NCBI RefSeq assembly: GCF_009932335.1
Contig: NZ_BLJF01000001.1
Span: 558,001-622,000 of the forward strand
Direction of reading: 5' to 3'
DNA from: Pseudomonas asiatica
GTDB lineage: Bacteria > Pseudomonadota > Gammaproteobacteria > Pseudomonadales > Pseudomonadaceae
DNA length: 64,000 nucleotides
A program made the position numbers and the translations under genes. The notes beneath the pieces are model-generated. The model ran no database searches and was not told the origin of the DNA. It saw only the letters and a list, made by a program, of their open reading frames with translations. Numbering within the stretch: the first letter of the stretch is position 1; every line of letters starts with the position of its first letter. This document shows, piece by piece, positions 1 through 64,000 of this stretch.

Positions 1-107
1 TACACCACCAGGTAGGGCAGGGTAAGGGCACGGGCGACGGTGAGGGTGAAGGTAGTGCCGAGCAGCAGGCGCACGGTGTGCGGGTAGCGTTTGATGGCGG
101 CGAGCAT
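1..107 (-). CDS. MFS transporter, N-terminal fragment (cut by window edge)
   Basis: Only the first 35 codons are inside the window; the gene continues to the left of base 1. Read on the minus strand from the ATG at 107, it begins MLAAIKRYPHTVRLLL and continues into a hydrophobic stretch ending LTLPYLVVY. A short basic N-terminus followed by a first membrane helix with an R-x-L-T-L-P-like motif is common in drug-type major facilitator proteins. An AAGGA ribosome site lies about 8 bases upstream of the ATG. The substrate cannot be inferred from this fragment. Confidence 0.6.
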   Translation of the reverse strand, partial: MLAAIKRYPHTVRLLLGTTFTLTVARALTLPYLVV

Positions 108-154
108 TGCCACGTCCTTGTTGTGGAATAGCCGAATCGGAGCATATGACAAAT

Positions 155-270
155 GGGGGCTGCTCTGCAGCCCATCGCCGGCAAACCAGCTCCCACCTCG
201 ACCGCATTGATCTCAAGCCATGTGCGGTACCTGTGGGAGCCGGCTTGCCGGCGATGAGGCCGGAACAGGC
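155..270. repeat. REP inverted pair (GCCGGCAAGCC subtype)
   Basis: Two oppositely oriented REP units flank a short spacer. The bodies read ATCGCCGGCAAACCAGCTCCCA and its near complement. The pair fills the gap between the divergent MFS fragment and the acyltransferase gene and is preceded by the GGGGCTGC/GCAGCCC arm. Confidence 0.85.
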
Positions 271-376
271 TTGCTACAGAATCACCGCGCTTGCCAGTCA
301 GTGCATTTCCCATGCAGATTTGTGGCTTGTCGCGCCCTGCGCGCCTCCAATTGAAAAGCCCTCAGGACCAAGGACG

Positions 377-2254
377 ATGAGTCACTCCTCGCAATTCACC
401 TTGCTCGGCAAGCGGCGTTTCCTGCCGTTTTTCATCACCCAGTCGCTGGGTGCCTTCAACGACAACCTGTTCAAGCAGTCGCTGATCCTGGCGATCCTGT
501 TCAAGCTCAGCCTGGGCGACGGCGACCGTTCGATCTGGGTCAACCTGTGCGCCCTGCTGTTCATCCTGCCGTTCTTCCTGTTCTCTGCGCTGGGCGGGCA
601 GTTTGGCGAGAAGTTCGCCAAGGATGCGCTGATCCGGGCCATCAAGCTGGCCGAGATCGCGATCATGGCGGTAGGCGCGCTCGGTTTCATCACCAACCAC
701 CTGGCACTGATGCTGGTGGCGCTGTTCGGCATGGGAACCCACTCGGCTCTGTTCGGCCCGGTGAAGTACTCGATCCTGCCGCAGGCCCTGCGCGAGGAAG
801 AACTGGTCGGCGGCAACGGGCTGGTGGAAACCGGTACTTTCCTGGCCATCCTCGCCGGCACCATCGGCGCTGGGGTGATGATGTCGGCTGACAGCTATGC
901 CACCGTGGTGGCTGGTGGCGTGGTCGGCACCGCCGTGCTCGGTTACCTGGCCAGCCGCTGGATCCCGCGGGCCGCTGCCGCTTCGCCGCAAATGCCGCTG
1001 GACTGGAACATCTTCAGGCAGTCGTGGGCGATCCTGCGCATGGGCCTGGGGCAGCCGCCGGCGGTGTCGCGCTCGATCGTCGGCAACTCGTGGTTCTGGT
1101 TCGTCGGTGCCATCTACCTCACGCAGATCCCGGCCTACGCCAAGGACTGGCTGCACGGTGACGGCACGGTGGTGACACTGGTGCTGACCCTGTTCTCGGT
1201 GGGGATTGCCTTGGGTTCGCTGCTGTGCGAGCGGCTCAGCGGGCGCAAGGTGGAAATCGGCCTGGTGCCGTTCGGCTCGTTCGGGCTGAGCCTGTTCGGC
1301 CTGCTTTGGTGGTGGCACTCCGGCGATGTGCCGGCTGCGGCGGCACCGCACGACTGGCTGGCGCTGTTGGGCATGGGCCAGGCCTGGTGGATCCTGCTGT
1401 CTATCGTCGGCCTTGGGGTGTTCGGCGGCTTCTATATCGTACCGCTGTATGCACTGATCCAGGCCCGCACCGCCGAAGACCAGCGCGCCCGGGTGATCGC
1501 GGCCAACAACATCCTCAATGCCCTGTTCATGGTGGTGTCGGCAGTGCTCACCATCATCCTGCTGGGCCTGGCCGAGCTGACCATCCCGCAACTGTTCCTG
1601 GTGGTGTCGCTGCTCAATATCGCGGTCAACGCCTATATCTTCAGGATCGTGCCCGAGTTCACCATGCGCTTCCTGATCTGGCTGCTCAGCCATTCGATGT
1701 ACCGCGTGCAGCACCGCGACCTCGAACGCATCCCCGACGAAGGCGCGGCGCTGCTGGTTTGCAACCACGTGTCGTTCGTCGATGCGCTGCTGCTGGGAGG
1801 GGCGATTCGCCGGCCGATCCGCTTCGTCATGTACTACAAGATCTACAACCTGCCGGTACTCAACTTCGTGTTCCGCACCGCAGGCGCCATCCCGATTGCC
1901 GGGCGCAACGAAGACCTGGCCATCTACGAACGTGCTTTCGCGCGCATTGCCGAGTACCTGGCCGATGGCGAGCTGGTATGCATCTTCCCTGAAGGCAAGC
2001 TGACCGGGGATGGCGAAATCGACGTGTTCAAGGGCGGCGTCAACCGCATCCTCGAAGAAACCCCGGTGCCGGTCATTCCGTTGGCCTTGCAGGGGCTGTG
2101 GGGCAGCTTCTTCAGTCGTGACCCGGCCAAGGGCTTTTTCAAGCGCCTGTGGTCGCGGGTGACCATCGTGGCAGGCGCCGCCATCCCGGTGGAGGCGGCG
2201 CAGCCAGAAGCCTTGCGTGAGCAGGTCAGCCGCCTGCGCGGCAACCTGCGCTAG
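377..2254 (+). CDS. MFS (LplT-like) transporter fused to PlsC-type acyltransferase
   Basis: The 625-residue protein has two parts. Residues 1 to about 420 form a many-helix major facilitator domain whose start (FLPFFITQSLGAFNDNLFKQS) matches the LplT lysophospholipid flippase type. Residues 430 to 625 are a PlsC/LPLAT acyltransferase with NHVSFVDALL (the H-x4-D catalytic motif) and FPEGKLT (the FPEG substrate motif). This resembles the Aas/LplT system, in which lysophospholipid is flipped into the cytoplasm and re-acylated; the acyl-ACP synthetase part of Aas is missing. The ATG at 377 is chosen because AAGGA lies just upstream and the motif-bearing N-terminus begins there; an in-frame extension back to 107 would be REP-derived. 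The exact substrate is inferred. Confidence 0.85.
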   Translation: MSHSSQFTLLGKRRFLPFFITQSLGAFNDNLFKQSLILAILFKLSLGDGDRSIWVNLCALLFILPFFLFSALGGQFGEKFAKDALIRAIKLAEIAIMAVGALGFITNHLALMLVALFGMGTHSALFGPVKYSILPQALREEELVGGNGLVETGTFLAILAGTIGAGVMMSADSYATVVAGGVVGTAVLGYLASRWIPRAAAASPQMPLDWNIFRQSWAILRMGLGQPPAVSRSIVGNSWFWFVGAIYLTQIPAYAKDWLHGDGTVVTLVLTLFSVGIALGSLLCERLSGRKVEIGLVPFGSFGLSLFGLLWWWHSGDVPAAAAPHDWLALLGMGQAWWILLSIVGLGVFGGFYIVPLYALIQARTAEDQRARVIAANNILNALFMVVSAVLTIILLGLAELTIPQLFLVVSLLNIAVNAYIFRIVPEFTMRFLIWLLSHSMYRVQHRDLERIPDEGAALLVCNHVSFVDALLLGGAIRRPIRFVMYYKIYNLPVLNFVFRTAGAIPIAGRNEDLAIYERAFARIAEYLADGELVCIFPEGKLTGDGEIDVFKGGVNRILEETPVPVIPLALQGLWGSFFSRDPAKGFFKRLWSRVTIVAGAAIPVEAAQPEALREQVSRLRGNLR

Positions 2255-2263
2255 GGGAGGGCG

Positions 2264-2581
2264 TCAGCTGGCGCTGACTTTCAGGCCGACCAGGCCGGTA
2301 ATGATCAGCGCCACGCTGACCAGGCGTACCAGGGCCATGGACTCGCCGAACAGGATGATGCCGGCGATCACCGTGCCGACGGCGCCGACGCCGGTCCATA
2401 TGGCATAGGCGGTACCCAGCGGCAACTCTTTCATGGCCAGGCCCAGCAGGCCTAGGCTGATGGCCATGGCGGCGACGGTGAGGACGGTGGGCAGTGGTTT
2501 GCTGAAGCCGTCGGTGTATTTCAGGCCGACGGCCCAGCCGACCTCGAACAGGCCGGCGAAGAACAGGATGATCCAGGACAT
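2264..2581 (-). CDS. sugE: SMR-family guanidinium exporter SugE/Gdx
   Basis: The 105-residue protein has four predicted membrane helices and the length of the small multidrug resistance family. The opening [26 protein letters not shown] contains the conserved Glu of helix 1 and matches the SugE/Gdx branch, whose members export guanidinium in exchange for protons. The strongest support is context: a guanidine-II (mini-ykkC) riboswitch lies directly upstream on the same strand, so expression should rise when guanidine binds. A GGAG ribosome site is about 9 bases before the ATG. It converges on the acyltransferase gene, with only 9 bases between the stop codons. Confidence 0.93.
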
Positions 2582-2607
2582 GGTGCGTCTCCATCGTTGT
2601 GAATGAT

Positions 2608-2656
2608 GGGGCCGTCCCCGGAATGGTCACGCTGTGCGTCGTGAGGTCGTCCTCAC
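2608..2656 (-). promoter_or_regulatory. Guanidine-II riboswitch (mini-ykkC)
   Basis: On the minus strand two short hairpins follow each other: GTGAGG-ACGA-CCTCAC (2656-2641) and GGGG-ACGG-CCCC (2619-2608). Both loops fit the ACGR consensus that defines the guanidine-II class, and the stems are perfect. The second hairpin ends about 27 bases before the sugE start codon, consistent with control of ribosome access. The gene it precedes is the expected target of this class. Confidence 0.93.
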
Positions 2657-2694
2657 AGTGGATACATGGTGCACACCTGCAGCCCTAGGGGCAA

Positions 2695-2804
2695 GCCTGT
2701 ACCGGCCTCTTCGCGGGTAAACCCGCTCCTACAGGGATCTCCACAATTTTCAGACCTGTGCAGTACCTGTGGGAGCGGTTTACCCGCGAAGGGGCCAGTT
2801 CAGG
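2695..2804. repeat. REP inverted pair (GCGGGTAAACCCGC subtype)
   Basis: Two REP units in opposite orientation with the body TTCGCGGGTAAACCCGCTCC. It begins just upstream of the sugE riboswitch region and ends six bases beyond the stop codon of the BASS transporter. Confidence 0.85.
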
Positions 2805-2809
2805 CAACT

Positions 2810-3775
2810 TCAATGCCTGGCCAGCTCCCCACCTTCGGCTTCTGCCACAGGGTCCCCCATACGCCGGAACCAGGTAGACAGCAGCGCCCCGGAAATATTG
2901 TGCCAAACGCTGAACAACGCACTCGGCACCGCAGCCAGCGGCGAAAAATGCGCCGCTGCCAGTGCTGCGCCCAGCCCGGAGTTCTGCATGCCCACCTCCA
3001 GCGCCAGCGACTTGCGCTGTGCCAGTGGCAGCTTGCACAGCCTGCCGGTCAGGTACCCCAGCAAGTAGCCGAAGCTGTTGTGCAATATCACCACCGCCAT
3101 GATCAGCAGCCCTGATTCGGCGATCTTCGCCTGGCTGGCCGCCACCACCGCGCACACGATCATCACGATACTCACCACCGACACCAGCGGCAGTACCTGC
3201 ACCGCCGCCTGCACCCGCGCGCCAAGCAGCCGCTGGGCCAGTACGCCGAGCACGATCGGCAGCATCACCAACTGCAGGATCGACCAGAACATGTCCATGA
3301 AGGACACAGGCAGCCAGGCCGAGGCCAGGAACCAGATCAGCGCCGGGGTCAGCAGCGGGGCGAGCAGGGTGGTGACCGCAGCGATGGCCACCGCCAGCGC
3401 CAGGTCGCCGCGTGACAGCCAGACCATCACGTTCGATGCCGTGCCGCTCGGGCAGCAGCCAACCAGGATCACGCCCACGGCGATTTCTGGTGGCAGGTGG
3501 AACAGCTGGCACAGCAGCCAGGCCATGCCCGGCATGATCACGAAGTGCGCGACCACCCCCAGCATCACCCGCCAGGGCTGGCGGGCGAGGGCGGCGAAGT
3601 CATCGAGCTTGAGGGTGAGGCCCATGCCGAACATCACCAGGCCCAGCAGCGGCACGATGGCCACCTTCAGGGCGATGAACCATTGCGGTTGCAGGAAGGC
3701 CATTACGGCGAACACCAGCACCCACAGGGCGAAGGTATTGCCGACGAAGCGGCTGAGGGTGGCGAGGGCACGCAT
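2810..3775 (-). CDS. Bile acid:sodium symporter (BASS) family transporter
   Basis: The 321-residue protein has about nine to ten hydrophobic helices and the family motif VGCCPSGTASNVMVWLSRGD near residue 110, the BASS sodium-site region, plus EVGMQNSGLG near residue 260. Bacterial members import organic anions such as pantoate or 2-keto acids with sodium; the substrate here cannot be told. The ATG at 3775 is preferred over the TTG at 3784, because AAGGA sits 10 bases before the ATG but only three before the TTG. A REP pair lies at each end, so it is probably monocistronic. Confidence 0.88.
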   Translation of the reverse strand: MRALATLSRFVGNTFALWVLVFAVMAFLQPQWFIALKVAIVPLLGLVMFGMGLTLKLDDFAALARQPWRVMLGVVAHFVIMPGMAWLLCQLFHLPPEIAVGVILVGCCPSGTASNVMVWLSRGDLALAVAIAAVTTLLAPLLTPALIWFLASAWLPVSFMDMFWSILQLVMLPIVLGVLAQRLLGARVQAAVQVLPLVSVVSIVMIVCAVVAASQAKIAESGLLIMAVVILHNSFGYLLGYLTGRLCKLPLAQRKSLALEVGMQNSGLGAALAAAHFSPLAAVPSALFSVWHNISGALLSTWFRRMGDPVAEAEGGELARH

Positions 3776-3815
3776 GGGGGGCAATTCCTTTTTGTTTTAT
3801 CGCTTCAAGAATTTC

Positions 3816-3915
3816 ACTGGCCTCTTCGCGGGCTTGCCCGCTCCCACAGGTACACCACAGTACTCAGAAGCTGTGGTGTACCTGTGGGAGCGGGCAAGCC
3901 CGCGAAAGGGCCAGT
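3816..3915. repeat. REP inverted pair (GCGGGCTTGCCCGC subtype)
   Basis: Near-perfect inverted pair between the BASS transporter start and the 3' end of rdgC; both arms share the body TTCGCGGGCTTGCCCGCTCC. Confidence 0.88.
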
Positions 3916-3962
3916 ACGGTCTGAGGATATCTCCCAGGCCAGCACCGGCATTTCAAAACCAG

Positions 3963-4883
3963 TCAGACCCCTTGCGGAATCTCTTCTCCACCCAGCGCCT
4001 CGAACAGCACCGGCAGGAATTCGGCAAAGGTCATCATCATCAACTGGAAGCTGGCATCGAACTGTTGCGCAGCCTCATCGCCACCATCCTGTTCGGCCTG
4101 CTCCTGCAGCAGCTCTTCGAACTTCAGGCGCTTGATCACCATCTTGTCATCCAGAATGAACGACAGCTTGTCCTGCCAGGCCAGGGCCAGCTGGGTGACC
4201 ACCTTGCCAGTGCTCAGGTGCAGCTGAATTTCCTCGCCGGTCAGGTCCTGGCGCTTGCAGCGCACGATGCCGCCGTCTTCGGCAGTGTCGCGCAGTTCGC
4301 ACTCGTCCAGCACATAGAAGCCTTCGGCAGCTTCCTGCGACTTGACCCACTCGGTCATGGTGGCAACCGGGGCGATTTTCACGGTGGCCGGGCGCACCGG
4401 CAGCGAGCCCATCACTTCACGCAAGGTCGACAGCAGGTCTTCGGCACGCTTGGCGCTGGCCGAGTTGACCAGGATCACGCCCAGGCGCGGGGCGATGGCG
4501 GCGAAGATCATCGAGCGGCGGATGAACGCGCGCGGCAGGAAGGCCTGGATTATCTCGTCCTTGATCTGGTCGCGTTCCTTTTTATAGACCTTGCGCATCT
4601 GCTCGGTCTCGATCTCTTCGACCTTTTCCTTCACCGCGTCGTTGACCACGCTGCTGGGCAGGATGCGTTCCTCCTTGCGCGCGGCAATCAGCAGGTACTC
4701 GCCGCTGACATGCACCAGGGGAGCGTCTTCGCCCTTGCCGAATGGCGCGACGAAACCATAGGTGGTCAGCTCCTGGCTGGCGCAGGGGCGGGCCGGCTTG
4801 CTGGCCAGGGCCGCTTCCAGCGCTTCAGGCTCGAACGGGACTTCCTGGGTCAGACGGTAGGTCAGCAGGTTCTTGAACCACAT
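3963..4883 (-). CDS. rdgC: Recombination-associated protein RdgC
   Basis: The 306-residue protein matches RdgC in length (303 in E. coli) and sequence, starting [20 protein letters not shown] and containing [20 protein letters not shown] and a late [11 protein letters not shown]. RdgC is a DNA-binding ring that limits RecA-driven recombination and affects replication restart. The start at 4883 gives the conserved MWFKN opening; upstream in-frame codons have no conserved sequence. The Shine-Dalgarno sequence is weak (AGAAGAGA some bases upstream). It stands alone between a REP pair and the tRNA cluster. Confidence 0.96.
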
Positions 4884-5051
4884 GAGGGGCAATCTCTTCT
4901 TAATGCATAAGGCGGGCATTATTCTCCGAGCGGTGCTCTCAGGCCAACCCTGTCGGAGTGCCAGTAGCTGTAGCTGAATGTAAAGATGCACGTGGCAACG
5001 CTAGGTCTTTGAAAGGCCTGAGGTTTTTTTTGAAAAAAGTTAAAAAAGTGC

Positions 5052-5080
5052 TTGCCAGGGTACGGGGTCGTCCGTAGAAT
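5052..5080 (+). promoter_or_regulatory. Sigma-70 promoter of first tRNA-Val/Asp unit
   Basis: TTGCCA at 5052-5057 and TAGAAT at 5075-5080 are separated by 17 bases. A GC-rich discriminator (GCGCGCC) follows, as is usual for stable RNA promoters. An A-rich stretch lies just upstream and could act as an UP element. Confidence 0.85.
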
Positions 5081-5100
5081 GCGCGCCACACCGAGACGAA

Positions 5101-5176
5101 GGGTGATTAGCTCAGCCGGGAGAGCATCTGCCTTACAAGCAGAGGGTCGGCGGTTCGATCCCGTCATCACCCACCA
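5101..5176 (+). tRNA. tRNA-Val (anticodon TAC), copy 1
   Basis: 76 bases including an encoded CCA. The acceptor arms GGGTGAT (5101-5107) and ATCACCC (5166-5172) pair perfectly. The anticodon loop reads CTTACAA with anticodon TAC, and the T arm contains GGTTCGATCC. Confidence 0.97.
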
Positions 5177-5189
5177 CTCGATGTTTAGC

Positions 5190-5266
5190 GCAGCGGTAGT
5201 TCAGTCGGTTAGAATACCGGCCTGTCACGCCGGGGGTCGCGGGTTCGAGTCCCGTCCGCTGCGCCA
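5190..5266 (+). tRNA. tRNA-Asp (anticodon GTC), copy 1
   Basis: 77 bases including CCA. The acceptor arms GCAGCGG and CCGCTGC pair, the discriminator base is G, and the anticodon is GTC at 5224-5226. It lies 13 bases after tRNA-Val and is expected to be cut from the same transcript. Confidence 0.97.
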
Positions 5267-5310
5267 TATTTCACTTCCAGGGCCTACTGAACACCCTGAA
5301 GTAACAGAGA

Positions 5311-5335
5311 AAGCGACCTCAGGGTCGCTTTTTTT
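5311..5335 (+). terminator. Rho-independent terminator of first tRNA unit
   Basis: Stem AAGCGACC / GGTCGCTT with loop TCAG, running into a T tract. It follows tRNA-Asp copy 1. Confidence 0.92.
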
Positions 5336-5386
5336 GTGCCTGCGATTTGGTGTTTTCGCGAAATCTGCAAAAAGTTTGATAAGTGC

Positions 5387-5415
5387 TTGCCAGAGCGCCA
5401 AGTCGCCCGTAGAAT
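5387..5415 (+). promoter_or_regulatory. Sigma-70 promoter of second tRNA-Val/Asp unit
   Basis: TTGCCA (5387-5392) and TAGAAT (5410-5415) are 17 bases apart and followed by the same GCGCGCC discriminator as in copy 1. The spacer differs from that of copy 1 at several bases. Confidence 0.85.
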
Positions 5416-5436
5416 GCGCGCCACACCGAGAGACAT

Positions 5437-5512
5437 GGGTGATTAGCTCAGCCGGGAGAGCATCTGCCTTACAAGCAGAGGGTCGGCGGTTCGATCCCGT
5501 CATCACCCACCA
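5437..5512 (+). tRNA. tRNA-Val (anticodon TAC), copy 2
   Basis: Identical to copy 1 over all 76 bases and displaced by 336 bases. Confidence 0.97.
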
Positions 5513-5525
5513 CTCGATGTTTAGC

Positions 5526-5602
5526 GCAGCGGTAGTTCAGTCGGTTAGAATACCGGCCTGTCACGCCGGGGGTCGCGGGTTCGAGTCCCGTCCGCTGCGC
5601 CA
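5526..5602 (+). tRNA. tRNA-Asp (anticodon GTC), copy 2
   Basis: Identical to copy 1 over all 77 bases and displaced by 336 bases; anticodon GTC. Confidence 0.97.
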
Positions 5603-5646
5603 TATTCCACTTCCAGGGCCTACTGAACACCCGGAAGTAACAGAGA

Positions 5647-5671
5647 AAGCGACCTTAGGGTCGCTTTTTTT
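5647..5671 (+). terminator. Rho-independent terminator of second tRNA unit
   Basis: Stem AAGCGACC / GGTCGCTT with loop TTAG and a T tract; a one-base loop difference from the copy 1 terminator. Confidence 0.92.
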
Positions 5672-5704
5672 GTTTCTGCATTGAGCAAAAAACTATCTTG
5701 TATT

Positions 5705-5822
5705 GCCTGTCAGGGCCTCATCGCCGGCAAGCCAGCTCCCACCTCGACCGCATTGATCTCAAGCCATACGCTATCCCTGTGGGAGCTGGCTTGCCGGCGA
5801 ATGGGCTGCAAAGCAGCCCCGG
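5705..5822. repeat. REP inverted pair (GCCGGCAAGCC subtype)
   Basis: Inverted pair with the body ATCGCCGGCAAGCCAGCTCCCA. It lies between the second tRNA terminator and the 3' end of map, ending five bases from the map stop codon. Its spacer nearly repeats that of the REP pair at 155. Confidence 0.87.
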
Positions 5823-5827
5823 CAATC

Positions 5828-6604
5828 TCAGCGGCGACGCTCTTCTTCCCGTAAGGTCAGCACCTCGACCCCATCCTCGTTCACCGCCACGGTATGCTCC
5901 CACTGCGCTGACAAGCTGTGGTCGCGGGTAATCACCGTCCAGCCATCCTTCAGCGTGCGCGTCCCGCGTCCGCCCTGGTTGATCATCGGTTCGATGGTAA
6001 ACACCATCCCCGGCTTCAACTTCAGGCCCATCCCGCGCTGGCCAATGTGCAGCACCTCGGGCCCTTCATGCATCTGCTGGCCAATGCCATGCCCGCAATA
6101 CTCACGTACGACGCTGTAGCCCGCCGCTTCGGCATGGGTCTGGATGGCATGGCCGATATCACCCAGCGTAGCCCCGGGGCGTACCTGTTCGATGCCTTTC
6201 CATAGCGCGTCATAGGTGGTGTCGACCAGGCGCTGCGCCTCATCGCTGATCGGCCCGATGCTGTACATCTTCGACGAGTCGGCGATATAGCCGCCTTGTT
6301 CCAGGGTGATGTCGACGTTGATGATCGAGCCTTCTTTCAGCACTTCATCGACCTTGGGCATGCCATGGCACACCACATGGTCCACCGAGGTGTTGAGCGC
6401 ATAGGGGAAACCATACTGGCCCTTGCTCGCCGGGCGGGCCTTGAGCGTGCCGACGATGAACGCCTCGGCGCGGTCGTTGATCTGCATGGTGGTTACGCCG
6501 GGGCGGATGAAGCTGTCGAGGTCGGCGAACACCTGGGCCAGCAGCTGGCCGGCGCGGCGCATCAGGTCGAGTTGGGCGGGGGTCTTGATAATCACCTGGG
6601 ACAT
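5828..6604 (-). CDS. map: Type I methionine aminopeptidase
   Basis: The 258-residue enzyme removes the initiator methionine from nascent proteins using a two-metal centre. The expected ligand motifs are present in order: [25 protein letters not shown] (two Asp), YCGHGIG (His), FTIEPM (Glu) and QWEHTVAV (Glu). The start at 6604 ([12 protein letters not shown]) aligns with the usual beginning of the family; a second ATG at 6625 would add seven residues and has a slightly better upstream purine run, so the start is open. It is divergent from the nitrate reductase gene and not beside rpsB-tsf, where Pseudomonas normally carries its main map gene, so it may be a second copy. Confidence 0.93.
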
Positions 6605-6665
6605 GGGGGGAGGGCAGTGGCTCATGCTGGAATGTGCCCCAGCATAGCGCCATGGGGTGCGGGGT

Positions 6666-6682
6666 TGCCATCGCATGGTGCA
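6666..6682. promoter_or_regulatory. Candidate NtrC binding site upstream of nasA
   Basis: The sequence TGCCATCGCATGGTGCA has the NtrC spacing (TGCAC-N7-GTGCA). The right half is perfect and the left half matches only TGC. It lies about 125 bases upstream of the sigma-54 promoter, at the same relative place as the better site before nirB. Confidence 0.55.
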
Positions 6683-6683
6683 C

Positions 6684-6791
6684 AGCCTGTACCGGCCTCT
6701 TCGCGGGCACGCCCGCTCCCACAGGTGCAGCACCGCCCTCAGGCCTTGCGATATCCCTGTGGGAGCGGGCATGCCCGCGAAAGGGGCGGCA
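6684..6791. repeat. REP inverted pair between NtrC-like site and nasA promoter
   Basis: Inverted pair, bodies TTCGCGGGCACGCCCGCTCC and GGGCATGCCCGCGA. It fills almost all the space between the candidate NtrC site and the -24/-12 promoter. Confidence 0.87.
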
Positions 6792-6794
6792 CAG

Positions 6795-6811
6795 CTGGCC
6801 CATAAATTGCT
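6795..6811 (+). promoter_or_regulatory. Sigma-54 (-24/-12) promoter of nasA
   Basis: CTGGCCCATAAATTGCT has GG (6797-6798) and GC (6809-6810) exactly ten bases apart and the TTGCT -12 element. Transcription would start near 6822, just before the structured leader. Confidence 0.75.
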
Positions 6812-6827
6812 GTTTCACCTCCATCCA

Positions 6828-6919
6828 GGGCTATCAACGTCGACAGCCCACAAAACTTCACGACAAAGGCGCCGTGTTGCCCCGCTTGCCCAGCAAGCAG
6901 GGGCAGCCGGCGCCTTTTT
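6828..6919 (+). promoter_or_regulatory. nasA leader: two ANTAR-type hexaloop hairpins and terminator
   Basis: Hairpin P1 (6828-6849) pairs GGGCT-a-TC with GA-c-AGCCC around the loop AACGTC. Hairpin P2 (6859-6876) pairs CACG-a-C with G-c-CGTG around the loop AAAGGC. Both loops have A at position 1 and G at position 4, the signature recognised by ANTAR antiterminators. P2 shares bases 6871-6874 with a long terminator (outer stem GGCGCCG 6868-6874 / CGGCGCC 6908-6914, inner stem GCCCC-GCTTGC, five Ts), so P2 and terminator are mutually exclusive. The nasA start codon is 24 bases after the T tract. A NasT/NasR-like protein encoded elsewhere is implied. Confidence 0.85.
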
Positions 6920-6942
6920 GCGTTCCCTACAGGAGCCCGCCC

Positions 6943-9900
6943 ATGGCCAACAGCGAAGTGCGCAGCGTCTGCCCCTACTGCGGCGTCGGTTGCGGCATCG
7001 TCATGAGCGTCGCCGATGGCAAGGTCGGCAAGATCAGCGGCGACAAGCAGCACCCCAGCAACTTCGGCCGCCTGTGCACCAAAGGCCTCACCGCACACCT
7101 GCCGCTGACCGCCGCCGGGCGCATGGAGGATGCCTATGTGCGCCAGCAGCGCAGCCAGCAGCCAGCGCGTACCGGTATCGACCAGGCCATCGCCGCCGCC
7201 GCTGCGCGCCTGCGCGGCATCATCGACCAGCACGGCCCCGACGCCGTGGCGCTGTACGTGTCCGGGCAGATGTCGCTGGAGGCGCAGTACCTGGCCAACA
7301 AGCTGGCCAAGGGCTTTATCCGCACCCGCCACATCGAGTCCAACTCGCGCCTGTGCATGGCCAGTGCCGGCAGCGGCTACAAGCTGTCGCTCGGTGCCGA
7401 TGGCCCGCCCGGCAGCTACCAGGACTTCGAGCACGCCGACGTATTCCTGGTGATCGGCGCCAACATGGCCGATTGTCACCCGATCCTGTTCCTGCGCCTG
7501 CTCGATCGGGTCAAGGCGGGGGCCAAGCTGATCGTCGTCGATCCGCGGCGCAGCGCCACCGCCGACAAGGCCGACCTGTTCCTGCAGGTGCGTCCCGGCA
7601 GCGACATGGCCTTGCTCAACGGCCTGCTGCACCTGCTGCTGCGTAACGGCCACACCGACCCCGACTTCATCGCCCGCCACACCGAAGGCTGGGACGAACT
7701 GCCGGCCTTTCTCGATGACTACACCCCTGACCGGGTGGCAGCCGTCACGGGGCTGGCCGAGGCCGACATCATCAAGGCCGCCGAATGGATCGGCAGCGCC
7801 AGCAACTGGATGAGCTGCTGGACCATGGGCCTGAACCAGAGCATCCACGGCACCTGGCACACCAATGCGATCTGCAACCTGCACCTGGCCACGGGCGCGA
7901 TCTGCCGCCCGGGCAGCGGTCCGTTCTCGCTGACCGGCCAACCCAATGCCATGGGCGGCCGCGAGATGGGCTACATGGGCCCCGGCCTGCCAGGTCAGCG
8001 TTCGGCGCTGCTAGCGCAAGACCGAGCCTTCGTCGAGCAGCAGTGGCAACTGGCCCCGGGCAGCCTGCGCAACGAAGGCGGCGAGGGCACGGTGGCGCTG
8101 TTCGAGCAGATGAAAAGCGGCGCGGTAAAGGCCTGCTGGGTCATCTGCAGCAACCCGGTGGCCAGTGTCGCCAACCGCCAGCAGGTGATCGACGGCCTGC
8201 GCCAGGCCGAACTGGTAATTACCCAGGATGCCTTCCTCGACACCGAGACCAACCGCTACGCCGACATCCTGCTACCGGCTGCACTTTGGGCCGAAGGCGA
8301 GGGCGTGATGATCAACAGCGAGCGTAACCTCACCCTAATGCCACGTGCCGTCGAACCGCCCGGGCAGAGCCTGCCAGACTGGCAGATCATCGCCCGGGTC
8401 GCCTGCGCCATGGGCTATGCCGACGCCTTTGACTACCCCGATGCCGAGGCGGTGTACGAGGAGATCCGCCGCTTTCACAACCCAACCACCGGCTACGACC
8501 TGCGGGGCATCGGCTATGCCGAACTGCGCGAGCAGCCGCACCAGTGGCCCTGCGCCCCGGGCCGCGACAACCCGCGCAGCCCGCTGCGCTATCGCAACGA
8601 CGGCAGCAGCCAGACGCTGTTGCGCGATGCCCAGGGCGAGTGCCCGGTGTTGGCCTTCCCGACCGCCAGCGGCAAGGCCCGCTTCTTCGCCCGGCCCTGG
8701 TTGCCGGCGGCGGAGCTGCCGGATGCCGATTACCCCATGGTGCTGAATACCGGCCGCGTGCAGCACCAGTGGCACACCCTGACCAAGACCGGCAAGGTAG
8801 CGGCGCTGAACAAGCTGGAGCCCGGCCCCTTCGTGGAAATCCACCGCGACGATGCTGCCCGGCTGGGCATTGCCGAAAAGGACCAGGTGGCCATTCGCTC
8901 GCGCCGCGGGCAGGCCGTGCTGCCCGCGCGAATCAGCGACCGGGTCATGCCTGGCAACTGCTTTGCCCCGTTCCACTGGAACGACCTGATCGGCGAGCAA
9001 CTGGCGATCAATGCCGTGACCTGCGATGCGGTCGACCCGCTGTCGCTACAGCCGGCGTTCAAGCATTGTGCCGTGACCCTGGAGCGGGTTGCCGGTGAGC
9101 GCATCGAAGCCCTTGATCTGAACACTGCCAATCCGGAGCCTGCCCGCATGCCGACCGCCACCCTGTCCCGTCTGCTTGGCCTGGACACCCTGCCAGCTCC
9201 GGTGCTGGCCGAGGAAGAGCGCCATTACCTGCAAGGCTTTCTGCTGGGCCTGGACCAGGCTCGCGCCGAGGGCGTGCCCTGTCTGCCGGCCAGTGCGCCG
9301 CTGGCCGCCAACCGCCGGTTGTTCGTCGATGGCTTGCTGGCCGGGCTGTTCGCCCAGCCGGCGGTGCTGCCCGATGCGGCGTTGATGGCACCACGGCACC
9401 AGGTGCTGTGGGCTTCGCAAACCGGCAACGGCGAGCTGTTGGCCGAACGCTGTGCCGAGCGCCTGCGCGGTGCCGGCCTCGACGTGCAGCTCAGCTGCAT
9501 GGAAGCGGTCAGCCCGCGCCAGCTGCAGGGCGCCGCCAGCGTGGTGCTGATCGCCAGCACCTTTGGCGATGGTGACGCGCCCGACAGCGCAGCGGCATTC
9601 TGGCAAGCCTTGCAGGGCGAGGAGGGCGCCCACTGCGCCGAACTGCCTTTTGCCGTGCTGGCCCTGGGCGACTCCAGTTACGACCAGTTCTGCGGCTTTG
9701 GCCGCAAACTCGACCAACGCCTGGCCGAGCTGGGCGGGCGGCGCCTGCTGCAGCGGGTGGACTGCGAGCCGGACTTCGACGACGCCTTCGCCGCCTGGCT
9801 GGATGCGCTGCTGCCCACGCTAAGCAGCGCTGCTGCACCGCAACCGGTCACCGAGCCTGCGCCCGTGGCGGCCTATGGCAAGCAGCAACCCTGGGCTGCC

Positions 9901-10968
9901 ACCTTGCTGGAAAACCGCCTGCTGAACGGCCCGGGTGCTACCAAGGAAACCCGTCAACTGGTGTTCGACCTCAGCGGCAGCGGCTTCACCTATGCCGCCG
10001 GTGATGCCCTGGGCGTGTGGCCGCGTAACTGTCCCGCCCTGGTCGACGAGCTGCTGGCGCTGATACAGCTCGATGGCCAGACCATGGTCGAACTGAAAGG
10101 CCAGCCCGCCATGCCGCTGACCGAAGCCCTGCAAGCGCACCTGGAAATCGCCAAGGTCACCACGCAGCAGCTGCAGGCCTTCGCCGGCAATGCCCCGGAC
10201 CTGCATCGCCTGCTGCAGCCCGAGTGCAAGGCCGAGCTGCAGGACTGGTTGTGGGGGCGGCAACTGGTCGATGTGCTGCGCGCCTTCCCCCAGCAACTGC
10301 CGCTGGCCAGCTGGCTGGAGCTGCTCAAGCCCTTGCAGCCGCGCCTGTACTCGATCAGCTCCAGCCCGCTGGCGCACCCGCAGCAGGTGCACCTGACCGT
10401 GTCCACGGTGCGCTATGGCGCGCGCAAAGGGGTGTGTTCAAGCTTCCTTGCCGACCGTGCGCAGGCGCTGAAGGTTGCCATCTTCCCGCAGGTGTCGAAG
10501 CACTTTCGCCTGCCCGAGGACGACAGCGTGCCGGTGATCATGGTCGGCCCCGGCACCGGCATTGCGCCGTTCAGGGCCTTTCTCGAAGAACGAGAGGCAC
10601 GTGGGGCGAAAGGGGCTAACTGGCTGTTCTTTGGCGAGCAGTACGCGGCCACCGATTTCTATTACCAGGAGCAGCTACAGGCCTGGCAGGCTGCAGGGCA
10701 CTTGCGCCTGGACACAGCGTTCTCGCGCGACCAGGCCGAGAAGGTCTACGTGCAGCAGCGCATGCTCGAGCACGGCGCGCAGTTGTGGCAGTGGCTGGAG
10801 GCGGGCGCGTACTTCTATGTGTGTGGCGATGCGCAGCGCATGGCCAAGGATGTGGATGCGGCGTTGCGGGTCATCGTCGCCGAGCATGGCAGCATGGATG
10901 CAGCGGCGGCTGCGGCTTATGTCGAAGCGCTGGGCAGGGCCAAGCGGTATCGGCGGGATGTGTATTGA
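6943..10968 (+). CDS. nasA: Assimilatory nitrate reductase fused to CysJ-like flavoreductase
   Basis: This 1341-residue cytoplasmic enzyme should reduce nitrate to nitrite with NAD(P)H in one chain. Residues 1-60 carry the 4Fe-4S motif CPYCGVGCG plus a later Cys in LCTKG. Residues 60-580 are the molybdopterin oxidoreductase core ([31 protein letters not shown]). Residues 596-712 form the molybdopterin-dinucleotide binding domain. Residues about 818-960 are a flavodoxin domain (WASQTGNGE). The rest is a CysJ/P450-reductase-type FAD and NAD(P)H module (RLYSISSSP near 1133, [12 protein letters not shown] near 1202, YVCGD near 1290). The ATG at 6943 follows CAGGAG. The fusion supplies its own electron donor and replaces a separate NasB-type reductase. 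Control is discussed at the leader. Confidence 0.93.
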
Positions 10969-10990
10969 TGTGCTCCAAGATGGGGAGTGA

Positions 10991-11007
10991 TGCACTTGGA
11001 ATGTGCA
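10991..11007. promoter_or_regulatory. NtrC binding site upstream of nirBD
   Basis: TGCACTTGGAATGTGCA is a perfect TGCAC-N7-GTGCA dyad, the NtrC enhancer consensus. It lies 22 bases after the nasA stop codon and about 130 bases upstream of the nirB sigma-54 promoter. Confidence 0.78.
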
Positions 11008-11011
11008 TTTG

Positions 11012-11120
11012 CTGTACTTGCCTCTTCGCGGGCACGCCCGCTCCTACAGGTACTGCACAGGTCTGAATAAACGTGGAGAACCCTGTAGGAGCGGGCGTGC
11101 CCGCGAAGAGGCCGGTACAG
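11012..11120. repeat. REP inverted pair between NtrC site and nirB promoter
   Basis: Inverted pair with body TTCGCGGGCACGCCCGCTCC, filling the gap between the NtrC dyad and the -24 element, as at nasA. Confidence 0.88.
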
Positions 11121-11129
11121 GAAACAGGG

Positions 11130-11147
11130 TTGGCACACTCCCTGCTT
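11130..11147 (+). promoter_or_regulatory. Sigma-54 (-24/-12) promoter of nirBD
   Basis: TTGGCACACTCCCTGCTT has GG (11132-11133) and GC (11144-11145) ten bases apart and a full TTGGCAC -24 box. Transcription would start near 11157. Confidence 0.82.
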
Positions 11148-11171
11148 TATCCCAGTTACAACAAAGCCCAC

Positions 11172-11258
11172 TGATCAACGGCGATCAACCCGGGCCCCCT
11201 ACCGTGATGAATACAGGCAAAGGCGCCTGGAGCTTCGGCTCCAGGCGCTTTTTTTTTT
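11172..11258 (+). promoter_or_regulatory. nirB leader: two ANTAR-type hexaloop hairpins and terminator
   Basis: P1 (11172-11187) is TGATC-[AACGGC]-GATCA. P2 (11214-11229) is CAGGC-[AAAGGC]-GCCTG. Both have perfect five-pair stems and A1/G4 hexaloops. The P2 3' arm lies inside the ascending arm of the terminator (GCGCCTGGAGC 11223-11233, TTCG loop, GCTCCAGGCGC 11238-11248, then ten Ts). P2 formation therefore prevents termination. The P2 loop is identical to that of the nasA leader, and the nirB ATG is 17 bases after the T tract. Confidence 0.88.
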
Positions 11259-11274
11259 GATCGAGGATCGGCTT

Positions 11275-13827
11275 ATGAAGGCAACAGCGAGCAGCGGGCA
11301 ACGAGAGCGACTGGTCATCGTCGGCAACGGCATGGTCGGCCACCATTGCGTCGAACAACTGGTCAGCCGCGGCGGCTTGCAGCGCTTCGAAGTGCATGTG
11401 TTCGGCGAAGAGCGCCAGCGTGCCTACGACCGCGTGCACCTGTCCGAGTACTTCGGCGGCAGCTGTGCCGAAACCCTGGCCCTGTGCGGGCAGGACTTCT
11501 ACGGCGCCAACGGTGTGCACCTGCACCTCGGTGAAGGGGTGCTGGAAATCGACCGTGAGCACGCCGAAGTGGTTACCGCCGAGGGCCGCTACGGCTACGA
11601 CCAGTTGGTGCTGGCCACGGGTTCCTATCCCTTCGTGCCACCGATCGAAGGTTCCAGCGGCAATGCCCGCCTGGTCTACCGCACCCTCGACGACCTCGAC
11701 GCCATCCGCGCTGCCGCAGCCAGTGCCCGACGTGGCGTGGTAGTGGGCGGTGGCCTGCTTGGCCTGGAAGCAGCCAACGCCCTCAAGTCGCTGGGCCTGG
11801 AAGCCCACGTGGTGGAGTTCGCCCCACGGCTGATGCCGGTGCAGCTGGACGGCGAGGGCGGTGCCGCGCTCAAGGCACAGATCGAAGCGCTGGGTGTTGG
11901 CGTGCATCTGTCGCGGGCCACCCAGTCGATCAGTGCGGGTGAAGACTACCGCTACCGCATGAACTTCGATGGCGGCGAGCACCTGGAAACCGACCTGATC
12001 GTGTTCTCCGCAGGTATCCGCCCGCAGGATGCCCTGGGCCGTGCCTGTGGCCTGGACATCGCCGCGCGTGGCGGCGTGGTGATCGACAACCATTGCCGCA
12101 GCAGCGACCCACGCATCTTCGCCATCGGCGAGTGCGCCTCGTGGAACGGCAGCGTGTTCGGCCTGGTCGCCCCTGGCTACAGCATGGCGCGCAACCTGGC
12201 GGCTTTGCTGATGGGTGAGGCCGCTGGCGAATTCACCGGTGCCGACATGTCGACCAAGCTCAAGTTGCTGGGCGTGGATGTCGGCTCCATCGGCGATGCC
12301 CATGGCGCCACCCCGGGCGCACGCAGCTACCGCTTCATCGACGAAGCCAACAGCGCCTACCGCCGGCTGGTGGTGGATGCCAGCGGCAAGCACGTGCTCG
12401 GTGCGGTGCTGGTGGGCGACAACAGCTACTACGACACCCTTCTGCAATACGCCCAGAACGGCATCGCCCTGCCAGCCGACCCCGCGGCACTGATCCTGCC
12501 GCAAGGCGGCGGCGCACCGGCCCTGGGCGCCGATGCGCTGCCCGATAGCGCGACCATCTGCTCGTGCCACAACGTCAGCAAGGGCGCGGTCTGCGCCGCC
12601 ATAGACAGCGGCTGCGGCGACCTTGCCGCAGTCAAGGGCTGCACCAAGGCCGCCACCGGTTGTGGTGGTTGCGCGGCACTGCTCAAGCAGGTGTTCGAGC
12701 ACGAGCTGACCGCCCGTGGCGTGGCGGTGGACAAGAGCCTGTGCGAGCACTTCGCCTACACCCGTCAGGAGCTGTACGGGCTGGTGCGGGTAGAGGGTAT
12801 CCGCACCTTCAACGAACTGCTCGAACGCCACGGCAAGGGCCATGTCGGCTGCGATATCTGCAAGCCGGCGGTGGGCAGCATCCTTGCCTCGTGCTGGAAC
12901 CAGCCGATCATGGACCCGGCGCTGGTGCCGCTGCAGGACACCAACGACACCTTCATGGCCAACATGCAGAAGAATGGCACCTACTCGGTGGTGCCGCGCA
13001 TCCCCGGTGGTGAAATCACCCCCGACAAGCTCATCGTGATCGGCCAGGTGGCGAAAAAGTACGACCTGTACACCAAGATCACCGGCGGCCAGCGCATCGA
13101 CCTGTTCGGCGCCCAGTTGCACGAGCTGCCGCTGATCTGGGGCGAGCTGATCGAGGCCGGCTTCGAAACCGGCCACGCCTACGGCAAGTCGACCCGCACG
13201 GTAAAGTCGTGCGTCGGCAGCACCTGGTGCCGTTATGGCGTGCAGGATAGCGTCGGCATGGCCCTGCGCCTGGAAGACCGCTACAAAGGCCTGCGCAGCC
13301 CGCACAAGCTCAAGTTCGCGGTGTCCGGCTGCACCCGCGAATGCGCCGAAGCACAGAGCAAGGACATCGGCGTGATCGCTACCGACAAGGGCTGGAACCT
13401 GTACGTATGCGGCAACGGCGGCATGCGCCCGCGGCACGCCGAACTGTTCGCCACCGACCTCGACGACGAAACCCTGGTGCGCCTGATCGACCGCGTGCTG
13501 ATGTTCTACATCCGCACCGCTGACAAACTGCAGCGCACCTCGGTGTGGCGCGAGAACCTGGAAGGTGGGCTGGACTACCTGAAGCAGGTGATCATCGACG
13601 ACAGCCTGGGCCTGGCCAGCGAGCTGGAGGCGCAGATGCAGCATGTGGTCGACCAGTATGAATGCGAATGGGCCAACGCCCTCAACGACCCCGAGAAGCT
13701 CAAGCGCTTCCGTACTTTCGTCAACGACCGCCGCGCCGACCCGGACGTGCACTTCGTGCGCGAACGCGAACAGCGCCGGCCTGCTGCGCCACTGCACCTG
13801 ATCCCAACCGTCGAGGAGGCTGTCTGA
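11275..13827 (+). CDS. nirB: Assimilatory nitrite reductase NAD(P)H large subunit
   Basis: The 850-residue NirB reduces nitrite to ammonium in the cytoplasm. Residues 1-330 are an FAD/NAD-binding oxidoreductase (VIVGNGMVGHHCVEQL, then VVGGGLLGLEAANALKSLG). A BFD-type 2Fe-2S domain with ICSCHNVSKG and GCTKAATGCGGC lies near 427-470. The C-terminal half is the sirohaem/4Fe-4S nitrite/sulfite reductase fold, with CVGSTWCRYG near 645 and GCTRECAEAQ near 688 as cluster ligands. The ATG at 11275 follows GAGGAT; an earlier TTG lies inside the terminator T tract and is unlikely. It overlaps nirD by one base (TGATG), so the two are translationally coupled. Sirohaem must come from a gene elsewhere. Confidence 0.97.
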   Translation: MKATASSGQRERLVIVGNGMVGHHCVEQLVSRGGLQRFEVHVFGEERQRAYDRVHLSEYFGGSCAETLALCGQDFYGANGVHLHLGEGVLEIDREHAEVVTAEGRYGYDQLVLATGSYPFVPPIEGSSGNARLVYRTLDDLDAIRAAAASARRGVVVGGGLLGLEAANALKSLGLEAHVVEFAPRLMPVQLDGEGGAALKAQIEALGVGVHLSRATQSISAGEDYRYRMNFDGGEHLETDLIVFSAGIRPQDALGRACGLDIAARGGVVIDNHCRSSDPRIFAIGECASWNGSVFGLVAPGYSMARNLAALLMGEAAGEFTGADMSTKLKLLGVDVGSIGDAHGATPGARSYRFIDEANSAYRRLVVDASGKHVLGAVLVGDNSYYDTLLQYAQNGIALPADPAALILPQGGGAPALGADALPDSATICSCHNVSKGAVCAAIDSGCGDLAAVKGCTKAATGCGGCAALLKQVFEHELTARGVAVDKSLCEHFAYTRQELYGLVRVEGIRTFNELLERHGKGHVGCDICKPAVGSILASCWNQPIMDPALVPLQDTNDTFMANMQKNGTYSVVPRIPGGEITPDKLIVIGQVAKKYDLYTKITGGQRIDLFGAQLHELPLIWGELIEAGFETGHAYGKSTRTVKSCVGSTWCRYGVQDSVGMALRLEDRYKGLRSPHKLKFAVSGCTRECAEAQSKDIGVIATDKGWNLYVCGNGGMRPRHAELFATDLDDETLVRLIDRVLMFYIRTADKLQRTSVWRENLEGGLDYLKQVIIDDSLGLASELEAQMQHVVDQYECEWANALNDPEKLKRFRTFVNDRRADPDVHFVREREQRRPAAPLHLIPTVEEAV

Positions 13828-14189
13828 TGAACTTGTCCAATGCTGCTGTGAAAACCCACGAGAACTGGCAGGCGGTGTGCCAGGCGGATGACCTGGTGGC
13901 TGATTCCGGGGTGGTGGTTTGGCTCGACGGGGCCCAGGTGGCGCTGTTCTACCTGCCGGGGCAGGTGCAGCCGCTGTACGCGGTGGACAACCGCGACCCG
14001 AGGTCCGGCGCCAACATCATCGGTCGCGGCCTGGTGGGCAGTGTGCAGGGCGAGCTGGTGGTGGCGGCGCCGTTGTACAAGCAGCACTTCAGCCTGGAGA
14101 GCGGGGAGTGCCTGGAGGATAGCGGGCAGCGCCTGCGGGTGTGGCCGGTGCGGTTGAACGGGGAGGCGGTGGAGTTGGCTGTGGCCTGA
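13827..14189 (+). CDS. nirD: Nitrite reductase NAD(P)H small subunit
   Basis: The 120-residue NirD is a Rieske-like beta fold protein that partners NirB. It starts MNLSNAAVKTHENWQAVCQADDL and contains VVVWLDGAQVALFYLPG and AVDNRDPRSGANIIGRG, typical of the small subunit. The Rieske cysteine and histidine ligands are absent, as is usual for NirD. A GAGGAGG ribosome site lies inside the end of nirB, and the start codon overlaps the nirB stop. A REP pair follows immediately and probably ends the operon. Confidence 0.95.
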   Translation: MNLSNAAVKTHENWQAVCQADDLVADSGVVVWLDGAQVALFYLPGQVQPLYAVDNRDPRSGANIIGRGLVGSVQGELVVAAPLYKQHFSLESGECLEDSGQRLRVWPVRLNGEAVELAVA

Positions 14190-14201
14190 TAGTCATCTGC
14201 C

Positions 14202-14313
14202 GCCTGCACCGGCCTCTTCGCGGGCACGCCCGCTCCTACAGGTACTGCACTGGTCTGGAGAACTGTGGAGATCCCTGTGGGAGCGGGTTCACCCGCGAAA
14301 GGGCCGGTACAGG
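14202..14313. repeat. REP inverted pair after nirD
   Basis: Inverted pair with slightly different arms (GCGGGCACGCCCGC and GCGGGTTCACCCGC), between nirD and the LysR gene. Confidence 0.86.
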
Positions 14314-14340
14314 CTATCTGCATGCGGTAAGCTTGAGCCC

Positions 14341-15273
14341 ATGAACCTCGACACCCGCATCAAGTACCGCCACCTGCTGTGCTTCCTGGAGATTGCCCGG
14401 CAGGGCAGCCTGGCCAGGGCTGCCGACATCCTGGCAATCAGCCAGCCAGCCATCTCCAAGACCCTTAAGGAACTCGAAGACCTGCTGGAAACGCGCCTGT
14501 TCGCGCGCAGCCGCCAGGGCGTCGAGCTGACCCCGGCCGGCACGCGTTTCATGCGCTACGCCGGGCCCAGCGTGCAGGCCCTGCGCGATGGCGTCAGCAG
14601 CCTGCGTGGCGAGGCGCGGGCGCCGTCGCAGGTGCGCATCGGTGTGCTGTCCACGGTCGAAGGCCTGCTCATGCCCGAAGTGCTGTGCCGCCTGCACCAG
14701 CGGCATGAGGCGCTGGTGATCAGTGTGGTCACCGGGGTCAGCGCGCAGCTGCTCGGCCAGTTGCGCCTCGGCGAACTGGAACTGGTGGTCGGGCGCATGA
14801 CCGACAGCCCGCAGATTCAGGGCCTGTCGTTCGAGCACCTGTACAGCGAGTCGATGAGCCTGGTGGTGCGGCCAGGCCACCCGCTGCTGGCCAGCAAGCC
14901 ATTAGAGCGCGGGGAGGTTGGACATTACCCGCTGGTGCTGCCGCCAGCCGGCACCACCATCCGCCAGCATGCCGACAGCCTGTTCGTGCAATGTGGCATC
15001 CAGATGCCCGCCCAGCGCCTGGAAACCCTGTCGCTGGCGCTGAGCCGGCGCTACCTGTTGGGCAGCGATGCAGTGTGGGTGGCGCCGCGCGATGCGGTGC
15101 TGCTCGACCTGCGCCGGGGCGAGCTGGTCGAGCTCGACCTGGGTGTGCGCGAGCCGGGCGGCTCGGTCGGCATCTGTCGCAATGCTGCCTTGCCGCAGAG
15201 CCTGCCCGGTCAGTGGGTATGCGAGGTGTTGCGTGAGATGGCGGAGCAGTATCGGCAGGGGAGTTATCCCTGA
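14341..15273 (+). CDS. pcaQ: LysR-family regulator, PcaQ/GbpR type
   Basis: The 310-residue protein has an N-terminal LysR winged helix (RHLLCFLEIARQGSLARAADIL, SQPAISKTLKELEDLLE) and a C-terminal substrate-binding-type sensor. The opening MNLDTRIKYRHLLCFLEIA and the sensor motif VVGRMTD resemble PcaQ and GbpR, regulators of protocatechuate or sugar uptake genes. No pca gene is nearby, so the name rests on similarity only, and the real inducer is unknown. The gene begins shortly after a REP pair with little room for a promoter, and its last ten bases overlap the end of the convergent delta-60 gene. Confidence 0.72.
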   Translation: MNLDTRIKYRHLLCFLEIARQGSLARAADILAISQPAISKTLKELEDLLETRLFARSRQGVELTPAGTRFMRYAGPSVQALRDGVSSLRGEARAPSQVRIGVLSTVEGLLMPEVLCRLHQRHEALVISVVTGVSAQLLGQLRLGELELVVGRMTDSPQIQGLSFEHLYSESMSLVVRPGHPLLASKPLERGEVGHYPLVLPPAGTTIRQHADSLFVQCGIQMPAQRLETLSLALSRRYLLGSDAVWVAPRDAVLLDLRRGELVELDLGVREPGGSVGICRNAALPQSLPGQWVCEVLREMAEQYRQGSYP

Positions 15274-16589
15274 GGGCGTTCACCAAGACCGGCTTGGTAG
15301 GAAATAGCTGCTATCACAGCGTTGGCACCTTTCTGGTTGTCTCGGAATATTCGTCCGGCGACCAACAACCGTTGGCTATCGGGCACGAATGCAACAGAGG
15401 CCTCGATAGTCGGGCGGAAACCATCCATGTAGGGGGTTACACCCAGCTCTCCAAAGCCATCCGGAAAGACGAATCGGGTGTCCAGGTTACCTTCAAGGGC
15501 GTAGCACACCGCTCGGTTGTGGCTGTAGAAACTACCGTATCCCATGAGACGACCGTTGACCTCGTGCATGTAATGCCAGCCACCCGGCGTGTCGAACCGT
15601 ACAGGTTTGCCGCCGTTGAATTCTGCCAGCGGCTTGCCATCGGCACTCAGGCGCAGAAGCTCGGGGTACATTGTTACGTAATCATCGCTATGGCCACCGG
15701 GCAGGGTGATTACCATCGCCGGCTCATGGATGGACAGACCGTAGTGATACGTCCCGTCCTGGGCTTTGAAGACGCCTTGATCTGCGAACCCGGTGTCGAG
15801 TACCCCGACATCGTTGAAGCTGGCCAGCAGGGAAAAGTCGTGTTCAGAATCGACCGCGACTATGGTTACAAGGACGTTTTGGCCAAATGCGGCCAGTGCG
15901 AATCCGGCTCCCGTGGAAAGCGGATACTTCAACGCTGCGTCGAGATCGACAAAGCCGTCGCTACCAAAACCACGTTTCAACTCCCCCTTATCATCGAGCG
16001 CGATGAGGAAAGGCCTGCCGTCCTTCGTGGCAATCAACTTGTATCCGTGCGCATGCGAGGTCAACTGCAAGATAGCGCCAGCACCGAGCATCAACTCTTC
16101 GCTGTCAATGTAGCCCTTGCTCGCAAAACCCTGATCCAGGCTACCATCAGCATCGAATCGCCACAGGCGCATGGTGAAGCTATTACCGGTGGACAGCCTG
16201 CCAAGGCAAAGAAGCTTTTTGTTGTCTGGATCCTCGACCAATTGCGTTGGCGTGAAAGTCTGGTTGGAGAGGTAGTCGTTGAAGCTGGCGAAGGGGGACT
16301 CGGCTATTCCTTTTTCGTCCAGCTGCCGGATAAAGCTGCCATTGTAGTCGTCAGCCGCCCGGTATCTATATGTGGCAGCATAGTAAAGCCGCGAATTGAT
16401 ATGGCTCGCGCAAATGTCGGCGCAAACCGAACCGTGCAGGGGGTCATGGCTCTCTACGTGGCTGTAGCCGCCTTCTCCGTAACTCACATCCACAGGCGCC
16501 GGCTGCAATGCATCGGTGATACGTGCTGCTGAAGGTGGCATTGGCATTGGCATTGGCATTCTGGTTTTGAGTTCACTGTTCATGTCCAT
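15264..16589 (-). CDS. Delta-60 repeat (beta-propeller-like) protein of unknown function
   Basis: The 441-residue protein has no recognised enzyme motif. It contains several repeats of the delta-60 type: DADGSLDQGFASKGY, DDKGELKRGFGSDGF, FNDVGVLDTGFADQGV and EGNLDTRFVFPDGFGELG. Such repeats are thought to form propellers in exported or surface proteins, but no signal peptide is visible. The N-terminus has the unusual run MPMPMPMPP, encoded by four GGCATT copies on the plus strand (16537-16560). ATGs at 16589 and 16583 are both possible; a GAGG precedes them by 4 and 10 bases. Base composition is clearly more AT-rich than the neighbours and codon use is mixed, suggesting acquisition. Confidence 0.75.
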   Translation of the reverse strand: MDMNSELKTRMPMPMPMPPSAARITDALQPAPVDVSYGEGGYSHVESHDPLHGSVCADICASHINSRLYYAATYRYRAADDYNGSFIRQLDEKGIAESPFASFNDYLSNQTFTPTQLVEDPDNKKLLCLGRLSTGNSFTMRLWRFDADGSLDQGFASKGYIDSEELMLGAGAILQLTSHAHGYKLIATKDGRPFLIALDDKGELKRGFGSDGFVDLDAALKYPLSTGAGFALAAFGQNVLVTIVAVDSEHDFSLLASFNDVGVLDTGFADQGVFKAQDGTYHYGLSIHEPAMVITLPGGHSDDYVTMYPELLRLSADGKPLAEFNGGKPVRFDTPGGWHYMHEVNGRLMGYGSFYSHNRAVCYALEGNLDTRFVFPDGFGELGVTPYMDGFRPTIEASVAFVPDSQRLLVAGRIFRDNQKGANAVIAAISYQAGLGERPQG

Positions 16590-16894
16590 CGAACCTCACT
16601 GGTTTTGACGTATGGGCATATCTCGCCCGGGGTTCGATTAGGCTCCGTGCAGTGGAGAGGCACCACTGGCAGAAATGACAGGTACTTCAAGCGGCTCGTG
16701 CACGTAACGGAGGAAAAAACCTGCTTTCAGGTCAATACTGGCCAGTGGCTGCACATCCTTTGATGAATAAGCGTTTAACTACTGAACTTCCTTACCAAAA
16801 CCCGCTCCTATGCCGGTAGCCATTGGTCATGGCCGCCTGCTAAGCTCGCGGCTTTACCCTGATTGCCCTTTTGGCGCATGAACAAGGAAATAGC
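16590..16894. other. Intergenic region, no gene seen
   Basis: About 305 bases between the divergent delta-60 and fklB genes. It must hold both promoters, but no convincing -35/-10 pair, hairpin or repeat stands out. It shares the lower GC content of the delta-60 gene and no REP is present. Confidence 0.5.
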
Positions 16895-17659
16895 ATGAAA
16901 CAGCATCGTTTGGCGGCTGCGGTTGCCCTGGTAGGCCTGGTACTGGCTGGCTGTGATCAACAGACCAGCAGCCCCGAGCTGAAGACTCCGGCACAGAAAG
17001 CCTCCTACGGTATCGGCCTGAACATGGGCAAGAGCCTGGCTCAGGAAGGCATGGAAGACCTTGATTCGAAAGCAGTAGCCCTCGGCATCGAAGACGCCGT
17101 TGGCAAGAAGGAACAGCGCATCAAGGACGAAGAGCTGGTAGAAGCCTTCACTGCGCTGCAGAAGCGTGCCGAAGAGCGCCTGGCCAAGGCCAGCGAAGAA
17201 GCCGCCTCCGCCGGCAAGAAATTCCTCGAGGAAAACGCCAAGAAGCCAGGCGTGGTCACCACTGCCTCGGGCCTGCAGTACGAAGTGGTCAAGAAGGCCG
17301 ATGGCCCGCAGCCCAAGGCGACTGATGTGGTCACCGTCCACTACGAAGGCAAGCTGATCGATGGCAAGGTGTTCGACAGCTCCGTCGAGCGCGGCAGCCC
17401 GATCGACCTGCCGGTCAGCGGCGTGATCCCGGGTTGGGTCGAAGGCCTGCAGCTGATGCACGTCGGCGAGAAGTACAAGCTGTTCATCCCGGCTGAACTG
17501 GCTTACGGCGCACAAAGCCCAAGCCCGCTGATTCCGGCCAACTCGGTTCTGGTGTTCGACCTGGAACTGATCGCCATCAAGGATCCGGCCCAGTTGCAGG
17601 GCGCCGAGCCGGAAGCGGAAGCTCCTGCTGAAGCCCCGGCCGAAGCGCCTGCCAAGTAA
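16895..17659 (+). CDS. fklB: FKBP-type peptidyl-prolyl isomerase lipoprotein
   Basis: The 254-residue protein begins with a lipoprotein signal peptide ending LVLAGC, so it should be lipidated at Cys and face the periplasm. Residues about 30-115 are the helical dimerisation domain of the Mip/FkpA group (LKTPAQKASYGIGLNMGKSLAQEG). Residues 120-230 are the FKBP catalytic domain (VTVHYEGKLIDGKVFDSS, IPGWVEGLQLMHVGEKYKLFIP, LAYG). The tail is a low-complexity Ala-Pro-Glu repeat. The ATG at 16895 with AAGGAAA upstream gives the signal peptide; an upstream TTG at 16871 would disrupt it. A strong terminator follows. Confidence 0.94.
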   Translation: MKQHRLAAAVALVGLVLAGCDQQTSSPELKTPAQKASYGIGLNMGKSLAQEGMEDLDSKAVALGIEDAVGKKEQRIKDEELVEAFTALQKRAEERLAKASEEAASAGKKFLEENAKKPGVVTTASGLQYEVVKKADGPQPKATDVVTVHYEGKLIDGKVFDSSVERGSPIDLPVSGVIPGWVEGLQLMHVGEKYKLFIPAELAYGAQSPSPLIPANSVLVFDLELIAIKDPAQLQGAEPEAEAPAEAPAEAPAK

Positions 17660-17676
17660 CACTGGCTGGCTCACGC

Positions 17677-17704
17677 AAAACGCCCCGTCCTGACGGGGCG
17701 TTTT
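17677..17704 (+). terminator. Rho-independent terminator after fklB
   Basis: AAAACGCCCCGTC-CTGA-cggggcgTTTT: a GC-rich stem with a four-base loop and a short T run, 18 bases after the stop codon. Confidence 0.92.
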
Positions 17705-17904
17705 CGTTTGTGCCGGGTAGTTGGACGAACCTGCAACTGCTGATACTGTCCGAGGAAATGCAGCGTGAAGAAGCAGTATGCTTCTGACGCAAATCGTTTG
17801 CGGCGTACGCACCCACGGTGTGAAACGACTGTGTAAAAAACGCCCGATCTGACCGAGGCCCTTGCCTGGCAGGCACCTGGGGTCAGAAACATCGCCCTGT
17901 TCAC

Positions 17905-17935
17905 AAGGTTATCCACAATAAATGTGGATAACCTT
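17905..17935. promoter_or_regulatory. Two inverted DnaA boxes in a 13-bp-arm palindrome
   Basis: AAGGTTATCCACA (17905-17917), a five-base spacer ATAAA, and TGTGGATAACCTT (17923-17935). Each arm contains the perfect DnaA box TTATCCACA. It ends 16 bases before the DUF1232 start codon, so bound DnaA or a transcript hairpin could control that gene. Confidence 0.65.
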
Positions 17936-17951
17936 TTCCTCTGGAGGCTCC

Positions 17952-18392
17952 ATGAGCGCACCCTGGAATTTTGCCCGTTTCCTGCCGTTGGCCGAGCGCC
18001 TGCTCAGCCGCGGCCGGTTGCCCGCCTTGCTGTTCGCGGTAGCTCGCAAAGGTCCGCGCATCGGCCAGCTGCGTGAAGACGTGAAGCTGCTGCAGTCGCT
18101 GTGCCTGGCCTGGTGGCGCGGCGAGTACCGTGCCATCAGCCCCAAGGCGCTGGTCACCATCGTCGCCGGGCTGCTGTATTTCGTCAGCCCCATCGACGCC
18201 ATCCCCGACTGGCTGCTGGGCGTGGGTTTCCTTGATGACATCGCGGTGCTGGGCTGGGTACTGAAGACCGTGGCTGACGAACTGGCGCGCTTCAAGGCCT
18301 GGCGCGACAGCCAGGCGCCCGAACGGCTGCGCGTGGTCGAGCGGCTGCCGGCCACCCCCGAAGCGCTGCGGTTGGAACGCAACACGCAGTGA
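17952..18392 (+). CDS. YkvA family (DUF1232) membrane protein
   Basis: The 146-residue protein contains the DUF1232 core: ALVTIVAGLLYFVSPIDAIPDWLLGVGFLDDIAVLGWVLKTV, residues about 65-105. This is a single hydrophobic segment with the conserved SPIDAIPD motif. Family function is unknown. A near-ideal GGAGG ribosome site lies just before the ATG at 17952. The inverted DnaA boxes sit immediately upstream. The flanking residues are basic, suggesting membrane association with cytoplasmic tails. Confidence 0.9.
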   Translation: MSAPWNFARFLPLAERLLSRGRLPALLFAVARKGPRIGQLREDVKLLQSLCLAWWRGEYRAISPKALVTIVAGLLYFVSPIDAIPDWLLGVGFLDDIAVLGWVLKTVADELARFKAWRDSQAPERLRVVERLPATPEALRLERNTQ

Positions 18393-18439
18393 AACTGGCC
18401 GCAACCGCAGCGCAACTGCACAGACCCCAGAGTTGGTAA

Positions 18440-18490
18440 TATAATTGGCATAAGGGTTATGCCTACGGATTACATGCTGTAATCCTTTTT
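18440..18490 (+). promoter_or_regulatory. Promoter with two palindromic operator candidates of the XRE pair
   Basis: A perfect -10 TATAAT (18440-18445) is followed at once by the palindrome GGCATAA-GGG-TTATGCC (18447-18463) and then GGATTACA-TGC-TGTAATCC (18467-18485), which runs into five Ts. The first dyad sits where an autorepressor would block the promoter; the second could be another operator or an attenuator hairpin. The -35 is weak. Confidence 0.65.
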
Positions 18491-18503
18491 AAAGGGGTTT
18501 GTA

Positions 18504-18842
18504 ATGGGTATTCAGGTCATCAGCCGGGACGGTCAACCCGAGTACGCCGTCGTTCCCTGGGAACAGTACCAGGCACTGCTCAAGGCCGCTGGGCAGGCAC
18601 CAGCCGAGGTAGTTGCCAGTGAAGCGCAGGGCGATGTAGCCAGTGCGCCATTGCCGGCCTTCAGCGAAGTGGCACAGATTCGCCAGGCAAAGGGCATTGC
18701 CCCTGAGCAGTTGGCGCGCAATGTCGGGGTAAGCCCGGCATACCTGGCCATGATCGAATCAGGTGAACGCCAGCCGGATGCTGCTATCCGCCGTGCTCTG
18801 GCCTGGCATCTGGGGGTGGCTGGCTGGAGCGAACCATCATGA
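18504..18842 (+). CDS. XRE-family HTH regulator with Phd-like N-terminus (antitoxin-like)
   Basis: The 112-residue protein has an N-terminal segment, IQVISRDGQPEYAVVPWEQYQALL, like that of Phd/YefM-type antitoxins. A C-terminal Cro/C1 helix-turn-helix follows (IRQAKGIAPEQLARNVGVSPAYLAMIESGERQPDAAIRRALAWHL). An AGGGG ribosome site precedes the ATG. The stop overlaps the next gene's start by four bases (ATGA), so they form an operon. The palindromes upstream fit autoregulation. A toxin-antitoxin or small regulatory pair is possible, but the partner is not a known toxin. Confidence 0.8.
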   Translation: MGIQVISRDGQPEYAVVPWEQYQALLKAAGQAPAEVVASEAQGDVASAPLPAFSEVAQIRQAKGIAPEQLARNVGVSPAYLAMIESGERQPDAAIRRALAWHLGVAGWSEPS

Positions 18843-19207
18843 GCCAGGTCAGGATCAGCCGTCAGCACTGGGATAACCTGCTGGGCGAGCTTGACCTGGC
18901 CCGTCGTCAACGTCACTTGCTGACCTATCGAGCGCTGATCGAGCGCTTGCAGTTGCCCAGCCCGGCCATGCAGACGCTGACGGCCGCGCTGGAGTATCTG
19001 GCGGTGCTGGATGCCCGCGCCGAGCAGCCATTGCGCAGCTCTCTGGTGATCAGTCAGGGTGCCAGCCGTTTGCCGCGTACCGGATTTTTTGAGTGCGTTG
19101 AACGGTTGGGCCGATTTTCCGGGCCGGTCGACGGCATGGAAGCAGCCTCATGGCATGCCTCCGAGGTGGTCAGGGTGTTCGAGTACAGCTATCCCGAAAC
19201 GGCCTGA
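18839..19207 (+). CDS. Uncharacterised protein, partner of the XRE regulator
   Basis: The 122-residue protein is not recognised. It is soluble and helical at the N-terminus (HWDNLLGELDLARRQRHLLTYRALIERLQL). Its second half reads RSSLVISQGASRLPRTGFFECVERLGRF, which recalls a motif of several short uncharacterised bacterial proteins (L-x-S-x-LVV ... GFFE-x-A-x-x-LGR). It has no catalytic motif typical of RelE, HipA, Fic or PIN toxins. It overlaps the XRE gene by four bases and is probably translated with it. A REP pair begins six bases after the stop. Confidence 0.7.
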   Translation: MSQVRISRQHWDNLLGELDLARRQRHLLTYRALIERLQLPSPAMQTLTAALEYLAVLDARAEQPLRSSLVISQGASRLPRTGFFECVERLGRFSGPVDGMEAASWHASEVVRVFEYSYPETA

Positions 19208-19212
19208 TTCGT

Positions 19213-19327
19213 TGCCTGTCCCGGCCTCTTCGCGGGTAAACCCGCTCCTACAAGGTACTGCACAAGGTTCAAGATGTGTGGTGAGCCTGTGGGAGCCGGC
19301 TTGCCGGCGATAGGGCCGGAACAGGCA
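19213..19327. repeat. Mixed REP inverted pair overlapping the EAL gene 3' end
   Basis: The left unit is the GCGGGTAAACCCGC subtype and the right unit the GCCGGCAAGCCGGC subtype, so the pair is a hybrid. The right unit is translated as the last residues of the EAL protein. Confidence 0.86.
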
Positions 19328-20237
19328 GTGCATCCCTGTGAATCAATCCGCAAGCCCTGCCATCGGCATCCACCACCTCCAATACCTCCAGGTGCCGGTG
19401 TCGGCCAAACAACTCCAGCAACTGCCCAATCGTGGCATTGAGCCGCACCGTCGGCTGTTCGGCCTGCGGAACGTTCATCAGCGCCGGTAGCGGCCGGCTT
19501 TCGCGCACCCCCAGCTCCTGCGGCCGCCCCAGCAGATAGCCCTGCACCAGGTCCACCCCCATCTCCACCAGCACCGCCAGCTCCTCCGCCATCTCGATGC
19601 CTTCGGCAATTACCTGCGCCTTCGACGCTCGGGCAATCTGCAATATCGAACCGACAAATTCACGCTTGAGCGGGTCGCGGTGGATGCCGTCGATGAAGTG
19701 GCGATCGATTTTCACATATTCGGGGCGCAGCTCCGACCACAGGCGCAGGCTCGAATAACCCGCTCCCAGATCGTCGATGGCAATCGAGAAGCCCATGTCC
19801 CGGTAGTGGTGCAGGGCGTTGGACAGCAGCTGGAAGTCGTCGGTCGGGGTGTGTTCGGTCAGCTCGATTACCACCCGGCTAGGCGGCAGGCCGACCTGTC
19901 CGAGCAGTTTCAGGGTCTGCCCGGACGGGTAGTGCGGCTCGAGCAGCGATTCTGGCGAGATGTTGAGAAACAGTTTGCCCTGCAACTGCTGTTCGCTGAA
20001 ACGCCGGCAGGCGCTTTCCCGGCAGGCAGCCTCCAGTTCGGTCAGGCGGCCAGCCTGGCGGGCGATGGTAAACAGGTTCAGCGGTGCGTGCAGCGGGCTG
20101 TTGGACGGCCCGCGGCTCAACGCCTCATGGCCGAAAACCCGTTGCTCGCTCAGGCACATGATCGGCTGGAACAGACTGTGGATGCTGCGTTGAGCCAGGA
20201 TGGCACTCAAGGCACTGAGCTGTTCGGCGACGGTCAT
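19269..20237 (-). CDS. EAL-domain c-di-GMP phosphodiesterase, apparently C-terminally truncated
   Basis: The 322-residue protein has a complete EAL domain: FGHEALSRGP, FLNISPESL, IELTEHTP, IDDLGAGYSSLRLW, YVKIDRHF, AEGIEMAEEL and VQGYLLGRP. The metal and catalytic residues therefore look intact and c-di-GMP hydrolysis is likely. After residue 250 a CBS-like segment begins (ATIGQLLELFGRHRHLEVLEVVDADGRACGLIHRDA) but stops abruptly. The last 18 or so residues (PVPALSPASRLPQAHHTS) are encoded by a REP element. Related Pseudomonas proteins beside prc are, from memory, near 600 residues with CBS and GGDEF domains, so about half the protein seems lost. Confidence 0.85.
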   Translation of the reverse strand: MTVAEQLSALSAILAQRSIHSLFQPIMCLSEQRVFGHEALSRGPSNSPLHAPLNLFTIARQAGRLTELEAACRESACRRFSEQQLQGKLFLNISPESLLEPHYPSGQTLKLLGQVGLPPSRVVIELTEHTPTDDFQLLSNALHHYRDMGFSIAIDDLGAGYSSLRLWSELRPEYVKIDRHFIDGIHRDPLKREFVGSILQIARASKAQVIAEGIEMAEELAVLVEMGVDLVQGYLLGRPQELGVRESRPLPALMNVPQAEQPTVRLNATIGQLLELFGRHRHLEVLEVVDADGRACGLIHRDALPVPALSPASRLPQAHHTS

Positions 20238-20249
20238 GGCGTATTCCTG

Positions 20250-20286
20250 AAAATGAAAGGGCCGGGCGATTCCACGCCCGGCCCCT
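20250..20286 (-). terminator. Rho-independent terminator after prc
   Basis: Minus-strand stem GGGCCGGGCG / CGCCCGGCCC with a six-base spacer, followed by TTTCATTTT. It lies between prc and the EAL gene on the same strand. Confidence 0.8.
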
Positions 20287-20353
20287 CTATTTCACGACAG
20301 CGCGATGACTGTTTGATGACAGGTAAAGCTAATTTGCCATCATTGCCACAGTC

Positions 20354-22435
20354 TTACTTCTTGGCCACCTTGGTGCTTGCACTCAGGTAGTCGATAAGGA
20401 TGCGGCCGGTTTCCGACAGGTAGGCATCGTCTTCCGGCTTGGTGTTTTCATCCTCGGTCGGCAGCGCGTCCTCGTCCTCTTTCTTCAGCTCCTTCAGCGG
20501 CTCTTCACCCTTGGCCTTGCGGCGGATGTTCTCCAGTGCCAGCTGCTTGGCCTCGATTGCATCGTGGCGTGCACGACGGTCCTGCTCGTTGAGGCTGACG
20601 GTCTTTTCGTTCATCAGCTTCTGGGTCAGGGCCAGGCGGTCGCGGATGTAGGTGAACTCTGCATCCTTGTCGCTGCGCGCTTCATGCTGTGCCTTGAGTT
20701 GGGCCAGGAACGGCTTGAACGGGTCGGCCGCCGGCTTGACCACCGGGCGAATGGTGTCCCACGGCATGGCCTCGGGCAGGGCGCTCTCGCCGATCTCTTT
20801 GGTATCGATGATCGACGGGTAGTCGATGTCCGGCAGCACGCCCTGATGCTGGGTGCTCTGCCCGGAAACCCGGTAGAACTTGGCCAGGGTAAGCTTCAGC
20901 TCGCCATGGTTGAGTGGCTGGATGGTCTGCACGGTGCCTTTGCCGAAGGTCTGGCCGCCGATGATCAGCGCACGGTGGTAGTCCTGCATGGCACCGGCGA
21001 AGATCTCCGAAGCCGAGGCCGACAGGCGGTTGACCAGTAGTGCCAATGGGCCCTTGTAGAAGGCGCCGGGGTTTTCGTCTTCCAGCACGTCGACACGGCC
21101 GTCGCTGTTGCGCACCAGCACGGTCGGGCCTTTCTCGATGAACAGGCTGGTCAGCTCGGTGGCTTCCTGCAGCGAGCCGCCGCCGTTGTTGCGCAGGTCG
21201 ATGACCACGCCGTCGACTTTTTCTTTCTGCAGCTCGGTCAGCAGCTTCTTCACGTCACGCGTGGTGCTCTTGTACTCCGGGTCACCGGCGCGATAGGCCT
21301 TGAAGTCGAGGTAGAAGGCCGGGATCTCGATGATGCCCAGCTTGTAGTCACGCCCGTCCTGCTTGAGCTTGAGCACCGACTTCTTCGCTGCCTGCTCCTC
21401 GAGCTTTACCGCCTCGCGGGTGATCGACACGATCTTGCTGGTCTGGTCGCTAGGCGCGTTACTGGCGGGGATGATCTCCAGGCGCACCACCGAGCCTTTC
21501 GGGCCGCGGATCAGCTTGACCACTTCGTCCAGGCGCCAGCCGACCACGTCGACCATCTCCTTGTTGCCTTGGGCCACACCGATGATCTTGTCGGCCGGTG
21601 CCACCTGCTTGGTCTTGGCCGCCGGGCCTGCCGGCACCAGGCGCACGATCTTGACCTGGTCGTTGTCGCTTTGCAGCACTGCGCCGATGCCTTCCAGCGA
21701 CAGGCTCATGTTGATGTCGAAGTTTTCTGCGTTGTCCGGCGACAGGTAGTTGGTGTGCGGGTCGTAGGACTGGGCGAAAGTATTGATGTAGGCCTGGAAG
21801 ATGTCCTCGGCACGGGTCTGGTCCAGGCGCGACAGTTGGTTCTTGTAGCGCTTGGTCAGGGTTTCCTGGATCTGCTTGGGTTCCTTGCCGGCGATCTTCT
21901 GGCGTAGCACTTCGTCCTTGACGCGTTTGCGCCACAAATCGTCGAGCTCGGCCTGGTCCTTCATCCACGGGGCGTCCTTGCGGTCGATCAGCAAGGTTTC
22001 CTTGGCGTTGAAGTCGATCTTGTCCACGCCCTTGTTCAGCTCGGCCAGGGCGAAGTCCAGACGTTGCTTGACGCGGTCCAGATAGCGTTTGTAGATGGTG
22101 AAGCCCGGGTCCAGATTGCCGCTCTTGAGGAAATCGTCGAATTGCGTTTTCCATTTGTCGAATTCGGCGATGTCGGCAGCGGTGAAGTAGCTGCGCGCCG
22201 GGTCCAGCAGCTTGATGTAGCTGTCATAGATGATGACCGAACGGGCGTCGTCCAGCGGCGGCTTGCTGTAGTGGTGGCGCTTGAGCAATTCCACCACGTT
22301 GAGGCTGGCGACGATCTCGTCGCGGTCCGGCTGCAGGCTGTCCCATTTGTTGGCGGCCGCCGCATTGCCGCCGAGCGTGAGGCTGCCCAGGCCGATCATC
22401 AGCGCCAGGGCGGTGCTTGGGAGGAAATGCTTCAT
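20354..22435 (-). CDS. prc: Periplasmic tail-specific protease (carboxy-terminal protease)
   Basis: The 693-residue protein starts with a signal peptide (MKHFLPSTALALMIGLGSL...AAAANKW). A PDZ domain near 230-330 (SLSLEGIGAVLQSDNDQVKI) and a C-terminal S41 peptidase follow. The catalytic Ser lies in LSASASEIFAG near residue 473 and the Lys in GGQTFGKGTVQ near 497. The tail carries the Prc-specific charged domain. Prc trims periplasmic proteins from the C-terminus; in P. aeruginosa the orthologue (AlgO) affects alginate through MucA. The start at 22435 gives the signal peptide; an alternative ATG at 22468 would bury it. Confidence 0.95.
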   Translation of the reverse strand: MKHFLPSTALALMIGLGSLTLGGNAAAANKWDSLQPDRDEIVASLNVVELLKRHHYSKPPLDDARSVIIYDSYIKLLDPARSYFTAADIAEFDKWKTQFDDFLKSGNLDPGFTIYKRYLDRVKQRLDFALAELNKGVDKIDFNAKETLLIDRKDAPWMKDQAELDDLWRKRVKDEVLRQKIAGKEPKQIQETLTKRYKNQLSRLDQTRAEDIFQAYINTFAQSYDPHTNYLSPDNAENFDINMSLSLEGIGAVLQSDNDQVKIVRLVPAGPAAKTKQVAPADKIIGVAQGNKEMVDVVGWRLDEVVKLIRGPKGSVVRLEIIPASNAPSDQTSKIVSITREAVKLEEQAAKKSVLKLKQDGRDYKLGIIEIPAFYLDFKAYRAGDPEYKSTTRDVKKLLTELQKEKVDGVVIDLRNNGGGSLQEATELTSLFIEKGPTVLVRNSDGRVDVLEDENPGAFYKGPLALLVNRLSASASEIFAGAMQDYHRALIIGGQTFGKGTVQTIQPLNHGELKLTLAKFYRVSGQSTQHQGVLPDIDYPSIIDTKEIGESALPEAMPWDTIRPVVKPAADPFKPFLAQLKAQHEARSDKDAEFTYIRDRLALTQKLMNEKTVSLNEQDRRARHDAIEAKQLALENIRRKAKGEEPLKELKKEDEDALPTEDENTKPEDDAYLSETGRILIDYLSASTKVAKK

Positions 22436-22579
22436 GCTGATTCGACGTGGAGACAATTGATCACGCATAGTAGGCCGTCTTTTCTGTTCACCGGTTGCAA
22501 AAAACCGGATGCATACTGCAAAAAGCCTGGGGACTTGGCGTTCCCAGGCTCGGTCATATGATTCAACTATGGAGGCACT

Positions 22580-23542
22580 GTGAAGGCATTGCAAGGCGTT
22601 GACGGACATGTGGCTTGGGTCGAGGCCGAGCGCCCGGCCTGCGACGCGGGTCAAGTGCGCATTCGCGTGGCTGCTGCGGGGCTGAACCGCGCCGATCTGC
22701 TGCAGATGAAAGGTTTGTACCCACCACCGCCAGGCGCCAGCCCGTACATGGGCCTGGAGTGCGCCGGGGTGATCGAGGAAGTGGGGGCCGGTGCCGACTG
22801 GCGGGTGGGTGACCGGGTGTGTGCGCTGCTGGCCAGCGGCGCCATGGCCGAGGAAGTGGTGGTGGATGCCCGCCACGTGCTACCGGTGCCCGAAGGCCTG
22901 AGCCTGCACGAAGCGGCGGCGTTGCCGGAGGTATATGCCACTGCTTGGCTGAACATCTTCCAGCTGGGTGGCGTGAAAGCTGGCGAGAAGGTGCTGGTGC
23001 ACGCTGGCGCCAGTGGCGTTGGCTCGGCCGCCATCCAGCTGTGCAAGGCGTTCGGCAGCCCGGTATGGGTCAGCGTCGGTTCCCAGGACCGCCTGGCCTA
23101 CTGCGAGGCGCTGGGCGCCGCCGGTGGTGTGGTACGTAACGAAAACCTGGAAGCACTGGAAGGTTTCGGCCCGTTCGACGTGATTCTCGACCCGGTGGGC
23201 GCCAGCTACGGCGAGCTCAACCTCAAGTTGCTGGCGCGTGACGGGCGCTGGGTGATCATCGGCCTGATGGGCGGGCGCAAGTTCGAGCTGGACCTGGCAC
23301 AGGTACTGGGCAAGCGCCTGGAGATTACCGGTTCCACGCTGCGTAACCGCGATGACGGCTTCAAGGCCGAACTGCTGCGCGAGTTGCAGCAGCAGGTGTG
23401 GCCGCTGTTTGCCGAAGGGCGCCTGTCGCCGCAGTTGGTGGACACCTACCCGGTGGAGTTTGCCCAGGCGGCGTATGCCGAGCTTGAGACCAACCAGGTG
23501 TCGGGCAAGCTGGTGATGGTGATTGACCCAGGCCTGGCTTGA
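22580..23542 (+). CDS. NAD(P)H quinone oxidoreductase, zeta-crystallin/PIG3 type
   Basis: The 320-residue medium-chain dehydrogenase/reductase begins at a GTG with a perfect GGAGG six bases before it. Residues 1-120 form the GroES-like domain (GLNRADLLQMKGLYPPPPGASPYMGLE). Residues 120-290 form the Rossmann domain (VLVHAGASGVGSAAIQLCKAFG). The RADLLQ and YPPPPG motifs are typical of the PIG3/qor branch, which reduces quinones with NADPH and lacks zinc ligands. It is divergent from prc, sharing a 144-base upstream region. Confidence 0.9.
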   Translation: MKALQGVDGHVAWVEAERPACDAGQVRIRVAAAGLNRADLLQMKGLYPPPPGASPYMGLECAGVIEEVGAGADWRVGDRVCALLASGAMAEEVVVDARHVLPVPEGLSLHEAAALPEVYATAWLNIFQLGGVKAGEKVLVHAGASGVGSAAIQLCKAFGSPVWVSVGSQDRLAYCEALGAAGGVVRNENLEALEGFGPFDVILDPVGASYGELNLKLLARDGRWVIIGLMGGRKFELDLAQVLGKRLEITGSTLRNRDDGFKAELLRELQQQVWPLFAEGRLSPQLVDTYPVEFAQAAYAELETNQVSGKLVMVIDPGLA

Positions 23543-23549
23543 GATTGCC

Positions 23550-23652
23550 GGGGCTGCTTTGCAGCCCATCGCGACACAAGGCCGCTCCTACAAGGGAAAG
23601 CGATTTCCTGTAGGAGCGGCCTTGTGTCGCGAAAGGGGCGCAAAGCGCCCCC
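23550..23652. repeat. REP inverted pair (GCGACACAAGGCCGC subtype)
   Basis: Inverted pair with body ATCGCGACACAAGGCCGCTCC. It lies between two convergent genes, 8 bases after one stop and 7 before the other, and could terminate both. Confidence 0.88.
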
Positions 23653-23659
23653 ATGGCCC

Positions 23660-24313
23660 TCAAGTCCAGCTCAGAATCGGCCAGCCATTGATCTCGGCAT
23701 GCTCCCGCAACACCGCATCCGGGTTCACCACATGCGGATGATCCACCTTCAGCAACAGCGGCAAATCGTTGCGCGAGTCGGAATAGAAAGTCGCCCCTTC
23801 CAGGTTCTCCTGCTCCTGGTCCAGCCATTCCAGCAACCGCGTGATCTTCCCTTCGCGATAGGTCAGCACCCCGTGGGTCTTGCCGGTATAAACCCCGTTC
23901 ACCGCCTCCAGTTCGATCGCCAGGTATTCGTCCACCCCCAGCCGCGCCGCAATCGGCCCGACCAGGTGCGTACCCGACGCCGAAATGATCAGGATGCGAT
24001 CCCCGCGCTTGCGGTGCTCGGCAATGCAGCGGCAGGCGTCGCCGTAGATGATTGGCTCGATCACCTCTTCGACCCACGGTGCTACAAGGTGCTCGACCTC
24101 TTCCAGGGTGCGCCCGGCAATCGGCTCCAGGCTGAAGGCCATGTAGTCCTCCATCCGCAGGTGGCCCTTGCCATAGGCTTCCATCAACTCATGGTCGCGG
24201 CGCAGGAAGGCTTTGCCGTCGACCCAGCCCAGCCGGGCCATCTGCTCGCTCCACAGTGAGGCGCAGTCGCCGTGGATCAGGGTTTCGTCCAGATCGAAAA
24301 TTGCCAGTGCCAT
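23660..24313 (-). CDS. HAD-IB family phosphatase (phosphoserine phosphatase-like)
   Basis: The 217-residue enzyme opens with FDLDETLIHGD, the nucleophile DxD motif of the haloacid dehalogenase superfamily. It continues with IISASGT (motif II), a Lys near 150 (REGKITRLL) and FYSDSRNDLPLL (motif IV). It fits subfamily IB and probably hydrolyses a small phosphomonoester. It is the last gene of the ABC operon, starting 14 bases after the ATPase stop with a GGAG ribosome site, which suggests a role in processing the imported compound. Confidence 0.88.
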   Translation of the reverse strand: MALAIFDLDETLIHGDCASLWSEQMARLGWVDGKAFLRRDHELMEAYGKGHLRMEDYMAFSLEPIAGRTLEEVEHLVAPWVEEVIEPIIYGDACRCIAEHRKRGDRILIISASGTHLVGPIAARLGVDEYLAIELEAVNGVYTGKTHGVLTYREGKITRLLEWLDQEQENLEGATFYSDSRNDLPLLLKVDHPHVVNPDAVLREHAEINGWPILSWT

Positions 24314-24327
24314 GGTGTTGATTCTCC

Positions 24328-25317
24328 TTAGGCCACTTCCCGTAGCGCCGTGGGGTCGATCGACAAGCTTACCCGTTGCCCGTCCGCGTGCAGGTCGGAC
24401 GGTGAGCGGTTGAGTACGTCGACCACCAGTTCCACCTCGCGCACCCGCACCCGGTAGCGGATCACGTTGCCCAGCAGGCTGTGGCTGCGCACTTCGGCGT
24501 CCAGTTCACCGTTGTTGCCCAGGGTGATCGACTCGGGGCGAATCGCCAGGCGGCTGGTCACCGGGCGCTGCAGCAGGCGGCTGGCGCTGTCGGCGTCGAG
24601 CAGGTTGTAGTTGCCGATGAAGCCGGCGGCAAACAGGTCCACCGGCGCGGTGTACAGGGTTTCGGCATCGCCGCTCTGGACGATGCGCCCCTGGTTCATC
24701 AGGAAGATGCGGTCGGACATGGTCAGCGCCTCTTCCTGGTCGTGGGTGACGAAGATGGTGGTCAGCCCCAGCTCGCGCTGGATGGCGCGGATCTGCTCGC
24801 GCAGGTGCTTGCGGATGCGCGCATCCAGCGCTGACAACGGTTCGTCGAGCAGCAGCAGGCGCGGGCGGGTGACCAGCGAGCGGGCCAGGGCAACGCGCTG
24901 GCACTGGCCGCCGGACAACTGGTGCGGGTAGCGCCCGGCGAAGTTGCCCAGTTCCACCAGTTCCAGCGCCTCGCGCACCCGGGCCTGGCTTTCGTCGGCC
25001 TTGACCTTCTGCATGCGCAGGCCGAAGGCGACGTTCTGCTCCACGGTCATGTTGGGGAATAGCGCATAGCTTTGAAACACCATGCCGATGCCACGCTTTT
25101 GCGGGCTCAGCGGTACGATGTCATGGCCGTCGAGCAGGATCTGCCCGCTGTCCACCGGGGTCAGCCCGGCGATGCAGCGCAGCAGCGTGGACTTGCCGCA
25201 ACCGGACGGGCCAAGCAGGGTGACGAACTCACCGCGTTCGATATGGCAGTCGATGTTCTCGAACACCGGGCTGCCGGCGTAGCTTTTTTGCAGTTTCTGT
25301 ACGCTGACGAAGCTCAT
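24328..25317 (-). CDS. ABC transporter ATP-binding protein
   Basis: The 329-residue ATPase has Walker A GPSGCGKST (near residue 38), the Q-loop VFQSYALFP, signature LSGGQCQRVALARSL, Walker B LLLLDEPLSAL and the switch His in FVTHDQEEA. The last 80 residues form a TOBE-like regulatory domain. It belongs to the polyamine/iron/2-aminoethylphosphonate importer group. It starts one base after the preceding permease stop, so it is translationally coupled within the operon. Confidence 0.94.
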   Translation of the reverse strand: MSFVSVQKLQKSYAGSPVFENIDCHIERGEFVTLLGPSGCGKSTLLRCIAGLTPVDSGQILLDGHDIVPLSPQKRGIGMVFQSYALFPNMTVEQNVAFGLRMQKVKADESQARVREALELVELGNFAGRYPHQLSGGQCQRVALARSLVTRPRLLLLDEPLSALDARIRKHLREQIRAIQRELGLTTIFVTHDQEEALTMSDRIFLMNQGRIVQSGDAETLYTAPVDLFAAGFIGNYNLLDADSASRLLQRPVTSRLAIRPESITLGNNGELDAEVRSHSLLGNVIRYRVRVREVELVVDVLNRSPSDLHADGQRVSLSIDPTALREVA

Positions 25318-25318
25318 G

Positions 25319-26113
25319 TCAGGTCTTGTCCTTGTTCAGGCGGTTGGCGACCCAGGTCAGTACCAGCACGAAGGCGAAGTACGAGATCACCAGCGCGCTG
25401 TTGAAGTGGCCGCTGCTGTTGCGCATGTTGTTCAGGTACACCTGCAGGGTCTCGTAGCGGGTACCGACCAGCAGGTTGGCGAACACGAACTCGCCGAACA
25501 GGAACGAGAACGACAGTAGCAGTGCCACCATCAGGCCCTTGCGCAGGTTCGGCAGCACCACCAGCAGCGCCGCCTGCCAGGTGCTGGCGCCCAGCAGCTG
25601 GGCGGCGTCCATCAGGTCGCGCAGGTTGATCGCCTGCAGGTTGTTGGTAATGGCCCGGTACATGAACGGCAAGGCGATGGTGAAATAGCAGCCGATCAGA
25701 ATCCACGGTGTACCGACCATGGCCATGGGCCCGCTGCCATACAGCTGCAACAGCCCCACCGACGACACCACCGGCGGCACCGCGAACGGCAGCAGGATGA
25801 GGATGTTCATCAGCGCATCGAGCCTCGGGAAGTGGTAGTGCACCACGAACAGCAGCGGCAGGATCAGTACCACCGACAGCAGCAGCGCGCCCACGCACAC
25901 CAGCAGCGACTGGCCGAAGGCGGCCAGGAAGCGCGGCTCACTCCACAGCGCGATGTACCACTTGAAGGTCAGGCCGCTGGGCAGCAGGCTGGCCGACCAG
26001 CTGGTGGCCAGCGAGTAGAGCAGGGTGCCGGCCAGCGGCAGCAGCAGGATGAGGAACAGCAGGTAGACCACGGCGCGGTGGTACCAGCCGCCGGAACGGG
26101 CGTCAGCGCGCAT
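25319..26113 (-). CDS. ABC transporter permease
   Basis: The 264-residue membrane protein has six predicted helices and the EAA-loop sequence NLRDLMDAAQLLGASTWQAALLVVLPNLRKG, where the ATPase docks. It is the second inner-membrane subunit of this importer. Its 5' end overlaps the previous permease gene by 11 bases. It resembles PotC-type permeases. Confidence 0.93.
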   Translation of the reverse strand: MRADARSGGWYHRAVVYLLFLILLLPLAGTLLYSLATSWSASLLPSGLTFKWYIALWSEPRFLAAFGQSLLVCVGALLLSVVLILPLLFVVHYHFPRLDALMNILILLPFAVPPVVSSVGLLQLYGSGPMAMVGTPWILIGCYFTIALPFMYRAITNNLQAINLRDLMDAAQLLGASTWQAALLVVLPNLRKGLMVALLLSFSFLFGEFVFANLLVGTRYETLQVYLNNMRNSSGHFNSALVISYFAFVLVLTWVANRLNKDKT

Positions 26114-26954
26114 GGTAGCTCCTTTTCAGCAGCCATTGGTGCACCACCGTGACCAGCGTCATCAGCCCCACCAGTACCATCGCCAGGGCGCTGGCCAGGT
26201 TGGGATCGAGGCTGATGTCACCTGCCACCAGGCCGGCGATGCGGATCGGCAGTACGTTGAAGTTGCCGGTTGTCAGCGCGTACACGGTGGCGTAGGCACC
26301 GAGGGCGTTGGCCAACAGGATGACGAAAGTGCCCAGCAGTGCCGGGGTCAGCACCGGCAGGCCGATGTGCCGCCAGAATTGCCAGTGGCTGGCACCCAGC
26401 AGTGCGGCCGACTCGCGCCAGTCTTCGCGCAGTGCGTCGAACGCGGGGTACAGCAGCAACACGCCAAGCGGGATCTGGAAGTAGGTGTACACCAGGATCA
26501 GCCCGCTCTTGGAATAGATGCTGAAGTCCTCCAGCAGGCCGACCTGCTTCAGCAGCAGGGTCAGCGCGCCGTTGAAACCGAGCAGGATGATGAAGGCGAA
26601 GGCCAGCGGCACCCCGGCGAAGTTGCTGGTCATGTTGGCGAAGGCGCTGACGAAGTCGCGCAGCTTCGAGTCCACATGGCGCAGCGAGTAGGCGCCCAGG
26701 GTGGCGATGACGATGCCGAACAGGCTTGACCAGAAGCTGATTTCCAGGCTGCGTTGCAGGGCCTGCAGGTAGAACTTCGAGGCGAATACCTTGCTGAAGT
26801 TGTCCACGCCCCAACCCGCTTCCGATTGCAGGCTGTTGATCGCCACCCAGGCCAGCGGGGCGATCTGAAAGATGACGAAGAACACGGCGAACGGTAGCAG
26901 GCAGAGCAGGGCCAGGTAGCGGCCACGGGTGTTGCTGCTCTTGGGTGTGGTCAC
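26103..26954 (-). CDS. ABC transporter permease
   Basis: The 283-residue protein has six helices and an EAA loop (DALREDWRESAALLGASHWQFWRHIGLPVLTP). It resembles PotB-type permeases. Translation begins at a GTG whose first bases overlap the stop of the phosphatase gene (GTGA), indicating coupling. A Met codon is not available near this position. Confidence 0.92.
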   Translation of the reverse strand: MTTPKSSNTRGRYLALLCLLPFAVFFVIFQIAPLAWVAINSLQSEAGWGVDNFSKVFASKFYLQALQRSLEISFWSSLFGIVIATLGAYSLRHVDSKLRDFVSAFANMTSNFAGVPLAFAFIILLGFNGALTLLLKQVGLLEDFSIYSKSGLILVYTYFQIPLGVLLLYPAFDALREDWRESAALLGASHWQFWRHIGLPVLTPALLGTFVILLANALGAYATVYALTTGNFNVLPIRIAGLVAGDISLDPNLASALAMVLVGLMTLVTVVHQWLLKRSYHAR

Positions 26955-27757
26955 TTCAGCAGCTCCCGGCAGACGGTCTTGTCATGCGGCGCGCCGAGCA
27001 GCTCGCAGATGGTCCCGCACAACTCGGTCTGCAGCGGTTTGGCCGCAGGATCGAGGCTGAAGGCATCGCCGAAGACGAACAGCGGCACTTCGCGCTCCTC
27101 GGTCAGCAGGCCATTGTGCGAGCGGTCGTTGTTCATGCCGTGGTCGGCGGTAACCAGTACCTGGTAGCCCTCTTCGAGCCAGCCTGGCAGGTAGTCTGCC
27201 AGCAGGATGTCGGCGCTGCGTGCGGCGTTGCGGTACTGGCTGCTGTCCAGACCGTGGTGGTGGCCGACATCGTCGATGCTCATCGGGTGCACCAGCAGGA
27301 AATTGGGGGCGTGGCGGCGGCGCAGGTATTCGCCATCGGCCAGCAGGTGCGAATCGGGGTAACGGTCGTCCCAGTAGAACAGCCCGTGCTGGATCGGCAG
27401 CTTCGGTGCGTGGGTATGGCGGTCGCGCTGCGGGTCGAATGGCGAGCGGTTGTACAGCTCGCTCATCCAGTGATAGGCCGCAGCCGCAGTGCCCAGGTTG
27501 GCCTCGCGGGCGTAGTGGAACACGCTGCGCTGGTTGGACAGACGGTTGACGTTGTTGTGCACGATGCCGCTGTCGATCGGCGGTACACCGGTGAGGATGC
27601 ACTCGTACAGCGGCCGCGACAGCGACGGCAGTTCGCATTCCACGCGGTACAGCGCGGCACGGTCGGCCTCGACGTAGGCGTGCAGGTGGCCCATGGCGTG
27701 ATGCGCGACCTGGTAGTTGAGGCCGTCGAGCAGGACCAGGATGACGTTGTGTTGCAT
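26951..27757 (-). CDS. Alkaline phosphatase superfamily (NPP-type) hydrolase
   Basis: The 268-residue enzyme carries the metal-binding pattern of the alkaline phosphatase/nucleotide pyrophosphatase family: VLLDGLNYQ (Asp), LPSLSRPLYECILTGVPP (nucleophile, probably Ser), SIDDVGHHHG (Asp and His) and TADHGMN (Asp and His). No signal peptide is visible, so it acts in the cytoplasm, on what the adjacent importer brings in. The ATG at 27757 follows a GGAG; an upstream in-frame extension is REP sequence. It is shorter than typical phosphonoacetate hydrolases, so the substrate (phosphodiester, phosphonate or phosphomonoester) is open. Confidence 0.85.
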   Translation of the reverse strand: MQHNVILVLLDGLNYQVAHHAMGHLHAYVEADRAALYRVECELPSLSRPLYECILTGVPPIDSGIVHNNVNRLSNQRSVFHYAREANLGTAAAAYHWMSELYNRSPFDPQRDRHTHAPKLPIQHGLFYWDDRYPDSHLLADGEYLRRRHAPNFLLVHPMSIDDVGHHHGLDSSQYRNAARSADILLADYLPGWLEEGYQVLVTADHGMNNDRSHNGLLTEEREVPLFVFGDAFSLDPAAKPLQTELCGTICELLGAPHDKTVCRELLK

Positions 27758-27781
27758 GGTGGCTCCAGTCATAAACCGCGT

Positions 27782-27893
27782 TGCCTTCATCGCCGGCAAG
27801 CCAGCTCCCACAGGTCTACCACAGGATTCAAACCCAGTGGGGTACCTGTGGGAGCTGGCTTGCCGGCGATGAGGCCAGTCCAGGCGCTACAGA
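27782..27893. repeat. REP inverted pair inside the ABC operon
   Basis: Inverted pair of the GCCGGCAAGCCAGC subtype between the solute-binding gene and the downstream genes. In this position it may stabilise the upstream message and give more binding protein than permease. Confidence 0.87.
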
Positions 27894-27903
27894 AGATAGC
27901 CCC

Positions 27904-28968
27904 TTATTCCATCTCGATGATCACCTGCTCCTGCCACATCTGCGGCAGTTTCTTCGAGCTCGCTTCCCAGGCCTCGGCATTCTTGATCGGCTGCGCAGCC
28001 CTGTACTGTTCGTTGGGCAGCAACTTGGCCTGCACATCGTCCGGCAGCTTCAGGTGCTCGGCACGGATCGGCCGCGCATGCCCTTTGGCCAGGTTGATCT
28101 GCCCGGCATCGCTGAAGATGTATTCACGTGTCAGCTTGGCCGCATTCGGGTGCTTGGCGTACTTGTTGATGATGGTGGTATAGCCGGAGATCACCGAGCC
28201 ATCCGACGGGATCAGCACTTCGAAACGCTTGGGGTCGATCTGTTCACGGTAGCTCAGGCCGTTGAAGTCCCACACCACGCCCACTTCCACCTCGCCCTTC
28301 TCCAGGGTCTGGATGGTCGGGTTGGCCAGCGACAGGCGCTTCTGCTGGGCCAGTTTGGTGAACAGTTGCAGGCCCGGTGCCAGGTTGGTCTCGTCACCCT
28401 TGTAGGCGATAGCCGCTGCCAGCACGCCGTTGGCGGCCTGGGCTGCGGTGCCGACGTCACCGATGGCAACCTTGTACTTGCCTTTTTCCAGGTCGTGCCA
28501 GGTCGTTGGCCGCTCGCCTTCCTTGACCAGGTCCTTGTTGATGATGAAGGCGATGGTGCCGGTATAGGCCAGCGCCCAGTGGCCGTCCTTGTCCTTGGCC
28601 CACGTCGGCACCTGGTCCCAGGTGCTCGGCTTGTACGGTTGGCTCACGCCCTTGCTCACGGCGATCGGGCCGAAGGCGGCACCCACGTCGCCGATGTCGG
28701 CGCTGGCGTTGTCCTTCTCGGCTTCGAACTTGGCGATTTCCTGGGCCGAGCTCATGTCGGTGTCGCTGTGCTTCAGGCCGTACTTGCTGGCCAGGTCTTC
28801 CCAGGTGCCTTTCCAGTTGGCCCAGGCATCGGGCATGCCCACGCTGTTGACGTTGCCTTCCTTGCGGGCGGCGTCTTCCAGGGCCTTGAGGTCGGTATCG
28901 GCGGCCATGGCCGTGGTACACAGGGCGATGGCCGAACCGAGCAGTGACGCCATGAACAACTTTTTCAT
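27904..28968 (-). CDS. ABC transporter periplasmic solute-binding protein
   Basis: The 354-residue protein has a cleavable signal peptide (MKKLFMASLLGSAIALCTTAMAA) and a type II binding-protein fold of the PotD/iron/phosphonate class. Recognisable segments include IGDVGAAFGPIAVSKG, GHWALAYTGTIAFIINKDLV and VWDFNGLSYREQ. It is the first gene of the operon and faces the GntR-type regulator across a 315-base region. A GGAGCTT ribosome site precedes the start. The ligand cannot be read from the sequence. Confidence 0.92.
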   Translation of the reverse strand: MKKLFMASLLGSAIALCTTAMAADTDLKALEDAARKEGNVNSVGMPDAWANWKGTWEDLASKYGLKHSDTDMSSAQEIAKFEAEKDNASADIGDVGAAFGPIAVSKGVSQPYKPSTWDQVPTWAKDKDGHWALAYTGTIAFIINKDLVKEGERPTTWHDLEKGKYKVAIGDVGTAAQAANGVLAAAIAYKGDETNLAPGLQLFTKLAQQKRLSLANPTIQTLEKGEVEVGVVWDFNGLSYREQIDPKRFEVLIPSDGSVISGYTTIINKYAKHPNAAKLTREYIFSDAGQINLAKGHARPIRAEHLKLPDDVQAKLLPNEQYRAAQPIKNAEAWEASSKKLPQMWQEQVIIEME

Positions 28969-29255
28969 CCGAAGCTCCTTGGTGGGTGCCTTTAGCGATG
29001 GTTGTTATGAGTGAAGCCGTTGTCTGGTGACCGTTGGTCTAGGTCAGCAAACCTTGAGCCAAGGTAGGCTGCTTGCGTGACAGTTTGATGTAGGGAAGGG
29101 CCGGTGAAGGCCCTGAAGCTACAGCGTAGACCACGGAACCGCCCCGGTTCTGCTGGCTTGGCGCGTTTCTGGCAGTGTTTGGCCAAAGCCTTGTCACAGG
29201 ATGTTCATCAGCCCTGCCTAGGCTTGCACTATTCTCCAAGTGCCCTGTTCTGGGG

Positions 29256-29269
29256 CTGGACTAGTCCAG
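29256..29269. promoter_or_regulatory. Palindromic operator candidate for the GntR/UTRA regulator
   Basis: CTGGACTAGTCCAG is a perfect 14-base palindrome 14 bases before the regulator start codon, within the divergent region 28969-29283. A related half site, GGTCTAGGTC, occurs near 29035 on the solute-binding gene side. GntR/HutC-type proteins bind such TCTAGA-like dyads. Nothing else clear is seen in this 315-base stretch. Confidence 0.6.
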
Positions 29270-29283
29270 ATAGGTAACCTTTG

Positions 29284-29997
29284 ATGCAGCCGATGCCACC
29301 GCGTGCGGTAACAGCCATCTGTCACGCCCTGCAGGAACAGATAGAGCACGGCCTGCTGGCGCCGGGCGGCAAGCTGCCGGCCGAGCGCAAGCTCAGCGAG
29401 GTGTTCGATACCACGCGCATTACCCTGCGTGAGGCGCTGGTGCAGCTGGAAGCCCAGGGGCTGATCTACCGCGAAGAGCGTCGCGGCTGGTTCGTCGCGC
29501 CCGAGCGGCTGACCTACGACCTGATCGAGCGCAGCCACTTCCATGCCATGGTCCGCGACCAGGGGCGGGTGCCCAGTACCGAACTCTTGTCGGCTCGGCT
29601 GCAGCCGGCGTCGGCGGCCATCTGTGCGCGCATGCAACTGCCGGCGTTGTCCAGCGTGGTACGTATCTGCCGGTTGCGGCGGATCGATGGGCGGGCGGTG
29701 CTGTATGCCGAGCACTACCTCAACCCCCGGTACTTCCCGGAGATTCTCGAACAGGACCTGGCCCAGTCGCTGACCGAGATTTATGGGCGGGTGTACGGTA
29801 TCCAGTATGGGCAGGTGTGCTTCGAGATCTTGCCGACGGCGTTGCCGGTGGAGGCGGCCAGTGCCTTGAAGGTGTCGGCGGGAAGCCCCGGGTTGCATAT
29901 CACCCGGGTCAACAGTGACCAGCATGGGCACCTGATCGACTGCGACCTGGAGTATTGGCGGCATGATGCCATCCGCATCCGCGCCCAGGCGGGTTGA
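29284..29997 (+). CDS. GntR-family (HutC/UTRA) transcriptional regulator
   Basis: The 237-residue protein has an N-terminal winged helix (ALQEQIEHGLLAPGGKLPAERKLSEVFDTTRITLREALVQLEAQGLIYREERRG, residues 10-65) and a C-terminal UTRA ligand domain (residues 85-230). It is divergent from the ABC/phosphatase operon and is its likely repressor, resembling PhnF-type regulators of organophosphonate genes. The ATG at 29284 is used; another ATG at 29293 also fits, as the ribosome site is poor for both. Confidence 0.88.
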   Translation: MQPMPPRAVTAICHALQEQIEHGLLAPGGKLPAERKLSEVFDTTRITLREALVQLEAQGLIYREERRGWFVAPERLTYDLIERSHFHAMVRDQGRVPSTELLSARLQPASAAICARMQLPALSSVVRICRLRRIDGRAVLYAEHYLNPRYFPEILEQDLAQSLTEIYGRVYGIQYGQVCFEILPTALPVEAASALKVSAGSPGLHITRVNSDQHGHLIDCDLEYWRHDAIRIRAQAG

Positions 29998-30008
29998 CCA
30001 TGGTTTTT

Positions 30009-30111
30009 TGGGGCTGCTTTGCAGCCCATCGCGACACAAGGCCGCTCCTACAGGGAAACGCGTACTCCTGTAGGAGCGGCCTTGTGTCGCGATGGGGCGC
30101 GAAGCGGCCCT
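30009..30111. repeat. REP inverted pair (GCGACACAAGGCCGC subtype)
   Basis: Inverted pair between the convergent GntR and MscS-type genes; its right end contributes bases of the channel gene stop codon. Confidence 0.88.
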
Positions 30112-32272
30112 AGTTCGATACGGCGTTGCCATCTGCCATCGTGCCACCAGCCGCCGTGACCACCTGCACCGACAATCGCGGCGTCGCCAGGTCCAGCCCC
30201 GCCTCATCCAACTGCCGCTTCAACGCCAGGTTGAACGCCCGCGAAACCTCCCACTGCTTGATAGGCGCAGTCTTGAACCGCGCCCGCAAGATCGCCGACC
30301 CCGACTCGAAGCTCTCCACCCCCTGCAGCTCCAGCGGCGACCAGATGTTGCGGCGCATCAGCGGGTCGTTGCGCAGCTTCTGCCCCACTTCGCGAATCAG
30401 CGTGATGGCCTGGTCGATGTTCATGCTGTGCGGGATCGCCACGCGGAAGATCGCGTAGCCGAACTCGCGCGAGTAGTTCTTGATGCTCTTGATCTCGCTG
30501 AACGGGATGGTATGCACGATGCCGTCGATGTCACGCAGGCGCACGGTACGGATGGTCAGCCCCTCCACCGTGCCCAGGTGGCCGCCCACATCCACGTAGT
30601 CGTCGATGGCCAGCGAGTCCTCGATGATGATGAACAACCCGGTGATCAGGTCGGCCACCAGCGACTGGGCACCAAAGCCGATGGCCAGGCCGATCACACC
30701 GGCACCAGCCAGCAGCGGGGTGACGTTCATGCCCATGTTGGCCAGGGCGACAATCACCGCGATGATGAAGATGACCACGAACATCACATTGCGGATCAAC
30801 GGCATCATGGTTTGCGCACGGGCGTTGGCCAGGCCCCTGCGCGAACGCACCAGGGCGTGGTGCACGGCGGTGTCGGCAAGGATCCACACCAGCCAGGCGA
30901 CGATCAGCGTGCCGGCCAGGCCCAGCAGGCGCACGCTTATGTCGTGACCGTCGCCTTCGGCGAAGCTGATCATCGACAGGCCCCACACACGCAGCCCCAG
31001 TTCGATGAACACCAGCCAGATGAACAGGTGCACCAGCAGGTAGCCGAAGTTGCGCAGGCGTTCGGCGTACACCGCCTGGCGCTTGCTGGCGCGCTTGGGG
31101 TTGGCGGCGTGGCGGCGCACCAGGCCGTTGAGCACCATGCACACCACCACCAGCACCGTGCACATCAGCGACTGGCGCAGGGCGGTGCTGGTGTCGCCGG
31201 CCGAGATAAAGGTAGCGAACAGCGAAATCGCCACCAGGATCAGTGCCGGCACGAACCAGAAGCTGCCGAGGATCTCGATGGTGTCACTGAGGGTGCGCCG
31301 GGTCAGGCGCCGTGACAGCGGCTGGTTGCGGATCAGGTGGGCGATCGGGCGACGGAAGCGCAGGATGAACAGCCCGGTGCACAGCGCCGCGATCACGTTG
31401 GCCAGGGTGGCCAGGGCGTGGGCCAGGTGGGTACCGAGGGCGACCATCAGGCGCGGGTCGCTCATCGCTTCGCCAAACGCGGCGAAACTGCCGATCAGCC
31501 ACAGCGGGCGGAAGGCCTGGTGGCGCAGGATGTACAGGGCGCGGTGGCGGTGGGGGCCGTCGAGCAGCGAGAAGGCAATCACGCAGATGGCCGAGAAACA
31601 GGTGCCGACCACCAGTGCGTAGGCCAGCACCATGGCCAGTGACTTGCCCAGCGACGGCGGCAGCACGAAGCTCAGGTAAACGGTGAACACCAGCGCCACC
31701 AGCCACGGGCCCAGCTTGCGCAGGGCAAAGCGCACCAGGTCCCAGGTGCGCGGGTGCTGCGGCAGTTCCTCGCTCAGGCCAAAACGCAGGCGTACCCGAT
31801 GCCCGACCCAGTTGAAGGCGTAGGCCAGCACGCTCCAGACGGCGATGACGGCGGCAAAGCCAAACAGAATGGCCGGCCACTGGTGCACCGGCACCATCAA
31901 CTCGGTCAGTTCGGCCTGGGCCTGTTCGATTTCCGCGGCCCAGCGATGGAACGGGCTGGCATCGCCGCTGAACTGCTTTTCGAAGTCATGCAGGGCGCCG
32001 CCGATCAGGCCGAGCACGCCCTGTTCGACGGTGGGTTGCGATTGCCTGGTGGCGTCGCGCAGCTTTTTCAGGTCGGCCAGGAGTTTGGCCCGCTGCTGGT
32101 CGTTTTCCAGGTTCTTGATCACCTCGTCCAGCGACTTGCCCAGCGGTTCGCTGGCTTCTGGCTGCGCGGGCGCGCTGCCACCCAGCAGGCCTGGCAGGCC
32201 CGCAGCCTGTAACGGGGTGACAAACAGGAACAGCAGCAGGAACAGGCAACGCAGGAGAGCAGGCACTGGCAA
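30110..32272 (-). CDS. Large MscS-family mechanosensitive channel
   Basis: The 720-residue protein has a signal peptide (LLRCLFLLLFLFVTPLQA), a periplasmic helical region to about residue 130, roughly ten further membrane helices and a C-terminal MscS domain. The pore helix and beta domain are seen in NVTPLLAGAGVIGLAIGFGAQSLVADLITGLFIIIEDSLAIDDYVDVGGHLGTVEGLTIRTVRLR split over residues 530-600. It resembles the YbiO/MscM type, which opens under hypo-osmotic shock. The start is uncertain: TTG at 32272 has GAGG five bases upstream, and GTG at 32266 is also possible. Confidence 0.9.
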   Translation of the reverse strand: MPVPALLRCLFLLLFLFVTPLQAAGLPGLLGGSAPAQPEASEPLGKSLDEVIKNLENDQQRAKLLADLKKLRDATRQSQPTVEQGVLGLIGGALHDFEKQFSGDASPFHRWAAEIEQAQAELTELMVPVHQWPAILFGFAAVIAVWSVLAYAFNWVGHRVRLRFGLSEELPQHPRTWDLVRFALRKLGPWLVALVFTVYLSFVLPPSLGKSLAMVLAYALVVGTCFSAICVIAFSLLDGPHRHRALYILRHQAFRPLWLIGSFAAFGEAMSDPRLMVALGTHLAHALATLANVIAALCTGLFILRFRRPIAHLIRNQPLSRRLTRRTLSDTIEILGSFWFVPALILVAISLFATFISAGDTSTALRQSLMCTVLVVVCMVLNGLVRRHAANPKRASKRQAVYAERLRNFGYLLVHLFIWLVFIELGLRVWGLSMISFAEGDGHDISVRLLGLAGTLIVAWLVWILADTAVHHALVRSRRGLANARAQTMMPLIRNVMFVVIFIIAVIVALANMGMNVTPLLAGAGVIGLAIGFGAQSLVADLITGLFIIIEDSLAIDDYVDVGGHLGTVEGLTIRTVRLRDIDGIVHTIPFSEIKSIKNYSREFGYAIFRVAIPHSMNIDQAITLIREVGQKLRNDPLMRRNIWSPLELQGVESFESGSAILRARFKTAPIKQWEVSRAFNLALKRQLDEAGLDLATPRLSVQVVTAAGGTMADGNAVSN

Positions 32273-32310
32273 AACTACCTCAGGTCAAACGATTGACCGA
32301 GTGTAGAGGT

Positions 32311-32478
32311 TCACGACGGCAGTTGCTCCAGGATTTTCCAGCAGGTGAGGCCGAAGATACCCAGTGTGCCGACCCACATCATCACAACGCCGATATTGCG
32401 CTCGCGCAGGCTGAAACCGATGGTCAGCAGCAACAGGAACAGAAACACCGGCACGAACAGGGACAGGAACGGGGACAT
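32311..32478 (-). CDS. Small membrane protein of unknown function
   Basis: The 55-residue protein starts MSPFLSLFVPVFLFLLLL and has two hydrophobic segments separated by SLRERNIG, ending KILEQLPS. It has an AAGGAT ribosome site about 10 bases before the ATG. No family was recognised. It precedes the MscS-type gene on the same strand by 38 bases and may be cotranscribed with it. Confidence 0.72.
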   Translation of the reverse strand: MSPFLSLFVPVFLFLLLLTIGFSLRERNIGVVMMWVGTLGIFGLTCWKILEQLPS

Positions 32479-32550
32479 GGACAGCAATCCTTTTGCAGTG
32501 GGGCCATGTAACAAGCATAGCGGGTGGTAGACGAAGCGGGATTGACCTTG

Positions 32551-32662
32551 AGCAGGCCCGGCCTCTTCGCGGGCATGCCCGCTCCCACAGGTACTGCACA
32601 GTCCTTGAATGCTGTGATGATCCTGTGGGAGCGGGCGAGCCCGCGAAGAGGCCGGGCCTGGC
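32551..32662. repeat. REP inverted pair (GCGGGCATGCCCGC subtype)
   Basis: Inverted pair between the small membrane protein gene and the M18 aminopeptidase, 12 bases from the latter's stop codon. Confidence 0.87.
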
Positions 32663-32674
32663 TACATCAAAGCA

Positions 32675-33964
32675 TCAAGGCAACTCGCGGCAACGGTAGA
32701 ACGCGCTCAGCACCTTCACCAGGTGCGCCAGGTCATGGCTGCCGCACAGTTCGCGAATCGAATGCATGGCAAAGGTCGGCAAGCCGATATCCACCGTACG
32801 CACGCCCAGGTGGCTGGCGGCAATCGGCCCGATGGTCGAACCACAGCCCATGTCGCTGCGTACCACGAAGCTCTGCACCGGCACTTCCTCGGCCATGCAC
32901 AGGTGACGGAAGAACCCGGCGGTTTCGCTGTTGGTAGCGTAGCGCTGGTTGTTGTTCACCTTGATTACCGGCCCGGCGTTGAGCTTGGGCCCGTGGTTGC
33001 CGTCGTGCTTGTCGGCGTAGTTGGGGTGCACGCCGTGGGCGTTGTCGGCCGACACCATCAGCGAGCGCTGGATGGTGCGCACGTAGGCGTCGCCATCCGG
33101 CAGCAGGCGTTGCAGGGTCTGCTCCAGCATCGGCCCGTCGGCGCCACAGGCCGAGCAGCTGCCGACTTCTTCATGGTCGTTGCACACCAGTACGCAGGTC
33201 TCGTCGCTGTCGGCGGCCAGCAGTGCCTGCAGGCCGGCATAGCACGACAACAGGTTGTCCAGGCGCGCGCCGGCGATGAAGTCGCCGTTCAGGCCGACCA
33301 GCGCGGCGTTTTGGGTGTCGTAGAAGCTCAGCTCGTAATCCAGCACCACGTCGGCGATCAGCTCGTGCTCGCGGGCCAGTTGCTCGGTGAGCAGGGCGCG
33401 GAAGTCGATGCGCTCGTCACCCGCCACCTGGGCCAGGATCGGCGGCAGCTCGTTCTGCGCGTTGATGGTCCAGCCTTCGTTGGCGGTGCGGTTGAGATGG
33501 ATTGCCAGGTTGGGGATGACTGCGATCGGCAGCTTGAAGTCGATCAGCTGGCTTTCGACCTTGCCGTCACGGCGATATGTGACCCGGCCGGCCAGCGACA
33601 GGTCGCGGTCGAACCATGGCGCCAGCAGGGCGCCGCCATACACTTCGACGCCCAGCTGCAGGAAGCCCTGGCGCTGCAGCTCGGGCTGCGGCTTGACCCG
33701 CAGGCACGGGCTGTCGGTGTGGGCGCCGACCATGCGGATACCGTTCAGCAACGGTGCCTGCTTGCCCAGCTTGATGGCGATGATCGACGAGTCGTTACGG
33801 GTGACGTAGTAGCGGCCGCCAGGTACCGTGGCCCAGCTGTCGCGCTCGTCCAGGCGCTGGTAGCCGGCAGCTTCCAGGCGCTGGGCCAGGCTGGCGGTGG
33901 CATGGAAGGGCGTGGGGGAGGCCTTGAGGAAGTCGATAAGGCCAGAATTCAGTGCGTCGCGCAT
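32675..33964 (-). CDS. apeB: M18 family aminopeptidase
   Basis: The 429-residue metallopeptidase matches aspartyl-aminopeptidase-like PepC/ApeB proteins. The metal and catalytic motifs are [14 protein letters not shown] (His), [13 protein letters not shown] (Asp), [17 protein letters not shown] (Glu-Glu), [13 protein letters not shown] (Asp) and the final FAMHSIRE (His). It removes N-terminal residues in the cytoplasm using two zinc ions and usually forms a dodecamer. The ATG at 33964 has GGAGTGAG upstream. It is flanked by REP pairs and is probably monocistronic. Confidence 0.95.
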
Positions 33965-34017
33965 AGCTCACTCCAGACAGCAGTGGCGCGAGTTTAGCGT
34001 ATTAGGTCGACAAATTG

Positions 34018-34124
34018 TGTCTGCCTCTTCGCGGGCTCGCCCGCTCCCACAGGGATCGCAAAAAACTTGACAGCTGTGCGGTCCCTGTGGGAGCGGCTTC
34101 AGCCGCGAAGAGGCCGGTACAGCC
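34018..34124. repeat. Mixed REP inverted pair
   Basis: The left unit is GCGGGCTCGCCCGC and the right unit GCGGCTTCAGCCGC, so the two arms belong to different subtypes. Located between the M18 gene and rluA. Confidence 0.84.
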
Positions 34125-34133
34125 ACTCACAAA

Positions 34134-34769
34134 TCAGAAAGGCGCAGGGCACTCGAACTTCAACCGCTCCCCGGACACCGGGTGGGTAAAGCTCAGCATC
34201 GAGGCATGCAGGCACAACCGCTCATGGGCAGCCAGTGCTTCGGGGTTGGCATACAGCCGGTCGCCCAGCAGCGGGTGCCCGATCGACAGCATGTGCACGC
34301 GCAACTGGTGCGAACGCCCGGTAATCGGTGTCAGCTCTACCCGGCAGTAATCACCGCAGCGCTCGACGATGCGCCAGAAGGTCAGCGCATGCTTGCCCTG
34401 CTCGTGGTCCACCACATGCCGTGGCTTGGTCGGCGGGTCGTAGCGCAGCGGCAGGTCGATGCTGCCGCTGTCCAGCGCCGGCTGGCCCCAGCACAGCGCG
34501 GTGTAGGCCTTTTCGGTTTCGCGGTCGTGGAACTGGCGCGACAGCTCACGATGGCTGTCGGCATCCCGGGCCAGCAGGATGATGCCGGAAGTTTCCCAGT
34601 CCAGGCGGTGCACGATCAGCGCGTCGGGGTAGCCGTTTTCCTGCAGGCGAGTGATCAGGCAGTCCTTGTTGTCCTCGGCGCGGCCGGGTACCGACAGCAG
34701 CAGGGTCGGTTTGTTGATCACCAGGATGGCGGCGTCTTCGTGCAGGATCTGGATGTTGGACAGCGGCAT
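34134..34769 (-). CDS. rluA: RluA-family pseudouridine synthase
   Basis: The 211-residue enzyme has the catalytic motif HRLDWETSGI with the active Asp near residue 60, then ARDADSHRELSRQFHDRETEKAYTAL and the RNA-binding segment PITGRSHQLRVHM. Length and lack of an S4 domain match RluA, which makes pseudouridine in 23S rRNA and some tRNAs. The start at 34769 gives the usual N-terminus (ILHEDAAILVINKP); further upstream is REP sequence. It probably has its own promoter. Confidence 0.9.
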   Translation of the reverse strand: MPLSNIQILHEDAAILVINKPTLLLSVPGRAEDNKDCLITRLQENGYPDALIVHRLDWETSGIILLARDADSHRELSRQFHDRETEKAYTALCWGQPALDSGSIDLPLRYDPPTKPRHVVDHEQGKHALTFWRIVERCGDYCRVELTPITGRSHQLRVHMLSIGHPLLGDRLYANPEALAAHERLCLHASMLSFTHPVSGERLKFECPAPF

Positions 34770-34800
34770 TGCTTGGTCTCGGTTATATCGGGGAAAACAC

Positions 34801-34903
34801 TGGGGCCGCTTTGCGGCCCATCGCCGGCAAACCAGCTCCCACAGGTACAGCGCGAACCCTGTGGGAGCTGGCTTGCCGGCGATGGGCTGCAAAGCAGCCC
34901 CAA
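34801..34903. repeat. REP inverted pair between rluA and minE
   Basis: Inverted pair of the GCCGGCAAGCCAGC subtype with GGGGCCGC and GCAGCCCC outer arms. Confidence 0.87.
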
Positions 34904-34925
34904 TGATCCAGGCCTGGTCGCGAAA

Positions 34926-35180
34926 TCAGCGATCCGGCAAGGTGATGTTCAGCTCCAGAATCGAGCAGCTACCCTGGTTTTCCAGCTCGATATGCACATC
35001 ATCGTTGCCGATGTTCACATATTTGCGGATCACTTCCAGCAGTTCTTTCTGCAGCGCTGGCAGGTAGTCCGGTTCGCTGCGTTGGCCGCGCTCGTGCGCC
35101 ACGATGATCTGTAGACGCTCTTTCGCTACCGACGCGCTGGTCTGTTTCTGTCTGCCACGAAAGAAGTCAAAAAGGTTCAT
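34926..35180 (-). CDS. minE: Cell division topological specificity factor MinE
   Basis: The 84-residue MinE binds MinD at the membrane and stimulates its ATPase, driving pole-to-pole oscillation. It starts [31 protein letters not shown]: the amphipathic membrane helix and the MinD-interaction segment. The C-terminal half is the topological specificity domain. It is the last gene of minCDE, starting three bases after the minD stop. Confidence 0.97.
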
Positions 35181-35183
35181 GGT

Positions 35184-35996
35184 TTACTTGCCTCCAAACA
35201 GGCGCGCGAAGAATCCTTGCTTCGGCACTTCGATGAACCGCAGGGGCTTTTCTTTGCCCAGCAGACGGTCGACGGTATCGCTATAGGCCTGGCCGGCATC
35301 GCTCTGGTCGTCGAGGATGACCGGGATACCCTGGTTGGAAGCCTTGAGCACTGCCTGGCTCTCGGGGATCACACCCTTGAGCTTGATCGCCAGGATCTCT
35401 TCGACGTCGGCGATGCTCAGCATTTCGCCCTTTTCCACGCGCTCCGGGTGGTAGCGGGTGATCAGCAGGTGTTCCTTGATCGGCTCTTCGCCGTTCTCGG
35501 AGCGGCGCGACTTGCTCGACAGGATGCCCAGCATGCGGTCGGAGTCTCGTACCGAGGATACCTCGGGGTTGGTGACCACGACGGCTTCGTCGGCAAAGTA
35601 CATGGCCAGGTGGGCGCCTTTCTCGATACCGGCCGGCGAGTCGCAGATGACGAAGTCGAAGTCTTTCTTCAGCTCCATCAGGACCTTTTCCACGCCTTCC
35701 TGGGTCAGCGCGTCCTTGTCACGGGTCTGGCTGGCGGCCAGCACGTACAGGTTCTCGAGGCGCTTGTCCTTGATCAGGGCCTGTTGCAGGTTGGCTTCGC
35801 CGTTGACCACGTTGACGAAGTCGTACACCACGCGGCGTTCGCAGCCCATGATCAGGTCGAGGTTACGCAGGCCCACGTCGAAGTCGACGATGACGGTCTT
35901 GTGGCCACGCAGTGCGAGGCCGGTACCAATGGCGGCGCTGGTAGTGGTCTTGCCCACACCCCCCTTGCCGGAAGTAACCACGATAATCTTGGCCAA
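35184..35996 (-). CDS. minD: Septum site-determining protein MinD
   Basis: The 270-residue ATPase has the deviant Walker A motif SGKGGVGKTT at the N-terminus, GLRNLDLIMGCERR, the CDSPAGIEKGA Walker B region and the C-terminal amphipathic membrane-targeting helix (LRFIEVPKQGFFARLF). It recruits MinC to the membrane to block division near the poles. It follows minC after about 100 bases, longer than the three-base gap to minE, so minDE may also have their own promoter. Confidence 0.98.
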   Translation of the reverse strand: MAKIIVVTSGKGGVGKTTTSAAIGTGLALRGHKTVIVDFDVGLRNLDLIMGCERRVVYDFVNVVNGEANLQQALIKDKRLENLYVLAASQTRDKDALTQEGVEKVLMELKKDFDFVICDSPAGIEKGAHLAMYFADEAVVVTNPEVSSVRDSDRMLGILSSKSRRSENGEEPIKEHLLITRYHPERVEKGEMLSIADVEEILAIKLKGVIPESQAVLKASNQGIPVILDDQSDAGQAYSDTVDRLLGKEKPLRFIEVPKQGFFARLFGGK

Positions 35997-36097
35997 GGTG
36001 TTTCACCCCTAAAATAATCGGGACACACGTCCCTGCAAAAATACAAATAAATGGCAACGGTAAGAAAAGTTGCACTAAAAATGCTGGCAAGTATCCG

Positions 36098-36856
36098 TTA
36101 AAGACGGGTGATGTTCAACACGTCGCCAGACAGGCTGACTTGCACGCCGGTACCCCACAGCGGGTCGCGGCGCAGGTCCTCGCAGACCTTGTACTGGCCG
36201 GCGATGGAGACCATTTCGGCGGTCATCTGCTGACAGAAGATACGTGCCTTGGTATTGCCTTTGATGCCGGCCAGGGCGCGGCCGCGCATGGCGCCGTACA
36301 CATGGATGTTGCCATCGGCCAGAAGTTCCGCCCCCGGGCTGACCGAAGCGGTCACCACCAGGTCACCGCCCTGGGCGTAGATCTGCTGGCCGCCACGTAC
36401 TGGCGCAGTGATGATGCGGGTCGGGCGCACCTCGGGTTCGAGGATTGGTGGCGGGACAGGGGCTGGCTCTGGCTTCTTCACCTCGGGTTCGGGCTCCAGC
36501 GGCCGCTCGCGCGCGCCGGATGGCGGTAGCACCGGCAGGTCGATGGCAATGGCGGCGGCGATGTCCTCGATGCGGTTGGCACGGATGGCCAGGGTACGCA
36601 GGCCGTGGTGGCGGCAGATCCGCATCAAGCCGGGCAGGTCGATTGCCCCCTCGTCGGCCGGCAGCTTGTCCAGCGCCAGCACCAGTGGCGTGTTGCTGAA
36701 GAAGTTCGGTGCCTGGGCGACTTTGGCCGCCAGTTGGCGGTCGAGGGCTTCAAGGTCATTGCGCGCCAGCTCCAGCACTGTAATGGCGAGCATGCTGCCC
36801 TTGAGCTGGAACACGGAGGCGGTGTCGGGTGTGTGGTTTGGGCTCATGGTCTGCAT
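36098..36856 (-). CDS. minC: Septum site-determining protein MinC
   Basis: The 252-residue FtsZ inhibitor has an N-terminal domain ([36 protein letters not shown]) and a C-terminal beta-helix that binds MinD ([39 protein letters not shown]). A Pro/Glu-rich linker joins them. ATGs at 36856 and 36847 are both possible. It is divergent from the lipid A acyltransferase gene. Confidence 0.96.
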
Positions 36857-36967
36857 AGACGGCTTGTTGCGAAAAAAGTGCCCTGACTTATAACGATAAG
36901 ACCGGTTGCCCGCAACATGCGCTGATCCGTTGTAGAATGCGCGGCCTTTGTCTTTCCGGAAGCTTCA

Positions 36968-37903
36968 ATGGAACGCCCGCGTTTTCGTCCCTATTTCCTT
37001 CACCCACGTTTCTGGGGCCTGTGGCTGGGCCTGGGCCTGCTGTGGCTGCTGGTCCAGTTGCCGTACCGGGTCCTGTTGAAAGTCGGTGCCGTGCTGGGAG
37101 CGGTGATGTACCGCTTTGCCGGTGAGCGGCGGCGCATTGCCGCGCGCAACCTGGAGCTGTGCTTCCCGGAGCTGTCGGTCGACGAACGGCAGCGCCTGCT
37201 CAAGGCCAACTTCGCCTCCACCGGTATCGCCTTCTTCGAAATGGCCATGAGCTGGTGGTGGCCCAAGGCCCGGCTGGCGCGCCTGGCCCATGTCGAGGGG
37301 CTGGAGCACCTGCAGGCCGCCCAGCAGGCGGGGCAGGGGGCCATTCTGATGGCGGTGCACTTCACCACCCTGGAGATCGGCGCCGCACTGCTGGGCCAGC
37401 ATCACACCATCGATGGCATGTACCGCGAGCACGGCAACCCGCTGTTCGACTTCATCCAGCGCAGCGGCCGCGAGCGGCATAACCTCGACTCGCTGGCGGT
37501 GGAGCGCGAGGACGTACGCGGCATGCTCAAGCTGCTGCGTTCGGGCCGGGCGATCTGGTACGCACCCGACCAGGACTACGGCGCCAAGCAGAGCCTGTTC
37601 GTGCCGCTGTTCGGCATCCCGGCGGCGACGGTGACCGCTACCACCAAGTTTGCCCGGTTGGGCAAGGCGCAAGTGATACCGTTCACCCAGAAGCGCCTGG
37701 AGGATGGCAGCGGCTATCGCCTGGTGATCCACCCGCCGCTGGCGGATTTCCCCGGGGAGAGCGAAGAGGCTGACTGCCTGCGAATCAACCAGTGGGTGGA
37801 AAGCGTGTTGCGCGAATGCCCCGAGCAGTACCTGTGGGCGCATCGCCGTTTCAAGTCGCGGCCCGAAGGGGAGCCGCGGCTGTATGACAAGAAGAAGCGC
37901 TGA
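36968..37903 (+). CDS. htrB: Lipid A biosynthesis lauroyl acyltransferase (HtrB/LpxL family)
   Basis: The 311-residue inner-membrane enzyme transfers a secondary acyl chain to lipid A. One N-terminal helix (GLWLGLGLLWLLVQLPYRVLL) anchors it. The catalytic H-x4-E is in AVHFTTLEIG near residue 135, and YREHGNPLFD and WYAPDQDYG are typical family segments. It lies divergent from minC with a -10-like TAGAAT at 36933. Pseudomonas species carry more than one paralogue, and which acyl position it serves is not decided here. Confidence 0.92.
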   Translation: MERPRFRPYFLHPRFWGLWLGLGLLWLLVQLPYRVLLKVGAVLGAVMYRFAGERRRIAARNLELCFPELSVDERQRLLKANFASTGIAFFEMAMSWWWPKARLARLAHVEGLEHLQAAQQAGQGAILMAVHFTTLEIGAALLGQHHTIDGMYREHGNPLFDFIQRSGRERHNLDSLAVEREDVRGMLKLLRSGRAIWYAPDQDYGAKQSLFVPLFGIPAATVTATTKFARLGKAQVIPFTQKRLEDGSGYRLVIHPPLADFPGESEEADCLRINQWVESVLRECPEQYLWAHRRFKSRPEGEPRLYDKKKR

Positions 37904-37913
37904 ATTTTGTTTT

Positions 37914-38024
37914 GCCTGTGCCGGCCCTTTCGCGGGTGAACCCGCTCCCACAGGTATTGCACAGCCTTCAAGGCCGGTGAAGAACCTGTGGGAGCGGGTT
38001 CACCCGCGAAAGGGCCGGCACTGA
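37914..38024. repeat. REP inverted pair (GCGGGTGAACCCGC subtype)
   Basis: Near-perfect inverted pair between htrB and the patatin gene. Confidence 0.87.
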
Positions 38025-38052
38025 CAGCACATCAACCCCAGGAAGGACTCCT

Positions 38053-39201
38053 ATGCCCCCACCCCCGGTAACCGGTCTTATCCTTTCTGGCGGCGGCGCC
38101 CGCGCCGCTTACCAGGTGGGCGTGCTGGCCGGCATTGCCGAGTTGCTGCCAGCCGGCGCGCACAACCCGTTCCCGGTCATCGTGGGCACCTCCGCCGGGG
38201 CCATCAATGCCGTCACCCTGGCCAGCGGCGCCACCCATTTCAGCGACGCCGTACAACGGCTCACCGCCTTCTGGCAGAACTTCCGCAGCCACCTGGTCAT
38301 CCGCAGCGACTGGCCCGGTGTGGTCCGCCAGGCCAGCCGCTTCGTCGCCCACAACCTGCTGGGCGTGGGTGGCCCGGCGCCAGTGGCGCTCCTGGACAGC
38401 AGCCCATTGCGCGGCTTGCTGCAGGCGCACCTGAACCTGGACGGCATCGCCCACTCCCTGGCCGCCGAGCAACTGCGCGCCGTCGCGGTGACCGCGTTTG
38501 GCTACGAGTCCGGCCAGGCGGTGACCTTCTACCAGGGCCGCGGCACCATCGAAGCCTGGTTGCGCCATCGCCGTATCGGCATGCCCACGCCATTGACCAT
38601 CGATCATCTGCTGGCCAGCGCGGCCATCCCGTTGCTGTTCGCCCCGGTGCGGCTGGGTGATGAATATTTCGGCGATGGTGCGGTGCGCCAGTCGGCACCG
38701 ATCAGCCCGGCCCTGCACCTGGGCGCCAGCCGGGTACTGGTGGTTGGTGTCAGCGGTAACCCGCAGCGGCCGGCGCCACCGCTGCCGACCCAGCGGGTGT
38801 TCAGCGGGCAGCAGCCGAGCCTGGCGCAGATCGGCGGGCATATGCTCAACAGTACGTTCATTGACAGCCTGGAAGACGACATCGAGCTGCTGCAGCGCCT
38901 CAACCACCTGAGCCACCTGTTGCCGGCGCACCTGGACGCCCGGCGCCTGGGCCTGGCGCCGATCGATGTGCTGGTGGTGGCGCCCAGCCAGCCGCTGGAC
39001 GAGATTGCCGCGCGACATCGGCGCGAGTTGCCGGCGGCGTTGCGCATGTTCCTGCGTGGGCCGGGGGCGACGCGTACGAGCGGGGCGGGGGTGTTGAGCT
39101 ATTTGCTGTTCGAGGCCAGTTACTGCAGCGAGCTGATAGAGCTGGGGCGAAAGGATGCCTTGGCCAAGAAACGGGAGCTTTGTCAGTTCCTCGGGATCTG
39201 A
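38053..39201 (+). CDS. Patatin-like phospholipase
   Basis: The 382-residue protein has the patatin oxyanion loop SGGGARAAYQVGVL, the nucleophile elbow GTSAG near residue 46 and the catalytic Asp in YFGDGAVRQ. These form the Ser-Asp dyad of patatin lipases. No signal peptide or barrel domain is present, so it is probably cytoplasmic or membrane-peripheral. An AAGGA ribosome site precedes the ATG. The physiological lipid is unknown. Confidence 0.92.
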   Translation: MPPPPVTGLILSGGGARAAYQVGVLAGIAELLPAGAHNPFPVIVGTSAGAINAVTLASGATHFSDAVQRLTAFWQNFRSHLVIRSDWPGVVRQASRFVAHNLLGVGGPAPVALLDSSPLRGLLQAHLNLDGIAHSLAAEQLRAVAVTAFGYESGQAVTFYQGRGTIEAWLRHRRIGMPTPLTIDHLLASAAIPLLFAPVRLGDEYFGDGAVRQSAPISPALHLGASRVLVVGVSGNPQRPAPPLPTQRVFSGQQPSLAQIGGHMLNSTFIDSLEDDIELLQRLNHLSHLLPAHLDARRLGLAPIDVLVVAPSQPLDEIAARHRRELPAALRMFLRGPGATRTSGAGVLSYLLFEASYCSELIELGRKDALAKKRELCQFLGI

Positions 39202-39210
39202 TATTGCTTG

Positions 39211-39294
39211 TGTCGGCCTCTTCGCAGCACAAGGCTGCTCCTACAGGGTAGCGCGTCGCCTTGTAGGAGCAGCCTTGTGCTGCGAAGAGGCCTG
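39211..39294. repeat. REP inverted pair (GCAGCACAAGGCTGC subtype)
   Basis: Compact inverted pair with a short spacer between convergent patatin and mlaA genes, seven bases from the mlaA stop; likely a bidirectional terminator. Confidence 0.87.
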
Positions 39295-39300
39295 GCCGGC

Positions 39301-40125
39301 CTACTCGGCTATCTGCAACTTGCGCGCCTGGGTATAAACGTACCGCACCTTCTCGTACTCGAACGGCGAGTTGAGCTGGCCATAGCGGAATTTGGTGCTG
39401 TAGCGCTTGTCCACCACGCGTAGCACGGAGATTTCCGGGTGGTCGCTGCTGGCTTCGGCCACGTTCAGGTAGTTGATCGCCTGTTCGCCTGCATAGTCCA
39501 CCACCAGCCCGGTGGTATCGCGCAGGTTCGAAGGCCCCAGCACCGGCAGCATCAGGTACGGCCCGTCCGGTACGCCATAGAAGCCCAAGGTCTGGCCAAA
39601 GTCTTCACTTTGCCGCGGCAGGCCCATCTTGGTGGCCGGGTCCCAAAGCCCACCCACGCCGATGATGGTGTTGAACATGAGCCGCGCGGTGATCTCGGCC
39701 GAGCGCTTGGCCTTGAGCTGCAACACGCTGTTGAACAGGTTCGGCACGTCGCCCAGGTTGTTGAAGAAGTTGGTCACCCCGGTGCGCACGAAGCGCGGGG
39801 TGACGTATTGGTAGCCGCTTACCATCGGCAGCAGCACCCATTGGTCCAGACGGTAGTTGAAGTGATAGACGCGCCGGTTGATCGACTCCAGCGGGTCGTA
39901 CACGTTCAGCGCTTGCAGGGTGGAGCGCTCGAACTCGCGCTGGTCCAGCCCCGGGTTGAATTTCAGCTCACGCAGCGGGTCGAGGAAACCATCGGTCTCG
40001 GGCGCCAGTGGCGCTTCGGTGACTTGCGGGTCGGCCTCGACCACGCTGGCCCGGGGGGCGGTTTCGGCAGCCAGGGCGTGGCCGGCGGCGAACAGGGCAG
40101 TGGCGAAGAGGAGTTTGTTAACCAC
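39301..40125 (-). CDS. mlaA: MlaA/VacJ family outer-membrane lipid-asymmetry protein
   Basis: The 274-residue protein contains the MlaA core (LNVYDPLESINRRVYHFNYRLDQWVLLPM, VGGLWDPATKMGLP, DFGQTLGFYGVPDGPYLMLPVLGPSNLRDTTG). MlaA works with an outer-membrane porin and MlaC to remove misplaced phospholipid. The start is a GTG at 40125 with GGAG upstream, overlapping the end of the hydrolase gene by eight bases. The signal peptide (VNKLLFATALFAAGHALAAE) has no lipobox cysteine, unlike classical lipoprotein MlaA. It may be a second, unlipidated paralogue. Confidence 0.9.
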   Translation of the reverse strand: MVNKLLFATALFAAGHALAAETAPRASVVEADPQVTEAPLAPETDGFLDPLRELKFNPGLDQREFERSTLQALNVYDPLESINRRVYHFNYRLDQWVLLPMVSGYQYVTPRFVRTGVTNFFNNLGDVPNLFNSVLQLKAKRSAEITARLMFNTIIGVGGLWDPATKMGLPRQSEDFGQTLGFYGVPDGPYLMLPVLGPSNLRDTTGLVVDYAGEQAINYLNVAEASSDHPEISVLRVVDKRYSTKFRYGQLNSPFEYEKVRYVYTQARKLQIAE

Positions 40126-41416
40126 GGAAGAACTCCAGCATGGCGTCACTGTTGACGCGGTAATTGAGGTTGCCGCAATGGCCGCCATGGGGGTAAAGGG
40201 TCAGACGCTCACCGAACACCTTGCGCAGGAAGCCGATGTCGCCAGGGCCGAGGATGACGTCGTCGGCGTTGTGCATCACGGCGATCTTGTCGCTGCTGCT
40301 CAGGTAATCTTCAAGTGCATACAGGCTGACCTGGTTGACCAGTTGCAGGATGCTGTTGCCGTCGGTACGGGCGCGCCACATGGGGATGACCTGCTCGGTC
40401 ATGTAGCAGTCGAAGTCGCACTGCAGGGCACGCTTGAAGAATGGCGTGAGGCTGCTGCCCTCGGTGATCGGGAACTTCGGCGGAATGATCAGGCCGCGGC
40501 GGTTGATCAGGTCGGAGGTAAAGGCAATGTCGGCCGCCGAGAAGCGGAACGAGGTGCCGATCAGCATGGCCATCTGCTCGTTGGACAGGTGCTGGCGCGA
40601 CTGCTGGAAGTCGTACAGCAAGGCCTCATTGAGGTCGATGTAGCCCTTTTCCTGGAAGTAGCGGGTCAGCTTGGCCAACATCAGCTCGTAGAAGGTGGTG
40701 CTGCGGTCGATGCCCTTGACCTGGGTCTGCACCAGCTTGTCCAGGTTGTTGATCGAGGTGTACAGGTTGACCGGCGGGTTCAGCAGCAGTACGCGCTTGA
40801 AGTTGAAGCTGCGGCGGGTTTCGTCCAGGTGGCTGACAAAGGCAGCGTCGAGTGCGCCCAGGCTGTAGCCGGTGAGGTAGAACTCGCTGATTGGCAGGCG
40901 CGGGTGCTGGGCGCGCACGGCCTGCATCACCCGGTACATGTCTTCGGCATCCTCCTGGCTGACGCCTGGGGTGGCGAAGCGCGAGGCGGCGCTCATGAAG
41001 TCGTAACTGGTTGGCGACGACAGCTGCACCACGTGGAAGCCGGCCTGGTAGAACAGCTTCTTCAGGTATTCGTTGATGCTGCTGGTGTAGGGCGCACCGG
41101 TGCCGGCGATGATGAAGATCAGCGGCGCCTCGCGGTCCTGGCGGGCCAGACGGTACTTGAGCTTTTTCACCGCCCAGAAATTGTCCGGCAGAGTGAATTC
41201 ACGGTCCGGGCGCAGGTTGAGGCTGTAGTCGGACTGGTTGATTTCATCATCTTCGGGCAGGGTGGGGCGCTGGTCCGGTGGCGTGGTGGCGATGGTTGCC
41301 TCGAACGGGTTGGTCAAGGGGAAACCATAGCTCGCGGCGTCGATATCCCGCGCCGAAGCGGCCACAGCCATGAGCAGGCCACCGAGCAAGGCAGCGAGGC
41401 GCAAAGATCGAAGCAT
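40118..41416 (-). CDS. Alpha/beta hydrolase, exported, coupled to mlaA
   Basis: The 432-residue protein begins with a signal peptide (MLRSLRLAALLGGLLMAVAASARD). It has an alpha/beta-hydrolase layout: IFIIAGTGAPY (oxyanion loop), nucleophile elbow GYSLGA near residue 190, acid in MHNADDVILG and His in YPHGGHCGN. It probably acts in the periplasm on an ester. The overlap with mlaA suggests a lipid-related role, which is inference. The ATG at 41416 follows GGGGG; longer upstream reading has no support. Confidence 0.85.
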   Translation of the reverse strand: MLRSLRLAALLGGLLMAVAASARDIDAASYGFPLTNPFEATIATTPPDQRPTLPEDDEINQSDYSLNLRPDREFTLPDNFWAVKKLKYRLARQDREAPLIFIIAGTGAPYTSSINEYLKKLFYQAGFHVVQLSSPTSYDFMSAASRFATPGVSQEDAEDMYRVMQAVRAQHPRLPISEFYLTGYSLGALDAAFVSHLDETRRSFNFKRVLLLNPPVNLYTSINNLDKLVQTQVKGIDRSTTFYELMLAKLTRYFQEKGYIDLNEALLYDFQQSRQHLSNEQMAMLIGTSFRFSAADIAFTSDLINRRGLIIPPKFPITEGSSLTPFFKRALQCDFDCYMTEQVIPMWRARTDGNSILQLVNQVSLYALEDYLSSSDKIAVMHNADDVILGPGDIGFLRKVFGERLTLYPHGGHCGNLNYRVNSDAMLEFFRG

Positions 41417-41606
41417 GTAATCCCCCAAAAGAACGCAAGGTCGAGCAGTGTGCAGGCTAGGACCACAACGGGCCGGGCAAAGTTGCCAGGTGCGGTGGTC
41501 TTTGGTGTGCTTGTTATCTGCAACATAGCTGCAGGGAGGTGATTTTGCCTTACAACTGGGCATAAGCGATCATGGATGCTTTCGATTACCGCTATTGGAG
41601 AGCTGG

Positions 41607-41975
41607 ATGTCTCGTTCGCTGCCGGCTGCGCTGCTTGTGCTGTTTCTGGGGCTCTGGCTTGCTGCCAGTTATGGCGTGCGCTATGGGATGATGGAGGACG
41701 GGCAGTGGGTGGGGCTGTGCACGGCGCCGGCGGCGTACTGGCAGTGTGAGGTGCGGTCTTTGCTGGGGTTGGGCATTCATCATCAGGTGATGGCCTGGAG
41801 CGGGCTGGGGCTGGCGCTGCTGGCGCAGGTCGTTGCCGGCCGTGGCGGCTGGTGGCTGGCGGTGGTGGCGTTGGTGTTCGCGGTGCCGGCACTGGTGCTG
41901 TATACCGCCAGCATTGCCGTGTTCGCGCTGGTGTTGGCGGGGTTGCGGTTGGTCAGGTTGCCGGATCAAGGCTGA
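41607..41975 (+). CDS. Small integral membrane protein, unknown
   Basis: The 122-residue protein has about three to four hydrophobic helices (LLVLFLGLWLAASYGV, SLLGLGIHHQVMAWSGLGLALLAQVV, WWLAVVALVFAVPALVLYTA) and a short cysteine-containing loop (GLCTAPAAYWQCEVR). GGAG lies six bases before the ATG at 41607. No family was recognised with certainty. It is divergent from the alpha/beta hydrolase gene. Confidence 0.75.
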   Translation: MSRSLPAALLVLFLGLWLAASYGVRYGMMEDGQWVGLCTAPAAYWQCEVRSLLGLGIHHQVMAWSGLGLALLAQVVAGRGGWWLAVVALVFAVPALVLYTASIAVFALVLAGLRLVRLPDQG

Positions 41976-41977
41976 AA

Positions 41978-42097
41978 GGGGCCGCTTTGCGGCCCATCGC
42001 AGGCAAGCCAGCTCCCACAGGGACCGCGCCGATTCCATAGGTAGCATAACTCCTGTGGGAGCTGACTTGCCTGCGATGGAGCGCGAAGCGGTCCCAA
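41978..42097. repeat. REP inverted pair (GCAGGCAAGCCAGC subtype)
   Basis: Inverted pair between convergent genes, ending six bases from the GH17-type gene stop. Confidence 0.86.
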
Positions 42098-42102
42098 GGA
42101 TA

Positions 42103-43668
42103 TCAGGCCGGGCGCAGCCGCAAGCTCCGCCACAAGGCCGCGGTCATCAGCACACTGACCACTGCCCATCCCCAGGCCTGTTGGTTCTCCAACCCTTCCA
42201 CAAACAACTGCGGCGCCACCCCGGCACCGACGATGAACGCCAGTAACGCCACCTCCGCACGCCGCGCCCGCACCGGCCACACTGCAAACACCAGCGCCGG
42301 CAACGCCAACGCTGCGCTGGGGAAGCTGCGGTAGCGTGGGTCGAACACCATCGCCAGCATGCTCACCGCCGCGGCAAAACCCGCCGCCAGCAATAGCCAG
42401 CCGGCCCGCGCCTGCAACCAGGCGTACAGGCGCTCGCGCCAGCCCGCGCGCCGTGCCAGGGCCAGCACGGCATGGGCCAGCACCAGCAGGTTCAGCCCTG
42501 CCAGAAGCACCGCCCACAGCCACTCCCCGGCAAAGCGCGCATGGGTGCGCATCAGCTCGCCCCAAAGCCCCAGGCAGCCTGCCCCAAACGCTGCCAGCAA
42601 CGGCAGCAGCATGGCCGCCGCCGGGGTGGCCGGGCGCCCGGCAAGCATCAGCATCAGCACCATTAGCACAGCACTGGCCAGCAACCACTGCGGCCAGTAA
42701 GGCAGGTTGCTCACCGGTCCTTCGAGTATGCCCTTGTCCTGCCGGTCGGCATCGTAAAGCCCCCAGTAACCACCGACCGCCCCCTCATTGGCGCGCTTCC
42801 ATGGCTGGTCGAACGCCTCGATCAGGTTGTAGTGCCAGCCGTTGCTTTCGGCCATGGCCACGAACCCGCGAATGAAGCGCGCCTCGTTGACCCGGCTGGG
42901 CTGTGCGGTTTCGCGCTGGCGGCCTTCGCTGGGCCAGCCGGTTTCACCGATCAGAATGTCCTTCGGCGCGAAGCGCGTGCCGAACACCCGGCGCACATCG
43001 GCGACGTGGGCCAGGGCTTCGTCGATGCCCCGCGGGTCGTCTTCCCAGTAAGGCAGCAAGTGGATAGTCAGGAAGTCCACCGCAGGCGCTACCTGCGGGT
43101 GCTGCAACCAGAATTCCCACACATCGGCGTAGGTTACCGGCACCTTGACCTGGCTTTTCACCCGGGCGATCAGCGTGGCCAGGTGTGCGCCGGTCACCTC
43201 CTTGCGTAGCAGCGTCTCGTTGCCGACGATCACCGCGCTGACCACGTCGGGGTTGGCATTGGCGGCGGCGATCAGTAGCTCGATTTCTTTCTCGGTGTCG
43301 GCCGGGTGGGCGTTGACCCAGGCACCCAGCATCACCTTCAGGCCATGCTTGCGTGCCAGCGCCGGGATTGCTTCAAGACCGGTCTGGGAATAGGTGCGGA
43401 TGCACTGGAAACGCTCGGCCAGCAACGCCAGGTCGGCATCCATGCGGGCCGGGCGCAGGCGCAACGGCTGGTCGTAGGGCGACTGGTCCTTGTCGAACGG
43501 GGTATACGAGGCGCATTGCAGCTTGTGCGTCGGGCTGGCCGCATCCGGCAGTTGCACCGGCTTGCCAAGCCCGTACCAGAGCCCTCCGAGCCCGAGCAGG
43601 GCGAGCAGGCAGGCAAGCAGGTACAACGGCAGCAGCAGGCGGGTAGAACTGGGCATCGGGCGGTCCAT
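42103..43668 (-). CDS. Membrane-anchored GH17-type glucan synthase/transglycosylase
   Basis: The 521-residue protein has an N-terminal membrane helix (LLLPLYLLACLLALLGLGGLWYGL). A periplasmic glycoside hydrolase family 17-like domain (residues 45-330) contains VIVGNETLL (acid/base Glu) and ILIGETGWPSEG (nucleophile Glu). About seven to eight C-terminal helices follow. Such proteins in Pseudomonas are named beta-(1,6)-glucan synthases and may remodel periplasmic or exported glucans. The start (43668, or 43656) is uncertain because the ribosome site is weak. Confidence 0.82.
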   Translation of the reverse strand: MDRPMPSSTRLLLPLYLLACLLALLGLGGLWYGLGKPVQLPDAASPTHKLQCASYTPFDKDQSPYDQPLRLRPARMDADLALLAERFQCIRTYSQTGLEAIPALARKHGLKVMLGAWVNAHPADTEKEIELLIAAANANPDVVSAVIVGNETLLRKEVTGAHLATLIARVKSQVKVPVTYADVWEFWLQHPQVAPAVDFLTIHLLPYWEDDPRGIDEALAHVADVRRVFGTRFAPKDILIGETGWPSEGRQRETAQPSRVNEARFIRGFVAMAESNGWHYNLIEAFDQPWKRANEGAVGGYWGLYDADRQDKGILEGPVSNLPYWPQWLLASAVLMVLMLMLAGRPATPAAAMLLPLLAAFGAGCLGLWGELMRTHARFAGEWLWAVLLAGLNLLVLAHAVLALARRAGWRERLYAWLQARAGWLLLAAGFAAAVSMLAMVFDPRYRSFPSAALALPALVFAVWPVRARRAEVALLAFIVGAGVAPQLFVEGLENQQAWGWAVVSVLMTAALWRSLRLRPA

Positions 43669-43865
43669 CGTCAGGCGCAAAAGGGTAGATAGTAGCCCGG
43701 CGCCAAACTTTTGGCATGCAAGGATCGCGCAGGGCGGCATAGGCCGATGGCGCTAATGGCATAGTGCTGTCGCATATGGGGCGGATATAGGTCGTAGCTG
43801 GAGCAGGTCGACTATTGTTGCAGGACGATGATGCAAATTCCGAGACCTGACGAGGGGATGCTTTG

Positions 43866-44726
43866 ATGGCTGCTAATACAAAAATGCGACGTTTCCTGGG
43901 TGTGGGCACCGCCATGGTACTGGCCATGAGTGCGGCACAGGCAATGGCCAAAGAAGTCAGCATTGGTTACGTGGATGGTTGGGCTGACAGCGTGGCGACC
44001 ACCAACGTGGCTGCCGAAGTGATCAAGCAGAAGCTCGGCTACGACGTGAAGTTGCAGGCCGTGGCCACCGGGATCATGTGGCAGGGCGTGGCCACCGGCA
44101 AGCTCGATGCCATGTTGTCGGCCTGGTTGCCGGTGACCCATGGCGAGTACTGGGCCAAGAACAAGGACAACGTGGTCGACTACGGCCCGAACTTCAAGGA
44201 CGCCAAGATTGGCCTGATCGTCCCTGAGTACGTCAAGGCGGTGAGCATCGCCGACCTCAAGACCGATGACACCTTCAAGCAGAAGATCGTCGGCATCGAC
44301 GCCGGCTCCGGCGTAATGCTCAAGACCGACCAGGCAATCAAGGACTACGACCTGACCGGTTACAAGCTGCAGGCCAGTTCCGGCGCGGCGATGACAGCAG
44401 AACTGGGCCGTGCCTATGCCAAGCAGCAGTCGATTGCGGTGACCGGCTGGGTACCGCACTGGATGTTCGCCAAGTGGAAGCTGAAGTTCCTCGAAGACCC
44501 GAAAGGCGTGTATGGCGCCGCGGAAACCGTGAACAGCATCGGCAGCAAGGAACTGGCCACCAAGGCCCCGGAAGTGGCGGAGTTCCTGAAGAAGTTCAAC
44601 TGGCAGTCGAAGGACGAGATCGGCGAAGTGATGCTGGCTATCCAGGAAGGCGCCAAGCCTGAAGCGGCGGCCAAGGACTGGGTGGCCAAGCACCCTGATC
44701 GCGTGAAGGAGTGGACTGGCAAGTAA
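43866..44726 (+). CDS. Glycine betaine/choline-type ABC solute-binding protein
   Basis: The 286-residue protein has a signal peptide ending AQAMAKE and the OpuAC fold (KEVSIGYVDGWADSVATTNVAAEVI, GIMWQGVATGKLDAMLSAWLPVTHGEYW, GWVPHWMFAKWKLKFLEDP). The Trp-rich segments are those that cage quaternary ammonium ligands. No permease or ATPase gene is beside it, so it may be an alternate receptor for a transporter encoded elsewhere. GGGG lies upstream of the ATG at 43866. Confidence 0.9.
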   Translation: MAANTKMRRFLGVGTAMVLAMSAAQAMAKEVSIGYVDGWADSVATTNVAAEVIKQKLGYDVKLQAVATGIMWQGVATGKLDAMLSAWLPVTHGEYWAKNKDNVVDYGPNFKDAKIGLIVPEYVKAVSIADLKTDDTFKQKIVGIDAGSGVMLKTDQAIKDYDLTGYKLQASSGAAMTAELGRAYAKQQSIAVTGWVPHWMFAKWKLKFLEDPKGVYGAAETVNSIGSKELATKAPEVAEFLKKFNWQSKDEIGEVMLAIQEGAKPEAAAKDWVAKHPDRVKEWTGK

Positions 44727-44739
44727 CAACCCGTTCCGT

Positions 44740-44838
44740 TGTAGGAGCAGCCTTGTGCTGCGAAGAGGCCGGTGCAAGCTGCGAAGATTCGGGCAGCCTG
44801 TACCGGCCTCTTCGCAGCACAAGGCTGCTCCTACAGGG
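44740..44838. repeat. REP inverted pair (GCAGCACAAGGCTGC subtype, outward order)
   Basis: Two units of the GCAGCACAAGGCTGC subtype about 40 bases apart, arranged tail-out compared with most pairs in the window. Confidence 0.85.
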
Positions 44839-44976
44839 ATATGTGCAAGCTGTTTTGTTGCGTGATCCGTAAAACACCGTTGCATCTAAGACTAAGGTCG
44901 TCTGGTTGGCGTCCGATAGCCGCATAAAGTAAGGGTCGTGGGTTCCACCCCTATCTGTGCTGCTAGGACAAAAACA

Positions 44977-45288
44977 ATGAACGACAGCATTTACCTCTCG
45001 ATACAAAACAGCCCCCGCTTCAAGGAGCTGGTCACCAAACGCGAACGGTTCGCCTGGATTCTCTCGGCGATCATGCTCGGCCTGTACTGCGCCTTCATCC
45101 TCCTGATCGCCTACGGTCCTCAGATCCTGGGCACCAAGCTCAGCCCTGAGTCGTCGATTACCTGGGGCATCCCCCTGGGCGTCGGCCTGATCGTCTCGGC
45201 ATTCGTCCTGACCGCCATCTACGTACGCCGCGCCAACGGCGAATTCGATGAGCTGAACAAGGCCATCCTGAAGGAGGCGCAACAATGA
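44977..45288 (+). CDS. yjcH: DUF485 membrane protein YjcH
   Basis: The 103-residue protein has two membrane helices and the DUF485 layout ([38 protein letters not shown]). YjcH is regularly encoded with the acetate permease ActP. The ATG is preceded by AGGA, and the gene overlaps actP by four bases, so both are made together. Confidence 0.95.
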
Positions 45289-46949
45289 TTCGCCACGCCA
45301 AAGCCCTGGCCGTACTGGCCTGCGGAGCCTTCGCACCCGCCGTGTGGGCCGCCGATGCCCTGACCGGCGAGGTGCAGAAGCAACCGCTGAACGTCTCCGC
45401 GATCGCCATGTTCGTGGCCTTCGTCGCCTTCACCCTCGGCATCACCTACTGGGCCTCCAAGCGCAACAAGTCGGCGTCGGACTACTACGCCGCAGGGGGC
45501 AAGATCACCGGCTTCCAGAACGGCCTGGCGATTGCCGGTGACTACATGTCGGCCGCCTCGTTCCTGGGTATTTCTGCACTTGTGTTCACCTCTGGCTACG
45601 ATGGCTTGATCTATTCGATCGGCTTCCTGGTCGGCTGGCCGATCATCCTCTTCCTGATCGCCGAACGCCTGCGCAACCTGGGCAAGTACACCTTCGCCGA
45701 CGTGGCCTCGTACCGCCTCGGGCAGAAGGAGATCCGCACCCTGTCGGCCTCCGGTTCGCTGGTGGTGGTGGCGTTCTACCTGATCGCGCAGATGGTCGGT
45801 GCCGGCAAGCTGATCGAGCTGCTGTTCGGCCTGGACTACCACGTGGCGGTGATCCTGGTGGGTATCCTGATGTGCCTGTATGTACTGTTCGGCGGCATGC
45901 TGGCCACTACCTGGGTACAGATCATCAAGGCCGTGTTGCTGCTGTCCGGTGCCAGCTTCATGGCGCTGATGGTGATGAAGCACGTTGGCTTCGACTTCAA
46001 CACCCTGTTCTCCGAGGCAATCAAGGTGCACGCCAAGGGCGAGGCGATCATGAGCCCGGGCGGCCTGGTCAAGGACCCGATCTCGGCATTCTCGCTGGGC
46101 CTGGCGTTGATGTTCGGTACCGCCGGCCTGCCGCACATCCTGATGCGCTTCTTCACCGTCAGTGACGCCAAGGAAGCGCGCAAGAGCGTGCTGTACGCCA
46201 CCGGCTTCATCGGCTACTTCTACATCCTCACCTTCATTATCGGCTTTGGCGCCATCCTGCTGGTCAGCACCAACCCGGACTTCAAGGACGCCGCTGGCGC
46301 CCTGCTGGGTGGCAACAACATGGCAGCGGTGCACCTGGCCAACGCCGTGGGTGGCAGCGTGTTCCTCGGCTTCATCTCGGCTGTTGCCTTCGCCACCATC
46401 CTGGCGGTGGTCGCCGGCCTGACCCTGGCCGGTGCCTCGGCGGTGTCCCACGACCTGTACGCCAGTGTATGGCGCAAGGGCAAGGCCAACGACAAGGACG
46501 AGATCCGCGTGTCGAAGATCACCACCGTCGCCCTGGGCGTACTGGCGATCGGCCTGGGTATCCTGTTCGAGAAGCAGAACATCGCCTTCATGGTCGGCCT
46601 GGCGTTCTCCATCGCGGCCAGCTGCAACTTCCCGGTACTGCTGCTCTCGATGTACTGGAAGAAGCTGACCACCCGCGGTGCGATGATCGGCGGCTGGCTG
46701 GGCCTGGTGAGCGCGGTGACGCTGATGATCCTCGGCCCGACCATCTGGGTGCAGATCCTCGGCCACGAGAAGCCGATCTACCCGTACGAGTACCCGGCGC
46801 TGTTCTCGATGCTGATCGCCTTCGTCGGTATCTGGTTCTTCTCGGTCACCGACAAGTCCAAGGCTGCCGAAGACGAACGTGCGCTGTTCTTCCCGCAGTT
46901 CGTGCGTTCGCAGACTGGCCTGGGCGCTTCGGGTGCTGTTTCGCACTGA
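45285..46949 (+). CDS. actP: Cation/acetate symporter ActP
   Basis: The 554-residue sodium:solute symporter (SSSF family) has a cleavable N-terminal signal ([24 protein letters not shown]) and 13 predicted helices. Family segments include [42 protein letters not shown] and [15 protein letters not shown], split over the protein. It takes up acetate and related short acids. It forms an operon with yjcH and ends with a strong terminator. Confidence 0.97.
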
Positions 46950-46963
46950 TCCTTCCGGCAATG

Positions 46964-46991
46964 AAAAACCGCGCTTCGGCGCGGTTTTTTT
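46964..46991 (+). terminator. Rho-independent terminator after actP
   Basis: AAAAACCGCGC-TTCG-GCGCGG followed by seven Ts. The flanking As would also make it work for the convergent small gene. Confidence 0.93.
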
Positions 46992-47003
46992 GTGTTTTCG
47001 CCG

Positions 47004-47156
47004 CTAGATCATGCCTAGCAGCAACAAAACCAGCAGAACTACCAGCACCACGCCGATGATGCCGGACGGGCCATAGCCCCAGCTGCGCGAGTGCGGGAAG
47101 ACCGGTAAGCCACCAATCAGCAGAAGGATCAGGATGATGATGAGAATCGTTGTCAT
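47004..47156 (-). CDS. DUF3309 small membrane protein
   Basis: The 50-residue protein is two hydrophobic helices joined by PVFPHSRSWGYGPSG, which is the DUF3309 signature. Function is unknown. The ATG at 47156 has AAGGA eight bases upstream. It converges on actP and shares its terminator region. Confidence 0.85.
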   Translation of the reverse strand: MTTILIIILILLLIGGLPVFPHSRSWGYGPSGIIGVVLVVLLVLLLLGMI

Positions 47157-47255
47157 GACGGAGTCCTTGCGTGGTTGAGGGTCAAGGGCCTCGGACTGCT
47201 GGCCTCTTGTAAATAAGGACTGGTGGTGAGTGTCAAAGATTCCATTTGTGTAGGG

Positions 47256-47331
47256 CTTGTACCGGCCTCTTCGCAGCACAAGGCTGCTCCTACAGGTGTG
47301 TGCGGTCCCTGCAGGAGCAGCCGGTGCAGGC
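47256..47331. repeat. REP pair with partly degraded second unit
   Basis: The first unit (TTCGCAGCACAAGGCTGCTCC) is intact; the second is shortened to GCAGGAGCAGCCGGTGCAGGC and has lost its central part. Confidence 0.8.
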
Positions 47332-47437
47332 TAACCACACAGTCATGCCCGTCCATTCACTACCCTGATGAACCCTGCCTGCCCACCAGGCCTTGATTAG
47401 ACTGGTTGCACAACCCATCAGAACAAGGCCAGTCACC

Positions 47438-48247
47438 ATGCAAAACCGCATCATGATTACCGGCGCCGGGTCCGGCCTCGGTCGCGAGATCGCCCTGCGC
47501 TGGGCGCGTGAGGGCTGGCGCCTGGCGCTGGCCGATGTCAACGAAGCCGGCCTGCGCAAAACCCTGGAGCTGGCCCGCGCAGCTGGCGGCGAAGGCTTTG
47601 CCCAGCGTTGCGACGTGCGCGACTACAGCCAGCTCACCGCCCTGGCCCAGGCCTGCACCGAGCAGTTCGGTGGTATCGATGTGATCGTCAACAACGCCGG
47701 CGTCGCTTCGGGCGGGTTCTTCGCCGAACTGTCGCTGGAGGACTGGGACTGGCAGATCGCGGTCAACCTGATGGGTGTGGTCAAGGGCTGCAAGGCCTTT
47801 CTGCCGCTGCTGGAGCGCAGCAAGGGGCGAATCATCAACATCGCCTCGATGGCTGCGCTGATGCAGGGGCCGGGCATGAGCAACTACAACGTGGCCAAGG
47901 CCGGCGTACTGGCCCTGTCGGAAAGCCTGCTGGTCGAGCTACGCGAACTGGAAGTGGCGGTGCACGTGGTGTGCCCGTCTTTCTTCCAGACCAACCTGCT
48001 GGACTCGTTCCGCGGGCCGAACCCGGCGATGAAAGCCCAGGTTGGTAAGCTGCTTGAAGGCTCGCCGATCAATGCGGCGGACATCGCCGAATACATCCAC
48101 CGGCAGGTTGCCGCTGGTGAGTTCCTGATCCTGCCCCATGAGGCCGGGCGCCAGGCCTGGCAACTGAAGCGTCAGGCACCTGAGCGGCTGTATGACGAGA
48201 TGGCTGAGATGGCGGTGAAAATGCGGGCCAAGGCTCAGTCGCGATGA
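47438..48247 (+). CDS. Short-chain dehydrogenase/reductase
   Basis: The 269-residue classical SDR has the cofactor motif TGAGSGLG, the NNAG motif, the catalytic Ser (IINIASMAALMQG) and YNVAK. An Asp in LALADVNEAG after strand 2 suggests NAD preference. The substrate is unknown. The ATG at 47438 gives the usual short N-terminus. It precedes rsmI by 120 bases. Confidence 0.92.
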   Translation: MQNRIMITGAGSGLGREIALRWAREGWRLALADVNEAGLRKTLELARAAGGEGFAQRCDVRDYSQLTALAQACTEQFGGIDVIVNNAGVASGGFFAELSLEDWDWQIAVNLMGVVKGCKAFLPLLERSKGRIINIASMAALMQGPGMSNYNVAKAGVLALSESLLVELRELEVAVHVVCPSFFQTNLLDSFRGPNPAMKAQVGKLLEGSPINAADIAEYIHRQVAAGEFLILPHEAGRQAWQLKRQAPERLYDEMAEMAVKMRAKAQSR

Positions 48248-48367
48248 TTCGTCTGTAAGGAAAGTTACCGGCAGATGTAGGGTGCTTCTGAATCACGGTA
48301 GAACTATTGAGTAGCCCTATGCCGTCAAGGCAGGCTCCGGTTTTCCCTTTCGCTGGAGGAACGGAGC

Positions 48368-48556
48368 ATGCTGGTAATAGGGCGCGAAGTGGGAGAGATC
48401 ATCGTGATTGGTGATGACATTCGGATCATGGTCGTGGAAACGCGGGACGGGATGGTGCGCTTTGGCGTGGATGCACCGCGGCAAGTGCCGGTGCATCGGG
48501 CCGAGGTGTACAAGCGCATCAAGGAAGGGCAGCAGGCCAAGGCCCGCAGGGTTTGA
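48368..48556 (+). CDS. rsmI: CsrA/RsmA-family RNA-binding regulator
   Basis: The 62-residue protein has the CsrA fold (MLVIGREVGEIIVIGDDIRIMVVE) and the RNA-contacting segment APRQVPVHRAEVY with the key Arg. It binds GGA motifs in messages and represses translation. The opening MLVIGREVGE differs from RsmA/RsmE (MLILTRR/K) and fits the third P. putida paralogue, RsmI. GAGGA lies just before the ATG. The symbol rests on sequence and remembered gene order. Confidence 0.9.
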   Translation: MLVIGREVGEIIVIGDDIRIMVVETRDGMVRFGVDAPRQVPVHRAEVYKRIKEGQQAKARRV

Positions 48557-48559
48557 TGT

Positions 48560-48600
48560 TGCCTGTGCCGGCCTCTTCGCGGGCACGCCCGCGAAGAGGT
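48560..48600. repeat. Single compact REP
   Basis: GCCGGCCTCTTCGCGGGCACGCCCGCGAAGAGG: one palindromic element with both outer flanks collapsed, lying between convergent rsmI and yheU and touching the yheU stop codon. Confidence 0.78.
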
Positions 48601-48836
48601 CAGATCTGTTGGTCGAGCAGCTCGCGGGGCACATCATGCTTGGCCAGCAACTGGCACTGCTGGCTTTCCGGGTCGAAAAGGATGAACGCCTGGCCCTTGG
48701 CCAATGCCTGGCGCACCCGCAGCACGCGGGTTTCCAGCGGGGTGTCGTCGCCGTTGTCGGTACCGTCGCGGGTGACGAAGTCCTCGATCAGTCGGGTCAG
48801 GGTTTCGGCTTGCAGTTGGTCGTAGGGGATCAGCAT
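48600..48836 (-). CDS. YheU family protein (UPF0270)
   Basis: The 78-residue protein MLIPYDQLQAETLTRLIEDFVTRDGTD continues with VRQALAKGQAFILFDPESQQCQLL and matches the small UPF0270/YheU family of unknown function. It is soluble and acidic. It converges on rsmI, and a REP element separates the two. Confidence 0.9.
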   Translation of the reverse strand: MLIPYDQLQAETLTRLIEDFVTRDGTDNGDDTPLETRVLRVRQALAKGQAFILFDPESQQCQLLAKHDVPRELLDQQI

Positions 48837-48891
48837 GGTGGCGTTGCCTAGGGTCTTGGTGGGGGCATGCTACGCGAAACATTCGGGATTT

Positions 48892-49013
48892 TGGGGCCGC
48901 GTTGCGGCCCAATCGCCGGCAAGCCAGCTCCCACAGGGACAGCACAAAGCCTGGGCCTGTGGTTATCCTGTGGGAGCTGGCTTGCCGGCGATTGGGCTGC
49001 AAAGCAGCCCCCA
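48892..49013. repeat. REP inverted pair upstream of yheU / downstream of M42 gene
   Basis: Inverted pair of the GCCGGCAAGCCAGC subtype with GGGGCCGC / GCAGCCCC outer arms. Confidence 0.87.
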
Positions 49014-49019
49014 GGGCCC

Positions 49020-50204
49020 TCAGCCTTTGTTGCCAACCAGGCTATCCACCGCCGGCACCCGCGTATCGCTCTCCATCTGTGCATCATGTTCCAGCTGGTG
49101 GCTGAAGCGCTCCAACGACGCATTGGCCGGCTGCGAATCACTGGCAAACACCGGCGGGCTCAGCAGGTACGCCGACAACAAGCGGCTCAACGCCGCCAGG
49201 CTGTCGATGTGTGTTCGCTCGTAGCCATGGGTGGCATCGCAACCAAAGGCTACCAGCGCGGTACGAATATCGTGCCCCGCCGTCACTGCCGAATGGGCAT
49301 CGCTGAAGTAGTAGCGGAACAGATCGCGCCGCACCGGCAGGTCGTGGTCGCCGGCCAGTTTCAGCAGGTGCCGGGACAGGTGGTAGTCGTAAGGCCCCGA
49401 CGAGTCCTGCATGGCCACGCTCACTGCATGTTCGCTGGAGGCCTGCCCGGGCGCCACCGGGGCGATGTCGATGCCGACAAACTCGCTGACGTCCCAGGGC
49501 AGGGCGCCAGCCGCTCCCGAGCCGGTCTCTTCGGTGATGGTGAACAGCGGGTGGCAGTCGATCAACGGTTGGCGGCCGCTTTCCACCACGGCTTTCAGCG
49601 CCGCCAGCAGCGCTGCCACGCCGGCCTTGTCGTCCAGGTGGCGGGCGCTGATGTGGCCGCTTTCGGTGAATTCGGGCAGCGGGTCGAAGGCAACGAAATC
49701 ACCGATGCTTACACCCAGCGCCTCGCAGTCGGCGCGGGTGGCGCAGTAGGCGTCCAGGCGTACCTCAACGTGCTCCCAGCTGACCGGCATCTGGTCGATG
49801 GCGGTGTTGAAAGCATGCCCGCTGGCCATCAGCGGCAGCACGCTGCCCCGGTATACGCCGGTGTCGGTGAATACGCTGACCCGGCTGCCTTCGGCGAAGC
49901 GGCTGGACCAGCAACCGACTGGCGCCAGGGCCAGGCGGCCGTTGTCCTGCAACTGGCGCACGCTGGCGCCGATGGTGTCCAGGTGAGCGGACACGGCGCG
50001 GTCGGGCGAGGTCTGGCGGCCCTTCAGGGTGGCGCGGATGGTGCCGCGGCGGGTCAGCTCGAAAGGGATGCCCAGTTCGTCCAGGCGCTCGGCCACGTAG
50101 CGCACGATGGTGTCGGTGAAACCGGTGGGGCTGGGGATGGCGAGCATCTCCAGCAGCACGCGCTTGAGATAGTCGAGATCGGGTTCGGGATGTCGGTCGG
50201 ACAT
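49020..50204 (-). CDS. NAGGN-system M42 family peptidase
   Basis: The 394-residue metallopeptidase-like protein has the M42 pattern: SAHLDTIGA (His-Asp), ISARHLDDKAGVAALLAAL (Asp), FTITEETGSGAA (Glu-Glu) and FSDAHSAVTAGHD. It is encoded with asnO and ngg, as is usual in Pseudomonas, and probably trims or recycles the dipeptide osmolyte N-acetylglutaminylglutamine amide; that role is inferred from context. A REP pair separates it from ngg. Confidence 0.9.
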   Translation of the reverse strand: MSDRHPEPDLDYLKRVLLEMLAIPSPTGFTDTIVRYVAERLDELGIPFELTRRGTIRATLKGRQTSPDRAVSAHLDTIGASVRQLQDNGRLALAPVGCWSSRFAEGSRVSVFTDTGVYRGSVLPLMASGHAFNTAIDQMPVSWEHVEVRLDAYCATRADCEALGVSIGDFVAFDPLPEFTESGHISARHLDDKAGVAALLAALKAVVESGRQPLIDCHPLFTITEETGSGAAGALPWDVSEFVGIDIAPVAPGQASSEHAVSVAMQDSSGPYDYHLSRHLLKLAGDHDLPVRRDLFRYYFSDAHSAVTAGHDIRTALVAFGCDATHGYERTHIDSLAALSRLLSAYLLSPPVFASDSQPANASLERFSHQLEHDAQMESDTRVPAVDSLVGNKG

Positions 50205-50223
50205 GGTTGGGGGGCTCCTTTAC

Positions 50224-50327
50224 TCCTGTGCCGGCCTCCTCGCGGGCACGCCCGCTCCTACAGGAACCCCACAAGTCTCGTGGGCTGTGCTGGACCTGTG
50301 GGAGCGGGCGAGCCCGCGAAGAGGCCA
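50224..50327. repeat. REP inverted pair inside the NAGGN cluster
   Basis: Inverted pair (GCGGGCACGCCCGC and GCGGGCGAGCCCGC), between ngg and the M42 peptidase gene, 8 bases from the ngg stop. Confidence 0.86.
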
Positions 50328-50334
50328 TCAGCCT

Positions 50335-52080
50335 TTACGCCAAAGGCCGGCTATGCGGAAACAGCAGATCGATAAAACGCTCGGCGGTCGGTTGCGGTTC
50401 ATGGTTGGCCAACCCTGCACGCTCGTTGGCCTCGATGATCACGTACTCCGGTTGCCCGGCATCACGCACCATGAAGTCCAGCCCCACCACCGGGATCTCC
50501 AGCGCCCGTGCAGCGCGCACGGCGGCTTCGGCCAGCACCGGGTGCAGGCGTTCGGTCACGTCTTCCAGGGTGCCGCCGGTGTGCAGGTTGGCGGTGCGTC
50601 GCACGGCCAGGCGCTGGCCGGCGGGCAACACGTCGTCGTAGCCAAAGCCCGCCGCGCGCAGGGTGCGCTCGGTTTCGTCGTCCAGTGGAATGCGGCTTTC
50701 GCCACCGGTTGCGGCCTGGCGCCGACGGCTCTGGGCATCGATCAGCTCGCGGATGCTGTGCTTGCCATCGCCCAGCACTTGCGCTGGGTGACGGATGGCT
50801 GCCGCCACCACTTCGTAGCCGATCACCACGATGCGCAGGTCATGCCCGGCATGGAAGCTCTCCAGCAACACGCGGCTGTCGAACTGGCGGGCATGCGCCA
50901 CGGCTTGGGTGATGTCGTCGATGCAGGTGAGGTTCACCGCCACGCCCTGGCCTTGCTCGCCGTCGACCGGCTTGACCACCACCGCGCCATGCTCTTCGAG
51001 AAACGCCAGGTTGTCGTCGGCATTGCCGGCCAGCTGCTGCGCCGGCACCTGCAGCCCGGCATTGTGCAAGGCATGTTGGGTAAGGCGCTTGTCCTGACAC
51101 AGGGTCATGGTCACGGCGCTGGTCAGGTCGCTGAGCGACTCACGGCAGCGAATGCGGCGCCCGCCCAGGCTGAGGGTGAACAGGCCGCCAGCGGCATCGT
51201 CCACTTGTACCTCAATGCCTCGACGCAGCGCTTCGTCGACGATGATGCGTGCGTAGGGGTTGAGGTCGGCTTGAGGCCCCGGCCCCAGAAACAGCTGTTC
51301 GTTGATGCCGTTCTTGCGCTTGACCGCGAAGGTCGGCAGGTTGCGAAAACCCAGCTTCTGGTAAAGGCGCTTGGCCTGGCGGTTGTCGTGCAGTACCGAC
51401 AGGTCCAGGTAGGCCAGGCCGCGGCTCATGAAGTGTTCGATCAGATGGCGCACCAGCACCTCGCCCACGCCGGGGCGGGTGCAGTGCGGGTCTACCGCCA
51501 GGCACCAGAGGCTGCTGCCGTGCTCGGGGTCGTCGAACGCCTTGGCGTGGTTCAGGCCCATGACACTGCCGATCACCGCGCCGCTGTCTTCGTCCTCGGC
51601 CAGCCAGTACGCCGGGCCGCCCAAGTGCAGAGGCGTAAGCAGCTCGGCGTCCACCGGCAACATGCCGCGCGCCTGGTACAGGGTGTTGATCGCCTGCCAG
51701 TCGCCCGGGTTCTGCGCCCGGCGCACGCGAAAGCCGCGGAACACCCGCTGCGCCGGGCGGTAGTCGGTGAACCACAGGCGCAGGGTGTCGGACGGGTCGA
51801 GGAACAGTTGCTGCGGGGCCTGGGCCAGCAGCTGCTGCGGCGCGGCCACGTACAGGGCGATATCGCGCTCGCCGGGGCGTTCTTCCAGCAGGTCGGCGGC
51901 CAGGTCGGCCGGGTTGGGGTAGGTGTGGCCGATCAGCAGCCGGCCCCAGCCGCAATGTACGGCGCGCGGCTGGTCGTGGGGCTGGCCGCCGTCGCCGGCC
52001 AGGCGCGCCTGCAGGCGCTCGTAGGACGGCGCCTGGCCGCGCAGCAGGCGCTGACCGTAAGCGATTTCATGGGCTTTCAT
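50335..52080 (-). CDS. ngg: N-acetylglutaminylglutamine synthetase
   Basis: The 581-residue protein joins a GNAT acetyltransferase domain (residues about 115-270; LWCLAVDPHCTRPGVGEVLVRHLI) to an ATP-grasp ligase (residues 320-580; VVVKPVDGEQGQGVAVNL, GLDFMVRDAGQPEYVIIEANERAG). It should acetylate glutamine and join it to a second glutamine, making the precursor of the osmolyte NAGGN. It starts three bases after the asnO stop. Osmotic induction is known for this system, but no signal is seen here. Confidence 0.94.
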   Translation of the reverse strand: MKAHEIAYGQRLLRGQAPSYERLQARLAGDGGQPHDQPRAVHCGWGRLLIGHTYPNPADLAADLLEERPGERDIALYVAAPQQLLAQAPQQLFLDPSDTLRLWFTDYRPAQRVFRGFRVRRAQNPGDWQAINTLYQARGMLPVDAELLTPLHLGGPAYWLAEDEDSGAVIGSVMGLNHAKAFDDPEHGSSLWCLAVDPHCTRPGVGEVLVRHLIEHFMSRGLAYLDLSVLHDNRQAKRLYQKLGFRNLPTFAVKRKNGINEQLFLGPGPQADLNPYARIIVDEALRRGIEVQVDDAAGGLFTLSLGGRRIRCRESLSDLTSAVTMTLCQDKRLTQHALHNAGLQVPAQQLAGNADDNLAFLEEHGAVVVKPVDGEQGQGVAVNLTCIDDITQAVAHARQFDSRVLLESFHAGHDLRIVVIGYEVVAAAIRHPAQVLGDGKHSIRELIDAQSRRRQAATGGESRIPLDDETERTLRAAGFGYDDVLPAGQRLAVRRTANLHTGGTLEDVTERLHPVLAEAAVRAARALEIPVVGLDFMVRDAGQPEYVIIEANERAGLANHEPQPTAERFIDLLFPHSRPLA

Positions 52081-52083
52081 CGG

Positions 52084-53871
52084 TCAGATTCCTTGTTCGC
52101 TCAGCCACAGGTTCAGCGCCGCCAGCTGCCACAGCTTGGAGCCGCGTAGCGGTGTCAGCTGGCCGTGCGGGTTGCTCAGCAGGCGGTCGAGCATGGCCGG
52201 GTTGAACAGCCCGCGGTCCTGGCTGGGGTCGGTCAGCAGTTCACGTACCCAGCCGAGGGTGGCGCCTTCCAGATGCTTCAGGCCCGGCACCGGGAAGTAG
52301 CCCTTCTTGCGGTCGATCACCTCGTGCGGGATCACCCGCCGCGCCGCCTGCTTGAGCACCTGCTTGCCGCCGTCGGGCAGCTTGAAGCGTGCCGGAATGC
52401 GTGCCGAAAGCTCCACCAGCCGGTAGTCGAGGAATGGCGTGCGCGCCTCCAGGCCCCAGGCCATGGTCATGTTGTCGACCCGTTTGACCGGGTCGTCGAC
52501 CAGCATCACCGTGCTGTCCAGGCGTAGCGCCTTGTCTACCGCATCGGGGGCGCCAGGGCGGGCGAAGTGTTCACGGACAAAGTCGCCCGCTGCGTCGCTT
52601 TCCAGCAGCCAGGGTGCCTGCACGGTGTCGCGGTACTCGGCGTGGCTGCGATCGAAGAAGGCTTCGCGGTAGGCGGTAAAGGCATCCTCTGCGCCGTCCA
52701 CCTGCGGGTACCAGTGGTAGCCGGCGAACAGCTCGTCGGCGCCCTGGCCGCTTTGCACGCCCTTGCAGTGCCTGGCCACTTCCCGCGACAGCAGGTAGAA
52801 GGCGATGCAGTCATGGCTGACCATGGGTTCGCTCATGGCGCGGAAGGCGGCTGGCAACTGGTCGATGATTTCGTGCTCGGCAATGCGCAGCTGGTGGTGA
52901 CGGGTGCCGTAGTGCCTGGCGATCAGGTCGGAGTACTGGAACTCGTCGCCGCGTTCGCCACCGGCATCCTCGAAACCGATGGAGAAGGTCGACAGGTCAT
53001 CCACGCCCACTTCGCGCAGCAGGCCGACCAGCAGGCTGGAATCGACCCCGCCAGACAGCAGTACACCTACGTCCACTGCTGCCCGTTGGCGAATGGCCAC
53101 GGCGTCGCGGGTGGCGTCGAGCACGCGGGTGGTCCAGCCTTCCAGGTCCAGCTCACGTTCATCGGGGTTGGCGCCGTAGTGCAGCTGCCACCAGGTCTGG
53201 CGTTCCACTTCGCCATGACGATCGATGCGCATCCAGGTGCCGGGTTCCAGCTTTTGCACGTTGGCCAGCAGGGTGCGTGGCGCCGGCACCACGGCGTGGA
53301 AATTCAGGTAGTGGTTGAGTGCCACCGGGTCGAGCATCGGGTCGATGTCACCACCCTTGAGCAGCGCTGGCAGGGTCGAGGCGAAGCGCAGGCGCTCGCC
53401 GTTGCGCGACAGGTACAAGGGCTTTACGCCCAGGCGGTCGCGGGCGAGGAACAGGCGCTGGTTGTCGCGTTCCCAGATGGCCAGGGCGAACATGCCATTG
53501 AGCTTGGGCAGCAGGGCCGCGCCCCAGGCGTGGTAGCCCTTCAGCAACACCTCGGTGTCGCCGTCGGACCAGAAGCTGTAGCCCAGGGCTTGCAGCTCCT
53601 GGCGCAGTTCGGGGAAGTTGTAGATGGCGCCGTTGAAGGCCAGCGACAGGCCCAGGGTGTTGTCCACCATCGGCTGGGCAGAGCCGTCGGACAGGTCCAT
53701 GATTTTCAGGCGCCGGTGGCCGAGGGCGATCGGGCCTTGGCTATGGAAGCCCCAGGCATCCGGGCCGCGGGGCGCCAGGTGGTGGGTTATGCGCTCTACC
53801 GCAGCCAGGTCGGCTGGGCGAGGGGCTTGGTCGATGGGTGTAAAACGCAACTCTCCTGCTAATCCGCACAT
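52084..53871 (-). CDS. asnO: N-acetylglutaminylglutamine amidotransferase (AsnB-like)
   Basis: The 595-residue enzyme begins MCGLAGEL, giving the N-terminal nucleophile Cys of class II glutaminases. Residues 1-210 are the glutaminase and 230-595 the asparagine-synthetase-like domain, with the PP-loop GVLLSGGVDSSLLVGLL near residue 265. It amidates the dipeptide to the final NAGGN. It leads the cluster; its promoter must lie in 53872-53975. Confidence 0.95.
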   Translation of the reverse strand: MCGLAGELRFTPIDQAPRPADLAAVERITHHLAPRGPDAWGFHSQGPIALGHRRLKIMDLSDGSAQPMVDNTLGLSLAFNGAIYNFPELRQELQALGYSFWSDGDTEVLLKGYHAWGAALLPKLNGMFALAIWERDNQRLFLARDRLGVKPLYLSRNGERLRFASTLPALLKGGDIDPMLDPVALNHYLNFHAVVPAPRTLLANVQKLEPGTWMRIDRHGEVERQTWWQLHYGANPDERELDLEGWTTRVLDATRDAVAIRQRAAVDVGVLLSGGVDSSLLVGLLREVGVDDLSTFSIGFEDAGGERGDEFQYSDLIARHYGTRHHQLRIAEHEIIDQLPAAFRAMSEPMVSHDCIAFYLLSREVARHCKGVQSGQGADELFAGYHWYPQVDGAEDAFTAYREAFFDRSHAEYRDTVQAPWLLESDAAGDFVREHFARPGAPDAVDKALRLDSTVMLVDDPVKRVDNMTMAWGLEARTPFLDYRLVELSARIPARFKLPDGGKQVLKQAARRVIPHEVIDRKKGYFPVPGLKHLEGATLGWVRELLTDPSQDRGLFNPAMLDRLLSNPHGQLTPLRGSKLWQLAALNLWLSEQGI

Positions 53872-53975
53872 AGGTCCTTACCGGTTTTTCCGTTGGGGAG
53901 GGGGTGCCCCGGATTAGGGCACCTTAAGGAACTGACCCATGTGGTTTGCGAGAGTTTTAGATCGATCTGTTATAT

Positions 53976-54092
53976 GGGGCTGCTGCGCAGCCCTTCGCGG
54001 GCTCGCCCGCACAGGTTCACCACAGGCCTGGGGCCTTACGCGGTCCCTGTGGGAGCTGGCTTGCCGGCGATTGGGCTGCGCAGCAGCCCCCG
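53976..54092. repeat. Mixed REP inverted pair
   Basis: The left unit is GCGGGCTCGCCCGC (shortened) and the right unit GCCGGC type; the outer arms GGGGCTGCTGCGCAGCCC match on both sides. It lies six bases from the mnmC stop. Confidence 0.83.
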
Positions 54093-54098
54093 GCCCGA

Positions 54099-56063
54099 TC
54101 ACTTCCCACGAATCAACCTGCGCAAGGCAAACCGATTCGGGTGGCACGCCTCCGCCACCGCCCGTGGCAACGGCAGCGGTTCCCCGCATACCCACGCCGC
54201 CACCAGTTCGCCGCTCAACGGCGCCGTGATCAACCCGCGCGAGCCGTGCCCGCTGTTCACATACAACCCATCCAGCCAGGGGCAGGCCACATCCGGCACC
54301 TGCCGCGCATCCCGGCCCAGCACTGCATATGCCTGGGCGAACGCCTGCGCATCCGCCACCGGCCCGACGATCGGCAGGTAATCCGGGCTGGTGCAACGGA
54401 ACGCTGCACGGCCTTCCAACTGCCCGGGGTCCAGTTCGGCGGCGCCCAGGCGCTGGGCAAGGTCGACCGAAATCTCGTCCAGCAATGCCAGGTTGCCCTG
54501 GTGCTCGGCTACCGTCGGCGCCAGGTCTGTGCTGTGGAAGTCGAAGCTCGCGCCCAAGGTGTGTTCATCGCCGCGCGGCGGCGCTACATAGCCTTCCGCA
54601 CACACCACGGTGCGCAGCGCGCGGCTGCTGGGGGTGGCCGGCAGGCGGGTGATCTGCCCGCGGATGCGCTTGAGCGGCAGCTGCGCGCATGGTTCGAAGC
54701 GCAGTATGTCGGCGGCACCGGCCAGCACCACCACCGGCGCGCTGGCCAGCAAACGTTCGCCAGCCCAGGCTTGCCACTGCCCGTCGACCTTGCGCAGCTC
54801 GAGCACCTCCTGGTGCGTCAGTAGGCGAATACCCGGGTGCTGCAACTGCTGCTGGCACAGCGCCGGCGGGTGCACCCAGCCACCTTCGGGATAGAACAGC
54901 CCGCCAGCCGGCAAGGCCACACCTGCGATGGCTTCGGCTTCTGCACGTTCCAGCGAGTGCAGCAGGCCATGTTCGAAGGCCCCAGCCAGTTTGCCCTGGC
55001 GTTCGGCTTCCTTGCTGTCGAAGGCCAGTTGCAGCACGCCGCAGGCATCCCAGTCGTGGCCACGTTGCAGGCGCTGCAGCTGGCGCCGGGTATAGCCGAA
55101 ACCGGCGAGGATCATCTGCGACAACGCCGTGCCATGGGCGGACAGCTTGAGGTACAGCACCCCTTGCGGGTTACCCGAAGCTTCCCGAGCCGGCGTGTCG
55201 TGGCGTTCCAGCACGGTAACCTGCCAGCCACGCCGTGCCAGGCTGGCGGCGGTGGTGCTGCCGGCGAGCCCGGCGCCTATCACCAGCGCTTCACGCGGCC
55301 CCGCAACGGCAGCCGGGCGCGCATACCATGGCGCACCGGGGCTGGGCACAGGGCCGACATAGGCGCCGCTCATCACTTCCCATTTCTTGCCGATGCCCGG
55401 CACCTTCTTCATGGCGAAGCCGGCATCGACCAGGCTGCGGCGTACCCAGCCGGTGGTGGTGAAGGTGCCTAGCACCGTGCCCGGGTGTGACAGCCGTGCC
55501 AGTTGCGCGAACAGCTCCGGGGTCCACATGTCGGGGTTCTTGGCCGGCGCGAAGCCGTCGAGGAACCACACATCGATCTGCGCATCGAGTTGCGGCAGCT
55601 GCTCCAGTACGTCGCCTATCAGCAGGGTGAGGGTGACCCGGCCGTTGTCGAAGGTGAACTGCTGGAAGCCAGGGTGCACCGCAACGTACTGCTCCAGCAG
55701 GGGCTGGCTGTAGGCCGCCAGTTCCGGCCACAGGCGTATGGCGCGGGCCAGATCGTCGCGGCCGAGGGGGTATTTTTCGACGCTGACGAAATGCAGGCGG
55801 GCCTCGGCATGGGCGTGCTGCTCGAACAGTTGCCAGGCGCAGTAGAAATTCATGCCGGTGCCGAACCCGGTTTCGCCGATCACCACGCAGGCGTGCGGGG
55901 CGAGGTTGGCAAAGCGCTCGGCCAGACGGGTTTGCCCGAGAAACACGTGCCTGGTTTCTTCGATGCCTTCGTTGACTGCGAAATAGACGTCGTCGTATTG
56001 CCGCGAATGGGGGCGGCCCTGGTCGTCCCAGTCGATCTGGGCGTGCTGGAGGAGGGTGGACAT
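54099..56063 (-). CDS. mnmC: Bifunctional tRNA modification enzyme MnmC
   Basis: The 654-residue protein has two domains. Residues 1-240 are a SAM methyltransferase (VVIGETGFGTGMNFYCAW, VWFLDGFAPAKNPDMWTPELF). Residues 255-654 are an FAD-dependent oxidoreductase (ALVIGAGLAGSTTAASLARRGWQVTVLERH, VNSGHGSRGLITAPLSGELVA). Together they finish 5-methylaminomethyl-2-thiouridine at the tRNA wobble base: the C-terminal domain removes the carboxymethyl group and the N-terminal domain methylates. Length and order match E. coli MnmC. Confidence 0.96.
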   Translation of the reverse strand: MSTLLQHAQIDWDDQGRPHSRQYDDVYFAVNEGIEETRHVFLGQTRLAERFANLAPHACVVIGETGFGTGMNFYCAWQLFEQHAHAEARLHFVSVEKYPLGRDDLARAIRLWPELAAYSQPLLEQYVAVHPGFQQFTFDNGRVTLTLLIGDVLEQLPQLDAQIDVWFLDGFAPAKNPDMWTPELFAQLARLSHPGTVLGTFTTTGWVRRSLVDAGFAMKKVPGIGKKWEVMSGAYVGPVPSPGAPWYARPAAVAGPREALVIGAGLAGSTTAASLARRGWQVTVLERHDTPAREASGNPQGVLYLKLSAHGTALSQMILAGFGYTRRQLQRLQRGHDWDACGVLQLAFDSKEAERQGKLAGAFEHGLLHSLERAEAEAIAGVALPAGGLFYPEGGWVHPPALCQQQLQHPGIRLLTHQEVLELRKVDGQWQAWAGERLLASAPVVVLAGAADILRFEPCAQLPLKRIRGQITRLPATPSSRALRTVVCAEGYVAPPRGDEHTLGASFDFHSTDLAPTVAEHQGNLALLDEISVDLAQRLGAAELDPGQLEGRAAFRCTSPDYLPIVGPVADAQAFAQAYAVLGRDARQVPDVACPWLDGLYVNSGHGSRGLITAPLSGELVAAWVCGEPLPLPRAVAEACHPNRFALRRLIRGK

Positions 56064-56120
56064 GGTTGGCTCGGTTGCAGCGGATGGGCGGATTTTATGC
56101 CATCTGAGGATTTTGCGCTG

Positions 56121-56165
56121 GCTGTGCCGGCCCTATCGCCGGCAAGCCAGCTCCCACAAGTACTG
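56121..56165. repeat. Single REP unit
   Basis: One unit GCCGGCCCTATCGCCGGCAAGCCAGCTCC without an inverted partner, between divergent mnmC and pap. Confidence 0.82.
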
Positions 56166-56216
56166 CACAAGCCTTCAAATCCGCTAGTCTTGCTTATCCA
56201 TTGAAGGAGCCAGTGC

Positions 56217-57710
56217 ATGTTCGAATCCGCAGAAATCGGCCACAGCATCGACAAGGAGGCTTACGACGCCGAGGTACCCGCTTTGCGCGAGGCCCTGCTC
56301 GAAGCCCAGTACGAACTCAAGCAGCAGGCGCGCTTCCCGGTGATCGTGCTGATCAACGGTATCGAAGGCGCCGGCAAGGGCGAGACGGTCAAACTGCTGA
56401 ACGAGTGGATGGACCCGCGCATGATCGATGTGCTCACCTTCGACCAGCAGACCGACGAAGAGCTGGCCCGCCCGCCGGCCTGGCGCTACTGGCGGGCCCT
56501 GCCACCCAAGGGGCGGATGGGCGTGTTCTTCGGCAACTGGTACAGCCAGATGCTGCAGGGGCGGGTGCACGGGGTGTTCAAGGATGCCGTGCTCGACCAG
56601 GCCATCACCGGCGCCGAACGCCTGGAAGAGATGCTGTGCGACGAAGGTGCGTTGATCATCAAGTTCTGGTTCCACCTGTCCAAGAAGCAGATGAAGGCGC
56701 GGCTGAAATCGCTCAAGGACGACCCGCTGCACAGCTGGAAGATCAGCCCGCTGGACTGGCAGCAGTCGGAAACCTACGACCGTTTCGTGCGCTTTGGTGA
56801 GCGCGTGCTGCGCCGCACCAGCCGCGACTACGCGCCATGGCATGTCATTGAGGGCGTCGATCCGAACTACCGCAGCCTGGCGGTAGGGCGCATCCTGCTG
56901 GAAAGCCTGCAGGCGGCACTGGACAACAATCCCAAAGGCAAGCACCAGGGCAACGTCGCCCCGCTGGGCCGCAGCATCGACCAGCGCAGCCTGCTCGGCG
57001 CGCTGGACATGACCCTGCGCTTGGACAAGTCCGACTACCAGGAGCAACTGGTCACCGAGCAGGCCCGCCTGGCCGGCCTGCTGCGCCACAAGCACATGCG
57101 TCGGCATGCCTTGGTGGCGGTGTTCGAAGGCAACGACGCTGCCGGCAAAGGGGGCGCCATCCGCCGCGTGGCGGCAGCGCTGGACCCGCGCCAGTACCGC
57201 ATCGTGCCCATTGCCGCGCCCACTGAAGAAGAGCGCGCGCAGCCATACCTGTGGCGGTTCTGGCGGCACATTCCGGCGCGTGGCAAGTTCACCATCTTCG
57301 ACCGTTCCTGGTATGGCCGGGTGCTGGTGGAACGTGTGGAAGGCTTCTGCAGCCCGGCCGACTGGATGCGTGCCTACAGCGAGATCAACGATTTCGAGGA
57401 ACAGCTGGTGAATGCCGGCACGGTGGTGGTCAAGTTCTGGCTGGCGATCGACCAGCAGACCCAGCTGGAGCGTTTCGAAGAGCGCGAGCAGATCCCGTTC
57501 AAGCGTTACAAGATCACCGAGGATGACTGGCGCAACCGCGACAAGTGGGACGACTATGTCCAGGCGGTGGGCGACATGGTCGACCGCACCAGCACCGAGA
57601 TTGCGCCGTGGACGCTGGTGGAGGCCAACGACAAGCGCTGGGCGCGGGTGAAGGTGTTGCGCACCATCAACCAGGCGCTTGAGGCGGCGTTTGCCAGGGA
57701 CAAGAAATAG
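56217..57710 (+). CDS. pap: Polyphosphate:AMP phosphotransferase
   Basis: The 497-residue protein holds two PPK2 domains in tandem (class II PPK2). Each has a Walker A motif: INGIEGAGKGE near residue 47 and FEGNDAAGKGG near 306. The second also has FDRSWYGRVLVERVEGF (Walker B and lid). Such enzymes make ADP from AMP and polyphosphate. The N-terminal copy is more divergent and may be regulatory. A GAAGGAG ribosome site precedes the ATG. Confidence 0.95.
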   Translation: MFESAEIGHSIDKEAYDAEVPALREALLEAQYELKQQARFPVIVLINGIEGAGKGETVKLLNEWMDPRMIDVLTFDQQTDEELARPPAWRYWRALPPKGRMGVFFGNWYSQMLQGRVHGVFKDAVLDQAITGAERLEEMLCDEGALIIKFWFHLSKKQMKARLKSLKDDPLHSWKISPLDWQQSETYDRFVRFGERVLRRTSRDYAPWHVIEGVDPNYRSLAVGRILLESLQAALDNNPKGKHQGNVAPLGRSIDQRSLLGALDMTLRLDKSDYQEQLVTEQARLAGLLRHKHMRRHALVAVFEGNDAAGKGGAIRRVAAALDPRQYRIVPIAAPTEEERAQPYLWRFWRHIPARGKFTIFDRSWYGRVLVERVEGFCSPADWMRAYSEINDFEEQLVNAGTVVVKFWLAIDQQTQLERFEEREQIPFKRYKITEDDWRNRDKWDDYVQAVGDMVDRTSTEIAPWTLVEANDKRWARVKVLRTINQALEAAFARDKK

Positions 57711-57724
57711 CCAGGCTTGTTGGT

Positions 57725-57839
57725 TGCCTGTTCTGGCCTCTTCGCGGGCACGCCCGCTCCCACAGGATTTGCACACACTCTGAATCTTGTGGGGTCCCAG
57801 TGGGAGCGGGCGTGCCCGCGAAAGGGCCAGAACAGGCAG
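57725..57839. repeat. REP inverted pair between pap and the EamA gene
   Basis: Inverted pair of the GCGGGCACGCCCGC subtype. The rest of the 255-base gap shows no clear feature. Confidence 0.87.
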
Positions 57840-57965
57840 CACACCTGCCAAGCCATGCCGCAGAAGAATGACCTGATGAATTCTTTTCCCGGCACCCACC
57901 ACCGTCCCCGCCCTCCAAGCCCGTAGAATTCAACCACCCCCACCACGGGCTCGATCGAGGATTTT

Positions 57966-58931
57966 ATGCACACCATTACCGGCCGCTGGGGCTATGGCCT
58001 TTTCCTGGCACTTTTGACGGCGTTGCTCTGGGGCATCCTGCCGATCAAGCTCAAGCAGGTGCTGCAAGTGGTCGACCCGGTCACCGTCACCTGGTACCGC
58101 CTGCTGGTCTCCGGCGGCCTGCTGTGCGCCTGGCTGGCCGCCAAGCGCAGGCTGCCTTCCTTCAGCAAGCTGACGCCCAAGGGCAAAGGCCTGGTGGTAG
58201 TGGCCGTGCTTGGCCTGATGGGCAACTACGTGCTGTACCTGATCGGCCTGAACCTGCTCAGCCCGGGCACCGCGCAACTGGTCGTGCAGATCGGCCCGGT
58301 GCTGTTGCTGGTGGCCAGCGTGTTCGTGTTCCGCGAGCGCTTCAGCCTGGGGCAGGGCGTGGGTCTGCTGATCCTGCTGGCGGGGTTCGGGCTGTTTTTC
58401 AACCAGCGCCTGGAAGAGCTGCTGACCTCGCTCGGCACCTATACCACCGGCGTGCTGACCATCCTGTTGGCCACCAGCGTCTGGGTGTTCTATGCGCTCA
58501 GCCAGAAGCAGTTGCTGACGGTGTGGCATTCGCAGCAGGTAATGATGGTGATCTACCTCAGTTGCGCCGCGCTGCTGACACCCTGGGCCCACCCGTTGGA
58601 GGCGTTGCAGCTGACCCCGGTGCAAGGCTGGCTGTTGCTGGCCTGTTGCCTGAACACCCTGGTGGCCTATGGCGCGTTCGCCGAGGCGCTGGCGCACTGG
58701 GAGGCGTCGCGGGTGAGTGCCACGCTGGCGCTGACCCCGCTGGTGACCTTTGTCGCGGTGGCACTGGCGGCGTTGGTCTGGCCTGATTATGTGCACGCCG
58801 AGGACATCAATGCCCTGGGCTATGTGGGGGCGGTGACCGTGGTGCTGGGCTCGGCGCTGGTGGCACTGGGGCCTTCGCTGGTGGCCGGGTGGCGCGCCCG
58901 CAAGTTCAAGAGGGTTGCGCGCTCTGTGTAG
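57966..58931 (+). CDS. EamA family (DMT) transporter
   Basis: The 321-residue protein has ten predicted helices in two EamA halves, as in RarD/YdcZ-type drug/metabolite transporters. The opening WGYGLFLALLTALLWGILPIKLKQVL and the second-half VSATLALTPLVTFVAVALAAL are typical. The substrate is unknown. GAGG precedes the ATG. The final TAG stop lies inside the first bases of the REP palindrome that follows. Confidence 0.88.
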   Translation: MHTITGRWGYGLFLALLTALLWGILPIKLKQVLQVVDPVTVTWYRLLVSGGLLCAWLAAKRRLPSFSKLTPKGKGLVVVAVLGLMGNYVLYLIGLNLLSPGTAQLVVQIGPVLLLVASVFVFRERFSLGQGVGLLILLAGFGLFFNQRLEELLTSLGTYTTGVLTILLATSVWVFYALSQKQLLTVWHSQQVMMVIYLSCAALLTPWAHPLEALQLTPVQGWLLLACCLNTLVAYGAFAEALAHWEASRVSATLALTPLVTFVAVALAALVWPDYVHAEDINALGYVGAVTVVLGSALVALGPSLVAGWRARKFKRVARSV

Positions 58932-59043
58932 GAGCGGCCTTGTGTCGCGATGGGCTGCGCAGCAGCCCCAGAAATCTATGTTGCTGCCGAGATTTCTGGG
59001 GCTGCTGCGCAGCCCATCGCGACACAAGGCCGCTCCTACAGGG
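58927..59043. repeat. REP pair forming a perfect 50-bp-arm palindrome
   Basis: Arms 58927-58976 and 58991-59040 are exact reverse complements, with a 14-base spacer. The body is the ATCGCGACACAAGGCCGC subtype. It separates the convergent EamA and fumC genes and likely terminates or protects both messages. Confidence 0.92.
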
Positions 59044-59062
59044 GAGCGCGGTCTCTGAGCTG

Positions 59063-60457
59063 TCAGCCTTTGCCCCCCGGAGCCAGCATGTTCTCCGGCC
59101 TCACCCACTGGTCGAACTGCTCATTGGTCAGGTACTTCAACTCCAGTGCCGCCTCGCGCAAGGTCTTGCCTTCGCCATAGGCCTTCTTGGCAATTTCCGC
59201 TGCCTTGTCATAGCCAATATGCGGGTTCAACGCCGTCACCAGCATCAGCCCCCGTTCCAGGTGCGCCGCCATCTGCTCGGCATCCGGCTCGATGCCCGCC
59301 ACGCAGTGCTGCTGGAAGTTGCGGCAGCCGTCAGCCAGCAATTCGATCGACTGCAGCAAGTTGTGGATGATCACCGGCTTGAACACGTTCAGTTGCAAAT
59401 GCCCCTGGCTGGCGGCAAAGCCGATCGCCGCGTCGTTGCCCAGCACCTGACAGGCCAGCATCGACAGCGCCTCGCACTGGGTAGGGTTGACCTTGCCTGG
59501 CATGATTGAGCTGCCCGGCTCGTTGGCCGGCAGGCGTACCTCGGCCAACCCGGCGCGCGGGCCGGAACCCAGCAGGCGCAGGTCATTGGCGATTTTCATC
59601 AGGGCCACGGCCAGGGTCTTCAGGGCGCCGGCCAGGCTGGTCAGCGGCTCGTGGCCGGCGAGGGCAGCGAACTTGTTCGGCGCAGTGACGAACGGCAAGC
59701 CGGACAGCGCCGCCAGCTCGGCGGCGATGGCTTCGGCAAAACCGTGCGGGGCGTTGAGCCCGGTGCCCACGGCAGTGCCGCCCTGAGCCAGCTCGCACAC
59801 TGCCGGCAGGGTGGCGCGGATGGCACGCTGGGCGTAGTCGAGTTGGGCGACGAAGGCCGAGACCTCCTGGCCGAAGGTGATCGGCGTGGCGTCCATCATG
59901 TGCGTGCGACCGGTCTTTACCAGCTTGTGGTGGCGTGCCGACAGCTCGGCCAGCCCCGAGGACAGCTCTGCGATGGCCGGCAGCAGCTTGTCGTGCACCG
60001 CCTGCGCCGCAGCGATATGCATGGCGGTGGGGAAGCAGTCGTTGGAGCTCTGCGAGCGGTTGACGTGGTCGTTGGGGTGTACGGGCGCCTTGCCGCCACG
60101 GCCGTTGCCGGCCAGCTCATTGGCCCGCCCGGCGATCACTTCGTTCACGTTCATGTTGCTCTGGGTGCCGCTGCCGGTCTGCCAGACCACCAGCGGGAAC
60201 TGGTCGTCATGCTCGCCGTCCAGCACTTCGTCAGCGGCCTGTTCGATCAGCCGGGCGATGTCGGCCGGCAAGTCGCCGTTACGGTCGTTGACGCGTGCCG
60301 CGGCCTTCTTGATCAGCGCCAGGGCATGCAGCACCGCGATGGGCATGCGTTCCTTGCCAATGGCGAAGTTGATCAGCGAACGCTGGGTCTGCGCACCCCA
60401 GTAGGCGTCCTCAGGAACTTCGACCGGGCCCAGGCTGTCTGTCTCGATACGGCTCAT
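59063..60457 (-). CDS. fumC: Class II fumarate hydratase
   Basis: The 464-residue iron-independent fumarase converts fumarate to malate. The signature [17 protein letters not shown] lies near residue 318. [14 protein letters not shown] and the catalytic His region ([13 protein letters not shown]) are present, and the length matches FumC. In Pseudomonas a fumC copy is often iron-repressed with sodA; no such neighbour or Fur box is seen here. Confidence 0.96.
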
Positions 60458-60612
60458 TCTGTACTCACTCCCTTGTAGTTCGAAATCGCAGTTTAGGCCC
60501 TGATTCGACCGAGCGGTTCAGTCGCTCGTCGTGCCACTTGAGCACATCGCCACCACGGCGCAGAATGCTCTACTCTGAGGTACCCGCCTCCCTCTCTTCT
60601 GAAGGAAATGCA

Positions 60613-61137
60613 ATGACCCGTCTCCGTGTCCTTTGTGCCGCCGTTGCCCTGGCTTGCGCCAGCGGCCAGGTACTCGCTGCCACCGCCAGCCACAACGCTG
60701 CTGCCGAGAAATTCCTGACCCTGGCCAACGCCGACAAGCTGGGCACCCCGGTGTACATGCAGGTCCAGCAGATGTTCGCCCAGCGTTTCGCCCAGACCAA
60801 GGCCCCGGCCACCAAGCAGCCAGTGCTGGAAAGCTACCAGGCCAAGGCCAACGCCGCGCTGGACAACGCCATCGGCTGGAACAAGCTGAAGCCGAAGATG
60901 GTCGACCTGTACACCCAGACCTTCACCGAGCAGGAGCTCAAGGACCTGGTCAAGTTCTACGAATCGCCGCTGGGCAAGAAAGTGCTGCGTGAAATGCCCA
61001 AGGTCACCCAGCAGTCGGCCCAGCTGACCCAGCAGAGCCTGGAGCCAGCGGTACCGGTGGTGAACAAGCTGCTGGACGACATGACCAAGGAACTGGACCC
61101 GAACGCTGGCAAGGCCGCCGCCCCGGCGAAGAAGTGA
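60613..61137 (+). CDS. DUF2059 exported protein
   Basis: The 174-residue protein has a signal peptide (MTRLRVLCAAVALACASGQVLA) and the DUF2059 pattern (YTQTFTEQELKDLVKFYESPLGKKVLREMPKVTQQ), ending in a Lys/Ala-rich tail. It should be periplasmic; its function is unknown. GAAGGA precedes the ATG. It is followed after 10 bases by a BolA gene and both are probably cotranscribed. Confidence 0.9.
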   Translation: MTRLRVLCAAVALACASGQVLAATASHNAAAEKFLTLANADKLGTPVYMQVQQMFAQRFAQTKAPATKQPVLESYQAKANAALDNAIGWNKLKPKMVDLYTQTFTEQELKDLVKFYESPLGKKVLREMPKVTQQSAQLTQQSLEPAVPVVNKLLDDMTKELDPNAGKAAAPAKK

Positions 61138-61147
61138 GTACGCCGCG

Positions 61148-61444
61148 ATGACCATGCAACAGCGTATCGAACAGCAGTTGGCCGCCCTGGCGCCGCAACA
61201 CCTGCAAGTGCTCAATGAAAGCCACATGCACAGTCGTGGTCAGGAGACCCACTACAAGGCAGTGATCGTCAGCGAGCAGTTTGCCGGGTTGAACAGCGTC
61301 AAGCGCCACCAGAAGGTGTACGCCACCATGGGTGAGCTGATGGGCGAGATCCATGCCCTGGCCATCCACACCTACACCGCCGAAGAGTGGGCCAAGGTCG
61401 GCGTTGCACCGGCCTCGCCGGTGTGCGCGGGCGGCGGGCACTGA
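61148..61444 (+). CDS. BolA family protein
   Basis: The 98-residue protein has the BolA layout: helix (RIEQQLAALAPQHLQVLNES), HMHSRGQETHYKAVIVSEQF and the conserved RHQKVYATMGELMGEIHALAIHTYT, where the His can bind a glutaredoxin 2Fe-2S cluster. It may act in iron-sulfur trafficking or as a morphogene. A second ATG two codons on (61154) is also possible. The ribosome site is weak, consistent with coupling to the DUF2059 gene. Confidence 0.92.
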   Translation: MTMQQRIEQQLAALAPQHLQVLNESHMHSRGQETHYKAVIVSEQFAGLNSVKRHQKVYATMGELMGEIHALAIHTYTAEEWAKVGVAPASPVCAGGGH

Positions 61445-61480
61445 AACCTTGCTGTTGTTCTGGTAGAATCCTGCAAAATC

Positions 61481-61612
61481 CGGGGGCCGCTTTGCGGCCC
61501 ATTCGCGGCACAAGGCCGCTCCTACAGGGATAGCGCAGCCCGTCGGCTGGTGCATTCCCCAGTAGGAGCGGCCTTGTGCCGCGAATGGGGCGCAAAGCGC
61601 CCCCGCTTTTTT
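61481..61612. repeat. REP inverted pair ending in a T tract (terminator-like)
   Basis: Outer arms GGGGGCCGCTTTGCGGCCC and GGGGCGCAAAGCGCCCCC, with the body TTCGCGGCACAAGGCCGCTCC in both orientations. The right end runs into CTTTTTTG, so it should terminate the bolA transcript. Confidence 0.88.
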
Positions 61613-61670
61613 GTCACACTGTCAAACCCGGTCCGCCCCTTACGAGGGCAACCACTGGAGATCCTGCTTC

Positions 61671-62603
61671 ATGTCCCAACCCATCGTCGTCGCGGCGCTG
61701 TACAAGTTCGTCACCCTGGAAGACTACGTCGAGCTACGCGAGCCGCTGCTCAAGACCATGCTCGACAACAACGTCAAGGGCACCCTGCTGCTGGCCCACG
61801 AGGGCATCAACGGCACCGTTTCTGCCACTCGCGAAGGCATCGACGGCCTGCTGGCCTGGCTGCGCAACGACCCACGCCTGGCCGATGTCGATCACAAGGA
61901 ATCGTACTGCGACGAACAGCCGTTCTACCGCACCAAGGTCAAGCTCAAGAAAGAGATCGTAACCCTCGGCGTACCGGGCGTGGACCCGAACCAGGCGGTC
62001 GGCACCTACGTCGAGCCCAAGGACTGGAACGCGCTGATCAGCGACCCGGAAGTGCTGCTGATCGACACCCGCAACGACTACGAAGTGGCCATCGGCACCT
62101 TCAAGGGCGCCATCGACCCGAAGACCGAAACCTTCCGCGAGTTCCCCGACTACATCAAGGCCAACTTCGACCCCAGCAAGCACAAGAAGGTTGCCATGTT
62201 CTGTACCGGCGGTATCCGTTGCGAAAAAGCCTCCAGCTACATGCTCGGTGAAGGCTTCGAGGAGGTCTATCATCTTAAGGGCGGCATCCTGAAATACTTC
62301 GAGGAAGTGCCTCAGGAAGAAAGCCTGTGGGACGGCGACTGCTTCGTTTTCGACAACCGCGTCACGGTGCGCCATGACCTGAGCGAAGGTGAGTACGACC
62401 AGTGCCACGCCTGCCGTCACCCGATCAACGCAGAGGAGCGCGCGTCCGAGCACTATTCGCCAGGGGTCAGCTGCCCGCACTGCTGGGACACCCTGAGCGA
62501 GAAGACCCGGCGTAGCGCCATCGACCGGCAGAAGCAGATCGAGCTGGCCAAGGCCCGCAACCTGCCGCACCCGATCGGTTACAACTACAAAGCCGAGGCT
62601 TGA
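61671..62603 (+). CDS. trhO: tRNA uridine(34) hydroxylase
   Basis: The 310-residue protein joins an acylphosphatase-like N-domain ([21 protein letters not shown]), a rhodanese domain ([41 protein letters not shown] with the active Cys) and a C-terminal Cys-rich segment ([16 protein letters not shown]). It matches TrhO/YceA, which hydroxylates tRNA wobble uridine. The ATG at 61671 gives the conserved start. The next gene begins after three bases. Confidence 0.95.
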
Positions 62604-62606
62604 TGC

Positions 62607-63239
62607 ATGTCTGCACGCCTGATCTATGTGATGGACCCGATGTGCTCCTGGTGCTGGGGTTTCGCACCCGTGGCCGCGGCCCTGATCGCCCAGGCGCGTG
62701 ACGCAGGCGTGCCCACCCGCCTGGTGCCAGGCGGGCTGCGTACCGGCGGCAGTGCCCTGGACAGCTCTACCCGCAAGTACATCCTTGAACACTGGCAGGC
62801 GGTGGCCGACGCCACCGGCCAGCCGTTCCGCTTCGAGGGGGCCATGCCCGACGGCTTCGTCTACGACACCGAGCCGGCCTGCCGTGCCCTGGTCACCGCC
62901 CGCGAGCTGGACGCCGAACGCGTCTGGCCGCTGCTGGCGCTGATCCAGCGTTCGTTCTACGAGCAGGGAGTGGACGTCACCATTGCACCGCATCTGGTCG
63001 ACCTGGCCGAACAGGCAGGCTTCGACCGCACCGTGTTCGCCGAGGCCTTCGCCTGTGCCGACACCCGCGCCGCCACTGCAGCCGATTTCAGCTGGGCCCA
63101 GGACCTGGGCATCGCCGGTTTCCCGACCTTGCTGGCCGAACGCAATGGCCAACTGGCCCTGCTGACCAACGGCTATCAGCCGCTGGAGCGCCTGCAACCC
63201 TTGCTCGGCCGCTGGCTGCAGCAGGCCGCCTGTGCTTGA
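62607..63239 (+). CDS. DsbA-family (FrnE-like) oxidoreductase
   Basis: The 210-residue protein starts MSARLIYVMDPMCSWCWGFAP, with the CxxC motif of the thioredoxin fold and no signal peptide, so it is cytoplasmic. The cis-Pro segment is GIAGFPTLLAERNGQ. It belongs to the DsbA/2-hydroxychromene isomerase group. The partner is unknown. It begins three bases after trhO, so it is in the same operon. Confidence 0.9.
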   Translation: MSARLIYVMDPMCSWCWGFAPVAAALIAQARDAGVPTRLVPGGLRTGGSALDSSTRKYILEHWQAVADATGQPFRFEGAMPDGFVYDTEPACRALVTARELDAERVWPLLALIQRSFYEQGVDVTIAPHLVDLAEQAGFDRTVFAEAFACADTRAATAADFSWAQDLGIAGFPTLLAERNGQLALLTNGYQPLERLQPLLGRWLQQAACA

Positions 63240-64000
63240 TGTGCCTGGGTCACCCGACCCGGTACCGGGCAAACCTCACACTGTGGCCGATAGATTGAGC
63301 TGGGCGGAAATCCGCCGCCTGGCCCTGCATCACAAGAAAAACCTCTGGTCCGCCAACCTAATCGCCGTATTGGCGGCCTGCTGCAGCGTGCCTATCCCGC
63401 TGCTGTTGCCGCTGCTGGTGGATGAAGTGCTGCTGGGCCATGGCGATGCCGCGTTGAAGTGGATGAACCACCTGCTGCCGTCCAGCTGGCAGGTGGCGGC
63501 GGGCTACATCGGCCTGATGTTGCTGCTGACCCTGTGCCTGCGCCTGGCCGCCCTGGCGTTCAACGTGATCCAGGCCAAGCTGTTCGCCGGCCTGGCCAAG
63601 GACATCGTCTACCGCCTACGCATTCGCCTGATCGAGCGGCTCAAGCGCATCTCGCTGAAGGAGTACGAAAGCCTGGGCAGCGGCACGGTGACCACCCACC
63701 TGGTCACCGACCTGGACACCCTCGACAAGTTCGTCGGCGAAACCCTGAGCCGCTTCCTGGTTGCCATGCTGACCCTTACCGGCACGGCGGCCATCCTGAT
63801 CTGGATGCACTGGCAGCTGGCCATGCTGATATTGCTGTTCAACCCGCTGGTGATCTATTTCACCGTGCAGTTGGGCAAGCGCGTCAAGCACCTGAAAAAG
63901 CTCGAGAACGACAGCACCGCACGCTTTACCCAGGCGCTGGCGGAAACCCTCGACGCCATTCAGGAAATCCGCGCCGGTAACCGCCAGGGCTACTTCCTCG
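63232..64000 (+). CDS. ABC exporter (ATPase/permease half-transporter), 5' part
   Basis: The reading frame stays open to the window edge. The visible 256 residues are a transmembrane domain of the MsbA/MDR type: helices at ANLIAVLAACCSVPIPLLLPLLV, GYIGLMLLLTLCLRLAALAF and ATVLTGTAAILIW-like segments, and coupling-helix sequence YRLRIRLIERLKRISLKEYESLGSGTVTTHLVTDLDTLDKFVGETL. The nucleotide-binding half lies outside. Translation probably starts at the GTG at 63232, overlapping the DsbA-family gene by eight bases; a GTG at 63241 is the alternative. Confidence 0.8.
   Translation, partial: MLDVPGSPDPVPGKPHTVADRLSWAEIRRLALHHKKNLWSANLIAVLAACCSVPIPLLLPLLVDEVLLGHGDAALKWMNHLLPSSWQVAAGYIGLMLLLTLCLRLAALAFNVIQAKLFAGLAKDIVYRLRIRLIERLKRISLKEYESLGSGTVTTHLVTDLDTLDKFVGETLSRFLVAMLTLTGTAAILIWMHWQLAMLILLFNPLVIYFTVQLGKRVKHLKKLENDSTARFTQALAETLDAIQEIRAGNRQGYFL

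Follow-up and report, generated by a model that had tools for sequence, protein, structure and literature searches.

The Klebsiella nasF leader, which belongs to nitrate assimilation, carries hairpins with A at position 1 and G at position 4 of their hexaloops upstream of a terminator (PMC3369931), and is governed by the one-component regulator NasR (PMC3795266). A dual hexaloop is likewise present in the Enterococcus eutP leader, the target of EutV, where the second hairpin (P2) overlaps the terminator (PMC3369931, PMC8934654); EutV is phosphorylated and answers ethanolamine. In Paracoccus, the passages cited describe a NasS-NasT complex that dissociates on nitrate and a nasA leader RNA that is bound by NasT (PMC3795266). 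NalA, the nirBD leader of Pseudomonas aeruginosa and P. putida, combines a sigma54 promoter, a terminator and antitermination by NasT (PMC12830290, PMC3973561). According to a review, NalA needs NasT in P. putida and nalA starts from a sigma54 promoter (PMC12830290), and deletion of nasT in P. putida is reported to abolish growth on nitrate (PMC7261876).

The DNA analysed here, referred to as the window, is a stretch of 64,000 nt from Pseudomonas asiatica (contig NZ_BLJF01000001.1, positions 558,001 to 622,000). The leader upstream of its nasA gene is very probably an attenuation leader of the NasT/ANTAR kind, through which transcription responds to nitrate. The mechanism is a known one and the leader is a new member. 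It resembles the nasF leader in the A1/G4 hexaloops, the eutP leader in the overlap of P2 and terminator, and NalA in its sigma54-type promoter and terminator; it differs from NalA in being a distinct copy whose P1 and P2 have sequences of their own. The regulators also differ: P. asiatica has NasS-NasT where Klebsiella has the one-component NasR, and where EutV is phosphorylated, a partner protein that binds nitrate is expected to sequester NasT.

Table 1. Parts of the nasA and nirB leaders, and the genes behind them (positions in the window).
Feature	Position	Strand	Sequence or basis
Putative sigma54 (-24/-12) promoter of nasA, TGGCCCATAAATTGCT	6796..6811	+	Sequence; conserved box; Rfam narK positions 1-15
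P1 hairpin of nasA leader	6828..6849	+	GGGCTATC[AACGTC]GACAGCCC, hexaloop 6836-6841
P2 hairpin (antiterminator) of nasA leader	6859..6876	+	CACGAC[AAAGGC]GCCGTG, hexaloop 6865-6870
Intrinsic terminator of nasA leader	6865..6919	+	U5 at 6915-6919 after the 3' arm
nasA, nitrate reductase with C-terminal flavodoxin/FAD/NAD reductase half	6943..10968	+	Pfam molybdopterin, flavodoxin, FAD and NAD domains
Putative sigma54 promoter of nirB, TGGCACACTCCCTGCT	11131..11146	+	Read against the -24/-12 consensus
P1 hairpin of nirB leader, TGATC[AACGGC]GATCA	11172..11187	+	Motif scan
P2 hairpin of nirB leader, CAGGC[AAAGGC]GCCTG	11214..11229	+	Motif scan gives 11212-11231 with one mismatch
Terminator of nirB leader, overlapping P2, with U run	11219..11258	+	Sequence and motif scan
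nirB, assimilatory nitrite reductase large subunit	11275..13827	+	TIGR02374, 1068 bits (cut-off 578)
nirD, nitrite reductase small subunit	13827..14189	+	TIGR02378, 101.6 bits (cut-off 74.65)

The original prediction had proposed two hairpins with loops AACGTC and AAAGGC, A1 and G4 in both, one mismatch in each stem, and a strong terminator overlapping the second hairpin ahead of a nitrate reductase gene. The sequence and a motif scan bear out this anatomy (Table 1). Seven of the eight P1 pairs are formed, the exception (A6833.C6844) being the third pair from the loop, as are five of the six P2 pairs, where the exception (A6863.C6872) is the second pair from the loop. The 5' arm of the terminator begins at 6865, the first base of the P2 loop, and the entire P2 loop and P2 3' strand are therefore common to both structures. 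The region 6780-6930 has a folding z-score of -5.74, and none of 200 shuffles was equally stable. This terminator was missing from the output of a simple terminator scan of the plus strand, for which its long, bulged stem is the probable reason. The transcript would be expected to start near 6821, just 5' of P1. The domains of the nasA product are those of an assimilatory nitrate reductase fused to a CysJ-like reductase; among the NCBIfam matches listed, no nitrate-reductase model exceeded its cut-off. Four elements were absent from the original prediction, namely the coverage by the Rfam narK family, the sigma54-type promoter, the nirB leader and a leader between nasT and a transporter gene.

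A search against Rfam retrieved the narK RNA (RF03032) at 6797-6875 with 51.8 bits, above the gathering threshold of 43.2. The first 15 positions of this model (GGCaCAgcucUUGCU) align to GGCCCATAAATTGCT upstream of nasA, so that the start of the model looks like a sigma54 -24/-12 promoter and not like RNA. Both the nasA and the nirB box were read against the general -24/-12 consensus. In the structure line of RF03032 P1 alone is paired, P2 is unpaired, and the model ends inside the 5' arm of the terminator. The P11 sRNA family (RF00625, gathering threshold 70 bits) scored below its threshold in both the nasA leader (22.9 bits) and the nirB leader (37.2 bits). Literature searches for the narK RNA and RF03032, the former also together with ANTAR, found no paper in the collection searched, from which we do not claim that none is in print. 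Matches to eukaryotic microRNAs at 6673-6805 and 11003-11126 were far under their cut-offs, lie on a palindromic repeat and were discarded. Elsewhere in the window, a Guanidine-II riboswitch (2607-2658, minus strand; 43.6 bits, gathering threshold 32) precedes a small transporter-like open reading frame (2264-2581, minus strand) that we read as SMR type, and two tRNA genes occur as a duplicated pair (5101-5263 and 5437-5599), the copies scoring identically in Rfam.

We scanned for two A..G.. hexaloops on stems of at least four pairs with at most one mismatch, joined by a linker of at most 45 nt and overlapping a terminator with a T run. On both strands of the window there were two matches, the nasA leader and the nirB leader (11172). 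Sixty dinucleotide shuffles of the window gave 16 matches in 12 shuffles (about 0.27 per shuffled window), and a control on real sequence, both strands of 80 nasA loci (1,077,393 bases), gave ten matches outside the leader classes (about 0.6 per 64 kb). A single match is thus unremarkable, but it is striking to find two in one window and both immediately 5' of nitrate-assimilation genes. The motif alone is weak evidence, and the case rests on place, repetition and conservation. These frequencies lend something to the view that an ordinary terminator happens to follow a chance hairpin, with nasA controlled at its promoter alone and no regulator involved. We nevertheless consider this very improbable, since both loops are kept upstream of most nasA genes while the P1 stem changes with compensation, two more sites lie at genes of the pathway, and transcription from the promoter could reach the gene only if something overcame the terminator in between.

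Conservation was assessed in 81 nasA upstream regions (the window and the best 80 loci of a longer list), with a pattern requiring GGC and then GCC for loop 2. Both hexaloops were found in 69, and in 68 of these a sigma54 box lies before P1. The 12 regions in which our pattern did not find both loops are all outside Pseudomonas by their record titles; four of them, all from Pectobacterium, match R1, a covariance model that we built from 30 leaders of mixed gene classes, and have a fully paired P2 (GGAC/GTCC). Among the 69 leaders, P1 loops were AACGTC (35), AACGCA (10), AATGCC (8), AACGCC (6), AACGCT (5), AACGAC (4) and AAAGGC (1), and P2 loops were AAAGGC (65), AACGGC (2) and GAAGGC (2). The two GAAGGC loops (L067 and L071) have G at position 1 and break the A1 rule. 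In Pseudomonas typographi (L121:4901-4943) the loops are swapped, with AAAGGC in P1 and AACGGC in P2, and the A.C mismatch is retained. Some loci (e.g. L084-L086, L092 and L094) have a nirB-type P2 5' of nasA on the minus strand, where P1 is doubtful.

Covariation was examined in an alignment of 45 of the 69 leaders, hand-picked to span the set. Two-sided, that is compensatory, changes were present in seven of the eight P1 pairs and in eight of the 19 terminator pairs. With P1 and P2 taken together, 84.4% of cells were paired, with 35 two-sided changes against 14.8 in shuffled alignments; for P1 with the terminator the values were 90.8% and 63 against 23.3. Neither covariation score was reached by any of 500 shuffles. 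P2 is nearly frozen in sequence within these 45 leaders, with no two-sided change in any of its six pairs, and its second pair is unpaired in 43 of them. Across gene classes, two of four P2 pairs covary (C-G/A-U/G-C and A-U/G-C), except in the A.C cells. In this cross-class test the covariation score (0.567 against 0.188 shuffled), the paired cells and the two-sided cells all beat 500 of 500 shuffles; the numbers of two-sided pairs and of pair types were not above shuffles (reached by 143 and 97 of 500, respectively). A palindrome GRCGYC common to loop 2 and the 3' strand was considered and abandoned, being broken by P11-type leaders (AAAGGC GTCC).

It is noticeable that the second P2 pair from the loop is A.C in 66 of the 69 nasA leaders and G-C in three, A-U in the transporter and P11 classes, and G-C in the nirB class. 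The mismatched C pairs with a G in the terminator in all 45 aligned nasA leaders, and this base therefore serves the terminator alone in these leaders. An extended terminator does not account for the conserved A, as a 3' arm TTTGTCG or TTCGTCG could pair with it in nine of the 45 leaders and not in 36, by our count. The P1 mismatch pair is less constant (A-T 28, A.C 16, G-T 16, G-C 8 and C-G 1 of 69). Predicted P2 energies make nasA the weakest of four classes, with medians of -2.3 (nasA), -4.2 (transporter), -5.4 (P11) and -8.6 kcal/mol (nirB), although the medians are partly circular because P2 sequence was used to sort the classes; the census above, which goes by position upstream of nasA, is less so. 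P2 is predicted to be weaker for nasA than for nirB in each of the 44 loci with both. Possibly, though we hold it tentatively and as less likely than its contrary, the A.C pair is a selected tuning element that would let the transporter and nitrite reductase genes open at lower levels of active NasT than nasA does. Alternatively, NasT reads the A.C pair directly (as A+.C), or the pair is retained through lineage inertia.

An antiterminator of the NasT/NasR type encoded outside the window had been predicted, and in keeping with this the genome search found one ANTAR gene, nasT, outside the window. Its product has a receiver and an ANTAR domain, and the gene adjoins an NMT1-like nasS candidate on the same strand, the arrangement of NasS-NasT systems, with a narK-family transporter gene downstream. 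NasT aligns to EutV over nearly its full length. Of six EutV contacts to RNA, taken from the passages cited (PMC8934654), it keeps four by our count (R142, K143, Y164 and M172), with K for R177 and Q for K147. The region between nasT and the transporter gene holds the other narK RNA of the genome (RF03032, 76.8 bits). The same layout, nasT upstream and a transporter downstream, was present at 28 of the 30 loci with the best narK RNA matches (L004-L033); the remaining two (L007 and L022) begin close to the end of a contig and have the transporter alone. In the genome, R1 scored 50.8 bits at nasA, 43.7 at the transporter and 41.9 at nirB, the next match having 23.4 bits (150 of 6303 first-look candidates scored), and the next three matches each lack one hexaloop. 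Recovery of these three sites is by construction, as they and further sites from the genus are among the 30 behind R1; the gap in score between the three and the rest of the scored candidates is not.

The nirB leader spans 11131-11258 with its promoter box included, and is likely the counterpart of NalA. P11, which we take to be NalA, was matched in 99 of 149 Pseudomonas genomes. The window NirB is only about 34% identical to the NirB proteins behind ten P11-type leaders (L034-L043). With leaders so alike, it is as if the nirB gene had been exchanged under a retained leader. That RF00625 is named as an sRNA, and that termination would yield a transcript of about 100 nt, could suggest that the terminated leader is a small RNA acting in trans. 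This explanation seems to us a shade less credible still than a chance hairpin, given that a NirB-like gene lies downstream in all ten P11 loci examined and at the window site, with P2 and terminator overlapping. A role in trans is possible as a by-product of a terminated leader.

Across the 149 Pseudomonas genomes, R1 and ANTAR matches occurred together in 130, R1 alone in two, ANTAR alone in three and neither in 14. The corresponding numbers for RF03032 and ANTAR were 128, one, five and 15. The genus search with R1 used stricter filters than the genome search and E values up to 0.01, the limit for ANTAR and RF03032 being 0.001. Fisher's test for R1 and ANTAR gives 5e-15; kinship and loss of the whole pathway inflate this value, which should not be read as a probability of function. 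Part of the co-occurrence is explained by the pathway being present or lost as a whole. Least probable of all is a riboswitch or a peptide attenuator, with the leader itself sensing a small molecule: the Rfam entry, Cis-reg with no named ligand, leaves room for one under its neutral name, but the motif tracks ANTAR genes, and conserved columns of the nasA alignment are nearly confined to the P1 loop, P2 and the terminator, which leaves little space for an aptamer.

The discordant genomes were inspected individually. In one of the two with R1 alone (G085), the leader is kept before a shortened nasA frame (L143, 2126-3364) followed by a LysR gene, like the LysR gene after nirD in the window, and no nirB was seen in the 13.5 kb around it. 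The other (G132) is 88% complete and has its leader before nirB. No NasT-like protein was found in either, the best matches (33 and 29.3 bits, respectively) covering the receiver part. Three genomes have ANTAR alone (G001, G051 and G146). In G001 and G146, P11 matches exceed the cut-off, and the sigma54-type box, P2 (GGAC[AAAGGC]GTCC) and the terminator are kept; no P1 hexaloop was seen in these P11-class leaders (L145:2484-2610 and L146:2560-2684), which counts against reading the nasA leader as a target of NasT antitermination. The ANTAR matches of these two genomes sit in longer open frames (438 and 503 aa), and a one-component NasR-like protein may act there.

The analysis establishes the anatomy of the nasA leader, its conservation and covariation, and one NasT with three sites in the genome; binding by NasT, read-through, nitrate as the signal, and a role for NtrC and sigma54 are inferred. 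Under nitrogen limitation, phosphorylated NtrC and sigma54 would initiate the nasA transcript near 6821. With nitrate absent, NasS would hold NasT, the terminator would form and transcription would halt before nasA. With nitrate or nitrite present, freed NasT would bind the P1 and P2 hexaloops and hold P2, keeping its loop and 3' strand out of the terminator and letting polymerase enter nasA. The same NasT would act on the nirB leader and the narK-type transporter leader, so that uptake and both reductions are proposed to switch together. When prefixes starting at 6823 were folded in 4-nt steps, P2 was part of the minimum-energy fold at 54-62 and 78-86 nt and not at 66-74 nt, and the terminator appeared from 90 nt. 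The predicted interval with P2 before the terminator could be the one in which NasT captures P2.

The part played by sigma54 is less clear-cut. In the expression values cited for P. putida KT2440 under nitrogen limitation, an rpoN mutant had nirB 5.21-fold and the nitrate transporter 12.43-fold up, and the wild type 13.37-fold and 14.64-fold, respectively (PMC7801951). This induction in the mutant speaks against a strict need for sigma54. Upstream NtrC-like sites are a weak hint: over 68 rows their best matches average 7.4 of 10, slightly above the 6.7 of letter-shuffled sequence. In rows of the P. putida type the spacing of the two NtrC-like sites is constant at 31 bases, but the distance of the nearer one to the box varies: 60 bases in L050, 130 in the window, 170 in L049 and 220 in L055. 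Similar palindromic REP-like repeats (6682-6797 and 11003-11126) are located just 5' of the two sigma54-type boxes of the window.

The analysis ties the RF03032 narK RNA and P11 sRNA families to one mechanism and indicates which part of the narK model reads as a promoter instead of RNA. For P. asiatica, it outlines a compact NasT regulon, in which three sites serve nitrate uptake and the reduction of both nitrate and nitrite. The nasA-specific P2 mismatch gives a handle on whether antiterminator strength orders induction within this regulon; if the tuning proposed above were true, no nitrite would be made before its removal is possible.
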